Assembly (NCBI GenBank): GCA_016196035.1
Contig: JACPYM010000037.1
Coordinates: 1 to 64,000 of the forward strand
Length of the DNA: 64,000 bases
Reading direction: 5' to 3'
DNA from: Acidobacteriota bacterium
Lineage (GTDB): Bacteria > Acidobacteriota > Blastocatellia > RBC074
Both the position numbers and the translations under genes were made by a program. Below, piece after piece: positions 1 through 64,000 of the stretch. Position 1 is the first letter of the stretch. Each line of letters opens with the position of its first letter. The notes beneath the pieces were generated by a model. The model searched no databases, was not told where the DNA came from, and worked only from the letters and a program-made list of their open reading frames with translations.

Positions 1-123
1 CAAATCGCTTTCAATGAACACTTTATGGCAGAGATTTCTGCCAAGTACGCTTACGACCTAACTTGCTGGAAAAATCACCCGGCTTACGCAGAACTCAGGA
101 CTTACGGCGCTTTAGCTGCCTGA
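1..123 (+). CDS. possible 3' end of a gene cut by the window edge (transposase tail?)
   Basis: An open frame of 40 codons runs from the first base to a TGA at 121-123 and ends in ...HPAYAELRTYGALAA. The stretch abuts the point (about position 149) where the oppositely oriented kinase gene stops resembling its family. The sequence TACGCAGAACTCAGGACT inside it looks like an insertion-sequence end, which I infer from general appearance only. It could equally be non-coding DNA. Nothing else in 1-101 is recognisable. Confidence 0.22.
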   Translation, partial: QIAFNEHFMAEISAKYAYDLTCWKNHPAYAELRTYGALAA

Positions 124-1679
124 TTTCTGTTCACAGTATTGCAAGTGGAAATCTTCAACTCATTCCCGCCCAGCGCCGGGATGACATACAAGCCTCCTTC
201 ACCTCGCTCCGAGCGAAAGGCGATGCGAGATCCATCCGGCGAAAATTCGGGCTGCCAGTCGTGGGCTGGGTCTTTCGTAACCTGAACCGGATTGCCCCCA
301 CCTACCTGTTGCAACCAGATGTCGAAGTTACCGCTGCGATTGGAACTGTAGGCAATGAAACGCCCATCAGGTGACCAGGTCGGTTCCCCCTGCAAACCTG
401 GATCGAAAGTCAGTTGTGATAAGACCAACTGTGCTGGCGGTGTATTGTTGCGCCGCACTTGCAGATACTGGTAGGCCAAGTAAGCAGCACTTGTTCCAAT
501 CATAGTGAGGACGGTAAGACCGGCGATCATCCATTTTTTACGCCTAGTCATCTTCTTGGGCACAGGGAAAATGGTCGGATTACGCTCTGCCGTCTTTTCT
601 TCGGACTTTTGAATTAGCGTCGGTTCCGAAACGCTACTTTTAGTTGCCGCTGGACGAAGCAGCGTCGCCCGCGCCTCTTGTTCATCTATGACAGTAGGCG
701 CGCTGCTGACGGCAAGCTTGCCCGCTTCCGCTTGCGCCGCTGCCGGTGAACGCAACGCACTTTCAAACAAGCGCGCAACTTCACCTGCGCGCGCGGGCCG
801 TTGCTGCGGGTCTTTCGCCAGCATCCGGCTCACCAACTGCTCAATCGTCATCGGCACATCGGGCCGCACTTGGCGCAGCGGTGGTGGTGTGGCCGCTTGC
901 TGGAAGCGCATCAATTCGTGAATCGTGGGTGCGTTGAAGGGCAACGTGCCAGCCAACATTTCGTACAGCATCACGCCCAGCGAGTAGATGTCCGTCCGCC
1001 CGTCAATCCGCGCGCCCAGCCGGAACTGCTCCGGGCTGGCGTAATGCGGCGTCCCCATCAGCGCCGAGACTGGCGCATCTGTCGTCTCGCTGACGACCTT
1101 GGCGAGGCCGAAGTCCAGGACCTTCACCTGCGGCTGGCCGTTTGGCCCTTTGACGAGCATGACATTGGCGGGTTTCAGGTCGCGGTGAATGATGCGTTTG
1201 GCGTGCGCGGCATCCAGCGCGGCGGCGATTTGGTGCAACACACCCGCCGCGTGTTCCAGGCTGAGCTTGCCGTGACGGGCCAACGCGTCGGCGAGCGTCG
1301 TCCCTTCCAGCCACTCCATAATCAGGTAGGCGATGTCATCCGGCGTGCGGCCCGCGTCATAGACGGTGGCGATATTCTCGTGCTGAAGCTGCCCGGCCAT
1401 GCGGGCTTCGCGTTCAAACAGCAGGACGACTTGAGCATTGCTCAGCGCCAGATTGGGCAGCAACATCTTGAAGGCGACTTTGCGATCAATCCGCAAGTGA
1501 TGCGCGCTATAAACGGCACCCATCCCGCCCATACCGACCAGCGCGTCAATGCGGTATTTTTCGGCGAGCACACGGCCCACCAACCCGTAAGGGTCTTTGA
1601 GCACGAGCGACGCGCCGTCTTGCAAACAGAAGCGCTGTTCGTTGGGATAGTCACGTTGGCATTGCGGACATACTTTCAT
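102..1679 (-). CDS. Ser/Thr protein kinase with PD40 repeats, C-terminally truncated
   Basis: Membrane-anchored eukaryotic-type Ser/Thr kinase of 525 residues. Seen: an N-terminal zinc-ribbon-like segment (C4, C7, C18), glycine loop GMGGMGAVY near 49-57, invariant Lys71, catalytic HRDLKPANV at 165-173, DFG at 189-191 and SPEQ near 215. A Thr/Pro-rich linker follows, then a single membrane segment at about 383-405. Outside the membrane it starts a TolB/PD40-type propeller (SPDGRFIAYSSNRSG, SPDGSRIAFRSERG). Relatives usually carry several PD40 blades. Here the pattern ends after residue 510 (nucleotide about 150) and runs into an unrelated tail, STCNTVNRNQAAKAP. The kinase domain looks intact, but the sensor propeller is about two blades long. 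Deletion or insertion at about position 149 is the simplest explanation. Confidence 0.88.
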   Translation of the reverse strand: MKVCPQCQRDYPNEQRFCLQDGASLVLKDPYGLVGRVLAEKYRIDALVGMGGMGAVYSAHHLRIDRKVAFKMLLPNLALSNAQVVLLFEREARMAGQLQHENIATVYDAGRTPDDIAYLIMEWLEGTTLADALARHGKLSLEHAAGVLHQIAAALDAAHAKRIIHRDLKPANVMLVKGPNGQPQVKVLDFGLAKVVSETTDAPVSALMGTPHYASPEQFRLGARIDGRTDIYSLGVMLYEMLAGTLPFNAPTIHELMRFQQAATPPPLRQVRPDVPMTIEQLVSRMLAKDPQQRPARAGEVARLFESALRSPAAAQAEAGKLAVSSAPTVIDEQEARATLLRPAATKSSVSEPTLIQKSEEKTAERNPTIFPVPKKMTRRKKWMIAGLTVLTMIGTSAAYLAYQYLQVRRNNTPPAQLVLSQLTFDPGLQGEPTWSPDGRFIAYSSNRSGNFDIWLQQVGGGNPVQVTKDPAHDWQPEFSPDGSRIAFRSERGEGGLYVIPALGGNELKISTCNTVNRNQAAKAP

Positions 1680-1706
1680 GGCAGGCTCAACTCAAACATG
1701 AACTCA

Positions 1707-1845
1707 CCTGGGAGCGCAGGCATTCCTCCCTGCTTTAATAAATGCCGCGCAGCGTTCCTTATCCCTACTTCCACACCTTACGAAAACCGAAAAAGGATGC
1801 TGCGCGACTTCTTTTTCAGCAGGCAGGGATGCCTGCGCTCCCAGG
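1707..1845. repeat. palindromic repeat, family 1 copy 1
   Basis: The ends form an inverted repeat: CCTGGGAGCGCAGGCATTCC at 1707-1726 opposes the complement of GGATGCCTGCGCTCCCAGG, which ends at 1845. A second copy with nearly the same ends and a shared interior (CGACTTCTTTTTCAGCAGGC here) lies at 32260-32397. The size and terminal inverted repeats fit a non-autonomous miniature element. No coding content is seen. Confidence 0.8.
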
Positions 1846-1928
1846 AATGCGCTCCAAGATTGATGATGACGCAAGAGCAGTGGAATGCTAAGCGTTCGGC
1901 TTGATGCAGGCAAGTTTATCCAGTGTTT

Positions 1929-3737
1929 TCACGATCCCGGCGATTCCTTCACCCCGCGCCGCTGAAACATTCGATAAAAATCGCCGTGCAGTGCCAGCAA
2001 TTCGGCGTGCGTGCCTTGTTCGACCAGCTTGCCGCGCCGCAAGACGAGAACCTGATCGTAGCCCTCAAGCGCCGTTAGGTTGTGGGCGATGACGAGGGTG
2101 GTCTTGCCTGCGCGCAAGCGGTCAACGGCTTCGTGAATGAGCGCCGCTGACTCACTGTCTACGGCAGAGGTCGGTTCATCCAGAATCAGCACGGACGAGT
2201 GTTTGATGATGGCGCGGGCCAGGCAGAGGCGCTGACGCTGGCCGCCCGAGAGCGTGCTGCCGCGCTCGCCGATGATGGTGTCGTAGCCTTCCGGCAAGGC
2301 GCTGATGAATTCGTGCGCGTGGGCCTCGCGGGCGGCGGCTTCGATCTCGGCTGGGGTGGCGTCGGGTTTGCCGTAGGCGATGTTTTCGCGGATCGAAGCG
2401 CCGAAGAGCAGCGCGTCTTGCAGGACGACGCCGATCTCGTGGCGCAGGAAGTCGCGCGGGTATTCTTCGATGTTGAGGCCATCCAGGCAAACCGCGCCGT
2501 GGGTGGCGTGATAGAACCGCAAAATCAAATTGGCAATGGTGGATTTGCCAGAGCCGGAAGACCCGACCAGCGCGACACGTTGTCCGGGCGCGATGTTGAA
2601 TGAAACCTCTTGCAGCACTTGCTTGCCGTCACCGTAATCAAACGAGACGCGGTCAAAAACGATTTCGCCACTCAAGTGCGCCGCCACCTGCGTAACGGTT
2701 TCATTCCACTGTTCTGGCTCAGTAGCCAGAATCTCGCCGATGCGTTGCATGCTGACGATGGCGCGTGACAGCCGCGTCGAAGTCTTCGCCAGATTGCGCA
2801 GCGGTTTGTACATGTCGTTGAGATACGCGATGAAGATCAGCACCGTGCCGGGCGTCAGGCGTCCATCCAGCACGAGCAGCGCGCCATAAAGCACCGTGGC
2901 CCACAGTCCCGCCGCCTTGATCAATTCGACAGTGCGCGAAGCCGCCGCCGCCATGCGTTCCAGCTTGATCCCCTCGGCAGTGGTCAGGCTGCTGGCTTGG
3001 TCAAAGCGTTCCTGTTCGTAAAGTTCGCGGCCGTAGGCTTTCACCAGCCGTACCGAACTGAGCACTTCGTTCATCCGCGCGGCAATTAGTCCTTCGCGTT
3101 GGCGTTGCTGGCGCGTAGCGATTTTGATCTGCCGGTAAATGCGCGCGAGCGAGAAATAGAGCAGCGGGAACGTGGCGAGCACGACCAAACTCAAGCGCCA
3201 GTCGAGCATAAACATAATGGCGAACATGCCCGCGACTGTCAGCACTTGCGCCACAGAGGTGAGCACAGCTTCGACAAAGACATCTTTGAAGGCTTCGGTC
3301 TCGCCCGTGACCTTGCTGAGCAATTCGCCCGTGCGTGTGCGGTTGTGATAGGAAAGAGAAAGCTGTTGCAAGTGGGCGAACAATTCGCTGCGTAGCATGT
3401 AAATCAATTGATAACCAATGTACGAGGTCAATGCCTGCTGGAAATAAGCGAACACGCCGCTCAGCAGTGCGATGGCCAGAATACCTGATGACACGATCAG
3501 CGTCGCCAGCGTCTTGCCGCTTTGCAGCACCGCGCTCAGCCAAGCCAGCGAATGGGGCAGCGGCTTTTCGAGCAGGATGTGATCGAAGATGAGCTTGAGC
3601 GGCCAGGGCGACAGCAACTCCATCGCGGCGTATCCAACCATGCACAGCAACGCGAGCAGGATTTTTCCACGCACTTTATGCAGGAAGCGGCGCAACAACG
3701 CGCGGAAATCGGCTCGGGTTTCAGTGTTGGTTGCCAT
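1929..3737 (-). CDS. ABC transporter, fused permease and ATPase (exporter type)
   Basis: Half-transporter of 602 residues with the MsbA/lipid-exporter layout. An N-terminal domain of about six membrane helices (roughly residues 20-320) is followed by an ATPase domain with Walker A GSSGSGKST (about 392-400), signature LSGGQ (about 496-500) and Walker B ILDEP (about 518). The start is set at the ATG that overlaps the deacetylase stop as TGATG; a longer in-frame start at 3776 lies inside that gene and is less likely. It is the last gene of a four-gene operon with two glycosyltransferases and a deacetylase. A role in flipping or exporting a glycolipid or glycan is therefore inferred. The substrate is not evident. 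Confidence 0.93.
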   Translation of the reverse strand: MATNTETRADFRALLRRFLHKVRGKILLALLCMVGYAAMELLSPWPLKLIFDHILLEKPLPHSLAWLSAVLQSGKTLATLIVSSGILAIALLSGVFAYFQQALTSYIGYQLIYMLRSELFAHLQQLSLSYHNRTRTGELLSKVTGETEAFKDVFVEAVLTSVAQVLTVAGMFAIMFMLDWRLSLVVLATFPLLYFSLARIYRQIKIATRQQRQREGLIAARMNEVLSSVRLVKAYGRELYEQERFDQASSLTTAEGIKLERMAAAASRTVELIKAAGLWATVLYGALLVLDGRLTPGTVLIFIAYLNDMYKPLRNLAKTSTRLSRAIVSMQRIGEILATEPEQWNETVTQVAAHLSGEIVFDRVSFDYGDGKQVLQEVSFNIAPGQRVALVGSSGSGKSTIANLILRFYHATHGAVCLDGLNIEEYPRDFLRHEIGVVLQDALLFGASIRENIAYGKPDATPAEIEAAAREAHAHEFISALPEGYDTIIGERGSTLSGGQRQRLCLARAIIKHSSVLILDEPTSAVDSESAALIHEAVDRLRAGKTTLVIAHNLTALEGYDQVLVLRRGKLVEQGTHAELLALHGDFYRMFQRRGVKESPGS

Positions 3738-4492
3738 CAGTGCGTGTGCGTTAAGAGGCTCTGGAAGGTGTGGCACTCGACAATGGGCGTTTGCTGGAAC
3801 AGCCGCAGCAACTCGCCCAACAGCGCAAGCGCTTCGTCGCTCATAACCTTGTGGTGCAACAGCATGCCGATGGTATTGGCCTGTTCGACTTGCTGAATCA
3901 ACTCGCGCGCCAGTTCTTCAAGCGGTCGCAGTGCCGCGCCGCCGCGCCATTGGTACAGATCGAGCGTGCCCGGCAATTCGCTGAAGCGCGCACCCGCAAA
4001 CGTCAGGTGTCCGTGATCGCGTGAAAGTACGCGGAAGTCCAGCGCCTCTAGCGCCTGCGCCGTCGCTTCCGTGCAACGATTCCAGGGCGGAATAAACACC
4101 GGGAACCACGCCGACCCAAACGCCGTGTTCATCCGCGCTTGCCCAGCGGCGATGTCGGCAAGCTGTTCGTCAAAACTACGGCCGGGGCCGAATTCGCATT
4201 TCTTGCCGGTGCGTTCGTGATTCGTGTGCAGCCAGCCGTGCTGGTTCAATTCGATCAATTGCGGCTGGCGCTGTTGAAAGGTTGTGAGCAAGGCAAGGCC
4301 CGCTTCGGTCAGTCGCCCTGGAATGACGCCCAGATTGAGCGGCGTTTCGGCGTGCTGAAACAGGTTGAGCAGGCGGTGCAGCGAGGGTTCATCCTCATCC
4401 ACATCATCATCGCGAAAGAACAGACGTAACGGTGCGTCACGCCGGGCGCGCTGTTGCAAGGCGCTTTCCAATTGGGCAACGAATGGATTCAT
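3737..4492 (-). CDS. polysaccharide deacetylase family protein
   Basis: A 251-residue protein of the NodB/carbohydrate esterase 4-like fold. Seen: FRDDDVD near residue 26 (the Asp pair expected for motif 1), HGWLH near 86 (two metal-binding His spaced H-x3-H) and PPWNR near 135 (motif 3). These are the usual metal and catalytic positions of the family. No signal peptide is seen, so it probably acts in the cytoplasm on a lipid-linked or nucleotide-linked sugar. The gene overlaps the upstream glycosyltransferase (TAATG) and the downstream ABC exporter (TGATG), so translation is probably coupled. Confidence 0.85.
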   Translation of the reverse strand: MNPFVAQLESALQQRARRDAPLRLFFRDDDVDEDEPSLHRLLNLFQHAETPLNLGVIPGRLTEAGLALLTTFQQRQPQLIELNQHGWLHTNHERTGKKCEFGPGRSFDEQLADIAAGQARMNTAFGSAWFPVFIPPWNRCTEATAQALEALDFRVLSRDHGHLTFAGARFSELPGTLDLYQWRGGAALRPLEELARELIQQVEQANTIGMLLHHKVMSDEALALLGELLRLFQQTPIVECHTFQSLLTHTH

Positions 4493-5673
4493 TAATAATT
4501 TGTTTCGGCTGCGGCGTGCAATTCACCCGCCAGCAAGGCCGCCAATAAGGCCGCCGTTTTGGGCGCGCCTTGCAAATCGAGCGGCATGGTGGGCACGGAG
4601 AGTGGCTGCGCAAGACTGCGCGTGATCGCTGACGCCAGATATTCCGGCGTCAGTTGCGCCGGTTCCAGCACCTTGACGTAGCCCCACGCGGCCAGCTTGC
4701 GCGCGCGCAAGGTTTGCTCGTGATTGTCGTGTTCGTTGAAAGGGTAGACCAGCGCGCGCACCTGTGCCGACACCAAGTCCATGCACGTGTTGTAACCCGC
4801 CATGCTGATGGAGAGAGCGGCCTGTTGCAGCCAGGCCGGAAACTCCGTGGTGTGGCGTTCCAGCGTGACGTCGGGGCGTCCGGCGGCCTGTTGCCGCAAT
4901 TGGTCGAACTGTTCGTCGGGCATGTGCGGGCCGGTGAAAATTTGCCAGCGCTGCGGCTGGGCCAAGTGCGGCGCTGCCGCCAAGGCGCAAGCGATTAACT
5001 CGTGCCCCACGCGCCCGCCGCCGATGCTGACCACGATCAAGGGTTCAGTTGTAACCTGCGCAGGCGCTCGGGCGGGAGCGGGTTGCGCGACATAGCCGGT
5101 GTAACGAAGCGGGCAAGCCAGTTGCGCCACACTGCCGAAGGTTTCTTCCAGGCGTTGTAAATGCGGGTCGGCGTGAACCAGCAGCAGATCGAAATACTGC
5201 TTCAGTAAGGCGCAGACATCCGCTTCGTAACGCGCCTGGTCGGGCCGGTGCACCAGAATGTCGCGCAGGCTGCACACGATTTTGGTGGCGGGGTAGGTGG
5301 CGCGGGCCTGGGCCAGCAGGGGCAGTAACTCAAACTTGAATTTCTTGCGGCCAAACGGGAACAGTTCGATCAGCAAAATGTCCGGGGCGAAACGCTCAAA
5401 CGTGGCTTGCAATAATTCTTTGCGCCGTGCTTTGACTTCGCCGAGGCTGGCTTGGCCGTCCACCACAAACAACTGTTCAAACGCGGCGTCAGAGCGCAGC
5501 GCGGGCAGGTAAATGACTTCCACCCAGGCGGGCCAGTGAAAGCCGGGCACGGCTTCGCCGCCATACAGAAAACAGATATCGAAATCGCGCAACGCAAACA
5601 GCAATTCGCGGCTGCGGATCAAATGTCCGATGCCCAGCAAGGACTGGCAATAAAATAGGACGCGCTTTTTCAT
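4492..5673 (-). CDS. GT-B fold glycosyltransferase (MurG/UGT-like)
   Basis: A 393-residue cytoplasmic enzyme. The N-terminus MKKRVLFYCQSLLGIGHLIR carries the Gly-His acceptor-side motif of MurG/UGT-type transferases. The C-terminal half has SMAGYNTCMDLV followed by VYPFNEHDNHEQTLRA, the donor-nucleotide-binding pattern of that group. Its start overlaps the end of the upstream GT4 gene by four bases (ATGA) and its stop overlaps the deacetylase start. Family membership is clear, but the transferred sugar cannot be read from the sequence. Confidence 0.85.
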   Translation of the reverse strand: MKKRVLFYCQSLLGIGHLIRSRELLFALRDFDICFLYGGEAVPGFHWPAWVEVIYLPALRSDAAFEQLFVVDGQASLGEVKARRKELLQATFERFAPDILLIELFPFGRKKFKFELLPLLAQARATYPATKIVCSLRDILVHRPDQARYEADVCALLKQYFDLLLVHADPHLQRLEETFGSVAQLACPLRYTGYVAQPAPARAPAQVTTEPLIVVSIGGGRVGHELIACALAAAPHLAQPQRWQIFTGPHMPDEQFDQLRQQAAGRPDVTLERHTTEFPAWLQQAALSISMAGYNTCMDLVSAQVRALVYPFNEHDNHEQTLRARKLAAWGYVKVLEPAQLTPEYLASAITRSLAQPLSVPTMPLDLQGAPKTAALLAALLAGELHAAAETNY

Positions 5674-7028
5674 AACGAAGCGGTTTGGCCGCGCTCTTCT
5701 ACTGATTTCAAACAGTCCAAAAACAATTGTTGCAACGTGCGCACATTCGCTTCAGCCTCAAACAAACGACAAACCTTCGCGCGCGCGGCTTGTCCCAGCC
5801 GTTGCCGCAATTCGGGCGCGGCCAGCAACGTGACGATGGCGTCCGCCAACGCTCGTGCATCTTTGGGCGGCACCAGCCAGCCGCTGACGCCGTGTTCGAT
5901 CAATTCGGGAATGCCCGAAATGCCGGTCGAAACCACCGGCAAGCCTGAGGCCATTGCTTCGACCAGTACGTTGGGGATGCCGTCGCGGTCGTTATTCTCG
6001 GCGATTTGGCAGGGCAAGGCGAAAAGGGTCGCCTGCTGATAAATCTGCCGCAAGGTCTCTTGCGTGACGGCAGGTTGCATCAGCACCGTGTCGTCTAAAC
6101 CCAATTCATGAATCAGCGCCGTGATTTCCTGTTCGCGCACGCCCGCGCCGCTGATGAACCGACATTGAAAGCGCAGCCCCCGCGCTTTCAACAAACGGCA
6201 AGCTTCGATGAGAAAGGGAAAGCCTTTCTTCTCGACCACGCGGCCCACCGTCAGCACGACCGGTATCTCCGGTTCCTCCGTCGTTGCCGCACGCGGCGCG
6301 AATTGCCGCGTATCCAGCCCATGATAGACGGTGTAAATGGGCGTCTCGGTGACGCCCAACGCTTTCAAGTGCGTCCGATTCGCTTGTGTGCAAGTCACCG
6401 CGAATTTTGCCCGACGTAGTTTTGTTGGCAAGAGATCGCCGGGGTTGAGCGCCTGCACATAAATGTCTTTGGCGTGCGCGGTGAAGCTGAACGGCACGCC
6501 GCAAAGCTGGCTGGCGAACATCGTGACGGTCGTTGCGGTATGGCAGAAATGCGCATGCAGATGGCGCAGCGTGCCCTGCGCCAGGACTTGTTGCGCGATA
6601 AAACCGGCCTGCAAAAACTCCTTGAAAAAACTGGTTGCGGGTTGCCGCCAGGAACCTTGGCGATGTTTGAAGGCGCGTTGCACAGCAGTCAGCAGCGTTT
6701 GCACATACGCCACTGGGCGCGCTTTGAAGAGCGGCCAATGGCTGGCAAAAAACTGCGGCGCATTCAACCGCAGCCAAGCGGGAAAGGGCACTTCGCTAAG
6801 CGAACTGAGTTGCGGCAAATAGTGAATGGGCGCGCGCGTTGCCTCGACCACGGCGTGGCGCTGCGGGTCGGCTAAGTCGAGGATGGAAAAGAGCCGCAGG
6901 TTTAGACCCAATCGTTCGAGCAGGTAAATTTCATTCGCGATGAACGTTTCTGACGTGCGAGGATAGCTTTTGAGAACATAGCCGATTTCGTCGGCGTTGG
7001 GCGGCGCGGTGTGCAAATGCATTGGCAA
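5670..7028 (-). CDS. family 4 glycosyltransferase
   Basis: A 452-residue GT4 enzyme and the first gene of the operon. Seen: an N-terminal YVLKSYPRTSETFIANEI segment typical of colanic-acid-type transferases, the hinge VGRVVEKKGFPFLIEA, and the donor-site E-x7-E region EAMASGLPVVSTGISGIPE. It should add a sugar from a nucleotide donor to a growing glycan at the inner face of the membrane. No gene lies between it and the IS remnant upstream (7029-7174), so the operon promoter should be in that gap. No clear -35/-10 pair was identified. Confidence 0.9.
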   Translation of the reverse strand: MPMHLHTAPPNADEIGYVLKSYPRTSETFIANEIYLLERLGLNLRLFSILDLADPQRHAVVEATRAPIHYLPQLSSLSEVPFPAWLRLNAPQFFASHWPLFKARPVAYVQTLLTAVQRAFKHRQGSWRQPATSFFKEFLQAGFIAQQVLAQGTLRHLHAHFCHTATTVTMFASQLCGVPFSFTAHAKDIYVQALNPGDLLPTKLRRAKFAVTCTQANRTHLKALGVTETPIYTVYHGLDTRQFAPRAATTEEPEIPVVLTVGRVVEKKGFPFLIEACRLLKARGLRFQCRFISGAGVREQEITALIHELGLDDTVLMQPAVTQETLRQIYQQATLFALPCQIAENNDRDGIPNVLVEAMASGLPVVSTGISGIPELIEHGVSGWLVPPKDARALADAIVTLLAAPELRQRLGQAARAKVCRLFEAEANVRTLQQLFLDCLKSVEERGQTASL

Positions 7029-7174
7029 TGCTTACCCAACCGCGCCGGATTCTGTCAACCAACTTCTTCGGCTCAGCAGCTTAGATTTTTGGCTCAATAG
7101 CTGTTTCTAGGAGCCGAATCCCGGCTCCTTTCCATGCTCTTTGAGAAAGAAATCAAGATCAGCATACTGTGTTT

Positions 7175-7854
7175 ATGCTGCGAATCGATAACCTGATAGA
7201 CGATGAGAAATGTTACGAGAGCGTGCGCCAACTGCGCTGGCCGGACGGGATTCGGTGTGCATGGTGTAAGTCTGACCGTGTAAAAAAACGCGGCTTCCAT
7301 CAACCAACGTCGGCAGGAGCGGCAACGCTATCATTGCAAGGCTTGTAAGCGCGACTTCGATGATCTGACCAACACCGTTTTTGCCGGCCATCATCAACCT
7401 TTACGCAAGTGGGTGTTGTGTCTCTATCTGATGGGACTCAACTTATCGAACCTACAGATCGCACAGGAACTGGACCTCGACAAGGATGACGTCCAGCAGA
7501 TGACGACGCAGTTGCGCAGTGATGTGGTCGAGCGCAAACCCGCGCCCGTCTTGACGGGCGAAGTCGAAAGCGACGAGGTGTACATCGTCGCGGGCCACAA
7601 AGGACATCCGCTGGCCGTCAAAAAAAGGTCGCACCGGACGCCGCCGACGGTTGAAAGGGGAACGCGGACGCGGCACGCTAGCGAAAGAAAAACCGCCCGC
7701 GCGAGGGTTAGTGCAACGCGACGGTCAAGTCGCTATTCAGATGTTGCCCGATGTCAAACAACGCACGATCAAGCCCGTCCACACAGCGACAATCGCGGCG
7801 GGAACGCTGATCTATACCGATGAATACGACATTTACCAGTGCTGCCCGCATTAA
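7175..7854 (+). pseudogene. IS1595-family transposase remnant
   Basis: Translations of three frames together give a typical IS1595/ISXO2-like transposase: LRWPDGIRCAWCKS (zinc-ribbon start), then YHCKACKRDFDDLTNTVFAG, LYLMGLNLSNLQIAQELDL, GEVESDEVYIVAGHKGHP (first catalytic acidic residues), then KGERGRGTLAKEKPPARG and LIYTDEYDIY. Frameshifts fall near 7300-7320 and again near 7625. The C-terminal third of the family is missing, because at about 7830 the sequence switches to an unrelated LamG gene on the other strand. It is not functional. An in-frame GTG at 7169 is an alternative start. Confidence 0.85.
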
Positions 7855-8508
7855 ACAGCGCCAGTACCTCGCCGGTCGTAAGCGCCCGATTGTAAATGCC
7901 CACTTCATCCAATTGCCCACGCCAGTTACGCCCGCCGCCGCCCCACGCGCCTAAGCGCAGGAATTGTGTGCCATCGTAAACAGGCGCTTGTGTGCCGCTG
8001 GCCGGGCCGACTTCCACGCCGTTCACATACACACGCGTGACGCGATTCGCATCCAGCGTCAGCGCCACGTATTGCCAAACATCGGCGGTCAAATTGAACG
8101 TAATGACGGGCTGGATTCCTGCTACGCCCCAGATGTATTGGTTCAACGTGCCGCCATTTTGTTGCAGCACCCAGGCGCGGTTGTCGGTGTGGTTGTTGTC
8201 AATGATGTTGGCGTAGGCGGTTTGCGTCGCGCCCGGTTTGACCCACAGCGCCAGCGTGAACGTCGGCAGATTGAACCACGCGCCCAACTCGATAGCATCG
8301 TCCACACCATCGAAGGTAAACGCCTGTCCGACGCGGCTAGTGTTGAACGTGACGCCATTCCGCAACGTGCCGGGATGCGCGTTCAAGACGTCGTTGGCAT
8401 TGCCTTCACCGCGATACCAACTTACCAAACCCGTCGGAGCAGTGGTGCAGGCTGCCCCGACGTTGATCGTTACGGTCTTGGTGCCACTTACAGCGTTTTC
8501 GGTTTGAG
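7832..8508 (-). pseudogene. LamG/concanavalin-like domain gene fragment
   Basis: A continuous minus-strand frame encodes one LamG-type jelly-roll domain: GLVSWYRGEGNANDV, then FDGVDDAIELG, FTLALWVKP, WQYVALTLDANRVTRVYVNG and GQLDEVGIYNRALTTGEV. In relatives the motif LFNAGSTGKC leads into more domains of a large secreted protein. Here it runs at once into antisense transposase sequence, so the 3' end is lost. The 5' end is cut at 8509 by a small inverted-repeat element. It is a stranded internal piece of a former secreted or cell-surface protein. A longer frame (to 8674) is open but not homologous. Confidence 0.75.
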
Positions 8509-8614
8509 TGTTCAGGCAGAAGAGACGAACCACGGAGGACTGGGAACACGGGAGCAGACTGACCTTGTTTTCCCCGTGCGCCCGCTGCTCCCCGAGGTTG
8601 ATTCTGCCTGAACA
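8509..8614. repeat. 106-bp element with 13-bp terminal inverted repeats
   Basis: TGTTCAGGCAGAA at 8509-8521 is exactly complementary to TTCTGCCTGAACA at 8602-8614. The element separates the LamG fragment from the next IS remnant. No flanking duplication is evident. It is probably a miniature or deleted transposon. Confidence 0.7.
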
Positions 8615-8663
8615 TCCAAGTCGAAACTGCTGTAAGACAGGCGGCGTCCAATCGAATCTGTAA

Positions 8664-9381
8664 ATGCGAATCAAGGGTAAGGGCGCAAACCCAACAGACG
8701 TTGTAGAGTTGGGTTGTGAAACCAGAAAATCAACTCATACAACTCTATCTGTGAGTTTGCGCCGTCTACGATAAGCATCCGACGCTGAAGTATCAACGTT
8801 GGAGCAAGAACACGACCGAACCAGTCTTTACGGACCAGGAAGCGATGACCATCTACCTGTTTGGACATTTGCAAGAGCGCTTCAAAATCAAAGCCATCCA
8901 TGTCTATATCAAGCAGCATTGGAGCGCTTGGTTTCCGCACCTGCCCAGTTATCAAGCTTTCAATCACCGGCGCAATCTGCTGGAGGACGTGTGGCCAGTG
9001 CTGCTCGGCGAGTTGCTGTCCCAAATGGAACTGCCAGCAAAAGAAGCAGTCCTTGTGCCCTTGCCGGGCACCTTATTTGGCGACAAAGCCTACCCCGATC
9101 AGGCGACCAAGCAGGCACTGGCAGCGCGCACGGCACGACGATTTGTACGCCAGACAAGAAAGAGAAAGGTCAGGCCGTCTATCACGTCGGCCAAAGCGGG
9201 TTATGGTCGCGTTTCGTTTCCGCCATGCGCCAGCCAATCGAATCAATCTTCAATTGGCTGGTGGAGAAAACCGGCATTCAGAATGCTGTCAAGGTTCGTT
9301 CCAGTGAAGGCTTGCGAGTTCACTGCCATGGAAAACTGACGGCAGCCTTCTATTTGCTCTGCTTTAACCCTTGATTCGCAT
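8664..9381 (+). mobile_element. IS982-like insertion sequence remnant with intact ends
   Basis: A 718-bp element bounded by the inverted repeat ATGCGAATCAAGGGT (8664-8678) and its complement (9367-9381). It encloses a broken transposase on the plus strand. The transposase stop codon overlaps the right repeat. The flanks show no matching target duplication, so one side may have rearranged. The element is shorter than the roughly 1-kb members of this family. Confidence 0.72.
8760..9374 (+). pseudogene. IS982-like DDE transposase, degenerate
   Basis: The N-terminal part reads FTDQEAMTIYLFGHLQERF and WFPHLPSYQAFNHRRN, typical of IS982-type transposases. The centre is deleted: LVPLPG jumps to FGDKAYPD. 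After a frameshift near 9160 the C-terminus reads RQPIESIFNWLVEKTGIQ and KVRSSEGLRVHCHGKLTAAF. Part of the catalytic region is gone, so the enzyme cannot be active. Confidence 0.7.
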
Positions 9382-9625
9382 GACGACCTTTTTCATACGT
9401 TGAGGTATTCGATATTCGATAGGATCAGCTTGGGATTGAAACGATTTATGTATACGGCACGTTATTACTTGGCTAAACGCTTCCACGCGTTGACCGACCA
9501 GAAAAGTCTCAGTAGCATTGCCGCTCGTCAGTGCCAACGCGGGCTTGGCCGATGGTGGCGCTTATTCGTGGTGGTAACTGTTACGTGCTTAACAACCTTA
9601 CGAAATCAGCTAACAGGTCACACAT
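9382..9625. other. intergenic leader of cas6; no gene recognised
   Basis: 244 bases between the IS remnant and cas6. I looked for regularly spaced direct repeats (a CRISPR array) and for an open frame with a ribosome site, and saw neither. The stretch is somewhat richer in A and T than the flanking genes and should contain the cas6 promoter. An AACAGG-like ribosome site lies about 10 bases before the cas6 ATG. Confidence 0.5.
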
Positions 9626-10414
9626 ATGCGTTTATTGATTCGCTTGCTGCCACTCAGCAACCCCGCTTCTTTGCCGTTGGATAATTACCCCTTAGCCGGA
9701 GTGATCTATCGGTCTGTCGCCAGCGTCGCGCCGGATTACGCCGAGTTTTTGCACGAAGAAGGCTTTGCCGCGCACGTACCCAACAAAGAACCCCGCAGCC
9801 CCGAACACAAACGCTTCAAGTTTTTTGTGTTTTCCCGCCTCGAACAGTCTGGCAAACGTATCGCCAATGGCAGGCAATGGCTCAGCCCGCGTCCGGTAGA
9901 TTGGAAAGTCGCTTCGCCGCTGGACGAACTGATGCAGTTGTTTGCCAGCGGCTTGATTTCACAAGGGACAATTCGCATCGGCGATAAAGCTGGCGGTTGT
10001 GAATTCGAGGTTACAGAGATTATCGAACTCCGTGCGCCGCAGATGCGCCGCGCAGCACATTTCAAAACCTTATCGCCCTTGTTCGTGAGTGTAGATGAGA
10101 GCCGCGCGGATGGCAGCCGGACGAAACAACATCTGCGTGCTGATGACCGCCGCTTTGCCGGGCAAATTCGCGCCAACCTCATCAGAAAATATCAGGCGCT
10201 GACTGGCGCCGAGCCTGCAAATAGCGAATTACACTTTCAATTCGACGGCCCGCCCAAATCTCAATTGGTGCAGTATCGGGAAACGAATCATCACTGTTAC
10301 CTCGGTAATTTCACCGTCAGCGGCAGCGCGGAACTGATTCGTCTCGGTTGGGATTGCGGCTTTGGCGAAGCCAATTCGAAAGGCTTTGGGATGGCCGAAT
10401 ACCTCTTCAAGTAA
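9626..10414 (+). CDS. cas6: CRISPR-associated endoribonuclease Cas6 (orphan)
   Basis: A 262-residue RAMP protein. The N-terminal half matches the family pattern: MRLLIRLLPLSNP, then LAGVIYRSVASVAPDYAEFLHEEGF and RFKFFVFSRLE. The C-terminus has the glycine-rich loop GFGEANSKGFGMAEY. Cas6 enzymes cut pre-crRNA within the repeat. No CRISPR array and no other cas gene are seen in the 64 kb, so the substrate is not local. The stop overlaps the start of the downstream SWIM gene (TAATG), implying co-translation. The upstream flank is a pile of dead IS elements, consistent with acquisition by transfer or with the remains of a lost CRISPR locus. Confidence 0.85.
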   Translation: MRLLIRLLPLSNPASLPLDNYPLAGVIYRSVASVAPDYAEFLHEEGFAAHVPNKEPRSPEHKRFKFFVFSRLEQSGKRIANGRQWLSPRPVDWKVASPLDELMQLFASGLISQGTIRIGDKAGGCEFEVTEIIELRAPQMRRAAHFKTLSPLFVSVDESRADGSRTKQHLRADDRRFAGQIRANLIRKYQALTGAEPANSELHFQFDGPPKSQLVQYRETNHHCYLGNFTVSGSAELIRLGWDCGFGEANSKGFGMAEYLFK

Positions 10415-11739
10415 TGTCAGTGTCAAAACGTCAAAACCATCTGAGACGCCGCTGCCAAAGCGGTGCTACGACTTTTGACCGAGGTGATTTACCATCAACT
10501 ACCCAATCCGCGAGAACCGATTCAACAACCTTCGATCAGACTGACTTGCTCGCCTTGGCTGGGCCGCGTGTTTTCAACCGTGGACAGACATATTTTGAAC
10601 AAGGGCATGTGATCGCGCTGCTGCTATCGAACGAGCAATCGCGTGCTTGGGTGTTCGGCGAAAGGCCATATCGTGTGACGCTGGCTTGCTGCGATAACAG
10701 TTGGCATGCCGAATGCGATTGTCCGATTGGAAAAGGCCGCGGTCTTTGCAAGCACGCCGTGGCATTGGGGCTGGCTTGGTTGCACCGTCACAACGGGCCG
10801 CCCTTAAAAGACGGAAACCGCTTGCTGGAATTCGTCATTCACACCCTAATGAGTTTGGAGCACGCAACAAAGGCCAATGCTGACTGGCTTCAATGCGTGC
10901 AGGTCACACTCGAGAAGTTGCTCGATCAGGGCCAGTTGCGCACAGCCCTCAAATTGATCGAGCAATCTCTGCTGATGCAGGCCGAAGCCCAGCGCTTGCC
11001 GAATGTAAACCTGGTTGAACTTGCGCGCCTGGAAGACATGCTCTGCCAGTTTCACCAAATCGTATGTCAAAGAGACGCCATCTCGCTAGCAACACGCGCG
11101 CGGCGCTTGCTCAAACTGCAACTCGGTCTGGTTGGCGAGGGTATTGCGCTAACTCCGTTTGGCGAAAAGCTAGCCAGGCTGAATGCAGAAGTTTTTGGCA
11201 ACGACTGGGCTGCGGCCTATCAAAAGCAAAGCAAAGAATTTTGGGCAACACTTGCCACGCTCGAAGACGCAAAATTAAATCTGGTGCAACGACGCCAACG
11301 GGTTTGGCTCGCACAAAGTTTGCAAATGCCAACTCCGCAAGCCAGCCATTCTGACCAGGCGACCTTGCCAACTGAAGGCAGCGAGAAGAGCGCAGGAAAT
11401 AGCGACCTTGTGCAAAACTGCTTGGCGGCGGGAAACCTCGAAGCGGCCTGGCAGGCAGCTCAGGCCGGTGGTTGCAGCGATGCGTTATGGCTGAGATTGA
11501 CCTCAATGCGTGCCCGCCAGTATCCGGCAGAGTCTTTGATTGTTTATCAACGCTTGATTCGACGGGCCTGCGACCGCAAAGACGGCTACTCCGCCCAACA
11601 AGCTTTCAAGTTGCTGCCCATCGTGCGCCGCCTCTTGCAACGGTTGAGTCGGATTGAGGAGTTTGACGAATTCGTATCGAGTCTAGTCGAGCGATATGGT
11701 CATCAACGAACCTTCCGCCACCGGCAAAGCGCAAAATAA
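10414..11739 (+). CDS. SWIM zinc-finger protein coupled to cas6
   Basis: A 441-residue protein with a SWIM motif at residues 101-114 (C101, C103, C112, H114; ECDCPIGKGRGLCKH). SWIM domains bind DNA or protein and often sit next to SWI2/SNF2 helicases, but no helicase is nearby. Ahead of it lies the usual pre-SWIM segment FNRGQTYFEQGHVIALLLS. The remaining 320 residues are mainly helical, with no motif I recognise. The chosen start overlaps the cas6 stop (TAATG). Codons 8-22 resemble a common intergenic repeat (CGCTGCCAAAGCGGTGCTAC), so the N-terminus may be recent. Function with Cas6 is unknown. Confidence 0.75.
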   Translation: MSVSKRQNHLRRRCQSGATTFDRGDLPSTTQSARTDSTTFDQTDLLALAGPRVFNRGQTYFEQGHVIALLLSNEQSRAWVFGERPYRVTLACCDNSWHAECDCPIGKGRGLCKHAVALGLAWLHRHNGPPLKDGNRLLEFVIHTLMSLEHATKANADWLQCVQVTLEKLLDQGQLRTALKLIEQSLLMQAEAQRLPNVNLVELARLEDMLCQFHQIVCQRDAISLATRARRLLKLQLGLVGEGIALTPFGEKLARLNAEVFGNDWAAAYQKQSKEFWATLATLEDAKLNLVQRRQRVWLAQSLQMPTPQASHSDQATLPTEGSEKSAGNSDLVQNCLAAGNLEAAWQAAQAGGCSDALWLRLTSMRARQYPAESLIVYQRLIRRACDRKDGYSAQQAFKLLPIVRRLLQRLSRIEEFDEFVSSLVERYGHQRTFRHRQSAK

Positions 11740-11846
11740 TTGCCAATCAATTTCCAGCGGCAAGGCGGGCGCCTGAGATTGACCCAGGATTGAATGCATA
11801 AATCAACGGCCGTTCGGATTGTGGAAGTAAGTGTGGAAGTAAAAGC

Positions 11847-11869
11847 AAAAGGCCGCGTGTGCGGCCTTT
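11847..11869. terminator. hairpin terminator, usable from both sides
   Basis: AAAGGCCGC-gtgt-GCGGCCTTT forms a 9-bp GC-rich stem with T-rich flanks, strongest on the minus strand (TTTTGCTTTT). It lies between the 3' ends of the SWIM gene and tRNA-Asn. Confidence 0.7.
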
Positions 11870-11886
11870 GTAAGTGCTTGCAATAA

Positions 11887-11962
<76 letters not shown>

Positions 11963-12185
11963 GCATAACCTCATCCGATTTAGGAAGCGTGAAAATACAA
12001 TACGCGCCAATGTCTGTCAACCGGCTTTCGTGCGCTACGGGGGGTGGTTGACTTCACTAATAACAGGCAGTAGAAATTGCCCAAGGCTTGTTTCCGCGCG
12101 CAATAAGTAGGGCTGGCAGTGACCGCAGGCTGGTTTCGCTAAATTTCTTTGAGCGCGAAACAATGAATAGCTGACTGGGTTAAGA

Positions 12186-13289
12186 ATGAGAGAAAAGCTG
12201 GCAACTTTGGTGTTAATGACTGCCGCTTTGGTGGCTTGTACCGCTCATAAACAACCGGCTGTAGAAACATTGAAGCCTGGTGCAGCGGCGTATCAGTTAA
12301 AAGTTCCGCTAGGGTTGGATTTGGAAGCCGCTTCTTACTCTGTGCCACAGGAAAATCCTTTAACCGAAGCGAAGCTCAAGCTGGGCAGGCGGCTCTATTT
12401 TGACAAGGCGCTTTCAAGCAACAACACGCTGTCGTGTGCGTCGTGTCATCTTCCTGAAAAAGGTTTTGCTGATCCGCGGCAGTTCTCGCTGGGCGTGCAT
12501 GGGCAAAAGGGTGGCCGCCAGGCACCTGCCCTCATCAATCGCGCGTTCAGTCGCAAACAGTTTTGGGACGGGCGTGCCGCTTCGTTGGAAGTGCAGGCGT
12601 TGGGGCCAATTATGAATCCAATCGAGATGGCCCGCCCGAACATGAAAAGCGTGGTCAGCCGGTTGGAAAAAGATGCCAGCTATGTGGCGGCGTTCAAGGC
12701 TGCTTTCCTGGCGGAAGGCGGGGCCATCAATGACATCACAATTAGCCGTGCCCTCGCCAGTTTTGAGCGGAGCATTATGTCGGGCAATAGCCCGTATGAT
12801 CGCTTCACGCAATTAAAGGACTCGTCGGCAATGAGCGAGTCGGCGCAACGGGGCTATCATCTGTTTCTGGGCAAAGCCAATTGTGCGAGTTGCCACGTGG
12901 GTTTCAATTTCACGGATGAGAGCTATCACAACTTGGGGTTGGGCGTGAATGCGAAAAAGCCCGATTTGGGCCGGTATGCAATCAGCAAACTGGACGGGCA
13001 ACAAGGCGCGTTCAAAACGCCGACCTTGCGCGAGATCGCGAATACCGCGCCGTATATGAATGACGGTTCGCTGAAAACACTGGAAGAGGTCATTGAGTTT
13101 TATGACAAAGGCTGTCGCGAAAACAAATGGCTGTCGGCGAAGATCAAACCGTTGGGCCTGACGACTCAGGAAAAACAGGATTTGGTCGAGTTTCTCAAGG
13201 CGCTTTCCGGCGAAGTTGTGTGGTACGGCAAAGACGAGGATCTGAAACATGCTGCGGCGCAGAGCCGATATGGAGTGGGGAAGATGTAA
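12186..13289 (+). CDS. di-haem cytochrome c peroxidase (MauG/CcpA family), lipoprotein
   Basis: A 367-residue exported protein. The N-terminus ends in a lipobox-like LVAC with Cys18, so it is probably a periplasm-facing lipoprotein. Two haem c sites are visible, CASCH at 84-88 and CASCH at 233-237, in the typical two-domain spacing. Also seen is the LGRRLYFDKALSSNNTLSCASCH start of the family and the C-terminal FKTPTLREIANTAPYMNDGS. It should reduce H2O2 or act as a MauG-like oxidase with periplasmic electron donors. It is transcribed alone and ends at a strong terminator. No good Shine-Dalgarno site precedes the ATG. Confidence 0.92.
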   Translation: MREKLATLVLMTAALVACTAHKQPAVETLKPGAAAYQLKVPLGLDLEAASYSVPQENPLTEAKLKLGRRLYFDKALSSNNTLSCASCHLPEKGFADPRQFSLGVHGQKGGRQAPALINRAFSRKQFWDGRAASLEVQALGPIMNPIEMARPNMKSVVSRLEKDASYVAAFKAAFLAEGGAINDITISRALASFERSIMSGNSPYDRFTQLKDSSAMSESAQRGYHLFLGKANCASCHVGFNFTDESYHNLGLGVNAKKPDLGRYAISKLDGQQGAFKTPTLREIANTAPYMNDGSLKTLEEVIEFYDKGCRENKWLSAKIKPLGLTTQEKQDLVEFLKALSGEVVWYGKDEDLKHAAAQSRYGVGKM

Positions 13290-13316
13290 TCGCCGAGGAG
13301 TGATGGTTACAAAACA

Positions 13317-13354
13317 GAAACGGCAGGCCATCTGATCCTGCCGTTTCTAGTTTT
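13317..13354. terminator. rho-independent terminator after the peroxidase gene
   Basis: GAAACGGCAGG (13317-13327) pairs with CCTGCCGTTTC (13337-13347) across a 9-base loop, followed by TAGTTTT. The outer AAAAC/GTTTT also pair, so it can serve the tRNA-Ala gene on the other strand too. Confidence 0.9.
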
Positions 13355-13356
13355 GA

Positions 13357-13429
<73 letters not shown>

Positions 13430-13521
13430 GAAAACGTGCGTGATCTTAGCCGCTGGGTTTCGGGCTGTCAAGTTGAGGGTTGGACGTTGCTTCGGCTGCT
13501 GGAAAAGGAGAGAAAGTGCCT

Positions 13522-14148
13522 ATGAATACGGCTTTATTCGACGATTTGGACGCGGCCTTGTACGTGGAAGAAGTGACTGTTCCAGCCGACGATTCGTTGG
13601 CGCAAATCCTGGCTGACGTGCAACAGAGCCAGGTGTGCGGCGCGTGTCAAAACAACTGGCCGCTCGTCTTTGGCGAAGGCGACGCCAAGGCTGAATTGAT
13701 GTTGATCGGCGAAGGCCCCGGCGTAGACGATGCGGCGACGGGGTTGCCGTTTCAGGGACAGGCGGGCGTGTTGCTGAACAAGATGCTGGCCGCCATCAAT
13801 GTGGCGCGCGTGGAATGTTATGTGTGCAATGTCATCAAGCGCATTCCGCCGGGGCAGCGCAAATTTTCTGTGGAAGAGATCGAAGATTGCCGGCCCTTTT
13901 TGCTGCGCCAGATTTTAGTCGTGCGCCCGCGGTTGATCGTGGCGTTTGGCGCGTTGGCGGCGCAAACCTTGATCCGCTCGAAAAAGACCATTTCGGAATT
14001 GCGCGGTCGCCAATTCACGCTGCGGCTCAATGCGTTTGAAGTTCCTGTCCTGCCGACTTTCAACCCCGCCTATCTGTTACGCGTGGCCGAAAAGAAGCGT
14101 GAGGCGTGGGATGATTTGAAGCAGGTGCGCGCATTGCTCAAACGTTGA
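13522..14148 (+). CDS. uracil-DNA glycosylase, family 4 (iron-sulphur type)
   Basis: A 208-residue repair enzyme that removes uracil from DNA. Seen: Cys39-x2-Cys42 plus Cys99 or Cys102 and Cys123 as likely 4Fe-4S ligands, motif 1 GEGPGVDDAATGLPFQGQAG at 64-83, and IVAFGALAAQTL. The family's motif 2 is usually HP-rich; here it reads TFNPAYLL, with Asn181 where His is normal. Asn at this place is known in some uracil glycosylase families, so activity may be altered rather than lost. The start is the ATG 11 bases after AGGAG. A longer in-frame start at 13480 lacks a ribosome site. Confidence 0.88.
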   Translation: MNTALFDDLDAALYVEEVTVPADDSLAQILADVQQSQVCGACQNNWPLVFGEGDAKAELMLIGEGPGVDDAATGLPFQGQAGVLLNKMLAAINVARVECYVCNVIKRIPPGQRKFSVEEIEDCRPFLLRQILVVRPRLIVAFGALAAQTLIRSKKTISELRGRQFTLRLNAFEVPVLPTFNPAYLLRVAEKKREAWDDLKQVRALLKR

Positions 14149-14156
14149 CCCGCCGG

Positions 14157-15305
14157 TCACGCGGGACGCTTTTTATCGCCTACAGGTGTTTCTTCTTTGC
14201 CCGGCGCCAGCACGAATTGCTCGCGGGTGGGTGCTTTGATGTCCAGTTCGTCAAACGCGAGTTTGATGCGGCGGCGCAATTCGCGGGCGATTTCGGCTTG
14301 TTTGTTGGCGGCGGTTTTGGCGGTCAGGCGCAATCCGATGCTGGTGTGGGTGAGCCGTTCGACGCCCAGCATGAGGGGTTCTTCAATGAGATCAGTGGGG
14401 CGCTCCGTGCGCATCTGGTGGGCGGTGGCGAGCATCGCTTTCATCGCGCGGTCAATGTCCTCGGTGTAATCAACTTCAAAATCGAGCACCGCGCGGGACC
14501 AATCCTTTGAGAAGTTCGAGACCGTCGCAATCGTGCCGTTCGGAATCGTTGTCAGCGACCCATCCAGCGCGCGCACCAGCGTCATGCGCAGCGTCAGCCG
14601 TTCGACCGTGCCGCTCGTTTCGCCAACCTTGATCGTATCGCCGACGTTATATTGGTCTTCCAACAGAATCATAAAGCCAGCAAAAAAATCCTTGATCAGG
14701 CTTTGCGCGCCAAAGCCGACGGCAATGCCGATAACCCCGGCGCTGGCGAGAATGGGCGTGACGTTGACATCCAGGTGTTGCAAGACCGCCAGCAGGCCAA
14801 TGAAGAAAATGACGGTTTGCGCCACGCCGCGAAAGATGGCCGAGAGCGTTTGCGCACGGCGGTTGGCGGTCGTTTCACCGCGTTCGATGGCGCGGCGTTC
14901 AAAGAGCTTGAAACCTGTGCGAATGAGCGCGGTGGCGAAGCGGGCCAGGAAAATCGTCGCCACCACATCAATGGCGAGGTTCACGCCCGTATCGAAGAGC
15001 CAAGTGCCGGCGTGCGCGCGGATCAATTCCAGGCGTTCACTGAGCGTCTCGATACGCGAGCGTGTTTGTGGCAATAGGAAAATGATAAAGAGCGCATAGA
15101 GCACCCAGACGGTGGTGCGCAACGCGTTGCCGCCCCATTCAAGCAAAAAGTCTCGTAATGAGTTTGGTTCATCCGGCTGTGTTTCCAACAGCGCAAAACG
15201 TCGCTGTAAACGGCGTCTTGCCACGCCGATAAGCCAATGCGCCATCCAAGCCAGAACGCCCGTAAAAACGGCCAACAGAATGATAACGGGGATTTCGTTG
15301 TTCAC
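14157..15305 (-). CDS. MscS-type mechanosensitive ion channel
   Basis: A 382-residue inner-membrane channel that opens on hypo-osmotic shock. About four or five membrane helices are visible (near residues 5-30, 63-82, 108-130 and 160-185). The pore helix and MscS signature follow: VGFGAQSLIKDFFAGFMILLEDQYNVGDTI, described here by its parts VGFGAQSL and DQYNVGD. A cytoplasmic beta domain follows (VERLTLRMTLVRALDGSLTT). It is transcribed alone and is convergent with the glycosylase gene, 8 bases away. Confidence 0.92.
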   Translation of the reverse strand: MNNEIPVIILLAVFTGVLAWMAHWLIGVARRRLQRRFALLETQPDEPNSLRDFLLEWGGNALRTTVWVLYALFIIFLLPQTRSRIETLSERLELIRAHAGTWLFDTGVNLAIDVVATIFLARFATALIRTGFKLFERRAIERGETTANRRAQTLSAIFRGVAQTVIFFIGLLAVLQHLDVNVTPILASAGVIGIAVGFGAQSLIKDFFAGFMILLEDQYNVGDTIKVGETSGTVERLTLRMTLVRALDGSLTTIPNGTIATVSNFSKDWSRAVLDFEVDYTEDIDRAMKAMLATAHQMRTERPTDLIEEPLMLGVERLTHTSIGLRLTAKTAANKQAEIARELRRRIKLAFDELDIKAPTREQFVLAPGKEETPVGDKKRPA

Positions 15306-15402
15306 GCGCGCCAGTCTAAAAGCAAACGCCGAAAGTTCAAAGCTGCGGCGATTGCGGCAGTGATGAACCTTCGGCGCTCAAGGAAAAAAAGCGATCAACG
15401 CT

Positions 15403-18400
15403 TTAGGGGCTAACCGCAAAGGCGTTGGCTTTGACAAGCGTTTCGCCGCTCGGATTGGTGATGATGAGATTGCGCAAGTTGGTCAATGCCGCTGTGGAGA
15501 TCACCACGCGCACATTGAGTTGTGTGGAATTCAAATAGGTTGTCGCGGTGGTGATGCCGCCGCCGCTCAATTGCACTTGTGTGCCCGGCACGAAACCTGT
15601 GCCGGAGAGGGTGATGGTCACCGTTTTCCCCGCTTTCCCCATCGAGGGCGAAACGGATGTGACGCTCAGGCTGGCCGCGTTGTTGGCCAGCACCGTCAGC
15701 TTCTGCGCGTTGGTGGTGCTGACGCCGCCACGGCCATCGCTGACGCGCAACGCCAACAGATGTTCGCCCAGCGGCAAGCGCACCTCGGCAACCGCGCCGC
15801 TGGCAATCGCTGTCCCGCGATCCAGCCAGGTGAAGCTGAGTTGATCGCCCTCCGGATCACTCGAAGCAGAGCCGTCCAATTGCACAGAAGCCTGACCGCT
15901 TTCATTGGCAATCAGCGTGTCAGGCAGCCGGTTGGCCACGGCCACGGGCGGTTGATTATTCAAATTATCAGCCACCGTGAGCGTAAATGGATTGCTGGTG
16001 CTGACGCCGCCGCGTCCATCATTGGCGTTGATGCGCAAGGTGTATAGCGCGGTGTTGTCGCCCGCCGGCGGTGCGATATGCAAGGTTGCCGTGCGCTGGG
16101 CCGAATTGGCTTTGGTTAGCGTGATGAACGCGGGCGCATTTTCCAGCGCAAACGTGACCGGGTCGCCGTCAGCATCGGTGGCGCGGATTTCGACTTCGAT
16201 GGTTTGCCCGCGCACGACCGTTTGGTTGGGAATGGTTTCGATCACAGGCGCGTGATTGCCCACGGTGACCGGCGCCCACGAGAGACGCGCGGCTGCCAAA
16301 CCGCCCGCGTCGTAATGCTCAAACCGCAAGGTATGCAGGCCCGCACTCAATTGCACATCTGCGGTGAAACTGGTTTCGGATTGATCCTTCCATTGGTCAA
16401 GGCGAATGACATCGTCCACATACAAACGCACGCCGTCATCGCCCGTCACGGCAAAGCGATAAACACCGGCGTCGAAATTGACCGCGCGCGTCCAGCGAAT
16501 CGAGAAATTGTCTACCGGCACGTTGCAGGCCGCACTGGGGCTTTCCAATCCAAAACTGAAGTTGAGATTGCCCGCGCCGTCATCGCGCACCAGCACCGGC
16601 GTGCCCTGCAACAAACGGTTGCTGAAGTACTCGCCTTTCCAACGTTCAGCCGGGACGTTCGCCGCACACGACGACGCTTCGTTGACCTTGATCGTAAAGG
16701 CGGCGCTGGGCGTCTTGCCGCCTTTGCTGTCTTCGGCCTGCACGCGCACGTTGTCGAACATCCCCGCCGTCGTGGGCGTGAGCCGCAATGTAGCCGTGCG
16801 TTGCGCCGGATTGGCGTTGACGATGCTGGCGAAGCCGGGCGCGTTGAGCAGCGTGAACGTCACCGGGTCGCCGTCTTCATCGGTGGCGCTGAGCGGCACA
16901 TCCAGCGTTTGGCCGCGCGTCAGGGTTTGCTCGCCCAACGTCGTGGTGATGACGGGCGCGCGATTGGCGGGGCCAGCGGGCGTCAGTTTGCGCACGCGCA
17001 GATTGCCCGCATCGCCGATGAAGACACTGCCATCCGCCGCCACCGTCACGCTGGAGGGCAGGTTCAGCTTGGCTTGTGCTGCCGCGCCGCCATCACCGTC
17101 AAACCCCGCCACGCCATTGCCCGCGATGGTTTTGATCAGGCGGCTCGCGCCATCCACGCGGCGCACGCGGTGGTTGCCTTGATCCACGATGTACAAATTG
17201 CCGTTGCCATCCACGCCGATGTCGGACGGATTGTTGAACTGCGCGTTGGTCGCTGGGCCGTCTTCGCCGCCGAAATTTTGCGTGCCGTCGCCCGCCGCGG
17301 TCGTGATGGTTTTGCTAACGGCATCCACGCGGCGTATGCGCTGATTGCCCCGGTCGGCGATATACAAATTGCCTTGCGCATCAAAGGCCAAGCCGGTCGG
17401 ATTATTCAAGGTGGCTTGGTTGGCCGGGCCGTTGTCGCCGCCGAAGCCCGCGCCGCCATTGCCCGCGTAAGTCGTGATGAGGCCCGTTGCGGCATCCACA
17501 CGGCGTATGCGCTGATTCGCCATGTCCGCGATATAAACGTTGTTCTGGGCGTCCACCGCCAACGCGCCGGGCCGATTCAAGCGCGCCGAAGTCGCCGAGC
17601 CGAAATCGCCGACGCTGCCGCCCACGCCATTCAACGAACCGGCGAAATGCGCGATGCGTCCGTCAGCGCCGATCTTGCGCACGCGATGAAAGACGGAATC
17701 GGAAACATAGATATTGCCCTGGGCATCTTGCGTATTCACAGCCACGGCCGCGCCGCCCGTCGCGCCAAAGCTGGCATAAATCGCCGGGCCATTGTCACCG
17801 CTGTTGGCATTCGCGCCATTGCCTGCCGCCGTGCGAATAACGCCCGGCGTTGCGCCCGCCAGGAAGACGCGGCGCACGTTGCGGCTCTGCGCGTCCACGA
17901 TCAGCAACTGCCCGTCTTTGTCAAAGCTGAGCGCCGTCGTCGAACGCAGTGCTGCCGTAACGGCCAAATCGCCATCGCCGCTGAAACCATACGCGCCATT
18001 GCCCGCAACAGTGGAGATGGTAAACGCTGTAACACCGCCGCCCATGCCGCCGCTGGGCGTGACCGTGATGCGGAACGAAGCGCGCCCGACATTGCCGCGC
18101 GCATCGCGGGCCGTGAAATTGACCGTCGTCGTGCCTACCGGGAACAGCGCGCCAGACGTTGGCTCCGCCGTGACGGCGACATTGCCGTCCACCAAATCGG
18201 TCGCGGTCGGCAAAAGGAATGTCACATTCGCACCGCTCGCTGAAGCGGCTGGCGTCGTGACATCCGCCGGAACGTTGGTGAGCGTGGGCGGCGTGGTGTC
18301 TTGCACGACGACCGTTTGCGCGGGTGTGGAAGTCGTGCCACCTCGATTGTCCGAAACCGCGAGGCGCAGGCTGTGCGTGCCAATACCCAAAATCACCGTG

Positions 18401-21400
18401 GCCGTCGCGCTCGTGGCGATTGGCGTGTTGCCGTCGAACCACGCGAACGTAATGGGGTCGCCGTCAGGGTCGCTGCCGCTGCCACTGAGGGCGACCTGTC
18501 CGCCCGCCGCTGAAGCCGCTTCAAGCGGCGAAGCCACTGCGTTGGCATTGGCCGTCGGTGGGCGGTTGTTGGGCGAAGGTTCGGTGACCGTGACGTTGAA
18601 TGCCGCGCTGTTGGTGAGGCCGCCCTTGCCGTCGCTGGCCTGAATTTGCAGGTTGTTGAACGTGCCCGTTTCAGTCGGTGCGAGCCGCAAGGTCGCCGTG
18701 CGTTGCGGCGGATTGACGTTGATGAGCGTGGCGAAGGCGGGCGCGTTCTGCAACGTGAAGCCCACGCTGTCGTTGTCTTCGTCGCTGGCGCTGACAGCCA
18801 GTTCCAGCGTTTGGCCTTTGACCAGCGTTTGATTGCCGATGTTCGAGGTGAAGACCGGCGCGCGATTGCCCGGCTGGGCGTTGTTATTGGCGATGCGGCG
18901 CACACGCGAGTTGGCGCTGTCGCCGACATACAGATTGCCCAGCGCATCAAACGCCAGGCTGGACGGCATGCTGAATTGCGCCTGCAAGGCCGGGCCGCCA
19001 TCACCAGCGAAGCCTTGCGCGCCTGTGCCCGCGACGGTCTTGATCACTTGGCTGCCCGCGTTGACGCGGCGCACGCGGTGGTTGCCCTGCTCGACGAGGT
19101 AAAGATTGTTATTGCCATCCACTGCGACATCGCTGGGATTGTTCAGCACGGCATTATTCGCCGGGCCGTCATCGCCGCTGAAATCTTGCGCGCCCGTGCC
19201 TGCGATGGTGCTGATGTTTTTGGTCACGGCATCCACGCGGCGAATGCGCTGGTTGTTGCGGTCGGCGATAAAGAGATTGCCTTGCGCGTCGAAGGCCAAG
19301 CCGGTCGGATTGTTCATGCTTGCCAGCGTTGCCGCGCCACCATCGCCACTGAAACTTGCGGAGCCGTTGCCCGCATAAGTCGTGATCGTGTTGGTGCTGA
19401 GGTCTACGCGACGAATGCGGTGATTGCCGGAATCTGCGATGTAAACATTGCCTTGCGCATCCAGCGCGATGGCCGTGGGGCGCGTCAGCCGTGCCGCCGT
19501 GGCCGCGCCGTTATCGCCTTGCGAACCCGAGACGCCCGTCGGCGAACCGGCGAAATGCGCGATGCGTCCGTCGCTGGCGGTAACGCGCCGCACGCGGTGG
19601 AAGCTGGCGTCAGACACATACAGATTTCCCTGCGCGTCCACCGCCACGCCGCCCGGCGCGCCAAAGCTGGCATAGATGCCCAGATTGCCATCACCCGTGT
19701 TGGCGTTCGCGCCATTGCCCGCAACCGAGCGGATGACGCCTTGCGGATTCACCGCGCGCACGTTGCGGCTCAGGCCATCCACAAACAAAACATTGTTGTT
19801 GCGATCCACGCGCAAGGCGCGCGCTTCGCGCAAGGTGGCGTTCGTCGCCGGGCCGTTGTCGCCGCTGGAGCCGGAATTGCCGTTGCCCGCCAGCGTCGTG
19901 ATGTTGCCAAACACCGCTTCAGGTGCAGGGCCGCCGCCGCCCTGATTGACCGTGATGCGAAACGAAGCGCGCCCAATATTGTTGCGCGCATCTTTCGCGG
20001 TGAAATTGACGACGGTGGTGCCGAGCGTGAAGAGCGCACCCGAAGGCGGATCAGCCGTGACCGTGACCGGGCCGTCCACTGCGTCAGTGGCGGTCGGCAA
20101 GGTGAACGTCACGGTTGCGCCGCTGGCCGAAGTCGCGGCTGTCGTCACATCCGCCGGAACGTTGGCGAAGACCGGCGGCGCGGTATCTTGCACGACGACG
20201 GTTTGCGGCGTGGTCGTGGCGCTGGCGTCTTTGGCGTCGGTCGCGCGCAACGTGATGCTGTGCGAACCGAAAGCGAGCGTGACATTGGCCGTCGCCGTCG
20301 TGGCGATGCGCGTTGCGCCGTCGAACCATTGGTATGTGACCGGGTCGCCATCGGGGTCAGTGGCCGTGCCAACCAAAGTGACTTGGCGACCCGCGGGCGA
20401 ATTGGCTTCGAGTGGCGAGCCGAGAGGTTGTGCGCTCACCGTCGGCGCGCGATTCACATCGCTGACCGTCACCGTGAAGCTTTTGGTGTCGGTGGCGTCG
20501 CCATCATTGGCGACGATGGAAATTTGATAGACGCCCGCATCGCTGAAACCGGGCGCGAGTTGCAAGCTGGCCGTGCCATTGTTGGCGGGTGTAAACGTAG
20601 CAAAACTTGGTTTGTTATTGATCGTCAGCGTGAGCGGATCGTTGTTGCCATCGGTGGCGCTGATGTTCACCGTTTGCGTCTGGCCTTCATTGAGCGTGAC
20701 GTTGCTGATGGCCGCCAGCACGGGTGGTTGATTCGGCGTTTGCACCAATCTGCGAATGCGGTTGTTGTTGGTGTCGGTGAACAGCAGCGAATTGTCAGGC
20801 AGCGCCAGCAAGCTGACCGTGTATTGAATATCGAAGTTGCCGGTCGGATTCGGAAAATCCATGCGCGCCCGATTGGCCGCGCCGCCATCGCCGCCAAACC
20901 CGCGCTCGCCCGTGCCCGCCATCAGGCTGACCGTGCCCAGGGCATCGGTGGGCGCAACGATGCGCATGATCTGATTCGTGCCTGAGTTCGTGACGTAAAT
21001 ATTCCCGGCGCTATCGGTGATGACATCGCGCGGACGATTGATGCCGCGCGGCTGATCGGCGATGGCGACAAACGTCGCCCCCGACTGGCGCAAGACGCGA
21101 TTGGCCTTGGTGTCGGCAATCAGCAAACGACCTTGCGAATCAAAGGCAATGCCAGTTGCGCCGTTAGTCGCGAAGGGCGTGTCACCATCCGCGCCCGGCA
21201 CGCGCAAACTTTGAATTACGCCGGTCGCGCCATCCACAATGCGGATGCGGTTGCTGCCCTGATCGGCGATGTAAATGTTGCCTTGCGCGGTGACCGCGAC
21301 ATCGGTGGGGAAGATGACCGCGCGACTGGCCGGGCCGCCATCGCCGATGTTGCCGTTCGTGCCGTAACCGGAATTGGGCACGACATCGTTGACGCCAACC

Positions 21401-23238
21401 AGGTCTTTGATCTGACCGGGCGGCACGCTGATGCTGTTGGCAGGGTTGTTGGGGAAAAGCGTGACCTCGGCGTTCGAGGTGTTCAGAAAGCGGATGTGGC
21501 CGCTGCGGCGTCCGCTGACGGTGTTGGGCGGTTTGATCAGCGCGCCGTATTGCGAATCCACGATGTACAAACCATTGCTGACCGCAAACAGACCTTGCGG
21601 CGATTCGAAACTCGCCGTGATGATGCGGTCGTCATTGCGCTGGATGGTGGCGTTGTTGTTGAGCGTGACGATGTGGCCGGGTTGTACCGTGCGTTCCCAG
21701 GCCGTGCCGCCAAACAGCGTGACAGGCGTCGTGCCGCGATTGACATAACGCAGCAGGCTGATCGGCGACGGCGTCGTGTCGGCGATAAACAGATTGCCTT
21801 GCGTGTCTACGGCAATGCCGGTGGAGCCTTGCAATTCCGAACTCGTCGCCGGGATGTTGTCATACGGCCCTTCCTGTCCGTTGCCAACCACGGTGTTGAT
21901 TTGCTTGGCGCCGATGCTGACGCCCGCGACGGTGACGGATGCATTGCTCAAATTGGCATAGCGCGCCCGCCGGAACAGAAAGTCGGGAATGAACAAGCCG
22001 TTGGCATCGGCGGCAAACGGCACGCTGCGCTGATCGGTGCTGCTCGGCAAGGTGATGTTGGCCGCGAGCGCCAAGCCGCCATCGCCGCAGGTGGGCCGGT
22101 TGAGCTGATCGCAAACCGTGGCGCTGTTGTCACCCACCACGGCGGTCACGGTGCCGTTGGCATCCACCCGCGCGTATTGCTGGCGATTGCCGAGCGCCAC
22201 ATAAATCGTCCCGTTGGGCGCGAGCGTCAGCCCCGTCGGGAAATCCAGCCGCGAGGCGATGGAAGTGATCGTGCCCGCGCCATCAATTTTGCGCACCGCG
22301 CCCGGATTGCGCCGCGCGTCGCCACCCTCGGCAATCAGCAAATTGCCCGCACTGTCAATGATCATGCCCAAGGGGCTGACGATACGCGCTTCGGTCGCCG
22401 CGCCATTGTCGCCATTGCCCGTGCCCGGTTCGCCGCCCCCGGCATACACGCTTTCCTGCCCGGTCGCGCCATCCAGACGCCAGATCACTTTGGTGGTCGA
22501 ATTGATGGTCAGCGTGCTGACATAAAAGAAATCGCGCGTTTGCGGTTTGAAGGCCAGCGCCCGCAGTTCGGGCCGCGCGATGGAAAAAACCTGGCCGATC
22601 ATGCCCGGCGCGGTCGTCGCGCCAAAAAAGGTGAGACTTTGCGTGCCGACGTTGATCACGCGAATCGCATTGACCAGCGGCGTGCAGATGTAAACAGCAT
22701 TGCCCGACGGGTCTACGACCAGGCCCGTCACCAGCGATAAATCCACTTCGCGCGCCATGCCGAGTTCCGGTACCGCGCCGCTGCCCGCGACCAAGCCGAT
22801 TTGTCCCGGCGGAATCGTCGCGCCCGCCAGTGTGACCGCGTTGGCGGTGGTATTGACGAAGCGCAACAGGCTGGAATTGTTGACTTCGTCCACCACATAA
22901 AAGCCGCGCCCCAACGGGTCGAGTGCCGTGGCCGAAGGGTAAACCATCGGCGCCTCGCGCGGCGGCACGTTGTTGGAAAAGCCGCCGCCCGCAATCGTCG
23001 AAATGATCGTGCGCGCCCCCACGCCGCCTTGTACCGGGGCGGCCAAGCCAAAGGCCGTCCCTATGCGCGCCAGGAAACCTGACACTTGTGTTTCCATCGC
23101 CGCTGCCTGGTGTGTTTGCCAAACAGCGCCGCCCACGCCGAGAGCGAGCAAAGTCAGAGTGAACCCCAACCGGCGTTGCAAACGGGAAAGCAGGTGAGGC
23201 ACAGACACGCGTGGTCGCAGGTGAGGAAAACGATTCAT
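15403..23238 (-). CDS. giant secreted NHL-repeat/HYR/PA14/TIG protein
   Basis: A 2,611-residue protein with an N-terminal signal-like helix (GFTLTLLALGVGGAVW, then HQAAA). Domain order from the N-terminus: a long NHL/SO-type propeller block (about 20.7-23.0 kb); a cadherin-like/Ig domain and a HYR domain (NVPADVTTAATSASGATVTF, 19.9-20.2 kb); NHL block 2 (18.9-19.9 kb); Ig-like and HYR 2 (18.0-18.8 kb); NHL block 3 (16.95-18.0 kb); Ig-like; a PA14 lectin-like domain (WKGEYFSNRLLQG, DNFSIRWTR, DGVRLYVDD; 16.26-16.68 kb); two Ig/PKD-like domains; and a C-terminal IPT/TIG domain. The start at 23238 follows AGGAG by 7 bases; an upstream ATG at 23292 lacks this. It is probably an extracellular binding or adhesion protein. 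No enzyme motif was found. Confidence 0.9.
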   Translation of the reverse strand: MNRFPHLRPRVSVPHLLSRLQRRLGFTLTLLALGVGGAVWQTHQAAAMETQVSGFLARIGTAFGLAAPVQGGVGARTIISTIAGGGFSNNVPPREAPMVYPSATALDPLGRGFYVVDEVNNSSLLRFVNTTANAVTLAGATIPPGQIGLVAGSGAVPELGMAREVDLSLVTGLVVDPSGNAVYICTPLVNAIRVINVGTQSLTFFGATTAPGMIGQVFSIARPELRALAFKPQTRDFFYVSTLTINSTTKVIWRLDGATGQESVYAGGGEPGTGNGDNGAATEARIVSPLGMIIDSAGNLLIAEGGDARRNPGAVRKIDGAGTITSIASRLDFPTGLTLAPNGTIYVALGNRQQYARVDANGTVTAVVGDNSATVCDQLNRPTCGDGGLALAANITLPSSTDQRSVPFAADANGLFIPDFLFRRARYANLSNASVTVAGVSIGAKQINTVVGNGQEGPYDNIPATSSELQGSTGIAVDTQGNLFIADTTPSPISLLRYVNRGTTPVTLFGGTAWERTVQPGHIVTLNNNATIQRNDDRIITASFESPQGLFAVSNGLYIVDSQYGALIKPPNTVSGRRSGHIRFLNTSNAEVTLFPNNPANSISVPPGQIKDLVGVNDVVPNSGYGTNGNIGDGGPASRAVIFPTDVAVTAQGNIYIADQGSNRIRIVDGATGVIQSLRVPGADGDTPFATNGATGIAFDSQGRLLIADTKANRVLRQSGATFVAIADQPRGINRPRDVITDSAGNIYVTNSGTNQIMRIVAPTDALGTVSLMAGTGERGFGGDGGAANRARMDFPNPTGNFDIQYTVSLLALPDNSLLFTDTNNNRIRRLVQTPNQPPVLAAISNVTLNEGQTQTVNISATDGNNDPLTLTINNKPSFATFTPANNGTASLQLAPGFSDAGVYQISIVANDGDATDTKSFTVTVSDVNRAPTVSAQPLGSPLEANSPAGRQVTLVGTATDPDGDPVTYQWFDGATRIATTATANVTLAFGSHSITLRATDAKDASATTTPQTVVVQDTAPPVFANVPADVTTAATSASGATVTFTLPTATDAVDGPVTVTADPPSGALFTLGTTVVNFTAKDARNNIGRASFRITVNQGGGGPAPEAVFGNITTLAGNGNSGSSGDNGPATNATLREARALRVDRNNNVLFVDGLSRNVRAVNPQGVIRSVAGNGANANTGDGNLGIYASFGAPGGVAVDAQGNLYVSDASFHRVRRVTASDGRIAHFAGSPTGVSGSQGDNGAATAARLTRPTAIALDAQGNVYIADSGNHRIRRVDLSTNTITTYAGNGSASFSGDGGAATLASMNNPTGLAFDAQGNLFIADRNNQRIRRVDAVTKNISTIAGTGAQDFSGDDGPANNAVLNNPSDVAVDGNNNLYLVEQGNHRVRRVNAGSQVIKTVAGTGAQGFAGDGGPALQAQFSMPSSLAFDALGNLYVGDSANSRVRRIANNNAQPGNRAPVFTSNIGNQTLVKGQTLELAVSASDEDNDSVGFTLQNAPAFATLINVNPPQRTATLRLAPTETGTFNNLQIQASDGKGGLTNSAAFNVTVTEPSPNNRPPTANANAVASPLEAASAAGGQVALSGSGSDPDGDPITFAWFDGNTPIATSATATVILGIGTHSLRLAVSDNRGGTTSTPAQTVVVQDTTPPTLTNVPADVTTPAASASGANVTFLLPTATDLVDGNVAVTAEPTSGALFPVGTTTVNFTARDARGNVGRASFRITVTPSGGMGGGVTAFTISTVAGNGAYGFSGDGDLAVTAALRSTTALSFDKDGQLLIVDAQSRNVRRVFLAGATPGVIRTAAGNGANANSGDNGPAIYASFGATGGAAVAVNTQDAQGNIYVSDSVFHRVRKIGADGRIAHFAGSLNGVGGSVGDFGSATSARLNRPGALAVDAQNNVYIADMANQRIRRVDAATGLITTYAGNGGAGFGGDNGPANQATLNNPTGLAFDAQGNLYIADRGNQRIRRVDAVSKTITTAAGDGTQNFGGEDGPATNAQFNNPSDIGVDGNGNLYIVDQGNHRVRRVDGASRLIKTIAGNGVAGFDGDGGAAAQAKLNLPSSVTVAADGSVFIGDAGNLRVRKLTPAGPANRAPVITTTLGEQTLTRGQTLDVPLSATDEDGDPVTFTLLNAPGFASIVNANPAQRTATLRLTPTTAGMFDNVRVQAEDSKGGKTPSAAFTIKVNEASSCAANVPAERWKGEYFSNRLLQGTPVLVRDDGAGNLNFSFGLESPSAACNVPVDNFSIRWTRAVNFDAGVYRFAVTGDDGVRLYVDDVIRLDQWKDQSETSFTADVQLSAGLHTLRFEHYDAGGLAAARLSWAPVTVGNHAPVIETIPNQTVVRGQTIEVEIRATDADGDPVTFALENAPAFITLTKANSAQRTATLHIAPPAGDNTALYTLRINANDGRGGVSTSNPFTLTVADNLNNQPPVAVANRLPDTLIANESGQASVQLDGSASSDPEGDQLSFTWLDRGTAIASGAVAEVRLPLGEHLLALRVSDGRGGVSTTNAQKLTVLANNAASLSVTSVSPSMGKAGKTVTITLSGTGFVPGTQVQLSGGGITTATTYLNSTQLNVRVVISTAALTNLRNLIITNPSGETLVKANAFAVSP

Positions 23239-23820
23239 GCAAAAACTCCTAGCGGACAGGACTACCAGGCGACGCCGGGCGTTGCGGAACAATTAATTCG
23301 GGTAATTCAGGCGGGGCTAGCAAGCGGGGTGTTCTTTGCCAGTAGCAGCGGTCAGCCAGTTCGTAGGAGAAAATCCGCCGGGATTTTCAGCAAAATAAAG
23401 CCGTGGGATCAATCAGAACGCCGTACCAGTCATTTACCAAACCCGGACACCAAACTCATTCGCCAAACACCAATGCAAGTCACTCTCTCGGTTCGTAACG
23501 TTTGCTTACTTTGCATCGTTGACCGGTGACGGGCCGGTGACAGGATGACGGGATGTGCCGATGCAAACCAGGGGTCAAATTTGTTGTGGTGCAGGGGTCT
23601 GAGGTTCGCCACAACGGCGGCCATTCAAGCGCATGTCCCAAGCGCAAGTCAAGTCATGTTTCTGCTTGATTTTACGGCTTTTGGACAAACATAAGATTAA
23701 TTTGGGGACGATTACACAGACATGGCTGAACACTCTAAAAACGATGGTATTGCTCGACAAGCTGGCCTGCAATGATTTAACAAAGATAGACCTTCCTGGG
23801 AAGTTCACCATAGCTTGCAG
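23239..23820. other. 580-bp intergenic region
   Basis: It lies between the start of the giant NHL gene and the original stop of the HerA gene. It should hold the NHL gene promoter and leader. Small open frames exist on both strands but lack ribosome sites and family features. No repeat or RNA gene was recognised. Confidence 0.4.
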
Positions 23821-23897
23821 TTACTCAATCATCCTCAATCGGCATGGTGTCGGATCAACTGCAACAAGTAATGGCCTAGTTATTCCTGCAAATGAAA
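23821..23897 (-). pseudogene. severed C-terminal codons of the HerA gene
   Basis: Read on the minus strand in the right phase after a CTAG, this encodes SFAGITRPLLVAVDPTPC followed by RLRMIE and TAA (23823-23821). This is the expected C-terminal end of HerA/DUF87-type ATPases. It is cut off from the gene body by the element at 23898-24016. Removing 115 bp (element plus one CTAG) restores one frame of 1,857 bases (618 codons plus stop). Confidence 0.9.
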
Positions 23898-24016
23898 CTA
23901 GTACTCCATCAAGCTCCATCAAGCTGAAAATGAGGGATGTAGGGCGGGATTTAATCCCGCCCTACATCCCGGATGCGCTCTCAGCATCCATCACTTACAG
24001 CTTGATGGAGTACTAG
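23898..24016. mobile_element. miniature inverted-repeat element inserted at CTAG (IS630/Tc1-like ends)
   Basis: The inverted ends CTAGTACTCCATCAAGCT (23898-23915) and AGCTTGATGGAGTACTAG (23999-24016) match over 18 bases, and CTAG is present on both sides. The core is an almost perfect palindrome: 18-base arms at 23934-23951 and 23953-23970 around GGGATGTAGGGCGGGATT. The net insertion is 115 bp. A CTAG target with central TA duplication is the known preference of IS630-type transposases, so I infer mobilisation in trans by such an enzyme. None is encoded in the window. Confidence 0.88.
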
Positions 24017-25792
24017 CGCCTGCCCCGGCGTTAGATTGGGCAACCGGTTCCACAAGCCTTCGTCTACGCTGCCGAGAGAGCGTTTAAGTCGGTTGATGAC
24101 ATTGACGTCCGCAATTTTGTGCAAAACGTAATTGTTGATCAGTCCCAAAACTTCGTCGGGTAAGTGTTGTGGTAACTGCGTTACGAACATCAGGCCCAGC
24201 CAACGTTTGCGTCCGCGTTTGGCAATGCGCTCGATTTGTTGGTGCAGCACTGGCATCTGCTTGATGCGCTCTTTGGAGAGGAACTCGTGCGCCTCTTCAA
24301 TCACCACGACAACCTTGCGCATTGGCTCACCCTTTTCGCTCGCCTGATAGTTTTCATCTTGCTGCAAATGCAACCCGCGTAGGATTTCAGAGATAGCTAG
24401 ATTGTTGATTTGCGGCGAATCTGTGTCGCTCAGATCAATAATAGTTATGCGACTTGGTTCGGTCATTGCCTTATAGTTCGGTGGCGCGGCTTGCGGATTG
24501 TCAAAAATCTTCAGCCGCAACAACCGACTTAAGCTGCCTTGCACTTTACGCCAACTGCCGATGTGCCCTGGCAGCTTGGATTCTTTGATGATTGCCTGAA
24601 TCTGCTTTGAATTCTCGCGTAGCGGCTTTACTTGTAAATAATTGAAGTCATCCGATCCCTCCACCGTGTCAGCACACATCCGCACAATCTCGTACATCAT
24701 CTGCAAAATCAGGCGCGGATAACCCTGTTCCATTTCATCCAACTCAAACACTTTCTCTTCGTCGGCTTTGCTAAAAGGGTTGATCTTCGGATCGCGCATT
24801 AACCTGCGCGCGATGTCGTAGGCTTTTAGGAAGCGTTCCTCTTGTGCCGGGTTGAAGTCGAGAATCTCCATCACAGCATGTGGTGACAGATTCTCGTATT
24901 TCAGGCAGAACTCTTTGCGGTCTGCATATTGCGCATTGGTCGTCGCGCGTCCGACCAAATGATACAGGCCAACGTTCTTCACACCTTGTGGCGCCAAGCC
25001 GCGCTGCGCCAGCGCGGTCAGCATTACGGCGTCTTCCGTCTGCTGCATCATCTGCGTGTACTCGCCTTCCGTATCGAAGATGACCACCGCCACACCACTC
25101 GCGCCCAGCTTGCCAATCAAGCCGGAAACAGTGGTGGATTTGCCGCCGCCAGTCGTGCCGAGGATGCCGGTATGTCTGGGCAGCACGTCTTTGCGTGCCG
25201 TCGAAAACGAGACCAGCACGCTCTCGTAGCCAACCGCCAGCCCAATCGTCACATCGCCGAGCAAGCGCAAGCGCTCCGCCGTCTCCGCTTCACCGATCAC
25301 AAAGACCGGGCTGTTGGGCAGCGGACGAAAGCGCGGCGGCACGAGTTTGTCCTCAAACTCTTCGCCGAGAATTTCCGCCTGCACGCGCCCATGATAACGC
25401 GGTGTAAAGGTCGCCCCACGCACCGTCGTGGTGACGACCAACGGCGCATCGGCGCGCAACCCGTCCGGCTCGGCAAAAGGCCCTTCGACAACGGCGGCCA
25501 CATACTGCCGCCCGTCGCCACCTTTGCTAAGGGGGCGGCTCTTGATGCGCACGAGCGATTGCGAGGGCACGCTGCGAATCTCTTCAGCAGGCAACAGAAT
25601 CGTCACCGTATTGTCCTTACTGGCGGGCATGTCGTACATCGTGCGCCCGACCGCGCCTTGAAACGCTTTGTCCTCCTGCCACGCGCCGCCTGCCAGGTTG
25701 ATCTCTTCGTCCAGCAAGCCGACAAACTCGCCTGGCATGGTTGGTACGGCAGCGTCGCTGTTTGCGAGTCCATTACTTTGCGGTTGATCCAT
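23981..25792 (-). CDS. HerA-type DNA-translocating ATPase (DUF87), C-terminus replaced by an element
   Basis: A 603-residue hexameric-helicase-like ATPase. Seen: N-terminal HAS-barrel-like region, Walker A GTTGGGKSTTV near residue 215, Walker B with VVVIEEAHEFLS near 500, and a later arginine-finger region RIAKRGRKRWLGLMFVTQ. HerA pumps DNA and, with NurA, resects DNA ends; bacterial relatives also occur in defence loci. The start has GGAGG 5 bases upstream and lies 2 bases after the NurA-like stop. The last 9 residues (LHQAVSDGC) come from the inserted element and replace 24 native ones. In HerA structures the C-terminal tail braces neighbouring subunits, so the hexamer may be weakened. Activity is uncertain. 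Confidence 0.85.
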   Translation of the reverse strand: MDQPQSNGLANSDAAVPTMPGEFVGLLDEEINLAGGAWQEDKAFQGAVGRTMYDMPASKDNTVTILLPAEEIRSVPSQSLVRIKSRPLSKGGDGRQYVAAVVEGPFAEPDGLRADAPLVVTTTVRGATFTPRYHGRVQAEILGEEFEDKLVPPRFRPLPNSPVFVIGEAETAERLRLLGDVTIGLAVGYESVLVSFSTARKDVLPRHTGILGTTGGGKSTTVSGLIGKLGASGVAVVIFDTEGEYTQMMQQTEDAVMLTALAQRGLAPQGVKNVGLYHLVGRATTNAQYADRKEFCLKYENLSPHAVMEILDFNPAQEERFLKAYDIARRLMRDPKINPFSKADEEKVFELDEMEQGYPRLILQMMYEIVRMCADTVEGSDDFNYLQVKPLRENSKQIQAIIKESKLPGHIGSWRKVQGSLSRLLRLKIFDNPQAAPPNYKAMTEPSRITIIDLSDTDSPQINNLAISEILRGLHLQQDENYQASEKGEPMRKVVVVIEEAHEFLSKERIKQMPVLHQQIERIAKRGRKRWLGLMFVTQLPQHLPDEVLGLINNYVLHKIADVNVINRLKRSLGSVDEGLWNRLPNLTPGQALVLHQAVSDGC

Positions 25793-25794
25793 CT

Positions 25795-26664
<870 letters not shown>

Positions 26665-26763
26665 GCCGTCACAGGCTTCGACGCAGTTGTTAGATCAACG
26701 TCAGCCTTAGTTTTGTGACTTGCCAATGAGTTTAGGCTCAGGTGATCGAAGAATGAAGAAGGC

Positions 26764-27060
26764 TTATATCTCTTGATCGGCTTTCGAAAGCTGAATTTCA
26801 GTTATTCCGTAACCAGCGAGGTAAATATGATCCAGATGGAACTGAAGATATTTTCGATTTAGCCCGTGCTCGCGACAGACGCTGAGTCTTTGGCCTTTAC
26901 TGTGCTGTTCTTTATCAATCGCAAGTACTTCTAGGCTGGAAGGTACAATAGCTAAAACTCCCAAGTCCATCATACAGTGATGAGTTGGGCATAAGGCGAT
27001 GATATTACTCGCGTGATCTGGGCCTCCGTACTTCTTTCTAATCGAATGTATAGGTCCCAT
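26764..27060 (-). CDS. HNH nuclease domain, C-terminal fragment
   Basis: A 98-residue frame with the core of a zinc-type HNH domain: HSIRKKYGGPDHASNIIALC followed by PTHHCMMDLGVLAI. HNH domains nick or cut DNA. The frame overlaps by 91 bases, in a different phase, the preceding 144-codon frame. The first half of the HNH fold and a ribosome site are missing. A frameshift near 27050 that split one nuclease gene is the likely explanation. It may be a broken restriction-type enzyme, given the methylase next door. Confidence 0.6.
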   Translation of the reverse strand: MGPIHSIRKKYGGPDHASNIIALCPTHHCMMDLGVLAIVPSSLEVLAIDKEQHSKGQRLSVCREHGLNRKYLQFHLDHIYLAGYGITEIQLSKADQEI

Positions 27061-27404
27061 CTACCATCGCGCCTGTTTGATGGTTTCTGGCTTAGGAGCA
27101 CCTTGATCTGGCCGAACGGAATAAAGTATCTGCCATGATCACCGCAAAGCAGAACCATCCAGGCATGATCCTCGCTCCACTTGAGCATCTGAGCATATTT
27201 GGTTTTTGCCAGCGAGAACCAATAGTAGCCTCTCCGCTCATAGTAAGCCTGCGCGTTGTAGGCAATGAGGATACATTCTCGATTATCAACCACAAGGACG
27301 CTCTCACCTGTCTCCTTCACTTCTCCAAATCTTTCCAGGAAATTAGCCAGTTGCTGGATAGCAGTGGCACTCTCCTTAGTTCTTCCCGAAAATTTAATTC
27401 GCAT
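26970..27404 (-). CDS. unknown protein, probable N-terminal half of the split HNH nuclease
   Basis: A 144-residue frame with a good ribosome site (GGAG 7 bases before ATG). Its middle (WSEDHAWMVLLCGDHGRYFI, FGQIKVLLSQKPSN, DGRWDLYIRLE) resembles no family I can name with confidence. After RRDGRW the frame probably leaves the true protein, since the neighbouring frame continues as an HNH domain. Joined, they would make a protein of about 215 residues with an N-terminal recognition-like domain and a C-terminal HNH domain. That join is inference. Confidence 0.55.
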   Translation of the reverse strand: MRIKFSGRTKESATAIQQLANFLERFGEVKETGESVLVVDNRECILIAYNAQAYYERRGYYWFSLAKTKYAQMLKWSEDHAWMVLLCGDHGRYFIPFGQIKVLLSQKPSNRRDGRWDLYIRLERSTEAQITRVISSPYAQLITV

Positions 27405-27514
27405 AAGTTAGCTCCATAACCATTGAAGAGAATAATCAAAGGAAGAAACATCTACTACGAATTGCTGAGATGTAGAGGCGCATTCGCGGAGTAACCCTGA
27501 CTGCTGATTCGACA

Positions 27515-28330
27515 CTACCCGTACTCAGGCACCGTCAGGAAATGGGCGCGGGTGTAATCAAGTGCGGTCACATAAGGCGGCGAGGTAAAAACCAAGTCTA
27601 TGGTCTCAGATCGCAAGCGTAATTTTCGCGCATCGCCCAAACGCGCTTCTACCTTTGCCGACGGGGCTTGAGCACAGAGCGTTTGAAATTCGTTGGCTTG
27701 TTTGCGCATCTGCTTGATGCGTTTGGCAAATTTCCCCAGCACGTCAGGTGGTTGCGTGTGCGCCTGGTAATGATGCCGAGAATGTATGATGTCGCGAGCG
27801 TTTGCGACGCTTGTTTTTGCCAGGATGAGCGAAGAAAAGGCCACCCAGAAAAATTCGCGTACTGGTTGAGTGGTTTCCAGATGCTTGATGTGCCAAGCCA
27901 ACAACGCCAGCGCATTCGCCACTTCCGGCAGGAACCAATAATCACGATTCACGAACTCCGGCAATTGCCCGCGCTGCTGCAACGCCCGTGTCATTCGATT
28001 GGTCTTCAAAGCGGCCAAATCGCGCATTGTCCGCGAGGCCAGAGCTTCGTAGGCGCGCTCAATCTCATTGTCATTCAACACCTGCGCTTTGACTTTGGCG
28101 ATGAGGCGGGCCAGTGGGTCAAGGTCGTAGCCGATGGCATGACGCCCCTTCAAACGCGCCTCGACCAGTGTTGTGCCACTGCCCGCCATTGGATCTAAAA
28201 CGGTTTCACCAGGCTTCGAGTAGTAGCGCAGCCCATAGCCAACCAATTGCGGTGGACATTTAGCTGCATACGTGTGTAGCCCGTGCGTGGCGTAACGTGT
28301 ATTTTGTCCTTCAAAATCAAGATTCGGCAT
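27515..28330 (-). CDS. DNA methyltransferase (SPPY type), C-terminally truncated
   Basis: A 271-residue AdoMet-dependent DNA base methyltransferase. AdoMet motif I is DPMAGSGTTLVEA (about residues 46-58) and the catalytic motif is TSPPY (about 250-254), which points to an N4-cytosine or N6-adenine enzyme. In relatives TSPPYVTALDYTRAH is followed by a further 80 or more residues of the catalytic and recognition region. Here the protein stops 10 residues later (FLTVPEYG), so it is probably dead. It heads the cluster methylase, split HNH nuclease, NurA-like protein, HerA, all on the minus strand. Confidence 0.82.
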   Translation of the reverse strand: MPNLDFEGQNTRYATHGLHTYAAKCPPQLVGYGLRYYSKPGETVLDPMAGSGTTLVEARLKGRHAIGYDLDPLARLIAKVKAQVLNDNEIERAYEALASRTMRDLAALKTNRMTRALQQRGQLPEFVNRDYWFLPEVANALALLAWHIKHLETTQPVREFFWVAFSSLILAKTSVANARDIIHSRHHYQAHTQPPDVLGKFAKRIKQMRKQANEFQTLCAQAPSAKVEARLGDARKLRLRSETIDLVFTSPPYVTALDYTRAHFLTVPEYG

Positions 28331-28645
28331 ACCTGTTATTTATACCGCGCCAAAATTTATCAATTGTATTTCAAAAACGGAAGGTGTCTTGAGCATGAGG
28401 CGCGCGCCCAGCACCTACCAGTCGAAACCGCCGCGCGGGGCTTGCGCCCAGCCTTGATTGAATACTGGGAAGAACTTGTGAACGGGGCGCAAAATCCAGC
28501 GCTGCCACGATTGCCCGACTGGCTTGCGCGGCCCGTTGCCTCTTGTTGCCCTCTTGAATGAAGTTGCCACGTTCAACCACCGCGAGCAGGCGCAATCCAT
28601 TCACCCACGGCTTTGGCAAAGTCGTCATCAGGCAAACTGGCCGGC
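28331..28645. other. intergenic region with small open frames, none convincing
   Basis: Between the unknown 309-residue gene and the methylase. On the minus strand, 28415-28600 could encode 61 residues ending in the aromatic/Gly-rich FNQGWAQAPRGGFDW. An overlapping frame could start MTTLPKPWVNGLRLLAVVER shortly after the upstream stop. Neither has a good ribosome site or a family I recognise. They may be the frameshifted remains of one small gene. Confidence 0.3.
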
Positions 28646-29575
28646 TCAAGTCGCCGCTTCGATGGTATAAGGCGGGTCGAAGGGCGCTGCCGCCTGCTGT
28701 CCGGCAATCCAGCGCAGCAGGTACACGAGTTTGGGATTTGTCTTGGTTTGCGTGAAGGTGTTGGGGAGAACTTCGAGCAGGAAGTGCGCGCCGAGGTCTT
28801 TGAAATAATCCATGTCGGCTTCGACCTTCACGCAATTCACGCCGTTAATCACTTTGGTGACGGTTTCGTGAAAGGAGAGTTGCACGTTGGCTTCGCCGAA
28901 TTGGAGTTGCTTGAACGAACTGGTCGCGCCCGGATGCAAAAACACAGGGGCCGTCGCCCAGCCGCCATCCTCGCGCGCCAGTTTGATTTGTTCGATCAGT
29001 CGCGCGTCGGCAAAGGCAAAGAAACGGTCGCGCCGGGGTGGCGGGTCTTCCCAAAACAATTGCTTGAAATAATCGAGCGGGCGGCCCTGGCGCAATTGCA
29101 CGGCTTTGAGCGCCGTGATGAGGTTGTGAAACGCGGCCAGCGCATCCATTTGCGGATCGGCGCCGTCGAGCAATTCATCGTGGCGCGCACGGGCTTCGGC
29201 CTCTCCGCTTAAACCCACCGTCATGAAATCTGTCAGCGTCCGGTCATTCGCCTTGAGCGTGTCCCAGTCGGCGAAGTTATAGCGGCTCTTTTTCGGTAAC
29301 AGCATCAAGGCCAGCCGGTGCGTGGTGTCGAGTTGTACCTTGATGGGGAAAAAGCCCGCGTCGTGATGTTTTTTGGCCGCCACCAGCACGCTGTAATCGT
29401 CGCCGAAGTTGTCAAAGAACTCGACTTTGAATTGCGGCGGTTGCCCTTGCACCTCGTCGCGAAAAACCTGTTGGTGATTGCCGTTGTTGAGCGTCACCAG
29501 ACTTTTGAACGCGGCGGCGATGGGACGCCGCGCGCCATCGAACAGTTCCAGATGAATAATGGGATTGCTTGGCAT
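28646..29575 (-). CDS. conserved-looking protein of unknown function
   Basis: A 309-residue protein without signal peptide or membrane helix. The first 100 residues (IIHLELFDGARRPIAAAFKS, ending KVQLDTTHRLALMLLPKK) look like a beta-sandwich domain of the kind used for carbohydrate or peptide binding. The middle is helical (MDALAAFHNLITALKAVQ). The end (ADMDYFKDLGAHFLLEVLPN) is again mixed. I cannot assign a family. It starts 18 bases after the stub of a GMC-type oxidoreductase gene, so it was probably in one operon with that enzyme. Confidence 0.7.
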   Translation of the reverse strand: MPSNPIIHLELFDGARRPIAAAFKSLVTLNNGNHQQVFRDEVQGQPPQFKVEFFDNFGDDYSVLVAAKKHHDAGFFPIKVQLDTTHRLALMLLPKKSRYNFADWDTLKANDRTLTDFMTVGLSGEAEARARHDELLDGADPQMDALAAFHNLITALKAVQLRQGRPLDYFKQLFWEDPPPRRDRFFAFADARLIEQIKLAREDGGWATAPVFLHPGATSSFKQLQFGEANVQLSFHETVTKVINGVNCVKVEADMDYFKDLGAHFLLEVLPNTFTQTKTNPKLVYLLRWIAGQQAAAPFDPPYTIEAAT

Positions 29576-29593
29576 TGTTAGCTCCTTGGCTTG

Positions 29594-29728
29594 TTAAAAC
29601 TTGTGCGCACTGCAACGGGAAATTCCCACAGCCCGATCTGATGATTGGACGTGGGTCAGGCGCAAGACGGTGACGGTCGCACCGAAACCGCTGCCGCTGA
29701 CAATGGCGTCATAAGTCGGATTTGGCAT
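29594..29728 (-). pseudogene. N-terminal stub of a GMC-type FAD oxidoreductase gene
   Basis: From an ATG with AGGAG 8 bases upstream, the frame reads MPNPTYDAIVSGSGFGATVT followed by VLRL. This is the start of the Rossmann FAD-binding domain of cholesterol-oxidase-like GMC enzymes (GxGxxG region). After about 24 residues the similarity stops and the frame runs out after 44 codons. The rest of the gene (normally 500 or more codons) is missing, so a deletion has removed it while keeping its start and the downstream gene. Confidence 0.6.
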
Positions 29729-30021
29729 AACTGGTTCTCCTGGCAGGCCGGGTTGGGGTCTGCATCTTTAACGAATGGATGGTTTCATTCCCACGACCGT
29801 GCGGGCTGTTGCAATCAAAACTTGGGCGGTGCGTGGGGCGTTTGTTGATGTTTGCTGAATCGTCACCGAGGCTGCTGCGTCCTGTCTCTGGCGATCACCC
29901 TGATTGCCTCGCTACGATCCGGTCTGAGTAAGACGGGCGCACTATAACCATAGCGTCTGCACGGCACAAGCTTTTACCAGTGCGCGCCAAGTTTGGCGGA
30001 TAAATCTGGCGGAGCGGTTTT

Positions 30022-30199
30022 AGATCGGTTTTCACTTAGGTGTAGGGCAAAAGCTGCGCAGCGGGGCAGTACCGCGCGCGTGAGCAAGCGGAGCTTACGT
30101 CGTTGCGCCAGTCTGCCGTACTTGACGCGCCGCTTGCTCACGCGCGCGGTACTGCCCCAGCGCGGCGTGCCTACCGTACACGCAAATGAAAACCGATCT
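30022..30199. repeat. palindromic element, family 2 copy A
   Basis: 178 bp with ends AGATCGGTTTTCA and the complement TGAAAACCGATCT. Inside are long inverted arms (30063-30091 and 30130-30158) sharing the core CCGCGCGCGTGAGCAAGCGG. TA dinucleotides flank the ends. Its right edge supplies the TAG stop of the superoxide dismutase gene. Related copies lie at 44375-44442 and 45666-45846. The 290 bases to its left (29729-30021) hold nothing recognisable. Confidence 0.85.
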
Positions 30200-30938
30200 A
30201 GGTTGCCTTTAGTGCGTCCCAGGCTTTTTGCGCTTTGACATAACGGCGATTGATCTCTTCCCAACTCAGATTGGTCAGAAACGCGTCAATGTATTTGGCC
30301 GCCGCCGCGCCGTAATCCATCTGGTAGGCGTGCTCATACATATCCATCACCAGCAACGGCACGCTCGTCGGGGCATTATGCAGATGATCCCACGACCAAT
30401 AGTTGTGTAACTCGCCCGTGTGCAGATTGAGACCCAGCATCACCCAACCTGAACCGCCGCCCAGCGCCGCGCCCGTGCGTTTGAATTCGGCTTCCCACGC
30501 TTCATGGCTGCCGAACGCTTGTTTGAGGGCGTTCAAGACGTCGCCGCCCGCTTTGCCCTCGCCGCCCAACAGGCTGAAATAGATTTCGTGCAGGACGACC
30601 GAGCCGGTGCGCAACGCCTCTTCGCGCTTCAAATCGCCGTATACATACGCGGGCAAGTCTTTGTCGGTAGCCATCGCGGCCAGCCGCTGTTCGACGACAT
30701 TCAACGCCCGCAACGCGCCGCTGTAATTGTTTTCCCAATGCGAGCGGATCAGTTTTTCAGAAATGCCTTTCAGCTTGGCCGGATCAAACGGCAGCGGTTT
30801 GATTTGATGCTGTCCGGCAAAGGCTTTTGGCACTGCCGCCGGTTGTCGGGCGAACGCCACAGCGTTTTCGGCCAGCAGCAAACCAGTACCGCCACCGATT
30901 AACGCCGCCAAGGCCTCACGTCTAGCAATTGCTTTCAT
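30198..30938 (-). CDS. superoxide dismutase, Fe/Mn family, exported
   Basis: A 246-residue enzyme that dismutates superoxide to O2 and H2O2. Visible metal-site segments: [22 protein letters not shown], and [15 protein letters not shown] with the metal Asp and His; WVMLGLN is also typical. Unlike cytoplasmic members it has an N-terminal extension [20 protein letters not shown] with a twin Arg and a hydrophobic stretch, so Tat export is likely. The ATG overlaps the RND adaptor stop (TGATG), with GGAGG 6 bases upstream, so the two are co-translated. The stop codon coincides with the edge of a palindromic element. Confidence 0.92.
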
Positions 30939-32203
30939 CACTTGCCTCCTTGAATTTTCACGTTGACTTTGGTTCCGGCGCGCAACTCATCAGTGCCGCG
31001 CGCCGCGATTTGTTCGCCGGCCGCCAACTCGCCAAAGACTTCGACCAGATCAACGCCCTGCTGATTCATCGAAGCCCCGCGTTTGACATCCACCCACTCG
31101 GTCACGCCGCCATTGATGCGAATGACGAACGAGCGTTCGGTCGTTGTCGCCACTGCCCCCGGCGGCACAAACAGCGACGGACGCGGACGCCGCGTCGGCC
31201 ACGTTACTTCGGAAAACATGCCGGGCGCCAATCTGCCACGCGCGTTGCCGACTTCCAATTCGACCGGCATCGTGCGCGTTTTCGCATCAAGCGCATGGCT
31301 CACGCGCAAGACGCGGCCCGTGAACGTCTCGCCGGGAAATGCCGGCACGGTGAAGTTGATCTCTTTGCCTGGCGTTACGCCTGCGACTTCGGTCTCAGGC
31401 ACGGCGACGACCAGCCGCAAGCGCGCAATTTGTTGCAGCCGTAGCATTGGCAACCCGCCCACACTATTCGCCGAACCAACCAAACTGCCCAGATGCGCGT
31501 TGCGTTCGGTGATGACGCCGTCAAAGGGCGCGGTGATCTTCAGATAGTCCTCGACGTTTTTGACGCCGCGCACCGCATCCAACAACGCCTTCTCGCTTTC
31601 TTCTAGTGCTCGCACCTGAGATTGCGCAGCCTTTTCGTTTTCCAGATAAAGCTGCACGCGCGCTTTGGCCCCTTCGACGTTGCGCTGGGCAATGTCTACA
31701 TCATTGCCCGCGACTGCGCCCGGCGTAGCCGAAGCTGCTTTCAATCGTTGATATGTCGTCTCTTCGGCGGCGAGTTTGGCTTCGGCTTCCAGGCGTTGGG
31801 CTTTGATCGAACTGATGCGGGCGACGGCTTCGGCGCGTTGCGACTGGGCGGCGCGGGCGCGGGCCTCGGCTTCGCTGCGTTGCGTGTCAATTTCAGGCGC
31901 GCGCAAGGTGGCGAGCAATTGCCCCTGGCGCACGATGGAGCCGCGATCAACATTGATCGTTTGCACGAAGCCCTGCACTTTGGCGTAAAGCACCACGTCC
32001 TGATACGCCTGCAACTCGCCGGGCAAGCGCGTCTGGCGGTTGAGTTCGTGGGATTGCACGGTAGTCACGGTGATCGTGGGCGGGGCAGCAGGCGCGGCTT
32101 GCGCGGGTTGTGTGGTTGGCGGTTGCAGCGCTTTGCCGCCGCAGGAAAGGGCGAGGGCGGCGAGCGCGCAAGTCAGCAGGTGGAATAATTGTTTGCGTTT
32201 CAT
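30938..32203 (-). CDS. RND efflux periplasmic adaptor (membrane fusion protein), lipoprotein
   Basis: A 421-residue adaptor linking an RND pump to a TolC channel. Seen: lipoprotein signal ending LALSCGGK, biotinyl/lipoyl half-motifs ([40 protein letters not shown]), a long helical hairpin (about residues 110-210, Glu/Ala-rich), a beta-barrel ([18 protein letters not shown]) and a membrane-proximal domain. The start at 32203 is preferred because the signal peptide begins there and AAGGAC precedes it. Its likely pump and TolC genes lie 4-9 kb upstream, separated by a sensor gene and small genes. Confidence 0.92.
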
Positions 32204-32259
32204 AAACGTCCTTACTTTATCGCGGTTGATCCAACGGGCGTGCGACCTGGGAGTAACAA

Positions 32260-32397
32260 CCTGGGAGCGCAGGCATCCCTGCCTGCGGGGAGAAAAGTTG
32301 CGAAGCGTTCCTTTTCCTCTCTTTCGCAAGCGAGCGGCTAAAAAGCGGAAGCTGCGCGGCTTCTTTTTCAGCAGGCAGGGATGCCTGCGCTCCCAGG
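32260..32397. repeat. palindromic repeat, family 1 copy 2
   Basis: CCTGGGAGCGCAGGCATCCC at 32260-32279 opposes GGATGCCTGCGCTCCCAGG ending at 32397. The interior is shared with the copy at 1707-1845. It fills the gap between the adaptor start and the phosphatase stop, where it may also act as a transcription stop. Confidence 0.82.
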
Positions 32398-35300
32398 TTA
32401 GCCGTTTTGCGCATCGTTCGCTTTGACCTTCAACACTACGAAAGTCACATCGTCATCCTGCGCGCGGCCCTGAGCCCAGGCCTCGCCTGCCGCAACGAGA
32501 TGTTCGATGAGCTGTTGCGGCGACTGGCTGGCGGCCTCGGCCAGCGCGCGTTTGGTGGCGGCATAATCAAACATTTCATCTTGCGGATTGAAGCGTTCCG
32601 GCAAACCGTCGCTCAGCAGCACGACGACATCCCCGGCGTTGAGCGTAGCTTCCGCTTGTTTGTATTGATAGCCCATCAGGCTGCCCAGGGGCAAAGCTCG
32701 GAGGGCGATCTCTTCGACCGCGCCGGTCAGCGCGCGATAAATCAGCACGGGCGGCATGCCGGCGATGCTGACAGACAATTGCTGGCCGTGCACTTTGACC
32801 AGCGTCATCGCCATAAACAGCCCGCGCAGCTTCATCTCTTTTAGCACGCGGCTCATGCGCTGCAAGATGTGCGGGATGTCTGGATGATAGGCCAGCGCAA
32901 CGAACAAACTCTTGACCGATGACACCAGCGTGCCTGCCCGCAGGCCGTGTCCTGTGGCATCGCCCACGGCAATTGTCAGCGTGCCATCTTCGCCGAGATG
33001 AAAGTCGTAGTAATCGCCGCCGACTTCCGAAGCTGTTTTCATATACGCGGCGATTTCCAGGCGTGGTGATTGCGGTACGTTGCGCGGCAGCATTGAGAGT
33101 TGCAATTGGCGGGCTTCTTCCAACTCCTGAGTCTTGCGCTGGTGCTCGGCTTCGATGGCTTTGGCTTGCGATTCCGCCACTTCGGCGCGCAATTCGGCTT
33201 CCTGCAAACGGGTGCGCTCACGTTCTTTGGCCAACACACCGCGCAGCCGCAGCGAGTTCAGACCGATGCCGGAAAAGACCAGCCCCAGTCCGCAGAATGA
33301 ATAGAACCACCAGGTTTGATAGAAGTGCGGCTTGAGGTAGAAGCTGAATGCCGCGCCCGTCTCGTTCCAGACGCCGTCATTGTTGGCGGCAATCACGCGG
33401 AAGCGGTACTGGCCGGGCGCGAGATTGGTGTAATACGCTGCGCGCCGCCCGCCCGCCGCGATCCAATCGTGGTCGTAACCTTCCAGCCGGTATTTGTAGC
33501 TGACCTTCTCCGGCGCCACAAAACTCAGACCGGCATATTGAAACTCGAAATTGCGTTGGCCGGGCGGAAGCTGGGCGGCTGTATTGTGGGGAAGAGAGGC
33601 GCCGTCAACGTTCACCTGTTCGATGACGACGGGCGGCGGGACGGTGTTGAGATGCAGATTGGCAGGATCAATAACGACGACGCCTTTGACGGTGGCAAAC
33701 CACAATCCGCCGTCTTTTGTCTTTAATCCACTCTGCTGGTTATCAGAGCATTCTCTATTTTTCATGCCATCAGCCGTGCCATAGGCAATGCACGAAATAG
33801 ATTTGATTTTCCCGGCAGCAAAATCAATAAGTTCCTGTCGTGTCGTGCGGAAAATGCCCTTATTGCAACTCATCCAAAAGTTGCCCCGATTATCTTCCAG
33901 GATCGTCCACACCACATCATCAAATAGCCCCTCGCTAGTGGTGTAGCGAGTAAAATGCTCATTGTTGAACAGGAACAATCCATTATCTGTCCCAATCCAC
34001 AGAAAACTTTGTTGATCACCATAGAGATAACGAACAGACGTTGATAAACCCATCTGCGCCGTGTAATTCACTAGGTTCCCATTATGCAACTGGTTTAGCC
34101 CACGACCGGTGCCGATCCAAAGGTCACCTCTTCGATCAGAATATGTCGCAAATACATCTCTCCCAGACAAGCCTTCTTTCATTGTGTAGTGTGTATATAA
34201 TCCGTTCTTGGTTTGCCATAATCCATTGCCAACGGTGCCAATCCAGAGATTGCCCACTTGGTCCTGATAAATAGACTGCACGTGATCGTTAGCTGGCCCA
34301 TCTCTAGTTGCGGAGATTTTCCCACCCCCTTGGCGTAAATGATTTAATCCTGCATCAGTCCCAATCCAAAAGTTATTTTCTGTGTCTTGCTTAATCGCGC
34401 GCACGTTATTACTAGATAGCCCCTCTTTAGTTGAAAAGCTTGTGATCTTCCCACTTGTCGATTTATTCAGTCCATCATCTGTACCAATCCAGAGGCTTCC
34501 ATTTCGATCTTCATAAATGGACTCCACATATTCACCTGATAAGCCGTCAGTTTGACTATAAGTGTTGAATTTGCTGTCGCGTAAGCGATTTAGCCCAGTG
34601 CCTGTCCCCATCCATAGACTGCCCTCGCGGTCTTCATACATTGATGACACGAAGTTATCTGATAATCCTTCTTTTACTGTGTAAGTTGAAAATTTATTGT
34701 CTTGTAATCTGTTCAACCCTCCAACAAAAGTGCCAATCCAGAGATTCCCATCATGGTCTTCAAAGATTGAGGAGATGCCATTGAAAGACAGCCCGTCTTT
34801 TGTTGTGAAGACTTTGAACTTGCCGTTCTTAAATTGAGTGAGGCCACCCTTGTTAGCGTCGCCCATTTGAGTGCCAATCCAAAGGCTGCCATTTCGATCT
34901 TCACATATTGAATATACTGTGCCAGGGGCAAGCCCTTGTTTAGAGGTGTAGTTAGTGAATCGCCCTCTCTTGAATTGATCTAAACCCATATCGGTGCCAA
35001 TCCAGAGATCGCCAGCCTTGCCTTGGTAAATAGAATGTACAGCGTTATGAGATAACCCCTCTTTAGTCGTCCAGGCAGTGAATTTGCCATCTTTGAATTG
35101 ATTCAATCCATCGTTGGTACCGATCCATAAATTCCCTTCAAGGTCCTGACAAAAGACATTCACAAAGGAAGAAGACAGGCCATTCTTTGTGTCATATCTC
35201 GTGAACTTTCCATCTTTGAAACTGAGCACTTCACGATTAGTGCCAATCCACAGATTGCCGTTTCTGTCTTCTATAAGGGCACTGATCCATCGGCTTTTCA

Positions 35301-35589
35301 TCTCTGGCGTATTTGATCGGTCGAAGATGACAAACCGCACGCCATCGAATCTGGCCAACCCTTCCTCAGTGCCGAGCCATAAATAACCATCACGCGTCTG
35401 GACAATCGCGCGAGCATTGTTTTGCGGCAGGCCGTTGTCGCTCGTCCACAAATCGTGGATATATTGAGTGATGGCTTTCTTCGGATCGAGCGCATAGGTC
35501 GTGACAGCTTGCAAGGCTATTCCGACACCGCAGAGCACAAGCAGGAGGCAGCGCTTCACCAAACGGGTTCTCATCTTGGTTATGTTCAT
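32398..35589 (-). CDS. ligand-sensing propeller (Reg_prop) fused to SpoIIE-type PP2C phosphatase
   Basis: A 1,063-residue one-protein sensor. After a signal anchor, residues about 40-665 hold some fourteen Reg_prop blades (repeated GNLWIGT...GL pattern), forming periplasmic propellers. A Y_Y_Y domain follows (about 690-760, [10 protein letters not shown] and [12 protein letters not shown]), then a membrane helix (about 775-795) and a coiled coil. A PP2C/SpoIIE phosphatase completes it, with metal motifs [21 protein letters not shown] and QDDDVTFVV. Most Reg_prop proteins end in a kinase or AraC domain; a phosphatase output suggests control of an anti-sigma factor antagonist elsewhere. The start has AAGGA 7 bases upstream. 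It is divergent from the gene at 35746. Confidence 0.93.
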
Positions 35590-35745
35590 CGCTCAATCCT
35601 TTGCAGAGAGTTTTTCAGCGGCCAGAGCCTGGCGCAGTACAGCGCGCGAATGGATAGTTCACAAGCTTTGATTGTGGGTGTTATCATCCGGTCGTCACAG
35701 AAACCAGCGTGACATCAGCGAAGCTGAATTGATCGGAGCACAAAC

Positions 35746-36069
35746 ATGATTGCACAAGCCATTCCCAAAATCTCCGCGCTCGAAGCGCAAGCAGCGGCAA
35801 ATGGTTTTCTGCTTGATAACCTACCGGACCGCTATCTGGCCGTTGAGCCACGGCTGGATGCTCTGACACAAGTCTGGCGCGTCAAGGTCGTACTGACTTA
35901 CCCGTTTATCGGCGCAGTCGGTGAAGTGGGAGAAATCGTCATTAGCGCCAGTTCAGAAGAAGTGCTTTCTCACACGCCGCTGACAGAAATGCGGGAACGC
36001 GCCCGCCAACATTACGAACAGCATTGTGAAGCCATCCAAACCGCCTTTTCACAAGCAGGAAACCGATGA
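35746..36069 (+). CDS. small protein of unknown function, partner of the C39-type peptidase
   Basis: A 107-residue soluble protein: EAQAAANGFLLDNLPDRYLA, then VWRVKVVLTYPFIGAVGEVG and a helical C-terminus. The alpha/beta start and the mid-region VWRVKVVLTYP followed by GEIVIS resemble small domains that test peptides or act as immunity partners. I cannot name a family. It overlaps the following cysteine-peptidase-like gene by 44 bases in another frame, so the two are translated together. Confidence 0.65.
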   Translation: MIAQAIPKISALEAQAAANGFLLDNLPDRYLAVEPRLDALTQVWRVKVVLTYPFIGAVGEVGEIVISASSEEVLSHTPLTEMRERARQHYEQHCEAIQTAFSQAGNR

Positions 36070-36469
36070 TTCTTGCGTACCGGCTTGCCTGAAAATGGTC
36101 ATGGCCGGTTTTGGGCAAGCAGTGGAAGAAGCGGAACTGCGCCGCCTTTGCGATTGCACTTTTGAAGGCACGCGGGCAGTCAACGCCCTGAACGCTGCGC
36201 GTCAACTCGGCTTTGCGAACTCTACCAAACACAACCTGACCATCGGCGAATTGGAAGCGATTGTTGCTGACGGCTGGTTCCCCATCGTGTTCGTAGACCT
36301 GACGCCGCTGGACGGCGGCTATGAGGCGCACGCTTTTGTTGTAATCGCCATCAACCAGTTTGCTGTTCAAGTGCTTGATCCCGTTCGCGGTGAAAGGCTG
36401 ATTCCACGCGATATGTTCTCTCTGATCTGGGAACTGCGGCGACGCCTTACCATTCTTGTCGAACCTTGA
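36026..36469 (+). CDS. C39-like (papain-fold) cysteine peptidase domain protein
   Basis: A 147-residue stand-alone domain. Seen: QETDDSCVPACLKMVMAGFG with the oxyanion residues and Cys17, AHAFVV with His102, and VLDPVRGE with Asp118, the expected Cys-His-Asp order of C39 double-glycine peptidases. It lacks the ABC transporter to which secretion peptidases are usually fused. The start codon appears to be GTG at 36026 inside the previous gene. It is convergent with the RND permease, 13 bases away. Its substrate is unknown. Confidence 0.75.
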   Translation: MKPSKPPFHKQETDDSCVPACLKMVMAGFGQAVEEAELRRLCDCTFEGTRAVNALNAARQLGFANSTKHNLTIGELEAIVADGWFPIVFVDLTPLDGGYEAHAFVVIAINQFAVQVLDPVRGERLIPRDMFSLIWELRRRLTILVEP

Positions 36470-36482
36470 ATCAAACGAAGCG

Positions 36483-39400
36483 TCAATTGGCAGCCGCGTT
36501 CATATCTTCAGGATGCAACGACCCTGACGCCACGCTCACCTTCCGCTGCGCCAAGGCAAACAATGCGGGCAAGATCAATAGCACCGCCACTGTCGAAGCC
36601 GCCAAGCCGCCAATCACCGCGCGTCCTAGCGGCGCGCTCTGTTCGCCGCCTTCGCCCAGCGCCAAGGCCATCGGCAACATGCCCGCGATCATCGCCAGCG
36701 AAGTCATTAGGATCGGGCGCAAACGGCTGCGTGCGCCTGCTGTGGCCGCCTCTGCCGCGTTCAATCCACCGCGCCGTTGTTGTTCGGCGAACGTGACCAG
36801 CAAAATCGCATTCGCCACCGAAACGCCAATCGCCATAATCGCGCCCATAAACGATTGCACGTTGAGCGTCGTGCCCGTCAGCCATAACGCCAGCACGACG
36901 CCCGCCACCACCGCCGGAATCATGGCGATGATCGCCAGCGCCAGCCGCAGCGATTGGAAGTTCGCCGTCAGCAACAAAAAGATCACCGCAATCGCCAGCA
37001 GCAAGCCTGTGCGCAAACCTGACAGTGTTTGCTCCATCGGCGGCACCTGGCCGCGCAAGGCGATGGTGACGCCGCGTGGCGCTTCGCCCGCGCGTTTGAT
37101 GGCGTCGTTGACTTCGCGCGCGACACCCGCCAGGTCTTTGCCGAAAATGTTGCCGATGATCGTGACCATGCGTTGCTGGTTGTAGCGGTCATATTCGCCG
37201 ACCATTGTGCCGTAGCTGATTTCGGCCACATCCCCGGCGAGCGTCCGCGCGCCGTTTGCGCCCAGCGTGACAGGCATGCTCTGGATGTCTTCAATGGAAT
37301 TCATGCGCGCCTGCGGGACTTCGACCTGGACTTGATAGGCCGTACCGCTGGCTGGGTCGCGCCAGTAAACCGGCTGCGTAAAGCGGCTCGATGAAGTCGC
37401 GGCGACGAGCGAACGTCCGACCTGTTCGACGGTCACGCCCATTTGCCCGGCGCGTTTGCGGTCTACGTTGATGTTGACGGTCGGGTAATCGAGTGGCTGG
37501 TCGAATTGCAAGTCGCGCAGGCTGCCGATCTTTTTCAATTCGGTCATGACCTTTTCAGCGAAGGAGCGGTTGTTGGCGAGGTTGGGGCCGCTGGTGACGA
37601 CTTCGATGGGCGTGGGCGCGCCGAAATTCATGATCTTGGTGATGACGTCGCCCGCCTCGAATGACAGCGCGACGTTGGGAATGACTTCGGGCAGCCGCTG
37701 GCGCAGGCGTTCTTTCAACGCTTCGACGCGCACGCCGGAGCCTTTCTTCAATGCCACGGTCAACACGGCTTCGTGCGGCCCGCTTGTCCAGAGGTGAATC
37801 ACGTTGACCGGAAAACTGGGCGGTTGAATGCCGACGAAGCCGAGCGAAATGTCTACGTTGCCGCCGGCTTCGGCGTTGATGGTTTCGAGGGCTTTCTGCA
37901 GGACGAGTTCGGTGCGTTCGACACGTGTGCCGGTTGGCGCGCGCATGCGAAGCTGGAACATCCCCGTGTCTACGTTGGGGAAAATGTCTGTGCCCAGCTG
38001 CGTGCCGACGAGTGCGATCACACCAAAGGCGATGAGCAAGTAAACGGCAAAGACCAGCCAGCGCGCTTTCATCAGACTGGCGCTGAGGTTGCCGTAGCGT
38101 TGTTGCAAGCGGGCGAAGAAGGAATGCTCGTCTTCGGCTTTGTGCGGGCGCAACAGCCACGCCGCCAGCACCGGCACCAGCGTGCTCGACAACAGATAGG
38201 ACGCCAGCATCGCAAAGCCGACCGCCAGCGAAAGCGGGACGAACAGCCCACGTGCGACGCCGGTCATAAACAGCGAAGGCACGAACACAGCCAATACTGA
38301 CAACATCGCTAGAAACCGTGGGAGCACGGTTTCGCGCGCCGCGGTGTAGGCAGCTTGGCGTGGTGCTTCGCCGTGCGCCAGATGTGTGTGGGTGTTTTCG
38401 ATCGTGACGGTGGCTTCGTCCACCAGAATGCCGATGGCGAGGGCCAGCCCGCCGAGCGTCATGATGTTGAACGTTTGTCCGCTCAGCCATAACCCGACCA
38501 CCGCTGCCAACAAGGCAAACGGAATCGTCAACACGACAATCGCGGCGCTGCGCACGTCGCGTAAAAAGAGCAAGACCATCAACCCGGTCAGGAATGCGCC
38601 CAGCACGCCTTCAAAAATCAAACTGTTCAGCGAATTCTTGACGATGCCTGATTGATCCAACTCGAACGAAATCTTGATGTCTTCGGGCACCAGCTTTTGA
38701 AAGTTGGGGAGTTCTGCTTTGACGCGATTGATAACATCCAGCGTCGAGGCTTCCGCGCGTTTGGTGACGGGGATGTAGACGGCGCGCTTACCGTTCACAT
38801 ACCCATATCCAGTCAAGATGTCGCTGCCGTTTTCGACACGTCCCACGTCGCGCACATAGACGTTTGTCCCCGCGCCCGCGCGAATCGGCAGCTCGGCCAG
38901 TTCCTGAATGTCGCGCACTACGCCATTGACCGCCGCAATGCGCGCCAGGTCGCCCGTGCGCAGCGTGCCCGACGGCAAGATCGAATTGCCGGAAGCCACG
39001 GCCTTGACGACTTCTTCGGGTGACATGTTGAACGCGCGCAGCTTTTCAGGATCAACGCGCACCAGTACCGTGCGCTGATTGCCGCCGAAGGGTGGCGGCG
39101 CCGACACGCCCGGCAGCGTTGAAAACAGCGGCCGCACGCGGAACAGCGCCAAATCCGAAATCTCGCCCAGCGTTCGTGACTCGCTCGCAAAGACCAATTG
39201 CCCTACAGGGACGCTGCCCGAATCAAAGCGCATCACGAACGGATTCACTGTGCCCGGCGGCATGAAGGCTTTTGAGCGTTCGACATAAGCGATCACTTGC
39301 GCCAGCGCCTGGCTCATATCGGTGCCGGGATGAAAGAAGAGTTTGACGAGGCCGGTGTTCTGGATTGATTTCGATTCGACGTGCTCGATGCCCGCGATGT

Positions 39401-39617
39401 ACAGAAAGTGGTATTCGTAATACGACACCAGAAAGCTTTCCATCTGCGCCGGGTCCATTCCGCCGTAAGGCTGCGCGACATAAATCACCGGCAGGTTGAG
39501 CGTCGGAAAGATGTCCACCGGCATGCGCGTGACGGCAAGACCTGCGCCGAGCGCGATGCCGATGACGAGCACGAGGATGGTGAAGGGGCGACGGAGTGCG
39601 GTGTTGATGAGCCACAT
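36483..39617 (-). CDS. RND efflux transporter permease (AcrB/HAE1-like)
   Basis: A 1,044-residue inner-membrane pump with the usual duplicated 12-helix layout and two large periplasmic loops. Helix 4 region [20 protein letters not shown] carries the charged pair that relays protons in this family. [18 protein letters not shown] opens the protein, and the second half repeats the pattern ([19 protein letters not shown]). It should work with the adaptor at 30938-32203 and TolC at 40333-41745. Substrate is not evident; the periplasmic binding loops look drug-pump-like rather than metal-pump-like. Confidence 0.93.
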
Positions 39618-39639
39618 GGGTTATGAGCGGAAGGTGAAA

Positions 39640-39972
39640 TCAAGATGATGGATAAGCGTCTTCGAGGTTAAGCGCCAGTACGACTTTTTGCCCAATGGCT
39701 TTCATTATCTCGTCATCGAGCGTGCCGATATATTTTCCCAGCCTCGTTTTGGGAATGGTTTGCAGGTTGTCGAGTTGCACAAACGAGTGCTGAGGTAAGT
39801 TGGCTCGATGGTCAATATCTACTTCAGTTCGATAACCCTTGCCCTGCGTCGTGATCTCAGCCACGGTCACCTTGTTGAGTTGAGGAATCACTTCGTCGCG
39901 CGTCAGGATGACGACTGGGCGTATCCCGGCACGTCCGCCCAAATCAGCTTGCCAGATGTCGCCTCGTTTCAT
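39640..39972 (-). CDS. MazF/PemK-type toxin (endoribonuclease family)
   Basis: A 110-residue type II toxin. MKRGDIWQADLGGRAGIRPV is the standard start, followed by VVILTRDEVI, TVAEITTQGKGYRTEV, SFVQLDNLQTIPKTRLG and a C-terminal helix. Family members cut mRNA at short motifs. The ATG overlaps the antitoxin stop (ATGA). An in-frame start 12 bases upstream is less likely. The pair sits between TolC and the RND permease genes, which are normally adjacent. Confidence 0.88.
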   Translation of the reverse strand: MKRGDIWQADLGGRAGIRPVVILTRDEVIPQLNKVTVAEITTQGKGYRTEVDIDHRANLPQHSFVQLDNLQTIPKTRLGKYIGTLDDEIMKAIGQKVVLALNLEDAYPSS

Positions 39973-40238
39973 AAGTCCGACCATGCCTGCGCTTCCAGCC
40001 AGTCTTCCGCGTCACTCTGGTCGTCAGGCCGTCGCTTGAGTGAAGCAATCCATTCTTCCGCGAACTTTTTCCCTTCAGCTATTAAGGGGTTCACGGCAGG
40101 TTGAGCGGGCAAACCATTCTTCGTCATCTCATCACGCATGCCCGGTTGTGCGAGCAGCAGCCCAAGCAATTGTTGCTGCGCCGCCAACGGCAACGCGAGC
40201 GCCGCTTCGGCAATTTGTTCATACGTTATTGAGACCAT
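39969..40238 (-). CDS. antitoxin-like partner of the MazF-type toxin
   Basis: An 89-residue protein immediately before and overlapping the toxin gene. It starts MVSITYEQIAEAALALPLAA, a short helical segment, and ends with an acidic tail (DDQSDAEDWLEAQAWSDL) of the kind that wraps the toxin. The assignment rests mainly on position, size and acidity. I do not recognise the DNA-binding fold. Confidence 0.7.
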   Translation of the reverse strand: MVSITYEQIAEAALALPLAAQQQLLGLLLAQPGMRDEMTKNGLPAQPAVNPLIAEGKKFAEEWIASLKRRPDDQSDAEDWLEAQAWSDL

Positions 40239-40332
40239 CGTCTTGTACCTCCAGCGTTACTCTAGCACCACACGGGCGAAAACACAGTGGCAGATGACGC
40301 CATCTGGTCACAGCTTGTGACTGCCTCGTTCA

Positions 40333-41745
40333 TTACTTCCGTTCAGCCGAAACACTGGTCATTTGATCCAAAAACGGTTTCAACTCGCCTTGCAATTTCG
40401 CCGCCACCAGATACGCGCGCCACACGCCCAGCCGCGCGACCGCTTCGTCAATTTCGGCCTGCGCCAACAGGCGTTGCGCCTCAGCGACTTCGGTGATGGT
40501 GGTCAGGCCGTATTCGTAGCGCACCTTCGAGCGCGTCAGCGTTTCGGAAGCGGCGTTGACCTGCGCGGGCGTGTTCTCGGCCAGCTTGTACGCCGCTTCG
40601 ATCAAGGCCCGGGCGCGGGCTTCCTGAGTTTTGAGAGTGTTGGTGACTTGGGCCAGCCGCGCCTCTTCGGCTTGCAGGTTGAAGCGTTCGACGCGGCGTT
40701 TGGCTTTCAAGCCGAACCAGTCCGAAACAGTAAACGTCACCGTGAAGCCGGTCGCATAGTTAAAGGTATCTGGGTAAAAGCCGCGCGCTTCGCGGAACGT
40801 GCCGTCCAGCCGCGCGCCCGTGCCGCGTCCGAAAACCGCCGTCTGCCAGTTGAAGCGCGGGAAGAAAGATTTGTCGAGCGTCGTTTGCCGCGCCTTGACC
40901 ACGTCAATCGTGGCGCTTTGCGCCAGCAACAACGGGTGCGTGGCGAAGGTATTGACGGCGGGCAGCGCGGGCGCGTTGGGCGTGTATTCGAGCAGCGGGC
41001 CTGGGTCTAGGCGCGCAATCGTGCCCGGTTGACCGATGGCATCGGCCAGCGCGATACGCGCGAGTTCGGCGTTTTGCTGTAGTTGGATCAACTGGTTTTT
41101 CGCCGCGACCAGTTCGACCTCGGCGCGCGAGGCTTCGACGCCGGGGCGCAGTTGGTTATTGACCAGCGCATAAACCGCTTTGCCGAAAGTTTCCAAACGG
41201 TCAACGTTGGCCTGGGCGGCGCGCACGGCTTGTTCGTGGGCGAGCGCGGCGAGGAAAGCTTCGGCAGCGGCGAAGGTGACGTCGAGTTTGGTGACGTTCT
41301 CGCTGGCTCCGGCCTGTTTGGTTTGGGCTTTGGCTAAGTCAATCTGCGCTTGGCGCAAGCCGAAATCGAAAGGCTCCCACGCCACCAGCAATCCGGCGGC
41401 GCTGCCCCAGGCGCTGGTTTGCGAAGTGTTGTTGAGCACCGGGCCGGAAATTGACGGCAGCGTGCTTTGCGGCAACAGCAAGCCGAAGACGTTGTTGCGG
41501 CTGGCGCGATTTTCCTGCGCCAGCAATTCGGCGCGCGGTAGCAGGCTGGTGCGAGACAGTTCGATGTTGGCTTCGGCGGCGAGCTTTTGGGCGCGGGCGA
41601 TGCGCAGGGCCGGATAGTTGGCGAGCGCGAGTTCGATGGCTTGTTCAAGTTTGAGCGGCGGTTGGGCCTGCTCTTGCGCCAGGCACACGGGCGCGAGCAA
41701 CAAACAGCACGTGAGGGCGCAACAGAGTGATAACAGCGGTTTCAT
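40333..41745 (-). CDS. TolC-family outer-membrane efflux protein
   Basis: A 470-residue trimeric channel protein. Seen: signal peptide ([17 protein letters not shown]), [20 protein letters not shown] opening the first helical pair, and a matching second half ([37 protein letters not shown]). These are the two repeats of the outer-membrane efflux domain. It stands 22 bases below the PPOX gene and upstream of the toxin-antitoxin pair and the RND permease in the same direction. Confidence 0.92.
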
Positions 41746-41768
41746 TCGTGATGGATGTTTAGCACGGA

Positions 41769-42146
41769 CTACAGCATTTGAACAGCAAAGGCAGCCCGTT
41801 GATGGCCGCGCAGTTTGGCGAAGAAATTCAGCAGGCGTTTTTGCCAGCCGTATTTCTGATTTAGTAAATCATCCGCCCGCTTGGCTTCGGCACCTTCCAA
41901 GCGCCGCGCCGTCGCTTCGACCCAGGCGCCTTTGACGTTGCCACGCATATCGCATGGCGCAATCCGCACACGCGGGTTGTTGGTCAGCCGTTTGACTTTG
42001 AACGAGTGTGCCACGGTGTAGAAATAAAAGACGCCGTCGTTTTCGGCAAACCACAGCGGCGTGCGCACGCCTTGCCCGTCTTTGCGGTAGCTTTCAAGGT
42101 TGAAGTAGTTCTGCCCGGTGAACTGCATGATTTCCTGGTTGCTCAT
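41769..42146 (-). CDS. PPOX-class flavin/F420-type oxidoreductase domain protein
   Basis: A 125-residue split-barrel protein. [20 protein letters not shown] and [20 protein letters not shown], then [15 protein letters not shown], are the family pattern for small PPOX proteins that bind FMN or F420. The start at 42146 has GAGGAG 5 bases upstream, inside the end of recX. A GTG at 42152 overlapping the recX stop is an alternative. The reaction is unknown. Confidence 0.82.
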
Positions 42147-42148
42147 AT

Positions 42149-42724
42149 TCACTCCTCATCCGTGATATCTGACTGTCCCGCTGCCCGCACCTTGCGAATG
42201 ACCAGGTCATAGCTGAAACCGCGCCGTAACAAATAATCAAACAGCTTCTTCGCCTCTTCGCGCGTGGTCGGCGCGCCTTTTAACCGCAGCCGTTTTTCGA
42301 TGGCGCGATCAATCAACGCTTCCTCACTGTGTTCGGTGTAAGCCGTTTCCAGCGCCTGTTCGACGACTGGTTTGGCAAGCTGTTTGCGCTGCAAATCTTG
42401 GCGCAAGCGGGTGCGGCCCAGCGGTTTGTAACTCAACCGCGAGTTGGCAAAGCTGCGGGCGAACTCTTCATCGTTCAAATACCCAAGTTCAACCAGCCGG
42501 GCCAACGCCTGTTCGACGACTTCGGATTCGGCCTTTTCCAGCAGCCGCTCGCGCAACTGGGCGACGCTGCGCGCTTTGGCCGCCAGCAGCCGAAAAGCGC
42601 GGGCGAGAGTCTTTTCATAAGGCGTTTGTGGAGAGGTGGGCGGACGTTCGGTGGCTTGAGGGGTGGTCGGGCGCTCACCTTTTGCGCCCCAGTTGCCCTG
42701 ATTTTTTCCACGGTTGCGCAACAT
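42149..42724 (-). CDS. recX: RecX, modulator of RecA
   Basis: A 191-residue helical-repeat protein that limits RecA filaments. Seen: AFRLLAAKARSVAQLRERLL, LVELGYLNDEEFARSFANSR, LGRTRLRQDLQRKQLAKPVV and YLLRRGFSYDLVIRKV, the three tandem three-helix modules of the family. The N-terminal 40 residues are Pro/Thr-rich and unstructured. An earlier in-frame start (42760) is possible but adds only basic residues. recA is not in the window. Confidence 0.9.
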   Translation of the reverse strand: MLRNRGKNQGNWGAKGERPTTPQATERPPTSPQTPYEKTLARAFRLLAAKARSVAQLRERLLEKAESEVVEQALARLVELGYLNDEEFARSFANSRLSYKPLGRTRLRQDLQRKQLAKPVVEQALETAYTEHSEEALIDRAIEKRLRLKGAPTTREEAKKLFDYLLRRGFSYDLVIRKVRAAGQSDITDEE

Positions 42725-42846
42725 AGACGCATCCTGCCGCAAGGATTTACGATTGCGCAAGGGGCGTGCTATATTCCGCCTCTACTAGCCAAGCATAATT
42801 CCAGCAATACATTCAGATAAAATCTTGAAAGTGAGAGGTAGCACCG

Positions 42847-43584
42847 ATGTCAGGGCATAGTAAATGGCATACGATCAAACATAAAAAAGGCGCGCTCGAT
42901 GCCAAGCGCGGCAAGCTGTTCACCAAACTCATCAAGGAAATCACCATCGCGGCGCGTTCCGGCGGCACCGGTGACATCAACCAGAACGCGCGTTTGCGCA
43001 AGGCCGTCACCGATGCCAAAGCCGGCAACATGCCCGCCGATACGATTGACCGCGCCATCAAACGCGGCACCGGCGAATTGGAAGGCGTGCATTACGACGA
43101 GATCACCTACGAAGGTTATGGCCCCGGCGGCGTCGCGGTGATGGTCGAAGTCACGACCGACAATCGCAATCGCACGGTCGCGGAAATCCGTCATGCCTTC
43201 TCTAAGCACGGCGGCAACATGGGCGAATCAGGCTCGGTCGGTTGGATGTTCAACCGCAAGGGCCAGATCATCATTGACAGCGCGGCAAAGGGCGAAGACG
43301 AGATGATGGAATTGGTATTGGACGCCGGAGCGGACGATTTCCAGTCCGGTGACGGCAGCTATCAAATCCTGACCACGCCCGAAGACTTCCACACTGTGCT
43401 CGACAACATCAAAGCCGCCGGCCTCGAACCCCTCTCCGCCGAAGTGGCGATGATCCCGCAAAACACCATTAGCCTCGAAGGCGGCGCGGCCAGTCAAATG
43501 ATGAAACTTTATGAGGCGCTCGACGATCACGACGACGTGCAGAACGTCTACACCAACTTCGAGCCGGATGACGCGGCGATGTAG
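42847..43584 (+). CDS. yebC: YebC/PmpR family protein (transcription or translation factor)
   Basis: A 245-residue protein that starts MSGHSKWHTIKHKKGALDAK, the hallmark of the family, with AGNMPADTIDRAIKRG, YEGYGPGGVAVMVEVTTDN and SVGWMFNRKG following. Members were first described as DNA-binding regulators; recent work links them to relief of ribosome stalling at proline runs. In many bacteria yebC neighbours ruvC. Here the next gene is recU, another Holliday-junction nuclease. Confidence 0.96.
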   Translation: MSGHSKWHTIKHKKGALDAKRGKLFTKLIKEITIAARSGGTGDINQNARLRKAVTDAKAGNMPADTIDRAIKRGTGELEGVHYDEITYEGYGPGGVAVMVEVTTDNRNRTVAEIRHAFSKHGGNMGESGSVGWMFNRKGQIIIDSAAKGEDEMMELVLDAGADDFQSGDGSYQILTTPEDFHTVLDNIKAAGLEPLSAEVAMIPQNTISLEGGAASQMMKLYEALDDHDDVQNVYTNFEPDDAAM

Positions 43585-43603
43585 CAGGGCGCTTGAGTTA
43601 GGG

Positions 43604-43665
43604 GCTAGCTGTTGGATGCTAGATGCTGGAAAAAAAACACTAGCATCTAGCATCCAACAGCTAGC
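43604..43665. repeat. palindromic repeat, 24-bp arms
   Basis: GCTAGCTGTTGGATGCTAGA (start of the left arm, 43604-43627) is exactly complementary to the right arm at 43642-43665, around an A-rich loop of 14 bases. It sits between yebC and recU, 8 bases before the recU start, and could attenuate transcription or mask the ribosome site. Confidence 0.8.
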
Positions 43666-43673
43666 ATCTTGTT

Positions 43674-44390
43674 ATGAAAATTAAACGGCGCGGCGCTGAA
43701 ACCGGCAGCGGGTTTCAGGAAGCGATCAACCGGGTCAACGAAGCATACGAACGGTTGGGCCGCGCCTGTATCACGCGCAAAGCCATTCCGGGCAAATATC
43801 TGATCGAGCGCGGCGAGACGCGGCGCGGCTTGGCGTTGCCGAGTGTTGAATTCAAAACCGCTGGCGCACAACCACGACTCGCCGCCGCCGAGTTGGGTCG
43901 CTTGGTCAAAGCGAATAAAGCCGAAGATTGGCGGCGTTTCGTGCCTGAATCGAAGGCCGAACCGGATTACGGCGGCGTGCTGGCGCCGGATGGGCGCGCG
44001 ATTTTTTACGACGCCAAGACGACCAAACGCGACGTGCTGGATTTCGACAACCTGCACGCGCATCAAGTTTACTTTCTCGAACGCATGGCGAAGCTGGGCG
44101 CGGTCGCTGGGTTTCTGGTCGAATTCAGCAGCCACCACGAGATTTACTTTCTGCCCGCGCAAGTGCTGGCCCGCTGGCGCGACGAAGCCGAACGCAAAAG
44201 TTTGCCCCATCTGTTTTTCAGCGCGACCTTGACGCCTGCTCCGCCTGGCAAAGGGATGTTGCTATTCGATTACCTTGGTGCCATTGCGCAACAGGAACAG
44301 CGGTATGGTTGTGATTTCGCGCGGTTGCAATTGGTGCATACGAGTTTGCGACCGAAGCGCAAGGCTGCGGTGACGGTACCGCGCGCGTGA
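43674..44390 (+). CDS. recU: RecU-family Holliday junction resolvase
   Basis: A 238-residue nuclease of the PD-(D/E)xK fold. Family features: GSGFQEAINRVNEAYERLGR (conserved start), EPDYGGVLAPDGRAIFYDAK with the catalytic Asp and the DAK motif, then LHAHQVYFLERMAKLGAVAG and FLVEFSSHHEIYFLP. RecU cuts four-way junctions during recombination and is best known from Firmicutes, where it replaces RuvC. The last codons (TVPRA) and the TGA come from a palindromic repeat that begins at 44375, so the native C-terminus may have been replaced. Confidence 0.85.
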   Translation: MKIKRRGAETGSGFQEAINRVNEAYERLGRACITRKAIPGKYLIERGETRRGLALPSVEFKTAGAQPRLAAAELGRLVKANKAEDWRRFVPESKAEPDYGGVLAPDGRAIFYDAKTTKRDVLDFDNLHAHQVYFLERMAKLGAVAGFLVEFSSHHEIYFLPAQVLARWRDEAERKSLPHLFFSATLTPAPPGKGMLLFDYLGAIAQQEQRYGCDFARLQLVHTSLRPKRKAAVTVPRA

Positions 44391-44442
44391 GCAAGCGGCG
44401 GATTGGCGCAATCCGCCGCTTGCTCACGCGCGCGGTTGTACC
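44375..44442. repeat. palindromic element, family 2 copy B (core hairpin)
   Basis: A nearly perfect hairpin with arms of about 30 bases (core CCGCGCGCGTGAGCAAGCGG and CGGATT) around GGCGC. It has a 2-base insertion in the right arm. It lacks the AGATCGG outer ends of copy A. It provides the recU stop codon. Confidence 0.85.
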
Positions 44443-44531
44443 TTCAAACGCCGTTCGCGCGAACGGCCATCATCAACCTCGGAAGTGTTCCCAGCCTGGA
44501 AACACTCGGCAACGTTCAGGAGGTGTTTGCC

Positions 44532-45257
44532 ATGACCTCGCAATTCACGCGGCATTTGCTGTTGGCCGGCATACTGTTGGCCGTGCCTGCCTTCGCCCAA
44601 ACCAAACGCAAACTTTTCATCCCCGGACAACACGCCATCGTCTTTGACGACCGGCTGTCGGCCTTGCGCGAGCAGCCCGATGTCAAAGCGCCGTTGAAAC
44701 AACGCTTAAGCCGTGGCCGTCTCGTCGGCATTGTTGGCACGGCCAAAAGCAAAAGCGGTGCGCCGTTTGTGCGCGTGGCCATCTCGCGCAACGTGCGCGG
44801 CTGGCTGTTGACCGCTGCGCTTGCACGGTTGGGCAGCACGGCGGATGGCGAAAAGATTTTGGCCGCCATCGCCGAGAGCAAAGACGATCTGGTCAAAGCG
44901 CGGCTGGCGCGGTTGTGCGCCGATGAATTGCGCTCGGGCACGATTGCGCCGCAAGCCTTGCTGGCGCTGGGGCAAACCGCCGAACACGCGGCGGATAAAT
45001 TGAGCCGCGATGCCGACCGCCGCTTGGGCGGTGACCTGCCAGAAGGCGGCCTGGGCAAACGCGATTTCGTGCTCAGCTTCAACGGGCTGGATCGGTTCAA
45101 CCGCGCTGGCGTGACGTTTGACTACGACGAAATGCGCGACCGTATCGTTTACGATGGTGCGGCCTATCGGGAATTGCTGCGCCGTTATCCGCGCAGCGCC
45201 GCAGCCGAAACCGCGCGTGCACGGCTCGCCCAACTGGAACAGCCCATAAAACCCTGA
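44532..45257 (+). CDS. secreted protein of unknown function
   Basis: A 241-residue protein with a clear signal peptide (MTSQFTRHLLLAGILLAVPA, cleavage after FAQ). The mature part begins with KLFIPGQHAIVFDDRLSALR, then a small beta domain (RGRLVGIVGTAKSKSGAPFV) that looks SH3-like, and continues helical. The start is chosen for AGGAGG 8 bases upstream and the signal peptide. A longer frame from 44403 lies in the repeat. No enzyme motif is seen. Confidence 0.8.
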   Translation: MTSQFTRHLLLAGILLAVPAFAQTKRKLFIPGQHAIVFDDRLSALREQPDVKAPLKQRLSRGRLVGIVGTAKSKSGAPFVRVAISRNVRGWLLTAALARLGSTADGEKILAAIAESKDDLVKARLARLCADELRSGTIAPQALLALGQTAEHAADKLSRDADRRLGGDLPEGGLGKRDFVLSFNGLDRFNRAGVTFDYDEMRDRIVYDGAAYRELLRRYPRSAAAETARARLAQLEQPIKP

Positions 45258-45299
45258 GCGTTGACGGTCGCCGTGGCCCGCGCCTACACTGCGGCAATC

Positions 45300-45668
45300 A
45301 TGCAGATCGCCAATCACGCCAACTTGTCCATTGCAGCGCTGGCCGCGCTCGGCGCCGCCCTGCCCGCGCACAGCACGCTGATGGAATTGGTGGCATGGGG
45401 CAAGCAGCAAACACCGCCGGTGCGCTTGCAGGAAACGATTGCGCTCGACGAATACACGCACGAGGTCGTTGTGCCGTGGCGTGCGCCGCTCTGGCTGGTG
45501 TACAGCTCGACCTGAAACGGCACGATCACGGCGGTCGCTGTGTGGGATCATCAACCAGGCGCGGCAGAATTGCTGACGGCGCGCTTGCAAATCGGCTGGC
45601 AACCAACGCCAAGTCCTTTGCGCGGGGGCGACGTCGTGCTGGGCCACGCGGCCTGCCTCTTACATTAG
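45300..45668 (+). pseudogene. small gene interrupted by an in-frame TGA
   Basis: From the ATG at 45300 the frame reads MQIANHANLSIAALAALGAA to WLVYSST and meets TGA at 45513-45515. It then stays open as NGTITAVAVWDHQPGAAELL down to TAG at 45666-45668. The two halves together make 121 residues of even character. A Trp-to-TGA nonsense mutation is likely. The final TAG lies at the edge of a palindromic repeat. The family is not recognised. Confidence 0.5.
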
Positions 45669-45846
45669 AGCGGGTTGCAAGCGCGTTTACGGGAGCAGCT
45701 TGTACCGGGACAGTACCGCGCGCGTGAGCAAGCGGCGCGTCAAGCTGACGCCATTGGCCGATTTGCACAGACTCCGCTTGCTCACGCGCGCGGTACTGTC
45801 TCGCGGCGCGGCTCTTTTCCCGTAAGCTGAAATGAAAACCGATCTA
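45666..45846. repeat. palindromic element, family 2 copy C
   Basis: The right end TGAAAACCGATCTA is identical to copy A. The inverted core CCGCGCGCGTGAGCAAGCGG is present on both arms around a spacer of about 40 bases. The left end (TAGAGCGGGTT) is degenerate compared with TAGATCGGTTT. The length of about 181 bp is close to the 178 bp of copy A. Confidence 0.8.
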
Positions 45847-45871
45847 AGGGCTGCATTAAACTCAAAAGACG

Positions 45872-46138
45872 ATGGCCAGAGGTTGGGAAAGCAAAGCGAT
45901 TGAAGAGCAGCAGGCCGAAGCCGCGCGTGGGGCAGAGCAGAAGAGCTTTACGCCGCTGACGCCCGAAGAATTAGTGCACCAGCAGCGCCGGGAGAATTTG
46001 CAACTCTCTCGCAGCCAATTGCGCGAACAATTGCAAGGCGCGCGCAACGACGCACAACGACGCTGGCTGGAAAACGCTTTGCAGCAACTGGAAGCCGAAC
46101 TGGCGCAACTCGATGCCCCAACGTCAGACAACCCCTAA
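45872..46138 (+). CDS. small coiled-coil protein of unknown function
   Basis: An 88-residue charged protein starting MARGWESKAIEEQQAEAARG and continuing as one long predicted helix (RENLQLSRSQLREQLQGARN, WLENALQQLEAELAQLD). I recall similar short proteins starting MARGWESK in acidobacterial genomes, but this is memory and not a search. It begins just after a palindromic element. The ribosome site is weak. Confidence 0.65.
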   Translation: MARGWESKAIEEQQAEAARGAEQKSFTPLTPEELVHQQRRENLQLSRSQLREQLQGARNDAQRRWLENALQQLEAELAQLDAPTSDNP

Positions 46139-46464
46139 TTGGCCGTCATGGTACAGAGTTTTTTATACGCCGGAGCCTCGCCGTCGCCGCGAGCTTGTGG
46201 TCACCACAAGCTCGCGGCGACCGGCAATATTGATGAACCAGCTTTAGCGGCGCTTGCTGGGCACGCAACGATTGGCGCCTGTGGTGGCATTGCGCACCGT
46301 ACAGCTTGAAATGCTGAAAAGTGGGCGCTGGCCATCGCCGTATTTTTGGGCTTGCCTGCTCTCCAAATCAACCGATTGACTTTGTTTTTCAGCGGGTGCT
46401 ACTTTCCCAGCGCCGTCACCAATCGGCGAACTTCCTTATCATTCACTGCAACCCCGGAGGGTTT
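46139..46464. other. intergenic region with an 18-bp hairpin
   Basis: GTCGCCGCGAGCTTGTGG (46183-46200) pairs perfectly with CCACAAGCTCGCGGCGAC (46204-46221) around TCA. It is yet another palindrome family, with one copy seen. The rest, up to the ribosome site of the propeller gene, holds no gene that I can support. Confidence 0.6.
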
Positions 46465-49400
46465 ATGGATCAGCGTTGCGCCCGTCTGTGGGGGCGTTAC
46501 TTTGTACTCACCGCACTGGCCTTGTTCATTTATGCCGCGCCTGACAGGCGCCAGTTTGTTCAAGCGCAATCCACCGCCGCCCTCAACGACACGCTATTCA
46601 AAAGCCTGCAATTCCGTGCGCTCGGCCCGGCGATTATGGGCGGGCGCATTGATGATTTCGCCGTCGTCGAAAGCAATCCGCATCTCATCTTTGCCGCCAC
46701 GGCTTCGGGCGGATTGTGGAAGACCGTCAACAACGGCACGACCTGGGAACCGCTGTTTGATAGCCAGCCGCACAGTTCGATTGGCGACGTGGCCGTTGCG
46801 CCTTCTAACCCCGACATCGTTTGGGTCGGCACCGGCGAAGCGAATAATCGCCAGAGTTCGTCATGGGGCAATGGCGTGTACAAATCCACCGACGGCGGCA
46901 AAACCTGGGAGCACGCGGGCTTGAAAGACTCGCACCACATCGGCCGCATCGCCATTCATCCGACCAACCCTGACATCGTCTATGTCGCCGCCGCCGGGCA
47001 TCTGTGGGGCGCGAACAAAGAGCGCGGCTTATTCAAAACCATTGATGGCGGCAAGACCTGGACGAATACCAAATTCATCAACGAAGACACCGGCTTTATT
47101 GATGTCGCGCTTGATCCCAACGACCCCGACACGCTTTACGCCGCAGCCTATCAACGCCGCCGCACGGCCTTCGGCTTCAATGGCGGCGGCCCCGGCAGCG
47201 GTTTGTACAGAACGACGGATGGCGGCGTGACGTGGCGCAAGCTGACCGAAGGCTTGCCCGTCGGCGACGCCGGACGCATCGGCATCGAAATCTGGCGCAA
47301 GGACACCAAGGTCGTTTACCTCACCTATGAACACGCGACCGAGAGCGGCGTCTATCGCTCCGATGACAAGGGGTTGACGTGGAAAAAGCAATCCGCGACC
47401 AATCCGCGACCGGCGTATTACAGCCAGATTCGCGTTGACCCACAGAACGATCAGCGCGTTTATGTGTTGGGCGCGGGCTGGTATGTGTCGGACAATGGCG
47501 GCAAGGGATTCACCAGCAATCGGCTGCTGCCGATTCACGGCGACTTTCACGCGCTGTGGATCAATCCGGCCAATCCGAATCATCTGATTAGCGGGTCGGA
47601 TGGCGGCATTCATTTCAGCTACGACAAAGGCAAGACCTGGGATTACATCAACACGATTCCGCTGGGCCAGTTTTACGAGGTCGGTTTTGACTACCGCAAA
47701 CCATATTGGGTCTATGGCGGCTTGCAGGATAACGGCGCGTGGGGCGCGCCCTCACAGACGTTGACGCAAATCGGCGTGAGCAATGATGAATGGATGCGCG
47801 TGGGCGGCGGCGATGGCTTTTACACTCAGGTTGATCCCCACGATCCCGATACTGTTTACACCGAATCGCAGAACGCCGCGCTGTTGCGGCTCAATCGCGC
47901 GACGGGCGAAGCCAAGTCCATCAAACCGCAAGCGCCCGCCCAAGGCGTAGAGGCCGAGCGATTCCGTTTCGATTGGAACGCGCCGCTCGTGATTTCAACG
48001 CACGATCCAAAAACGCTCTATCTCGGCGGCAATCGTTTGTTCACTTCAACCAATCGCGGCGACGATTGGACGTGGTCGGCAGACCTGACCAAAAACCTAG
48101 ACCGCGACAAACTGCCGATCATGGGCGTCGTGCCCAAATCCAATGTGCTGTCGGGCCATGATGGACAAGAAACTTTCGGCCACATCGTGACGATTGCCGA
48201 ATCGCCGTTGAAGCAAGGCTTGCTCTGGATTGGCACCGATGACGGCAACGTGCAACTCTCGCGCGACGGCGGCAAGACCTGGCGAGACCTGACCGCCAAA
48301 GTGCCCGGCGTGCGCGCCAACACTTATGTTTCGCGCGTGATCGCCTCGTACGCCAAGGAGGGCCGCGCTTATCTCGCGTTTGACGGACATCGCAACGACG
48401 ATTTCAAGCCGTATGTTTTTGTGACCGAAAATTACGGCGAATCGTGGCAGGCAATCAACAACGGTTTGCCGCACGCGGCTCACGTCATCCGCGAACATCC
48501 GCGCAATGCTGATCTGCTGTTCGCTGGCACTGAATTCGGTTTGTGGGTCAGCCTCAATCGCGGCGCCGCGTGGTTTCAATTCAAAAGCAATCTGCCGACC
48601 GTGCCGGTGGATGACATCGCCATCCATCCGCGCGAAAACGATCTGATCCTCGGCACGCACGGACGCAGCATCTGGATTCTCGACGACCTGACGCCGCTCG
48701 AACAGATGAGCGAAGCCGTGGCGACAAGCAATGCGCAACTCTTCGACATTCGCCCGGCCATCGCTTGGCGCATCAGCAACCACAAAGGCAGCACGGGCCA
48801 TAAAACTTTCAGCGCGCCCAATCCGCCCGTCGGCGCGCTGATCAGTTACTACTTGCGCGAAAAGCCGAACGACACAGTCAAGCTCACCATCACCGACAAC
48901 AGCGGCGACCTCGTGCGTGAAATGTCGGTCGCGAACGATCCTGGCGTACAGCGCGCCGTCTGGGATTTGCGTTACGGCTCGCCCGCGCAAATGCCCACCT
49001 CGCTCGAACGCGCACTCACTCCCGCGCAGGCCAATTCCATGCTGGCGAATATCGGGCTGGCGCGCGGCCCGCGTGTCTTGCCGGGTGATTACGTCGTCAA
49101 GCTAAGCGTCGGCGAAAAGAGTTTCACCAAAACCGTTCGCGTCGAAGAAGACCCGCGCATCCAGGCCACGGCTGCCGAATTGGAAACGCGCCTGCAAACG
49201 TTGCTATCGGTCAACAAGCTGCAAAAGTCCGCCACTGAATTGCAACGCCGCCTCACCGCGCTCAACAGCGAAATGAAAGCGCTGCAAGAAAACCTGAAGA
49301 AACAACCCGCTGCGCCTGAAGCATTGAACAAAGCCGCTGAATCACTGACGCAACAAATCGGCGAATTGCAAAAACGCATCACGCCGCAAATCGCCAACGA

Positions 49401-49683
49401 TCCCATGCTCTCAGAAGCCGCCGGCCCGGCTGATCCGACAATTCAACCGGCGCTGACGGCGCGGCTGAACCAGCTTTTCGGCGCGCTCGACAGTTACACC
49501 GAAACACCCAAAAACAATCACCGCGAACAGTTGCAACGCTTCACCACGCAACTCAACGCGCTGATCGCCGAGGCAAACAAAGTCATTCAGGAAGAGGTTC
49601 CGAACCTGAACAAACAAATCGCTGAGAGCGGCGTCGCGCCAATCAAGGCTGGCGAACCGCTCGCGCCGTTGCAACAACGTTAA
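46465..49683 (+). CDS. secreted BNR/VPS10-type propeller protein (glycosyl-hydrolase-like)
   Basis: A 1,072-residue exported protein. After a signal segment (LTALALFIYAA) come repeated BNR/Asp-box motifs (STDGGKTWEHAG, TIDGGKTWTN, TTDGGVTWRK, SYDKGKTWD, SRDGGKTWRD) that form sortilin/VPS10-like ten-bladed propellers to about residue 760. An Ig-like region follows, then an Ala/Gln-rich coiled coil (about 930-1060). Such proteins are numerous in Acidobacteria and often annotated as glycosyl hydrolases, but no catalytic pair can be identified here. The start has GGAGG 4-5 bases upstream. An upstream in-frame ATG at 46321 lacks one. Confidence 0.9.
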   Translation: MDQRCARLWGRYFVLTALALFIYAAPDRRQFVQAQSTAALNDTLFKSLQFRALGPAIMGGRIDDFAVVESNPHLIFAATASGGLWKTVNNGTTWEPLFDSQPHSSIGDVAVAPSNPDIVWVGTGEANNRQSSSWGNGVYKSTDGGKTWEHAGLKDSHHIGRIAIHPTNPDIVYVAAAGHLWGANKERGLFKTIDGGKTWTNTKFINEDTGFIDVALDPNDPDTLYAAAYQRRRTAFGFNGGGPGSGLYRTTDGGVTWRKLTEGLPVGDAGRIGIEIWRKDTKVVYLTYEHATESGVYRSDDKGLTWKKQSATNPRPAYYSQIRVDPQNDQRVYVLGAGWYVSDNGGKGFTSNRLLPIHGDFHALWINPANPNHLISGSDGGIHFSYDKGKTWDYINTIPLGQFYEVGFDYRKPYWVYGGLQDNGAWGAPSQTLTQIGVSNDEWMRVGGGDGFYTQVDPHDPDTVYTESQNAALLRLNRATGEAKSIKPQAPAQGVEAERFRFDWNAPLVISTHDPKTLYLGGNRLFTSTNRGDDWTWSADLTKNLDRDKLPIMGVVPKSNVLSGHDGQETFGHIVTIAESPLKQGLLWIGTDDGNVQLSRDGGKTWRDLTAKVPGVRANTYVSRVIASYAKEGRAYLAFDGHRNDDFKPYVFVTENYGESWQAINNGLPHAAHVIREHPRNADLLFAGTEFGLWVSLNRGAAWFQFKSNLPTVPVDDIAIHPRENDLILGTHGRSIWILDDLTPLEQMSEAVATSNAQLFDIRPAIAWRISNHKGSTGHKTFSAPNPPVGALISYYLREKPNDTVKLTITDNSGDLVREMSVANDPGVQRAVWDLRYGSPAQMPTSLERALTPAQANSMLANIGLARGPRVLPGDYVVKLSVGEKSFTKTVRVEEDPRIQATAAELETRLQTLLSVNKLQKSATELQRRLTALNSEMKALQENLKKQPAAPEALNKAAESLTQQIGELQKRITPQIANDPMLSEAAGPADPTIQPALTARLNQLFGALDSYTETPKNNHREQLQRFTTQLNALIAEANKVIQEEVPNLNKQIAESGVAPIKAGEPLAPLQQR

Positions 49684-49720
49684 GGCACTTCGCCGAGTCG
49701 GAATTCAAACCGGAGAATTT

Positions 49721-49800
49721 GCCGCAGATGAATGCTGAAAAACGCTGATCAAACCTATCGCCTTTCGGATTGATCTGCGTGGTCTGCGTTCATCTGCGGC
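49721..49800. repeat. imperfect palindrome, family 3 copy 1
   Basis: GCCGCAGATGAATGCTGAAA at 49721-49740 opposes CTGCGTTCATCTGCGGC ending at 49800. The same family (GCCGCAGAT...) occurs as a perfect palindrome at 62501-62576. It lies between the propeller and hydrolase genes. Confidence 0.72.
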
Positions 49801-49828
49801 TGCTCCTCATTCGCAGAACGGAACTCCC

Positions 49829-51673
49829 ATGAAAAAAGCTGCCGCCCTTTCCTGCTCGCTGGTTTTCGCGCTGCTTGTCTTCGCCACGCCGCGCGCGCAC
49901 ACCCAACAAGAGCAAGGCTTCGCGCTCACCAACGCCATGATCCCGATGCGCGATGGCGTCTGGCTCAACACCAACATCTTCGCGCCCAAAAACGCGAGTG
50001 CGCCGTTGCCGATCATTCTGGAACGCACGCCCTACAATGCGCCCGCCAATCAAGGCTGGGCCAATGGCAAATACAAGGCGCTGGCGGCGGATGGTTACAT
50101 CTTCGTCTTTCAAGACATCCGCGGGCGTTACAAATCGGAAGGCCAGTTCGTGATGCAGCGCGCGCCCGTCTCAGTGCTCAAGCACGATCCGAAGTTAATT
50201 GACGAAGTCACTGACGCTTACGACACGATTGAATGGCTCATCAAAAATGTGCCGAACAACAACGGGCGTGTGGGGATCGTGGGGATTTCATATCCGGGTT
50301 GGACGGCGGCGATGGCGACGCTTGCGCCGCATCCGGCCTTGCGCGCCGCCTCGCCGCAGGCTTCGCCCGCCGATATGTTTTTGGGCGACGACTTTCATCA
50401 CAACGGCGCGTTCCGGCTGAGCTACGGCTTTGAATACGCGACGATGATGGAGACGAACAAGGAACAGGCGCGTTTTGAATTCGACCGCTATGACACGTTT
50501 GAATGGTATTTGCGGTTGGGCGCGCTCTCGAACGTGAACGAGAAATATCTGCACGGCAAGATTCCCACCTGGAACGATTTCGTCAACCATCCGAACTACG
50601 ATCAATTTTGGCAGGAGCAAGCGATGGCGGGTTATTTGAAACAGGTCAACGTGCCGCTGCTCAACGTCGCGGGCTGGTGGGATCAGGAAGACTTTTACGG
50701 GCCGACCAAAATTTACGAGACGCTTGAACCGCACGACACCAAGCGGCAAAACTTCCTGGTCGCCGGGCCCTGGAATCACGGCGGCTGGGCGCGCGGCGAT
50801 GGCAGCAGCCTGGGCCGCATCAAATTCGGCAGCAACACCGCGCAACATTACCGCGAACGGATCGAAGCGCCCTGGTTCGCATACTGGCTAAAAGACAAAG
50901 GCACTGCGGGCCTGACCGAAGCGATCACCTTTCAAACCGGCGCGAATGAATGGAAGAGCTATGACCAATGGCCGCCGCGCAATTTGACGGTTGATCGTCA
51001 GCTTTATTTTCACGCCGCTGGCAACCTTTCATTCGATGCGCCGAATGACGCGGGCCACGCGTTTGACAGTTATGTTTCAGACCCGCGCAACCCTGTGCCC
51101 TATCGCCCGCGCCCGATCGAGGCGACCTATGATCCGCGCGGTTCGGACTGGGGCGCGTGGCTGGTCGAAGATCAACGCTTCGCCAGCCAGCGGCCCGATG
51201 TGGCGAATTGGCAGACGGAGATGTTGACCGAAGACGTGACCATCACCGGCAAACTCAGCGCGCATCTGTTCGCCGCGACCACCGGCAGCGACAGCGATTG
51301 GATTGTGAAGCTGATTGATGTGTACCCGGACGATTATCCGAAAGAGCCAAAGATGGGCGGTTATCAATTGATGGTGGCGAATGATGTGTTGCGCGGGCGC
51401 TTCCGCCAGGGTTTTGAAAAACCGTTGCCGATTGTGCCGAACGCGGTCAACGAATACACGATTGATCTGCATCACCTGGATCACCGCTTTCTGAAAGGCC
51501 ACAAAATCATGGTGCAAGTGCAGAGCACTTGGTTCCCGGTGATTGACCGCAATCCGCAAAAATTCGTGCCGAATATCTTTCAAGCCAAAGACGCTGATTA
51601 CGTCAGCGCAACGCAGCGCATTTACCGGTCAAAGATTGCGCCGTCGCATTTGCGCGTGCCGGTGGTGAAGTAA
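49829..51673 (+). CDS. CocE/NonD family hydrolase (X-Pro peptidase/cocaine esterase type), exported
   Basis: A 614-residue alpha/beta hydrolase with a jelly-roll C-terminus. Signal peptide: ALSCSLVFALLVFATPRAHT. Catalytic triad: nucleophile Ser in VGISYPGWTA (about residue 154), Asp in VAGWWDQEDFYGP (about 293) and His in AGPWNHGGWARG (about 322). The early motif RDGVWLNTNIFAPKNA and FVFQDIRGRYKSEG are also typical. The C-terminal X-Pro dipeptidyl-peptidase domain begins near 390. Activity on acyl-amides, esters or glutaryl substrates is possible. It follows the propeller gene in the same direction after a palindrome. Confidence 0.93.
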   Translation: MKKAAALSCSLVFALLVFATPRAHTQQEQGFALTNAMIPMRDGVWLNTNIFAPKNASAPLPIILERTPYNAPANQGWANGKYKALAADGYIFVFQDIRGRYKSEGQFVMQRAPVSVLKHDPKLIDEVTDAYDTIEWLIKNVPNNNGRVGIVGISYPGWTAAMATLAPHPALRAASPQASPADMFLGDDFHHNGAFRLSYGFEYATMMETNKEQARFEFDRYDTFEWYLRLGALSNVNEKYLHGKIPTWNDFVNHPNYDQFWQEQAMAGYLKQVNVPLLNVAGWWDQEDFYGPTKIYETLEPHDTKRQNFLVAGPWNHGGWARGDGSSLGRIKFGSNTAQHYRERIEAPWFAYWLKDKGTAGLTEAITFQTGANEWKSYDQWPPRNLTVDRQLYFHAAGNLSFDAPNDAGHAFDSYVSDPRNPVPYRPRPIEATYDPRGSDWGAWLVEDQRFASQRPDVANWQTEMLTEDVTITGKLSAHLFAATTGSDSDWIVKLIDVYPDDYPKEPKMGGYQLMVANDVLRGRFRQGFEKPLPIVPNAVNEYTIDLHHLDHRFLKGHKIMVQVQSTWFPVIDRNPQKFVPNIFQAKDADYVSATQRIYRSKIAPSHLRVPVVK

Positions 51674-51674
51674 C

Positions 51675-51798
51675 CCTGGGTACGCATCGCTTCCAGCGTG
51701 CAGACTTGGGGTGAGATCGAATGCTGCCGGAAGGTAATCCCTTCGGCGTTGCTTGGTCTGCTGCCGAGACTGCACGCAAGGATGCGTGCGTACCCAGG
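51675..51798. repeat. degenerate palindromic repeat
   Basis: CCTGGGTACGCA...GCGTGCAG near the left end opposes CTGCACGCAAGGATGCGTGC and GTACCCAGG at the right end (51798). It lies between convergent genes (hydrolase and sigma factor). Confidence 0.65.
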
Positions 51799-51805
51799 CT
51801 GGCAA

Positions 51806-52759
51806 TCACGCTTCAATTCCCCGCACCGCTTTCAATTTGCGCGTCGCCAAAATCGAATACACACGATTGATGCGCCTCTCGGCGTCCAGCCCCAGCAGCA
51901 TTGCCGTGCGCGGCGCATAGCCCGCTTGCGGCACAAGCGCTTCGGTCACCAGCGCGGGCAGGCCGTTGAGAAAGCGCATTTCCACACGCCAATTCGTGCC
52001 CGCCTGTTTGACCACGGTGCGATAAAACAACAGCACTTTGTCGCGCCCGGCAATGGGCTTGCGCGCCGCGTGGAATTCGCCGCCGCCATCGCTCAAACCG
52101 CAGACATCATCCACCAACAAGGTTTCAATCCCGCTGACATCGTTGCTGCGCAAACATTGCAAGAAGCGTTCGAGCGCCTGCCCGGCTTGTTGTTGCAATG
52201 AACGCGTCGGCACACAGCGCGCCTGTTCGTAAGCACGCATGGCCCGGCGCGCGCGCAGATGCGTCGTCTTGACGTTGGCTTCGCTCACGCCCAAGGCAGC
52301 GGCGGTCTCGCGCAACGAATAATCAAAGACATCGCGCAACAGCAACACCGCGCGTTGCAGCGGCGTCAATGCCTCCAACGCCAGCAGAAAAGCAAACGAA
52401 ACGCTTTCGAGCATGTCATAGCGCGCCGCCGGATTGCCCGCTGCGTCCGCCGGCTCAAACGCGGGCGGCGCGCTTTCATGGCCCGTTTCGATGGGCGCGG
52501 GCAACCACGCACCTTCATACGGCTGCCGCCGCCTGTGCCGCAACAGATCGCGGCCCAGATTGACCGCCACGCGCACCAGCCACGGACGCCACGGCTCGTC
52601 GGTGCGCGCGGGCGGATGCTTCAGCGCGCGCACAAAGGTCTCTTGCACCAGATCGTCCGCATCCGCCGCATTGCCGGTCAGCCGGTAACACAAGCCCCAC
52701 AAAAAGCGTTCGTGCGTTTGAAAGAGTTCATCCCAAGTTGAAGTCGAAACTGCGCTCAT
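51806..52759 (-). CDS. ECF41-type sigma factor with C-terminal SnoaL-like domain
   Basis: A 317-residue RNA polymerase sigma factor. Sigma-2 segment: LCYRLTGNAADADDLVQETF. Sigma-4 segment: LEALTPLQRAVLLLRDVFDY with YSLRETAAALGVSEANVKTT. The linker motif WLPAPIE and the C-terminal SnoaL-like domain with DGGGEFHAARKP and FLNGLPALV match the ECF41 signature (WLPEP, DGGGK, NGxPG). In ECF41 proteins this domain, rather than an anti-sigma factor, tunes activity. The group usually controls an adjacent oxidoreductase-type gene. The neighbour here is the FAD oxidoreductase upstream on the same strand. Confidence 0.92.
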   Translation of the reverse strand: MSAVSTSTWDELFQTHERFLWGLCYRLTGNAADADDLVQETFVRALKHPPARTDEPWRPWLVRVAVNLGRDLLRHRRRQPYEGAWLPAPIETGHESAPPAFEPADAAGNPAARYDMLESVSFAFLLALEALTPLQRAVLLLRDVFDYSLRETAAALGVSEANVKTTHLRARRAMRAYEQARCVPTRSLQQQAGQALERFLQCLRSNDVSGIETLLVDDVCGLSDGGGEFHAARKPIAGRDKVLLFYRTVVKQAGTNWRVEMRFLNGLPALVTEALVPQAGYAPRTAMLLGLDAERRINRVYSILATRKLKAVRGIEA

Positions 52760-52797
52760 AACTTATTCTGATTGCCATTCAATCAAGAAGGTAAAAC

Positions 52798-52897
52798 GAG
52801 ATTACGGAACAGACGGAAATAACGGAACAAACAGAGCCAGCTTGGTTGGTAATATCTTTTCAGTCTGTTCCGTTATTTCCGTCTGTTCCGTAATCTC
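52798..52897. repeat. palindromic repeat, 32-bp perfect arms
   Basis: The left arm (52798-52829, starting GAGATTACGGAACAGACGGA) is exactly complementary to the right arm (52866-52897), around a 36-base loop. It lies between the FAD oxidoreductase stop and the sigma-factor start. Confidence 0.85.
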
Positions 52898-52921
52898 TCT
52901 CTTTCATTCGCTACTCATTCT

Positions 52922-54214
52922 TTATGCTGCCAACGCGGCAAGGGCGTGCCATTGCATAATCAATTCCGCTGCGCGTTTGCCGCTCGCCACGCTGGCGTCG
53001 GCCAACATCCCTTCGTCACCAACCCAATCGCCTGCCAGGAAGACGCCGCGTATGCCTGAAGCATCAGCCTTGGGCCGTCCGGCATAACCGCCTTGCGCGG
53101 CAGTGACCAACGCGTTCGCCGCCGTCATGCTCGGCAAAAAGCGGCGCTCTGCCAAGACGGCGCGCCAGCCCGGTTGCAATAGATCAAGCGCGCCTTCCAA
53201 CTCACGCTCAAGCGCCTGTGCATTCGCCGAGTCATTACCCAGATACATCGCCACGTGAATCAGCGCGCTATCTGCCGGAGCCAAGCGCGCCGTCGCCGAA
53301 TGCACCGAAAAGTAAAGCGGACGATCAATGCCCAGGGCAAACAGCGCGCGTGGGTCAGGTAAGTGCTGTAAGGCAACATCCAGACACGCCAGCTTGGAGG
53401 GAGTCGGTGTCCAGGCCCAAGCGCGTTGTGCGCCATCTGCCAACAACGCCCCCGCTTCTGCCGGACTCGTGGCGAGAATCGCCGCTGCCACAGGCAGGCG
53501 CTGGCCATCGGCCAACCGTATGGCTTGCACCACGCCGTTATGTTCAACCTGCGTTACACGCGCGCCCGTGACGAAGCGAGCGCCCGCTTGTTCAGCCGCT
53601 GCCCGCAACTTATCTACCAACGTCTGCCAACCGCCGTCCAGATAGAGCACGCCACCCGCCAGCGCCAATTGCAATTGTGAGATGGCCGCGCCCGCGCTCA
53701 GCCGCTCGGCATCGTTTGCGTAGGTGCTCAAGCGCAAAAACGCTGCGGCCACGGCGCGCGTTTGGGGCTGCTGCAAGGTTTCGTCGAGCCAGGTGCGCAC
53801 GCTCACGCCTTGCAACGCTTGCGCATTGAGCTTGCCAATCGAACCGAACAGCTTGGCCGTTTCCAGCTTGGCAGGCAGATTCAACAATCCCGTCGTCAGC
53901 ATCGAAGTAAAGCCCATCGGCAAGGTCTGCCTGGTTCCGCCCTCCAACGCATAGCCGCCTGACAACGCAGGCACACGCCCGCTGAATTCAATCTCTAACT
54001 CGCGCAGGATGCGCGCCGCCGCACCTTTGGCGTAAAGCGCGTGCGGGCCGAGATTGAATTGAAAGCCGCCGCGCGTTTCGGTCATGGCGCGGCCGCCCAG
54101 ATGGCGTGACTTTTCAAACACGGTGACGGGCGTGCCCGCGCGCGCCAGCCAGACTGCGGCTGTCAATCCGGCCAACCCGCCGCCGATGATTGCTACTGGT
54201 TTTGATTGGGTCAT
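52922..54214 (-). CDS. NAD(P)/FAD-dependent oxidoreductase (phytoene desaturase-like)
   Basis: A 430-residue flavoprotein. KPVAIIGGGLAGLTAAVWLA at the N-terminus is the dinucleotide-binding fold, followed by VFEKSRHLGGRAMTE and FNLGPHALY (FAD contacts of the amine-oxidase/phytoene-desaturase group). The C-terminal GIRGVFLAGDWVGDEGMLAD closes the FAD site. The start at 54214 has GGAGG 5 bases upstream; an in-frame ATG at 54262 does not. It is the likely regulatory partner of the ECF41 sigma gene. The substrate is unknown. Confidence 0.88.
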   Translation of the reverse strand: MTQSKPVAIIGGGLAGLTAAVWLARAGTPVTVFEKSRHLGGRAMTETRGGFQFNLGPHALYAKGAAARILRELEIEFSGRVPALSGGYALEGGTRQTLPMGFTSMLTTGLLNLPAKLETAKLFGSIGKLNAQALQGVSVRTWLDETLQQPQTRAVAAAFLRLSTYANDAERLSAGAAISQLQLALAGGVLYLDGGWQTLVDKLRAAAEQAGARFVTGARVTQVEHNGVVQAIRLADGQRLPVAAAILATSPAEAGALLADGAQRAWAWTPTPSKLACLDVALQHLPDPRALFALGIDRPLYFSVHSATARLAPADSALIHVAMYLGNDSANAQALERELEGALDLLQPGWRAVLAERRFLPSMTAANALVTAAQGGYAGRPKADASGIRGVFLAGDWVGDEGMLADASVASGKRAAELIMQWHALAALAA

Positions 54215-54346
54215 TGTGTCCTCCCTCGTTCTCACAAAAGTTTCTGTTCCTGTCCACATCACGTTTCAGCCTTGCGAAAGGTGACAACCCGTCACAACTT
54301 TTTTCCGCCTTGCGCCCCCGCGAACGATCACAGAAGATATTCGCCA

Positions 54347-55279
54347 ATGTTGCAGCACACCGTCGAATTCATTCACACGCAACCGCAACTCGCCGCCTTG
54401 GCCGAACGCGCCGCCCAAGCCCGCGCAGTGGCCCTGGACATCGAGACGATCAACTGGTGGGATCGCGCGGCTGAAAAAGTCGCGCTCGTGCAACTGGCCT
54501 TTCGCGAAGCCGAGCACACGCACGTCGCTATCATTGATACCCTGGCCAACCTGGAACTGGAACCGTTGCGCCATCCGCTGGAACTGAGCAGCTCAACCAA
54601 AGCCATTCACAACGCCAGTTTCGATGCCTCACGATTGTTGCGCCATTACCGCATCACGACTTCGCCGATTCACGACACGATGCTGGCGGCGCGGCGCAGC
54701 GGCGATAAGAAATGCTCATTGAAGGCACAGGCTGAAACCCATTTGGGCTTGGCGCTGGATAAAACCGAACAGCGCGGCGATTGGGGCCGCCGCCCATTGA
54801 GCGCCGAACAACTGCATTACGCTTCGCTGGATGCTGCCTGCACGTTGTTGCTTTACGAACAGCAGTGCGAACGCGGCTTGCGCGGCGATTATGAATTGCG
54901 TGAGCAAGCGAGCCTGAGACAACCGTTATTGCCGTTGCCTGAACCGGCGCTCATTGATCAGCCATTCCCTGCTAATCTCGTTCAGCCTGCTATTGAATTG
55001 GATTTGGAAACCGTCAGCCTGGCCTTGCTCGGCATCATCGCTGAACTCGGTGGACGTTATAGTCCTGAACATCTGGCGGTGTCGGTCGGCAGCGAACGCA
55101 TTGGCCTGGCCGGTTGGATCATTGACCGCACCTTGGGCGCGGAAGCCGACCTTGACGAAACCAGCGCCAAACAGGCCATCGGCGCGTTGTGCGAACAGCA
55201 ATTGGTGCGGCTGAGTTTGACGCGCCGCCTGGAAGCGACAACGCATGGCTTGCAACATTGGCAAGCGCGCAAGACCTAA
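54347..55279 (+). CDS. RNase D-like 3'-5' exonuclease
   Basis: A 310-residue DEDDy nuclease. Exo I: VALDIETINWW (Asp and Glu near residues 31-33). Exo II: AIHNASFDASRLLRHY. Exo III: LSAEQLHYASLDAACTLLLY with the Tyr and Asp of the DEDDy type. The C-terminal 110 residues differ from the HRDC domains of true RNase D. They may be a small winged-helix domain (LALLGIIAELGGRYSPEHLA). It may process tRNA or degrade RNA; DNA cannot be ruled out. The start chosen is the ATG nearest the fold. The upstream extension overlaps the divergent gene. Confidence 0.85.
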   Translation: MLQHTVEFIHTQPQLAALAERAAQARAVALDIETINWWDRAAEKVALVQLAFREAEHTHVAIIDTLANLELEPLRHPLELSSSTKAIHNASFDASRLLRHYRITTSPIHDTMLAARRSGDKKCSLKAQAETHLGLALDKTEQRGDWGRRPLSAEQLHYASLDAACTLLLYEQQCERGLRGDYELREQASLRQPLLPLPEPALIDQPFPANLVQPAIELDLETVSLALLGIIAELGGRYSPEHLAVSVGSERIGLAGWIIDRTLGAEADLDETSAKQAIGALCEQQLVRLSLTRRLEATTHGLQHWQARKT

Positions 55280-55422
55280 AATTCACTGTCAAAACTTCAG
55301 CCAAATTTTGCTTGCGCCTCATTGGCATCGGCAGTAGGATGCGCCCGTCTCAAGAACACCATTACCACCTAACACGGTCACGGGAAGCCTGTCAGACAGG
55401 CTCATTAACAGAAGAGGTAGTT

Positions 55423-55719
55423 ATGAAGCATCCCCATGCCGTCTCGTTAGCCCAGCGTTTGCTGGACTCGCACATTCGGTTACACGCGCAACAACCCGAA
55501 CGCCCGACGCCTAATCCGGAACAGCTTCGCTGGGCCGTCGAAATTCTCTCCACCCATCTCGACGCCTGCATGCGTCAACGCATCCACCCAGACCTGACAG
55601 AAGCCGTCTCTGAAGCGCTCGACTTCGCGCAACGCCACGAAAAGGCTTATGAACCGATTCCCGGCGGTTTGCGCTGGCGTTCGGCGCTGGTGATGATGGA
55701 CGCACAGGACGCGGACTGA
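55423..55719 (+). CDS. small protein of unknown function
   Basis: A 98-residue helical protein (MKHPHAVSLAQRLLDSHIRL, VEILSTHLDACMRQRIHPDL). The start is set by GAGGTAGTT directly before the ATG. It ends before a strong bidirectional terminator and is convergent with recG. No family is recognised. Confidence 0.65.
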   Translation: MKHPHAVSLAQRLLDSHIRLHAQQPERPTPNPEQLRWAVEILSTHLDACMRQRIHPDLTEAVSEALDFAQRHEKAYEPIPGGLRWRSALVMMDAQDAD

Positions 55720-55735
55720 CCTTCAACTATCGGTT

Positions 55736-55797
55736 GGCCGCAAAAAAGCGCAAGCAACACAAAGCAACGTTTGCGTCTCTTGCGCTTTTTTGCGGCC
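55736..55797. terminator. bidirectional hairpin terminator
   Basis: GGCCGCAAAAAAGCGCAAG pairs with CTTGCGCTTTTTTGCGGCC around a loop of about 24 bases. The arms contain A6/T6 runs, so termination can occur in both directions between the small gene and recG. Confidence 0.75.
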
Positions 55798-55813
55798 TCT
55801 CGCTTTGCGCAAC

Positions 55814-57973
55814 TCAGCCCACGCGCGCCAATCCAAATCTCGGCTGACTCCGCACATGCTGAATCAACTTGTCCGTCTCGCGTGTGCGCCCGCGTTCGTT
55901 GAGCATGTATTCGGCCTCGCGTTTGGCGACCTCCAAAATCCTTTGATCGCGCACAATGTTGGCGATGCGGAATTCGGGCAAGCCCGATTGGCGCGTGCCC
56001 AGCACTTCGCCAGGGCCGCGAATCTCCAAATCCTTTTCGGCGATCTTGAAGCCATCCGTCGTCTCTTCCATCACCTTCAACCGCTCTTGCGCCTCTTTTG
56101 ATTTGGCGAATTGGGAAAGCAGGATGCAATAGCTTTCAGCCGCACCACGCCCGACGCGCCCGCGCAGTTGATGCAGTTGCGACAGGCCGAAACGTTCGGC
56201 GTGTTCGATCAACATCACCGAAGCGTTCGGCACATCCACGCCCACCTCGATCACCGTCGTCGCCACCAGAATCTGCGTGCGGTTCGTGGTGAAGGCCCGC
56301 ATCACTTCTTCCTTCTCCACCGGTTTCAGCTTGCCGTGCAAGAGGCCGACTTTGAATTCGGGGAAGACTTCGGTGCTGAGCGTTTCATACATCTCGGTGG
56401 CATTGCGCAAATCGAGCTTTTCAGACTCTTCGATCAGCGGCAGCACGACGTATGCCTGCCGTCCCGCCTTGATCTGGCCGCGCACGAATTCATATATCTT
56501 TGCGCGCTTCTCCTCGGTATCCCAACGCAAAAACGTTTTGATCGGCGTGCGGCCCGGCGGCATTTCGTCAATGATCGAAACTTCCAGATCGCCATACACC
56601 GTCATCGCCAGGCTGCGCGGAATCGGCGTCGCCGTCATCACCAGCACATCGGGATTCAAGCCCAACCGCCGCAAGGCCGCGCGCTGCATCACGCCGAAGC
56701 GGTGCTGTTCGTCAATCACCGCGAAGCCCAGCTTGTGAAAGCTCACGGCCTCTTGAATCACGGCGTGCGTGCCCACGACGACGTCAACATCGCCCGCCGC
56801 GATGGCCGCCTGCACTTCGCGTTTCTCTTTGGCTTTCAAACTGCCGGTCAGCAATTCGACGCGGTATTTGCCCGCCAGCCAGCGCTTGATGTTGCGCGCG
56901 TGCTGTTCGGCCAGAATCTCCGTCGGCGCCATCAACGCCGTCTGGTAGCCATTCTCGACCGCAATCACCAGCGCCTGCACCGCGACGATGGTTTTGCCGC
57001 TGCCGACATCGCCCTGCAACAACCGGTTCATCGGCTTGTCGCTGGTCATGTCGTCTACGATTTCTTTCAGACAACGCTTCTGCGCACCGGTCGGCGTAAA
57101 CGGCAGAATGGAGCGCACGGCCTGGCGCACTTTGTCGGTGATTTCGATCTGCAAGCCCTTCGGTTCGCTGATGCGTTCGCCGCGCCGCAAGCCCAACGCC
57201 AGCGCCAGCCAGAAAAACTCCTCGAAGATCAAGCGCCGATGCGCGGGCGATTTGGCTTGCTGGTAATGCTCAATCGGTACGTCATCGCTGGGGAAATGAA
57301 TCTGGCGCAAGGCCGCACCGCGCACGATCAGGTTGTTGCGCGCGACGATTTCCTCCGGCAGGTTTTCCAGCACATCCTGGCTCAGATTGCTGACGACGTG
57401 ATGAAAGATCGAACGCAACTGCCGCGTGCGAAAATCGCCCAGCTTGCGATAGACCGGCACGCGCCGCGCCGTATGAATCGCGTTGGACTCGGCGTCATCG
57501 TCCTCATCGGCCAGCAACTCGTATTCGGGGTTCTCGACCTCGAAATAGCCCTTGTACTTGTTCTTCTTCCACTGCCCGTACAGGATCACGCGCGTGCCCC
57601 GGTTGAAGACCTTCGATAAATAGACCTGATTCCACCAGAAAGCGCGCACCTGCGCCTCGCCATCGGTGGCGATAAACTCATACATCTTCAACCGCCCGCC
57701 CTTGAGCGGCACGATGCCACCCACGCGCACCAAGACCTCCACCGAAGTGTAATCGCCATCCTGCAACGCCGCCACGCGCGCCAGATTGGAACGGTCTTCA
57801 TAGCGCATCGGCAGGTAATGCAGCAGGTCTTCGATGATGGCTTCGCGCGCGTCGGGCTTGGCGGTGAGCGCGGCCATTTCGACGGCGAGGGAATGCGCAG
57901 TCTTCTGGCCTACGCGCGGGATCGCGTGGTGGTGGAGTTCGACGAGTGGGGTGTTGAGGGTAAGCACGATCAA
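55814..57973 (-). CDS. recG: ATP-dependent DNA helicase RecG
   Basis: A 719-residue replication-fork reversal helicase. Seen: an N-terminal wedge OB-fold (VEVLVRVGGIVPLKGGRLKM), Walker A LLQGDVGSGKT, APTEILAEQHARN, Walker B-type FAVIDEQHRFGV, MTATPIPRSLAMT and, in the second RecA domain, LLHGKLKPVEKE, VIEVGVDVPNA and QLRGRVGRG. It is complete. The start lies 23 bases from the DUF4276 stop, in the same direction, so recG may be co-transcribed with the two-gene module upstream. Confidence 0.96.
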   Translation of the reverse strand: MIVLTLNTPLVELHHHAIPRVGQKTAHSLAVEMAALTAKPDAREAIIEDLLHYLPMRYEDRSNLARVAALQDGDYTSVEVLVRVGGIVPLKGGRLKMYEFIATDGEAQVRAFWWNQVYLSKVFNRGTRVILYGQWKKNKYKGYFEVENPEYELLADEDDDAESNAIHTARRVPVYRKLGDFRTRQLRSIFHHVVSNLSQDVLENLPEEIVARNNLIVRGAALRQIHFPSDDVPIEHYQQAKSPAHRRLIFEEFFWLALALGLRRGERISEPKGLQIEITDKVRQAVRSILPFTPTGAQKRCLKEIVDDMTSDKPMNRLLQGDVGSGKTIVAVQALVIAVENGYQTALMAPTEILAEQHARNIKRWLAGKYRVELLTGSLKAKEKREVQAAIAAGDVDVVVGTHAVIQEAVSFHKLGFAVIDEQHRFGVMQRAALRRLGLNPDVLVMTATPIPRSLAMTVYGDLEVSIIDEMPPGRTPIKTFLRWDTEEKRAKIYEFVRGQIKAGRQAYVVLPLIEESEKLDLRNATEMYETLSTEVFPEFKVGLLHGKLKPVEKEEVMRAFTTNRTQILVATTVIEVGVDVPNASVMLIEHAERFGLSQLHQLRGRVGRGAAESYCILLSQFAKSKEAQERLKVMEETTDGFKIAEKDLEIRGPGEVLGTRQSGLPEFRIANIVRDQRILEVAKREAEYMLNERGRTRETDKLIQHVRSQPRFGLARVG

Positions 57974-57996
57974 TCCCTAAGCTGATGGTTTGGCAA

Positions 57997-58644
57997 TCAA
58001 CAACCGCTGGCTTGTGCCAGGCGCAGCATTTCATCCAGCAGTTCTTTCAAGCGCGGACATTTTTGATAAGCAAGCGCCGGGTCAAGTTTGCTGAACAGAT
58101 CGTAACCATCAGCAGTCTTCTTGTAGTATTCGGTCTTGCCAGAGCCAGCCCCAAGTTTCTCACGGTAAAGCCTGCCTAGCAGCTTAGCTGGCGGTTGATC
58201 GAAATTGACCGCTTCGGGGTTGTTTGCCGCGTTGCGCAAAGCAGCTCGGAGTTGAATAGGAAAGATGTCCGGATCGCTCAAGAGCCAGGCTTCCAACTCG
58301 TGAACCGCAAAGAGCTGGTGAAATTTCAGGTGACTTACCTCAGCCTGCAATTTCTGTTGTCCCCAGGCGTAGCGTTCTTGCACCGTGCGCAGATGTGATG
58401 GATAGAAATTCTGTGGGCCGTACAAATCAAGCAAGCCGATGACGGCGATGACCTGGCTGCTTTTCGGGCCGTCGAGATGTAGCCGGGCTTTCCTCGCAAA
58501 TCGCGCCAGATATTCACCACATCCATTGAAAGGGATTACCTGCACACCAACACGCTGGCTCAGCCTCGGATTGAGCCAGCGTTGGAAAAAACCGGGCAAC
58601 ACTCGCTGCTCGGTGTCGCCTTCAACCAACAGGACGAACTTCAT
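57997..58644 (-). CDS. DUF4276 family protein (TOPRIM-like nuclease candidate)
   Basis: A 215-residue protein. MKFVLLVEGDTEQRVLPGFF carries the Glu of a TOPRIM-like first strand, VIGLLDLYG the acidic second position, and FAVHELEAWLLSD the conserved Glu/Asp helix typical of DUF4276. Its start overlaps the AAA ATPase stop by four bases (ATGA). Pairs of an ABC-type AAA ATPase with a TOPRIM-like partner make up several anti-phage systems (OLD family, PARIS). A similar role is inferred, not shown. Confidence 0.82.
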   Translation of the reverse strand: MKFVLLVEGDTEQRVLPGFFQRWLNPRLSQRVGVQVIPFNGCGEYLARFARKARLHLDGPKSSQVIAVIGLLDLYGPQNFYPSHLRTVQERYAWGQQKLQAEVSHLKFHQLFAVHELEAWLLSDPDIFPIQLRAALRNAANNPEAVNFDQPPAKLLGRLYREKLGAGSGKTEYYKKTADGYDLFSKLDPALAYQKCPRLKELLDEMLRLAQASGC

Positions 58645-59801
58645 GTGGTCAGGGCCTCCAACTCACCTGATCTAAATAGCTCGCCAAGCGAGTATTCGGC
58701 CAGCCAATACCTCAATTCTTCTCCATCAAGCGTGTTCAGCAAGGTTTCCCCATTCTCCCAGCGTGCCACAGTGGTGGTCGGCTTGGTGTCGGTGAAGGCA
58801 TCAAGGAATTGCGGGGAGTGGGTAGTAAAGACGACTTGCGTGCGAGAAGAAGCCTCAACGGCAAACTCGGCAATGATCGGCAGCATTGTCGGATGTAAGC
58901 CCGTTTCGGGTTCATCAATGGCAATCAACATTGGCGAATCAGGCGCAGTCAAGACTGTTAGTAAAAGCAAGTAACGCAGCGTGCCATCAGACAAATCCGC
59001 CGCAGATTGTTCGCGCCGCAAAGTTTTCCAACGTAAGCGGAGATGTACGCGTTGGTCGGCAGCGGGCGGAAAAACAAGCTCTTCATAGTCGCCGCCGAAA
59101 GCCGCGCGCATTGCCGAATCAATGCTGCGTTTGAATTCGCGGTCACCAGTGTACAGAGTATGCAGCACAGCTATGAGGTTTTGCCCATCAGATTCAAGAT
59201 GTTTCTCAAAGCGAGAAACAACGGCTTGTCTAATTTTTGCGTCTTGTCCAACATTGACATCTTGCAAAATAAAAATGCGACTTAACTTATTACGAACTCT
59301 CATAAGGCTAGGGGCTCCAGCGGTATGCGATGGAAGAAGTCCAAACCAAAGTTCATCTTGCCGAAGATCTTGCCCGCCTGTATTTAGCAATTCTATTTCC
59401 TGAGATGAATCCCCGCTATTTCTATCAAAGGAAGTCACAACTAAAGGTGCTTGAATGTCAGTTAACTGTTTGACCGCTACGGTTTCTTTAGATACCGAAT
59501 ATGAATTTGTATAACCAAATCGGGCTAACTCAAATATGCACCTAAAGTCAGGATCAAATGTTTTCAAATCAACACTTATGGATGCAGCGACTCCATCCCA
59601 TAAAATAGACTCCATTCCACCTGACATCTGCACATACTTTGACAGCCTGCTTTGTGCTGAAACTGCTATCAATTCAAGCATTCGCAATAAATTCGATTTC
59701 CCCGTTCCATTCTGACCAATCACCACATTCAAATCGCCCGGCTGCCAACTCACATTTTTGAGCGACCGGAACCCGGCAATATCAAGCTGTTTGATCTTCA
59801 T
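58641..59801 (-). CDS. AAA family ATPase (RecF/OLD-like) paired with DUF4276
   Basis: A 386-residue ABC-type ATPase. FRSLKNVSWQPGDLNVVIGQ is the standard start, with Walker A GQNGTGKS at 29-36. The signature-like LSDGTLRYLLLLT and Walker B LIAIDEPETGLHP follow (about 285-300), then the H-loop VFTTHSPQFLDAF. The centre (about 90-240) is an insertion with lower codon bias and more AT than the ends. No nuclease domain is fused, so the partner downstream probably supplies it. The ATG overlaps nothing upstream, and the gene begins the module. Confidence 0.9.
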   Translation of the reverse strand: MKIKQLDIAGFRSLKNVSWQPGDLNVVIGQNGTGKSNLLRMLELIAVSAQSRLSKYVQMSGGMESILWDGVAASISVDLKTFDPDFRCIFELARFGYTNSYSVSKETVAVKQLTDIQAPLVVTSFDRNSGDSSQEIELLNTGGQDLRQDELWFGLLPSHTAGAPSLMRVRNKLSRIFILQDVNVGQDAKIRQAVVSRFEKHLESDGQNLIAVLHTLYTGDREFKRSIDSAMRAAFGGDYEELVFPPAADQRVHLRLRWKTLRREQSAADLSDGTLRYLLLLTVLTAPDSPMLIAIDEPETGLHPTMLPIIAEFAVEASSRTQVVFTTHSPQFLDAFTDTKPTTTVARWENGETLLNTLDGEELRYWLAEYSLGELFRSGELEALTT

Positions 59802-59972
59802 TTGGATAACTCCGAATTGCGTGTTCTATGTATCGGAATCCTAGCACAGACGGACGGCGCTCACGATAACGGCAAGCGGCTGGTGCGTTGCACCGTTTTT
59901 TTCGGAAGTCGGGAAGCCGGTAAAGATGAACACAACTAAACTGTGCTGAACGAAGTCTGGCTTGACTGGCAA

Positions 59973-60842
59973 TTACTTCACGGGCGCAAACACATCAGCC
60001 TGATACGTCACCCCAAACGTCAGACCGCTCCGTTCGCTGCGTTTGTTAAGACCTGTGATCCCGGCCACGTCCCACAACAACCCGCCCGCCTTGATGCGCG
60101 CGCCGAAGCGACTGGCGCCATCCGATTCCGTCCCGCGCGGCGCGTTCTTGCGCGTGCTGTAGCGGCCATTCACTTCGCCCACAAAGGTCACGCGGTCGTT
60201 GTAAGCGTAGGTCGCTGCCAGCCCATATAACAGCACATCGTTTTGCGTGAACAGATCAACGGGTGCGGTCAGGATGCCCAGGCCGAGGTTGCCATAGACA
60301 TAGAGTTTCTTGCCGAAATGCTTGCCCGCCAGCGTGGTCGCAAAGAAGTTGGTTTGATTGACGCCGATGCCGCGCGTCTGGTTGGAGTTGGGCAGCTCCG
60401 CGCCAAAGCGGAAGCCGAGCGCGGGCGTGCGCTTGCCTTCGTTGCGCAGTTTGAATTTGGCCGCCAGGAAAAAATCGCCCGTGTCGTGCGTCGAATTCGT
60501 CCCCTGGCTCAGATGAAGCGGGAAGGGCGCGGTCTGAATCTGGCGGTTGATGCTGAGGTAATTTTGCATGACGCCGCCGGCCTCAAACTCTACGTTGGGG
60601 GCGAGGCCGAAGGTGAGCGAGACGACGCCGACGCGCGTCAAATCGCCATTCAAGCCCGACAGCGTGAAGTCACGGTTCTGCACAAAGTCAAAACCGAAAT
60701 CGAAGCGCGCCGTGCCGGGTTTGACGATCTCTACGTCTTCGGTGATCAGCGGGCGTTGTGCTTGTTGGGCGCGGGCGTTTGCGGCCAACAGCAACAACGT
60801 GCAGGCGCTGATAAAAATGCTGCGAAGCTTGTGCGTATTCAT
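59973..60842 (-). CDS. outer-membrane beta-barrel-like protein of unknown function
   Basis: A 289-residue exported protein with a signal peptide (FISACTLLLLAANARAQ). The mature protein is made of alternating beta-strand patterns (RFDFGFDFVQNRDFTL, VGVVSLTFGLAPNVEFEAGG, LYVYGNLGLGILTAPVD, DRVTFVGEVNGRYST) ending near FGVTYQADVFAPVK, as in small transport-type barrels. The start is placed at the signal peptide; an upstream ATG at 60974 lacks one. Cargo and partner are unknown. Confidence 0.8.
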   Translation of the reverse strand: MNTHKLRSIFISACTLLLLAANARAQQAQRPLITEDVEIVKPGTARFDFGFDFVQNRDFTLSGLNGDLTRVGVVSLTFGLAPNVEFEAGGVMQNYLSINRQIQTAPFPLHLSQGTNSTHDTGDFFLAAKFKLRNEGKRTPALGFRFGAELPNSNQTRGIGVNQTNFFATTLAGKHFGKKLYVYGNLGLGILTAPVDLFTQNDVLLYGLAATYAYNDRVTFVGEVNGRYSTRKNAPRGTESDGASRFGARIKAGGLLWDVAGITGLNKRSERSGLTFGVTYQADVFAPVK

Positions 60843-60977
60843 CGGTTGATTCAGCCAATCTTGCCAATCTGAATGAAGCGGGCCGGTGGTGGCCCGGCCC
60901 AGATCATAGGCTGTCAAGCCGCGCAACGTAAAGCCGAAACAGGACAGGCTGAAAAGCGATGAGCGGCGCTGCACAAA

Positions 60978-61045
60978 AGCATGGAGTTCAGGCTTCAGCC
61001 TGTGTTCGCCAACTCCAAAACAGGCTGAAGCCTGAACTCCATGCT
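60978..61045. repeat. palindromic repeat, 26-bp perfect arms
   Basis: AGCATGGAGTTCAGGCTTCA begins the left arm (60978-61003), exactly complementary to 61020-61045 around a 16-base loop. It lies between the VWA gene stop and the barrel gene and could end VWA transcription. Confidence 0.85.
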
Positions 61046-61060
61046 CTTTGGCGAATGCCT

Positions 61061-62317
61061 CTATTGCCCCGTGCCCGCCAACTGGCGTGGGCGCAGAATC
61101 GGGCGGTCTTTGCCGCTATCTTTGCCGTCCGGTGTGCCCTTTGCGCGATAGCCTTCGCGGGCACGGATGACGACGTTGGGGAGTTTGGCTTGCACGCGCA
61201 CGCGGCGATAAGTGCCATCTTGCGCCGTGTTGGATGGGTAGTAACTCAGCGCGTATTGATAGCGTAGTTCTTCGGCAATGCTGGTAAAGGCACTGTGCAC
61301 ATTGCCGAGTGTTTCGGCGCGGTAAAGCCTACCGCCGCTGCGATCCGCCAGTTGCCGCAGATATTCGCCCGCATCCACATATTGACCGTGATTCGGCCCG
61401 CGTTGCGGCCATTGGCCACCGGGAAATTGCGCATTGCCCCATTGCGGCCACGGCATCAATGGCATGAAGGGCCAGCGGCGACGCCCGCCGCCTGACGGAG
61501 GGATATTGATGATCGGTGGTAAACCGCCAGGATTGCGCCGGCCACCATAACCACCTGGCATCTGGTCTTCGGTGTTGTATTGAATTGGGAAAACGACCAC
61601 GTCCGATTCTTCGACCTCTGCGATAGTGTCGCGGGCGCGCACGCCTTTGCTGGTGGTATCTACGCCATCGGTAAAGAGCACGATGGCTTTGCGGCCTTCG
61701 ATGCGTTTGAGGCGTTCGCTGACGACCAGATCAACCGCTTCATAAAGGCTGGTGCCGCCGCCGATGCGCGTGCCGTAAATGGCCCGGCGCAAGCGCGCGC
61801 GGTCGCTGGTGAATTCGGAATCCACATACACGCGATCATCGAACGAGACGACCATGATTTGGTCATCGCCGCGCAATTGTTCGACAAAGGCGATGGCGGC
61901 GGCCTGAATGTCTTCGTGTTTGAAGGCGGTGCTGCGCGAAACGTCCAGCAGCAGGACGACGTGCAACGGCATCGTGACCGAGGTGAAATCGGCTACCTCT
62001 TGCTCAACCCCGTCTTCGTAAACGCGAAAGTCTTCTTTCTTCAAAAACGGGATGTAGCGTCCGCCGCGATCCAGCGCCGTCACGGGAATCGAAACCAAGC
62101 TCGTATCAATTTTGATCGTGTCGCTGTCATCCGGCACTTCGGGTTTTTGCGATGGCTGGTTCAGCGGTGGCGTAGTTTCCTGTTTCTGTCCAGGTGTAGG
62201 CGTCGGTGCAGGTTGCGAACGGCGGCCCGATTGCGCGGCAGCATGGAAATTGACGCCGAAGGCCAGCGTGAGCATGAACGAAACGAAGAGAAAGCTTGCG
62301 AAGATCGGTCTATTCAT
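61061..62317 (-). CDS. secreted von Willebrand factor A domain protein (acidobacterial type)
   Basis: A 418-residue exported protein. After the signal peptide (FASFLFVSFMLTLAFGVNFH) comes a Pro/Thr-rich linker. The segment VSIPVTALDRGGRYIPFLKK (with EDFRVYEDGVEQE) precedes the VWA fold, with MIDAS motif LLLDVSRST and VVSFDDRVYV and IVLFTDGVD. The order fits the VWFA-related domain family that is expanded in Acidobacteria. It probably binds protein through a metal ion. The start at 62317 has GGAG 8 bases upstream. Confidence 0.9.
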   Translation of the reverse strand: MNRPIFASFLFVSFMLTLAFGVNFHAAAQSGRRSQPAPTPTPGQKQETTPPLNQPSQKPEVPDDSDTIKIDTSLVSIPVTALDRGGRYIPFLKKEDFRVYEDGVEQEVADFTSVTMPLHVVLLLDVSRSTAFKHEDIQAAAIAFVEQLRGDDQIMVVSFDDRVYVDSEFTSDRARLRRAIYGTRIGGGTSLYEAVDLVVSERLKRIEGRKAIVLFTDGVDTTSKGVRARDTIAEVEESDVVVFPIQYNTEDQMPGGYGGRRNPGGLPPIINIPPSGGGRRRWPFMPLMPWPQWGNAQFPGGQWPQRGPNHGQYVDAGEYLRQLADRSGGRLYRAETLGNVHSAFTSIAEELRYQYALSYYPSNTAQDGTYRRVRVQAKLPNVVIRAREGYRAKGTPDGKDSGKDRPILRPRQLAGTGQ

Positions 62318-62500
62318 TGTGCGTACTCCTTCCGCGCGCATGAACGCAGCGATAGATACAGCTTGCCCGCTACGGACGAATTTTTGTGAATGGGGAAGGC
62401 TTGCGCGGAAAGGGGTAATCGCAAGCGGGCGGGATTATAGCGCAGCGCGGCGGCGGATGTTGGGGTTTTCTCTTTGGTCACTAACTCGCCAGGTTAAGGC

Positions 62501-62576
62501 TTGCCGCAGATAGACGCAGAAAAACGCGGATTGGCAATAGCATTGATCCGCGTTTTTCTGCGTCTATCTGCGGCAA
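62501..62576. repeat. perfect palindrome, family 3 copy 2 (31-bp arms)
   Basis: The left arm 62501-62531 (TTGCCGCAGATAGACGCAGA...) is exactly complementary to 62546-62576 around a 14-base loop. It is related to the imperfect copy at 49721-49800. It is located 8 bases after the stop of the YihY gene, where it could act as a terminator. Confidence 0.88.
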
Positions 62577-62583
62577 AGATCGC

Positions 62584-63480
62584 TTACTTCGACCGCGTCC
62601 AGCTTTTCGGCAACACATCGCGTGCCGACAGATTCGCGCCCAAGATCAGAATAAATGACGAGATGAACACCCACGTGATCAGCGCCATCAGCGACGAAAG
62701 CTGTTTGTAGCTGCCTTTGAAATCCAGCAACGGCATCACCACTCTGAACCCCAACGTCGTGATCATCCACAGCACCGCCGTCGCTGCCGAGGCGAAAAAG
62801 ATTTGCACGCGATGCACCTTGCCGTTGGGCACGACGTAATACACGGCAAAAAAGAGCAGCACCAAAAACGGCAGCGAGATGATCGTCGCAATCACCGCAA
62901 AGATCGGCTTGCGAATCGCGGCATCGCCCAGCAGCTTGCCCAGCAAATAATCCCAGGGGCTGGCAATCGCAATTGCAAGCAGGATGATGACGCTGCACAC
63001 CAACACCAGCGGCATGTACAGCAAGTATTGTTTGATGACGTTGCGTTCGGGGAACTTCCACGAACGATTCAAGGCGAGTTCAAGCGGCTGAAAAATACCC
63101 GAACTGGAAAAGATCAGCAGCGCAAATGAAACCAGCGTGGCCTTGCCACCCGGCCCGCGCGTGACTTGATCCAGACTGTCGAACAAGGTCCGCGATTCCG
63201 CCGGTACCAGCGCAATCATGAGCCGGTAACAGGTTTCATAGCCTTGCTGCCAACCGAGGACGTTGACCAGAAAGCTGCCCAGCAGGACCAGAAACGAAAA
63301 GAACGACATCAGCACGTTGAAGGCGATGGACGAGGCGTGCACGTAGGTCTCGCTCTCGGTTAAATCCCAGATCGCGGGCCACATCTTTTTCAAAAAGAGC
63401 CAGGTGCCCTGCGCATAAAACTTGAAGCCACGCGCTCCGGCAGCGGGTGGGGCAATGGCGGTTTCGGTTTGTTCGTTCAT
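62584..63480 (-). CDS. YihY/BrkB family inner-membrane protein
   Basis: A 298-residue protein with six membrane helices (about residues 55-78, 115-135, 158-180, 195-220, 228-250 and 260-285). Characteristic stretches are YVHASSIAFNVLMSFFSFLV and VNVLGWQQGYETCYRLMIAL in the first half. FYVYVVPNG-type spacing is present as FFAVYYVVPNGKVHRVQIFF, and MALITWVFISSFILILGANL is near the end. Members were misnamed RNase BN; a transport or lipid role is suspected but unproven. Confidence 0.9.
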   Translation of the reverse strand: MNEQTETAIAPPAAGARGFKFYAQGTWLFLKKMWPAIWDLTESETYVHASSIAFNVLMSFFSFLVLLGSFLVNVLGWQQGYETCYRLMIALVPAESRTLFDSLDQVTRGPGGKATLVSFALLIFSSSGIFQPLELALNRSWKFPERNVIKQYLLYMPLVLVCSVIILLAIAIASPWDYLLGKLLGDAAIRKPIFAVIATIISLPFLVLLFFAVYYVVPNGKVHRVQIFFASAATAVLWMITTLGFRVVMPLLDFKGSYKQLSSLMALITWVFISSFILILGANLSARDVLPKSWTRSK

Positions 63481-63615
63481 AAACTCAACTGTTCGGGGGA
63501 ACGATCAGCGCCCTCCGCTCACAACCAGAAACGTACCAGTAATAGAGTTGTTGCGACCTTTGGAAACAACAACATAGCAAATTGGCGACGGGGACACTGA
63601 AACCCAGTGGGCGAC

Positions 63616-63722
63616 CGTCATTCTCCATTCTATATTCTCCATTCTCCATTCTCTTGCAGAGGCCGTCTTGATTGAGGTTTACCACTGCCCAGGAATGGAG
63701 AATGCAGAATGGAGAATGGCGG
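63616..63722. repeat. palindromic repeat with internal tandem ATTCTCC units
   Basis: CCGTCATTCTCCATTCTATA at the left opposes GCAGAATGGAGAATGGCGG at the right (63722). The unit ATTCTCC recurs three times in the left arm. It lies in the 436-base gap between the YihY gene and the last gene. No coding content is supported there. Confidence 0.75.
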
Positions 63723-63916
63723 TTAAGCAGTTGGTAGTGAACGCCAAAACGCAAATTCCCCACTGTTTTCCACTGCAACAAGGATCGTGATCGGTAGAAG
63801 CAGCCAGAGCGTGAGAGCCGCCGCATACACGCCACCGTCAACCTTCCCGAATTCATCAGTGAAAGCAGGCAGAGTTTGCGCACCAAGCGGTTTCATCGTC
63901 AGCGAACCAGACGAAC

Positions 63917-64000
63917 TCAGCGCTGTTCAGCCTTTTGAATTGGCGGTTCAGGTTGGGCTGCGGCCTGTGGCGAAGGCACGGCGGCCAGTTTGCGAATCGG
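63917..64000 (-). CDS. 3' end of a gene running off the window
   Basis: The minus strand stays open from the window edge to TGA at 63919-63917 and encodes PIRKLAAVPSPQAAAQPEPP then IQKAEQR. This is a Pro/Ala/Gln-rich tail like those of exported or membrane proteins. The family cannot be told from 27 residues. Confidence 0.45.
   Translation of the reverse strand, partial: PIRKLAAVPSPQAAAQPEPPIQKAEQR

What the first reader, a model, noticed from the sequence alone, without database searches (positions are those of the whole stretch)
9626..11739. Orphan cas6 translationally coupled to a SWIM zinc-finger gene, with no CRISPR array in view
Cas6 is complete, including the glycine-rich C-terminal loop, yet the window has no repeats array and no other cas gene. 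The following gene starts inside the cas6 stop codon (TAATG) and encodes a 441-residue SWIM protein with no helicase partner. SWIM proteins are not standard CRISPR partners. A Cas6-SWIM unit could process RNA from arrays elsewhere, or could have been recruited for another RNA. The flanks (two dead IS elements, a LamG fragment, a tRNA gene) point to a transferred or rearranged segment.
Basis: partly seen in the sequence, partly recalled or inferred. Interest (0 to 1): 0.74.

Follow-up and report, generated by a model that had tools for sequence, protein, structure and literature searches.

The report
Stand-alone CRISPR Cas6 beside SWIM gene
A bacterium carries one stand-alone gene for a CRISPR RNA-cutting enzyme far from its two type III CRISPR operons, neither of which was found to have such a gene, and the zinc-finger gene beside it belongs to a broad family whose members also sit inside type III operons of related bacteria, so the pair is most likely a detached piece of that defence system, not a new one.

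Summary
Window 9626-10414 encodes an intact Cas6 (TIGR01877, 113 bits; predicted fold Z 29.8 to P. furiosus Cas6; Tyr28 and His43 match its catalytic Tyr31 and His46). It overlaps by one base an open frame for a SWIM protein (CxCx8CxH), with no array or other cas gene nearby. But Cas6 is not orphan in its genome: searching the 9.6-Mb assembly found a type I-E operon with its own Cas6e and array, plus two type III operons (one III-D) near which no cas6 or array was found. This is the only TIGR01877 Cas6 in the assembly. Best reading: it matures crRNA for those type III systems in trans; no matching array was found. Cas6-SWIM adjacency is not conserved at 46 other cas6 loci; in one relative a small SWIM gene and cas6 flank the same array. 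However, three type III loci in the class carry a SWIM gene directly 3' of a membrane CARF gene, and the Cas6 proteins of those genomes are among the window Cas6's nearest relatives. So a link between SWIM and type III CRISPR is plausible and partly new. 'Translational coupling' is doubtful: the first ~38 SWIM residues have no homologues and are predicted disordered.

The parts
9626..10414 (+). cas6, 262 aa, intact (Cas6 of the P. furiosus type)
9707..9709 (+). Tyr28 codon, aligned with catalytic Tyr31 of P. furiosus Cas6
   Evidence: invariant in 8 class homologues
9752..9754 (+). His43 codon, aligned with catalytic His46 of P. furiosus Cas6
   Evidence: invariant in 8 class homologues
10358..10396 (+). 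C-terminal glycine-rich loop GFGEANSKGFGMA
10414..11739 (+). SWIM-domain gene, 441 aa if started at the ATG inside the cas6 stop (TAATG)
10414..10527 (+). first 38 codons of the SWIM frame: no homology, predicted disordered; perhaps not the native 5' end
10537..10794 (+). SWIM domain (residues 42-127); zinc motif CDCPIGKGRGLCKH at 10714-10755
11392..11715 (+). C-terminal helical region (residues 327-434) shared with 570-630-aa SWIM proteins of the class
8664..9381 (.). decayed IS with 15-bp terminal inverted repeats ATGCGAATCAAGGGT
7769..8674 (-). laminin-G-like (LamG) gene fragment
11888..11962 (-). tRNA-Asn(gtt), edge of the segment conserved in the family

Best explanation
The window carries the stand-alone crRNA-processing gene of a type III CRISPR system, together with a SWIM gene. 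Cas6 most likely cuts pre-crRNA within repeats ending in (A/C)TGAAAC-like ends and supplies guides in trans to the two type III effector operons of this genome (C42: type III-D with a Card1-like protein and a membrane CARF protein; C113: a second type III operon with a 4TM effector), near which no cas6 was found. SWIM is most likely an accessory of the type III arm: in three relatives a SWIM gene follows a membrane CARF gene at a type III locus, and it may act as a zinc-dependent nucleic-acid- or protein-binding adaptor. Shown: intact Cas6, sole TIGR01877 Cas6 of the assembly, type III operons without a cas6 found nearby, the SWIM-CARF adjacency in three relatives. Inferred: in-trans processing, the target repeat, any SWIM function. 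The confidence is for the Cas6 part; I hold the SWIM part at about 0.3.
For: Cas6: Y28, H43 invariant; model pLDDT 91; Z 29.8, rmsd 1.7 to 3i4h. Only TIGR01877 Cas6 in the genome. Two type III operons, no cas6 or array found in the stretches held. I-E operon with its own Cas6e and a different repeat. Cas6 tree: window groups (support 0.945) with the Cas6 of G153 (array plus III-D) and two of G011 (one directly behind an array); the G153 and G011 repeats share ATCGAACC...GAGGAA(T/C)TGAAAC. SWIM directly 3' of membrane CARF (CARF8 clade) in L063, L073, L211, 11-112 bp apart, same strand. About 40 SWIM genes were found in 162 class genomes and three besides the window lie at type III loci; with a rough guessed expectation of 0.1-0.3 the Poisson tail is about 1e-4 to 4e-3.
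Against: Cas6-SWIM adjacency is not conserved. The window SWIM belongs to the broad SWIM family, not demonstrably to the same branch as the CARF-linked ones (tree unresolved), and a near relative of the L211 SWIM (L027) has no CRISPR in the 3.3 kb held. The SWIM frame lacks about 150 internal residues of its longer relatives and may be decaying. Expression was not tested.
Confidence: 0.5

Rival explanations
1. Relic: the pair is the leftover of a lost CRISPR locus; cas6 is still intact but has no array to process, and the SWIM gene came to lie behind it by deletion or rearrangement between an IS and a tRNA gene.
For: No array found; decayed IS and gene fragment upstream; left side of tRNA-Asn not conserved, right side conserved in the family; SWIM N-terminus without homology.
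Against: Both frames are open over 700 codons and Cas6 keeps all residues invariant among eight homologues; two type III operons in the genome would need a processing enzyme.
Confidence: 0.35
2. Coincidence of neighbours: Cas6 serves the type III systems, while SWIM is an unrelated chromosomal gene of a common family that happens to lie behind it. (This overlaps with the best explanation on Cas6 and differs only on SWIM, so the confidences do not add to one.)
For: The same SWIM family occurs in many places without CRISPR; the 5' end of the frame is not conserved; the full-length relatives closest by BLAST are not CRISPR-linked.
Against: SWIM genes occur at type III loci in three class genomes, and in one (G153) SWIM and cas6 flank the same array.
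Confidence: 0.4
3. A dedicated Cas6-SWIM unit recruited for a non-CRISPR RNA, with SWIM as its RNA- or protein-binding partner.
For: One-base overlap of the two frames; no array in the window.
Against: Pair not conserved at 46 other cas6 loci; type III operons that lack a nearby cas6 give a simpler role; nearest Cas6 relatives include CRISPR-linked ones.
Confidence: 0.05

Closest known systems
Cas6 of Pyrococcus furiosus (3i4h, 3pkm) and the 5yi6 Cas6
   Same: Fold over the whole length (Z 27.8-29.8), Tyr and His catalytic residues aligned, glycine-rich loop
   Different: About 27-28% identity; gene stands alone with no array or cas operon beside it
G153 type III-D locus of a relative in the same family (L063)
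   Same: Cas6 in the same clade; a small SWIM gene nearby; type III operon related to the window genome's C42 operon (33-42% identity)
   Different: There SWIM (108 aa) precedes the array and cas6 follows it; array and operon are adjacent
Membrane CARF-SWIM gene pairs in type III loci (L063, L073, L211)
   Same: SWIM gene tied to type III CRISPR
   Different: In the window SWIM follows cas6 rather than a membrane CARF gene
PADLOC candidate PDC-S62 (SWIM protein)
   Same: N-terminal SWIM region matches (1.2e-23)
   Different: Window protein is 441 aa against a 566-position profile; best stretch covers positions 4-95
CRISPR adaptation-linked SWIM module reported by FLSHclust (PMC10910872, Fig. 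6B legend)
   Same: SWIM domain linked to CRISPR loci
   Different: Listed with adaptation modules, not with cas6; the exact module was not readable here

Membership tests
Cas6 endoribonuclease | Family profile above curated cut-off | tested here: met
   TIGR01877 113.2 bits against 58.65
Cas6 endoribonuclease | Cas6 fold | tested here: met
   AlphaFold2 pLDDT 91; Z 29.8, rmsd 1.7 to 3i4h over 223 residues
Cas6 endoribonuclease | Catalytic Tyr and His of the P. furiosus type | tested here: met
   Y28 and H43 align with Y31 and H46; the lysine could not be placed
Cas6 endoribonuclease | Cleaves CRISPR repeat RNA | not testable with these tools
   no biochemistry
Type III CRISPR system (in trans) | Cas10-containing operon in the same genome | tested here: met
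   C42 and C113
Type III CRISPR system (in trans) | CRISPR array with a repeat of the Cas6 type | tested here: inconclusive
   pattern searches found none; assembly in 139 contigs, only chosen repeat shapes tested, not all sequence read
SWIM zinc-finger protein | CxCx(n)CxH motif | tested here: met
   CDCPIGKGRGLCKH; the Cys and His are invariant in the alignment of 14
SWIM zinc-finger protein | Pfam PF04434 above cut-off | tested here: not met
   14.9 bits against 19.6; PADLOC PDC-S62 and relatives do match
Type III accessory (membrane CARF-SWIM pair) | SWIM directly 3' of a membrane CARF gene | tested here: not met
   window SWIM follows cas6; the genome's own membrane CARF gene (C42) has no SWIM beside it

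The most novel reading that the evidence does not exclude
SWIM proteins are a previously undescribed accessory of type III CRISPR signalling that works with membrane CARF effectors, and in this genome the SWIM gene has moved to the stand-alone cas6, making a split system with processing and accessory genes far from the effector operon.
Probability: 0.2. Interest if true: 0.65.

Novelty: new variant of a known kind. Interest (0 to 1): 0.42.

Why it matters
If right, it gives a natural example of a type III system whose crRNA nuclease is encoded apart from its effector operons, and it points to SWIM zinc-finger proteins next to membrane CARF proteins as a testable new partner in type III signalling. 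If wrong, it is an intact leftover Cas6 next to an ordinary SWIM gene.

Tried and rejected
A lone ATTGAAAC 190 bp upstream of cas6 looked like a repeat end; its 36-mer matches relatives' repeats no better than shuffled DNA and its 25-base core has no second copy in the genome within 3 mismatches. No att-type direct repeat of the tRNA-Asn 3' end (longest match 13 bp). Triple-GAAAC pattern hits in the genome were fewer than in the reversed control, and the array finder flagged only two of the places fetched; the one I read (C50) is a tandem repeat without variable spacers, the other (C52) I did not read. Viral contigs gave two short partial matches only. The genome-contig scan gave one SWIM relative without CRISPR nearby. 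The SWIM-domain tree is unresolved for the window and G153 proteins. A Foldseek search with the SWIM model gave nothing under E 0.001; the best hit is ZSWIM8, weak. Membrane CARF relatives on three cyanobacterial plasmids have no SWIM annotated within 9 kb. A short Cas1 match on C111 was not explained. No paper holding 'SWIM zinc finger', 'phage' and 'defense' together was found.

Full report
Observation. The window holds an intact cas6 at 9626-10414 (+) and, starting with the ATG inside its stop codon, a 441-codon frame to 11739. Cas6 is beyond doubt: TIGR01877 113 bits, Pfam Cas6_C 97 bits, PADLOC Cas6b 186 bits; an AlphaFold2 model with mean pLDDT 91 superposes on P. furiosus Cas6 with Z 29.8 and rmsd 1.7 over 223 residues. 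Tyr28 and His43, which align with catalytic Tyr31 and His46 of P. furiosus Cas6 (catalytic roles from general knowledge), are invariant in eight class homologues, as is much of the glycine-rich loop. The catalytic lysine could not be placed (model confidence is low there). The second protein has the SWIM motif CDCPIGKGRGLCKH and matches PADLOC PDC-S62 at 1.2e-23, but Pfam SWIM stays below its cut-off.

No array or other cas gene nearby. The repeat finder, a simple array finder and Rfam found no CRISPR in the window, nor the array finder in the rest of this contig (C37). The cas1, RAMP and Cas6 family searches gave no other hit on C37.

Not an orphan at genome scale. The genome is 9.6 Mb in 139 contigs, 97% complete. 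It has a type I-E operon (Cas3, Cas8e, Cas11e, Cas7e, Cas5e, Cas6e, Cas1e) with an array at a contig edge, and two type III operons: C42 (Cas10d, Cas5 and Cas7 of III-D, a Card1-like protein, a membrane CARF protein and another CARF protein) and C113 (Cas10, Cas7 fusions, 4TM effector). No array was found in the stretches held around them (28 kb of C113, 40 kb of C42), and the genome-wide search returned no TIGR01877 Cas6 other than the window's. A divergent Cas6 below that search's threshold cannot be excluded.

What Cas6 probably does. In a tree of 28 Cas6 proteins, the window's groups with support 0.945 with the Cas6 of G153 (same family; array and type III-D operon adjacent) and two G011 Cas6 proteins, one directly behind an array and one with no CRISPR or cas genes seen nearby; next, with support 0.864, come the Cas6 of G156 and G025, each beside what looks by eye like a type I operon. 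Stand-alone cas6 is therefore nothing unusual in this group. Repeats at G153 and G011 share ATCGAACC...GAGGAA(T/C)TGAAAC. The simplest reading is processing in trans for the type III operons. That step is inference: no fitting array was found.

SWIM and type III. I scanned 133 held loci (1.85 Mb: cas6 loci, type III loci and a few SWIM controls) with a SWIM profile built from class proteins. Apart from four loci fetched as SWIM controls (L287-L290), hits fell in three loci, L063 (G153), L073 (G156) and L211 (G025), and in each the SWIM gene lies 10-112 bp downstream of a membrane CARF gene on the same strand. These are not independent discoveries by the scan: all three SWIM genes were already in the class-wide SWIM search, L073 was fetched for its SWIM hit, and L211 was fetched after I noticed that its SWIM and RAMP hits lay close. 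The profile also contains L063 and L073. Eight membrane CARF genes of this kind were found in the class loci; three have SWIM. A rough Poisson estimate puts the chance of three or more SWIM genes at type III loci at about 1e-4 to 4e-3, with the expected number guessed from locus sizes after seeing the cases, so it is indicative only. Counter-evidence: a close relative of the L211 SWIM (L027) has no CRISPR in the 3.3 kb held, and the SWIM tree does not place the window protein with the CARF-linked ones. On one cyanobacterial plasmid (Euhalothece) a SWIM gene lies 3.8 kb from a type III-B cas10. A published screen lists SWIM among domains linked to CRISPR adaptation modules (PMC10910872); a type III effector survey does not mention SWIM in its main text (PMC11229360).

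Coupling. Relatives of the SWIM protein begin near window residue 36; residues 1-38 are unaligned in nearly all of them and predicted disordered, and about 150 internal residues of the longer relatives are missing. The TAATG overlap may thus be a by-product of rearrangement.

Surroundings. Upstream is a decayed IS (8664-9381, 15-bp terminal inverted repeats) and a LamG gene fragment. To the right, tRNA-Asn with ccp, or with tRNA-Ala and the UDG and MscS-like genes, is conserved in several family members, but no window gene left of the tRNA was found beside it in them, which fits a variable locus at the tRNA 3' end; no att repeat was found.

Verdict. Real, well-preserved, but mostly ordinary: a stand-alone Cas6 in a genome whose type III operons have none nearby. 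The SWIM link to membrane CARF genes is the interesting part and deserves a wide census.

Noticed in passing
L063 11479-12599, L073 8905-11430, L211 12936-14898: SWIM gene directly 3' of a membrane CARF gene (CARF8 clade) in three type III loci of the class.
   Followed up: partly
L295 7995-16580 (Euhalothece plasmid pEu1): 600-aa SWIM gene 3.8 kb upstream of a type III-B cas10 on a cyanobacterial plasmid.
   Followed up: no
G000:C42:8401-21284 and G146:C624 (L222): Type III-D operon shared within the genus (one Cas7 protein 82% identical); no array or cas6 found in the stretches held.
   Followed up: partly
G000:C113:61563-62495 (L092 1563-2495): A gene matching PADLOC 4TM effectors (1.5e-97) directly upstream of a type III cas10.
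   Followed up: no
G000:C111:48480-48668: Short Cas1 match (57 bits, 58 profile positions) in a 134-aa frame; no CRISPR locus seen nearby.
   Followed up: partly
L065 8967-9869 (G011:C76): Another stand-alone cas6 with no array or recognisable cas gene seen in the stretch examined.
   Followed up: no
window 15403-23292: 2629-aa repetitive protein on the minus strand, conserved next to the tRNA-Asn/tRNA-Ala region in family members (50-54% identity).
   Followed up: no

Follow-up and report, generated by a model that had tools for sequence, protein, structure and literature searches.

In the 64,000-nt stretch of DNA analyzed in this study (hereafter the window), a HerA-type ATPase gene is interrupted close to its 3′ end by a short palindromic element, and the gene that accompanies it has lost its 5′ end. 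We consider it probable (roughly 85%) that a non-autonomous miniature inverted-repeat element (MITE) was inserted in trans by a DDE-type transposase into a CTAG site of the HerA gene with duplication of 4 bp, that the shortened product is probably unstable or inactive, and that the two-gene module is decaying. Ordinary damage by a mobile element to a decaying module is the most likely account of the event. It offers a clean case, with uninterrupted alleles in relatives, of damage to protein genes by a miniature element that has multiplied recently, in a bacterial class that has received little study, and it defines a family of CTAG-targeting elements with 4-bp duplications. The features of the locus are listed in Table 1.

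Table 1. Features of the interrupted HerA-type locus, in window coordinates.
Feature	Position	Strand	Remarks
HerA/DUF87-type ATPase gene, present form	23981..25792	-	603 aa; last 9 residues (LHQAVSDGC) encoded by the element
Native HerA 3′ end beyond the element	23821..23897	-	Remainder of the split codon, then 24 codons (SFAGITRPLLVAVDPTPCRLRMIE) and the stop TAA
Miniature inverted-repeat element	23898..24016		119 bp with the two 4-bp CTAG repeats counted; one of 53 complete genomic copies
Target duplication CTAG, copy 1	23898..23901		Length of 4 bp deduced from the non-CTAG copies (CTAC/CTAC, GTAG/GTAG)
Target duplication CTAG, copy 2	24013..24016		4 bp, as in copy 1
Left terminal inverted repeat TACTCCATCAAGCT	23902..23915	+	Inverted-repeat analysis
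Right terminal inverted repeat TACTCCATCAAGCT	23999..24012	-	Inverted-repeat analysis
10-bp tandem duplication, CCATCAAGCT x2	23906..23925	+	Left end; in this copy only (1/53)
Perfect 18-bp hairpin inside the element	23934..23970		Inverted repeat and fold
HerA partner gene, 5′-truncated	25795..26684	-	Homology to four relatives begins at ~26684

The Interrupted HerA-Type Gene and Its Uninterrupted Relatives

The present 603-aa frame matches PF01935 (DUF87; 75.5 bits, 8.6e-21, cut-off 23.2) and PF05872 (HerA C-terminal; 39.5 bits, 3.6e-10, cut-off 22), both above the curated cut-offs. An earlier note on this DNA had proposed that the frame runs into a palindrome and ends in nine residues encoded there, and the analysis confirmed both points; the present protein does not have the complete C-terminus of its relatives, the nine element residues replacing 24 native ones. 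When 115 bp are dropped and one CTAG is kept, the gene returns to 1,857 nt, the 24 lost residues are restored and the split codon again reads V. The arithmetic of the earlier reconstruction (115 bp removed, 1,857 bases left) was exact, although its 619 codons include the stop, so that the gene consists of 618 codons plus TAA. The same note held that a shortened HerA is still made, which agrees with the open frame, and the evidence extends as far as that frame.

Among the named genomes scanned, a Blastocatellia MAG carries an orthologue (L111; JAEUQN010000158.1). Its HerA gene is uninterrupted, encodes 618 aa in 1,857 nt, equal in length to the reconstruction, and is 86% identical to the window HerA. 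Both severed parts of the window gene match this single gene in BLASTN, on either side of the element; the severed 76 bp and the corresponding L111 tail share 84% identity (E = 2e-17), and the L111 tail SFAGMTRPLLVAIDPTPCRLRMIE differs from the reconstructed one only by I/M and V/I. A class-wide search returned a protein 100% identical to that of L111 (G004, presumably the same genome), together with three further uninterrupted relatives of ~68%, 66%, and 53% identity, in all of which the tail is clearly homologous. The uninterrupted allele that the note had suggested seeking has thus been found several times over, the severed 24 codons are the true HerA tail as it had supposed, and the relatives carry this tail rather than ending naturally in LHQAVSDGC. 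The tails of the window gene and L111 differ by 10 synonymous and two non-synonymous changes, a pattern like that of the gene body; the HerA tail was therefore under constraint through most of its past.

The Element and Its Family

The window copy is 119 bp long and the family unit 109 bp, the whole excess being the 10-bp duplication in one end; the length of 119 bp given earlier is therefore right for this copy but not for the family. Apart from the duplication, the copy has zero substitutions against the majority sequence. Together with the mostly synonymous differences in the tail, this makes the recent insertion claimed in the earlier note plausible, but a tight dating is not supported. 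The element ends are perfectly complementary over 18 nt, CTAG included, and the predicted fold is far more stable than those of shuffled sequences (z = -13.9).

Element copies were counted in the readable loci of the 9.59-Mb genome (139 contigs). At least 53 complete copies are present, 39 of which are letter-identical at 109 bp, and further copies that are partial or cut by contig ends lie outside this number; the search for other copies that had been recommended thus gave many. The standard copy has a 101-bp core with ends TACTCCATCAAGCT. The family shows several features of MITEs: it is short (109/119 bp), has no coding gene of its own, carries terminal inverted repeats, and occurs in 53 dispersed copies with direct repeats, and the uninterrupted HerA orthologue represents an empty site.

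Since both flanks of the window copy belong to the same gene in the correct phase and the copy carries a private 10-bp duplication, it is extremely improbable that the interruption is an assembly artefact in which two loci were misjoined through the 109-bp repeat, even with 53 near-identical copies in the genome and several contigs ending inside the element. An assembly chimera was rejected on the first of these grounds.

Related elements with similar CTAG-TACT ends and CTAG flanks were identified in a congeneric genome (L092, L094, and L096), and another, with TTAG as one flank, in a different genus of the family (L129); the genome itself contains two CTAG-bounded relatives of greater divergence (L155 and L156). 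A phylum-wide scan for the element end sequence gave only isolated single matches outside this genome, and a search of a plasmid collection gave zero matches. Among the matches listed in viral contigs, apparent inverted partners had 2–3 mismatches and look like chance pairings. The elements form a new family, but both their kind and their effect are well known.

Several further observations concern palindromes and CTAG sites. A contig from another genus of the family (L113; G005 contig 103) breaks off in an element with the end CTAGTACTTCATCAAGCT..., and this element may be a copy of some longer parent. CTAG is scarce in the window, with 38 occurrences against ~238 expected from base composition and 46 from trinucleotides, which indicates that the element targets a scarce site. 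A second and larger family of miniature elements is represented in the window at 30020–30201, by a copy with ends GATCGGTTTTCAC / TGAAAACCGATC, 74-nt arms of 80% complementarity, and TTAG and CTAG as flanks. A flank of the 109-bp element resembles an end of this second family, with CTAG common to both, in five of the 53 copies (L002, one of the five, is a weak match). A palindrome bounded by CTAG (CTAGCTGTTGGATGCTAGATGCTGG...) lies at 43605–43664.

Target Duplication and Transposase Type

CTAG stands on both sides of the window copy, as had been noted earlier, and of 51 of the 53 copies in total, which is compatible with 2-bp and 4-bp duplications alike. The two exceptions, otherwise of majority sequence, have CTAC on both sides (L064/L043) or GTAG on both sides (L074). 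These direct repeats indicate that the target duplication is 4 bp, a length that rests on these two informative copies.

The earlier note had assigned the insertion to the IS630 type. A miniature element of IS630/Tc1 type that duplicates only the TA inside CTAG would fit the 51 CTAG copies equally well; the 107-bp pneumococcal RUP with IS630-Spn1 offers a bacterial precedent (PMC2229807), and DDE_3 genes are present in the genome. Such an origin is nonetheless unlikely, because a TA duplication with fixed ends would demand an extra, coincidentally matching mutation in each of the CTAC/CTAC and GTAG/GTAG copies. In addition, the IS630-type transposase with the same ends that the note had proposed to look for did not emerge, the three DDE_3 (IS630-type) regions of the 139-contig assembly having ends unlike those of the element. 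IS630 parentage was accordingly rejected on the length of the duplication and the different ends at the DDE_3 loci.

The DDE_Tnp_1 (PF01609, IS4/IS5-type) loci of the assembly do not carry the element ends either, so that neither the DDE_3 nor the DDE_Tnp_1 loci of the 139 contigs yielded a parent transposase. The IS701 family has a CTAG-like target preference. The element shows the 4-bp, CTAG-like target duplication of IS5-group and IS701-type elements, from which we infer a transposase of the IS5 group or an IS701-like one rather than IS630. IS5 is reported to duplicate 4-bp target sites such as CTAG and CTAA (PMC11677980), and IS701 members to generate target duplications of 4 or 5 bp (PMC8024623).

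Other Genes Hit by the Element

When their flanks are joined, several other copies prove to sit inside long open frames. Pfam domains point to a kinase/GAF protein (L018), a Kelch protein (L012) and an amidohydrolase (L044), which are clear cases of broken genes with the two sides joined in frame, and to a TPR protein (L025). One match in the Kelch protein spans the site, as does the match in the amidohydrolase. For many other copies, no long frame crosses the site. The HerA case is one of several gene-damaging insertions in this genome.

The Partner Gene and Its Neighborhood

The partner gene lies directly upstream of HerA, and this pairing is kept in all relatives examined. In four relatives (L111, G500, G307, and G478), the partner protein has more than 100 extra N-terminal residues leading to the motif VEACDG (VEAADG in one), whereas homology of the window protein begins abruptly at this motif, with no start codon in frame ahead of the ATG at 26664. 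Compared with its relatives, the window protein lacks ~127 N-terminal residues, and this part was found nowhere else in the genome assembly. The earlier reader missed this truncation. The HerA–partner module therefore bears two lesions, i.e., the element insertion at the 3′ end and the 5′ loss of the partner, and the present 603-aa HerA and its 289-aa neighbor are damaged forms that are unfit as annotation references.

In the four relatives, the partner carries a VEACDGT-like motif. The context allows the guess that it is a NurA-like nuclease; searches of Pfam, NCBIfam, and PADLOC gave no convincing match, no solved relative was found, and the structure model was too poor for use.

The breakpoint that replaces the partner N-terminus (26684–27404) is adjoined by two short minus-strand frames, at 26764–27060 and 26970–27404, the former of which has an HNH-like look (RKKYGG..HASNIIALCPTHH). 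An N6/N4 DNA methylase-type gene (PF01555) lies near the HerA pair at 27515–28330; its domain is only partly matched, and this gene may therefore also be incomplete. In L111, genes for an HTH-like protein and an IrrE-type peptidase precede the HerA pair (484–1682), and no BLASTN match to either was seen in the window.

Proposed Mechanism and Consequence

The insertion itself, the 4-bp direct repeats, the 53-copy family, the intact alleles and the truncated partner are observed. In the mechanism that we propose, a DDE-type transposase would have acted in trans on the non-autonomous element and inserted it at a CTAG near the 3′ end of HerA, with duplication of the 4-bp target. Translation would now enter the element, add nine residues and stop, at the cost of the last 24 native residues. 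Solved HerA structures can be aligned with the tail as far as residue 605–612. The lost residues hold the conserved terminal segment of the ATPase fold and, because this segment is missing, the 603-aa HerA is, judging from its sequence, probably unstable or inactive. The HerA lesion and the 5′-truncated partner together point to a two-gene module in decay.

The frame is open through the junction, and miniature elements joined in frame to protein-coding genes have been reviewed (PMC2229807); the shortened HerA with its element-encoded C-terminus might accordingly be functional and kept, with the element serving as the donor of a protein tail. We regard this as improbable, since all relatives keep a strongly conserved C-terminal tail, solved HerA structures can be aligned with part of this tail, and the partner gene is truncated too. 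It is very unlikely that the element family both silences genes and donates in-frame tails genome-wide, with a HerA fusion that is kept and functional. Damage to a decaying module thus remains our preferred reading.

Comparison With Known Systems

Sulfolobus HerA (4d2i) and bacterial HerA structures have the DUF87 and HerA_C domains in common with the window protein, and the alignment extends into the C-terminal tail; against the described HerA types, the window protein scores far under the NCBIfam equivalog cut-offs. Escherichia coli IS5, of the IS5 group, produces 4-bp duplications at CTAG-like sites, as observed here, but the element has no transposase. The IS701 family shows target duplications of 4 or 5 bp, and the element may be likened to it in duplication length and in its CTAG-like target.

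Similar to the element, the IS630-Spn1-related RUP of Streptococcus pneumoniae is short (~107 bp), has many copies and terminal inverted repeats, and is presumably mobilized in trans (PMC2229807). However, RUP targets TA, whereas the element described here has different ends and a 4-bp duplication (CTAG, rarely CTAC or GTAG). ERIC/IRU and the Yersinia and Rickettsia palindromic elements are likewise palindromic miniatures, able to form in-frame parts of protein genes (PMC2229807). They differ from the present element in sequence, host, and target, and in the HerA gene the host frame stops inside the element.
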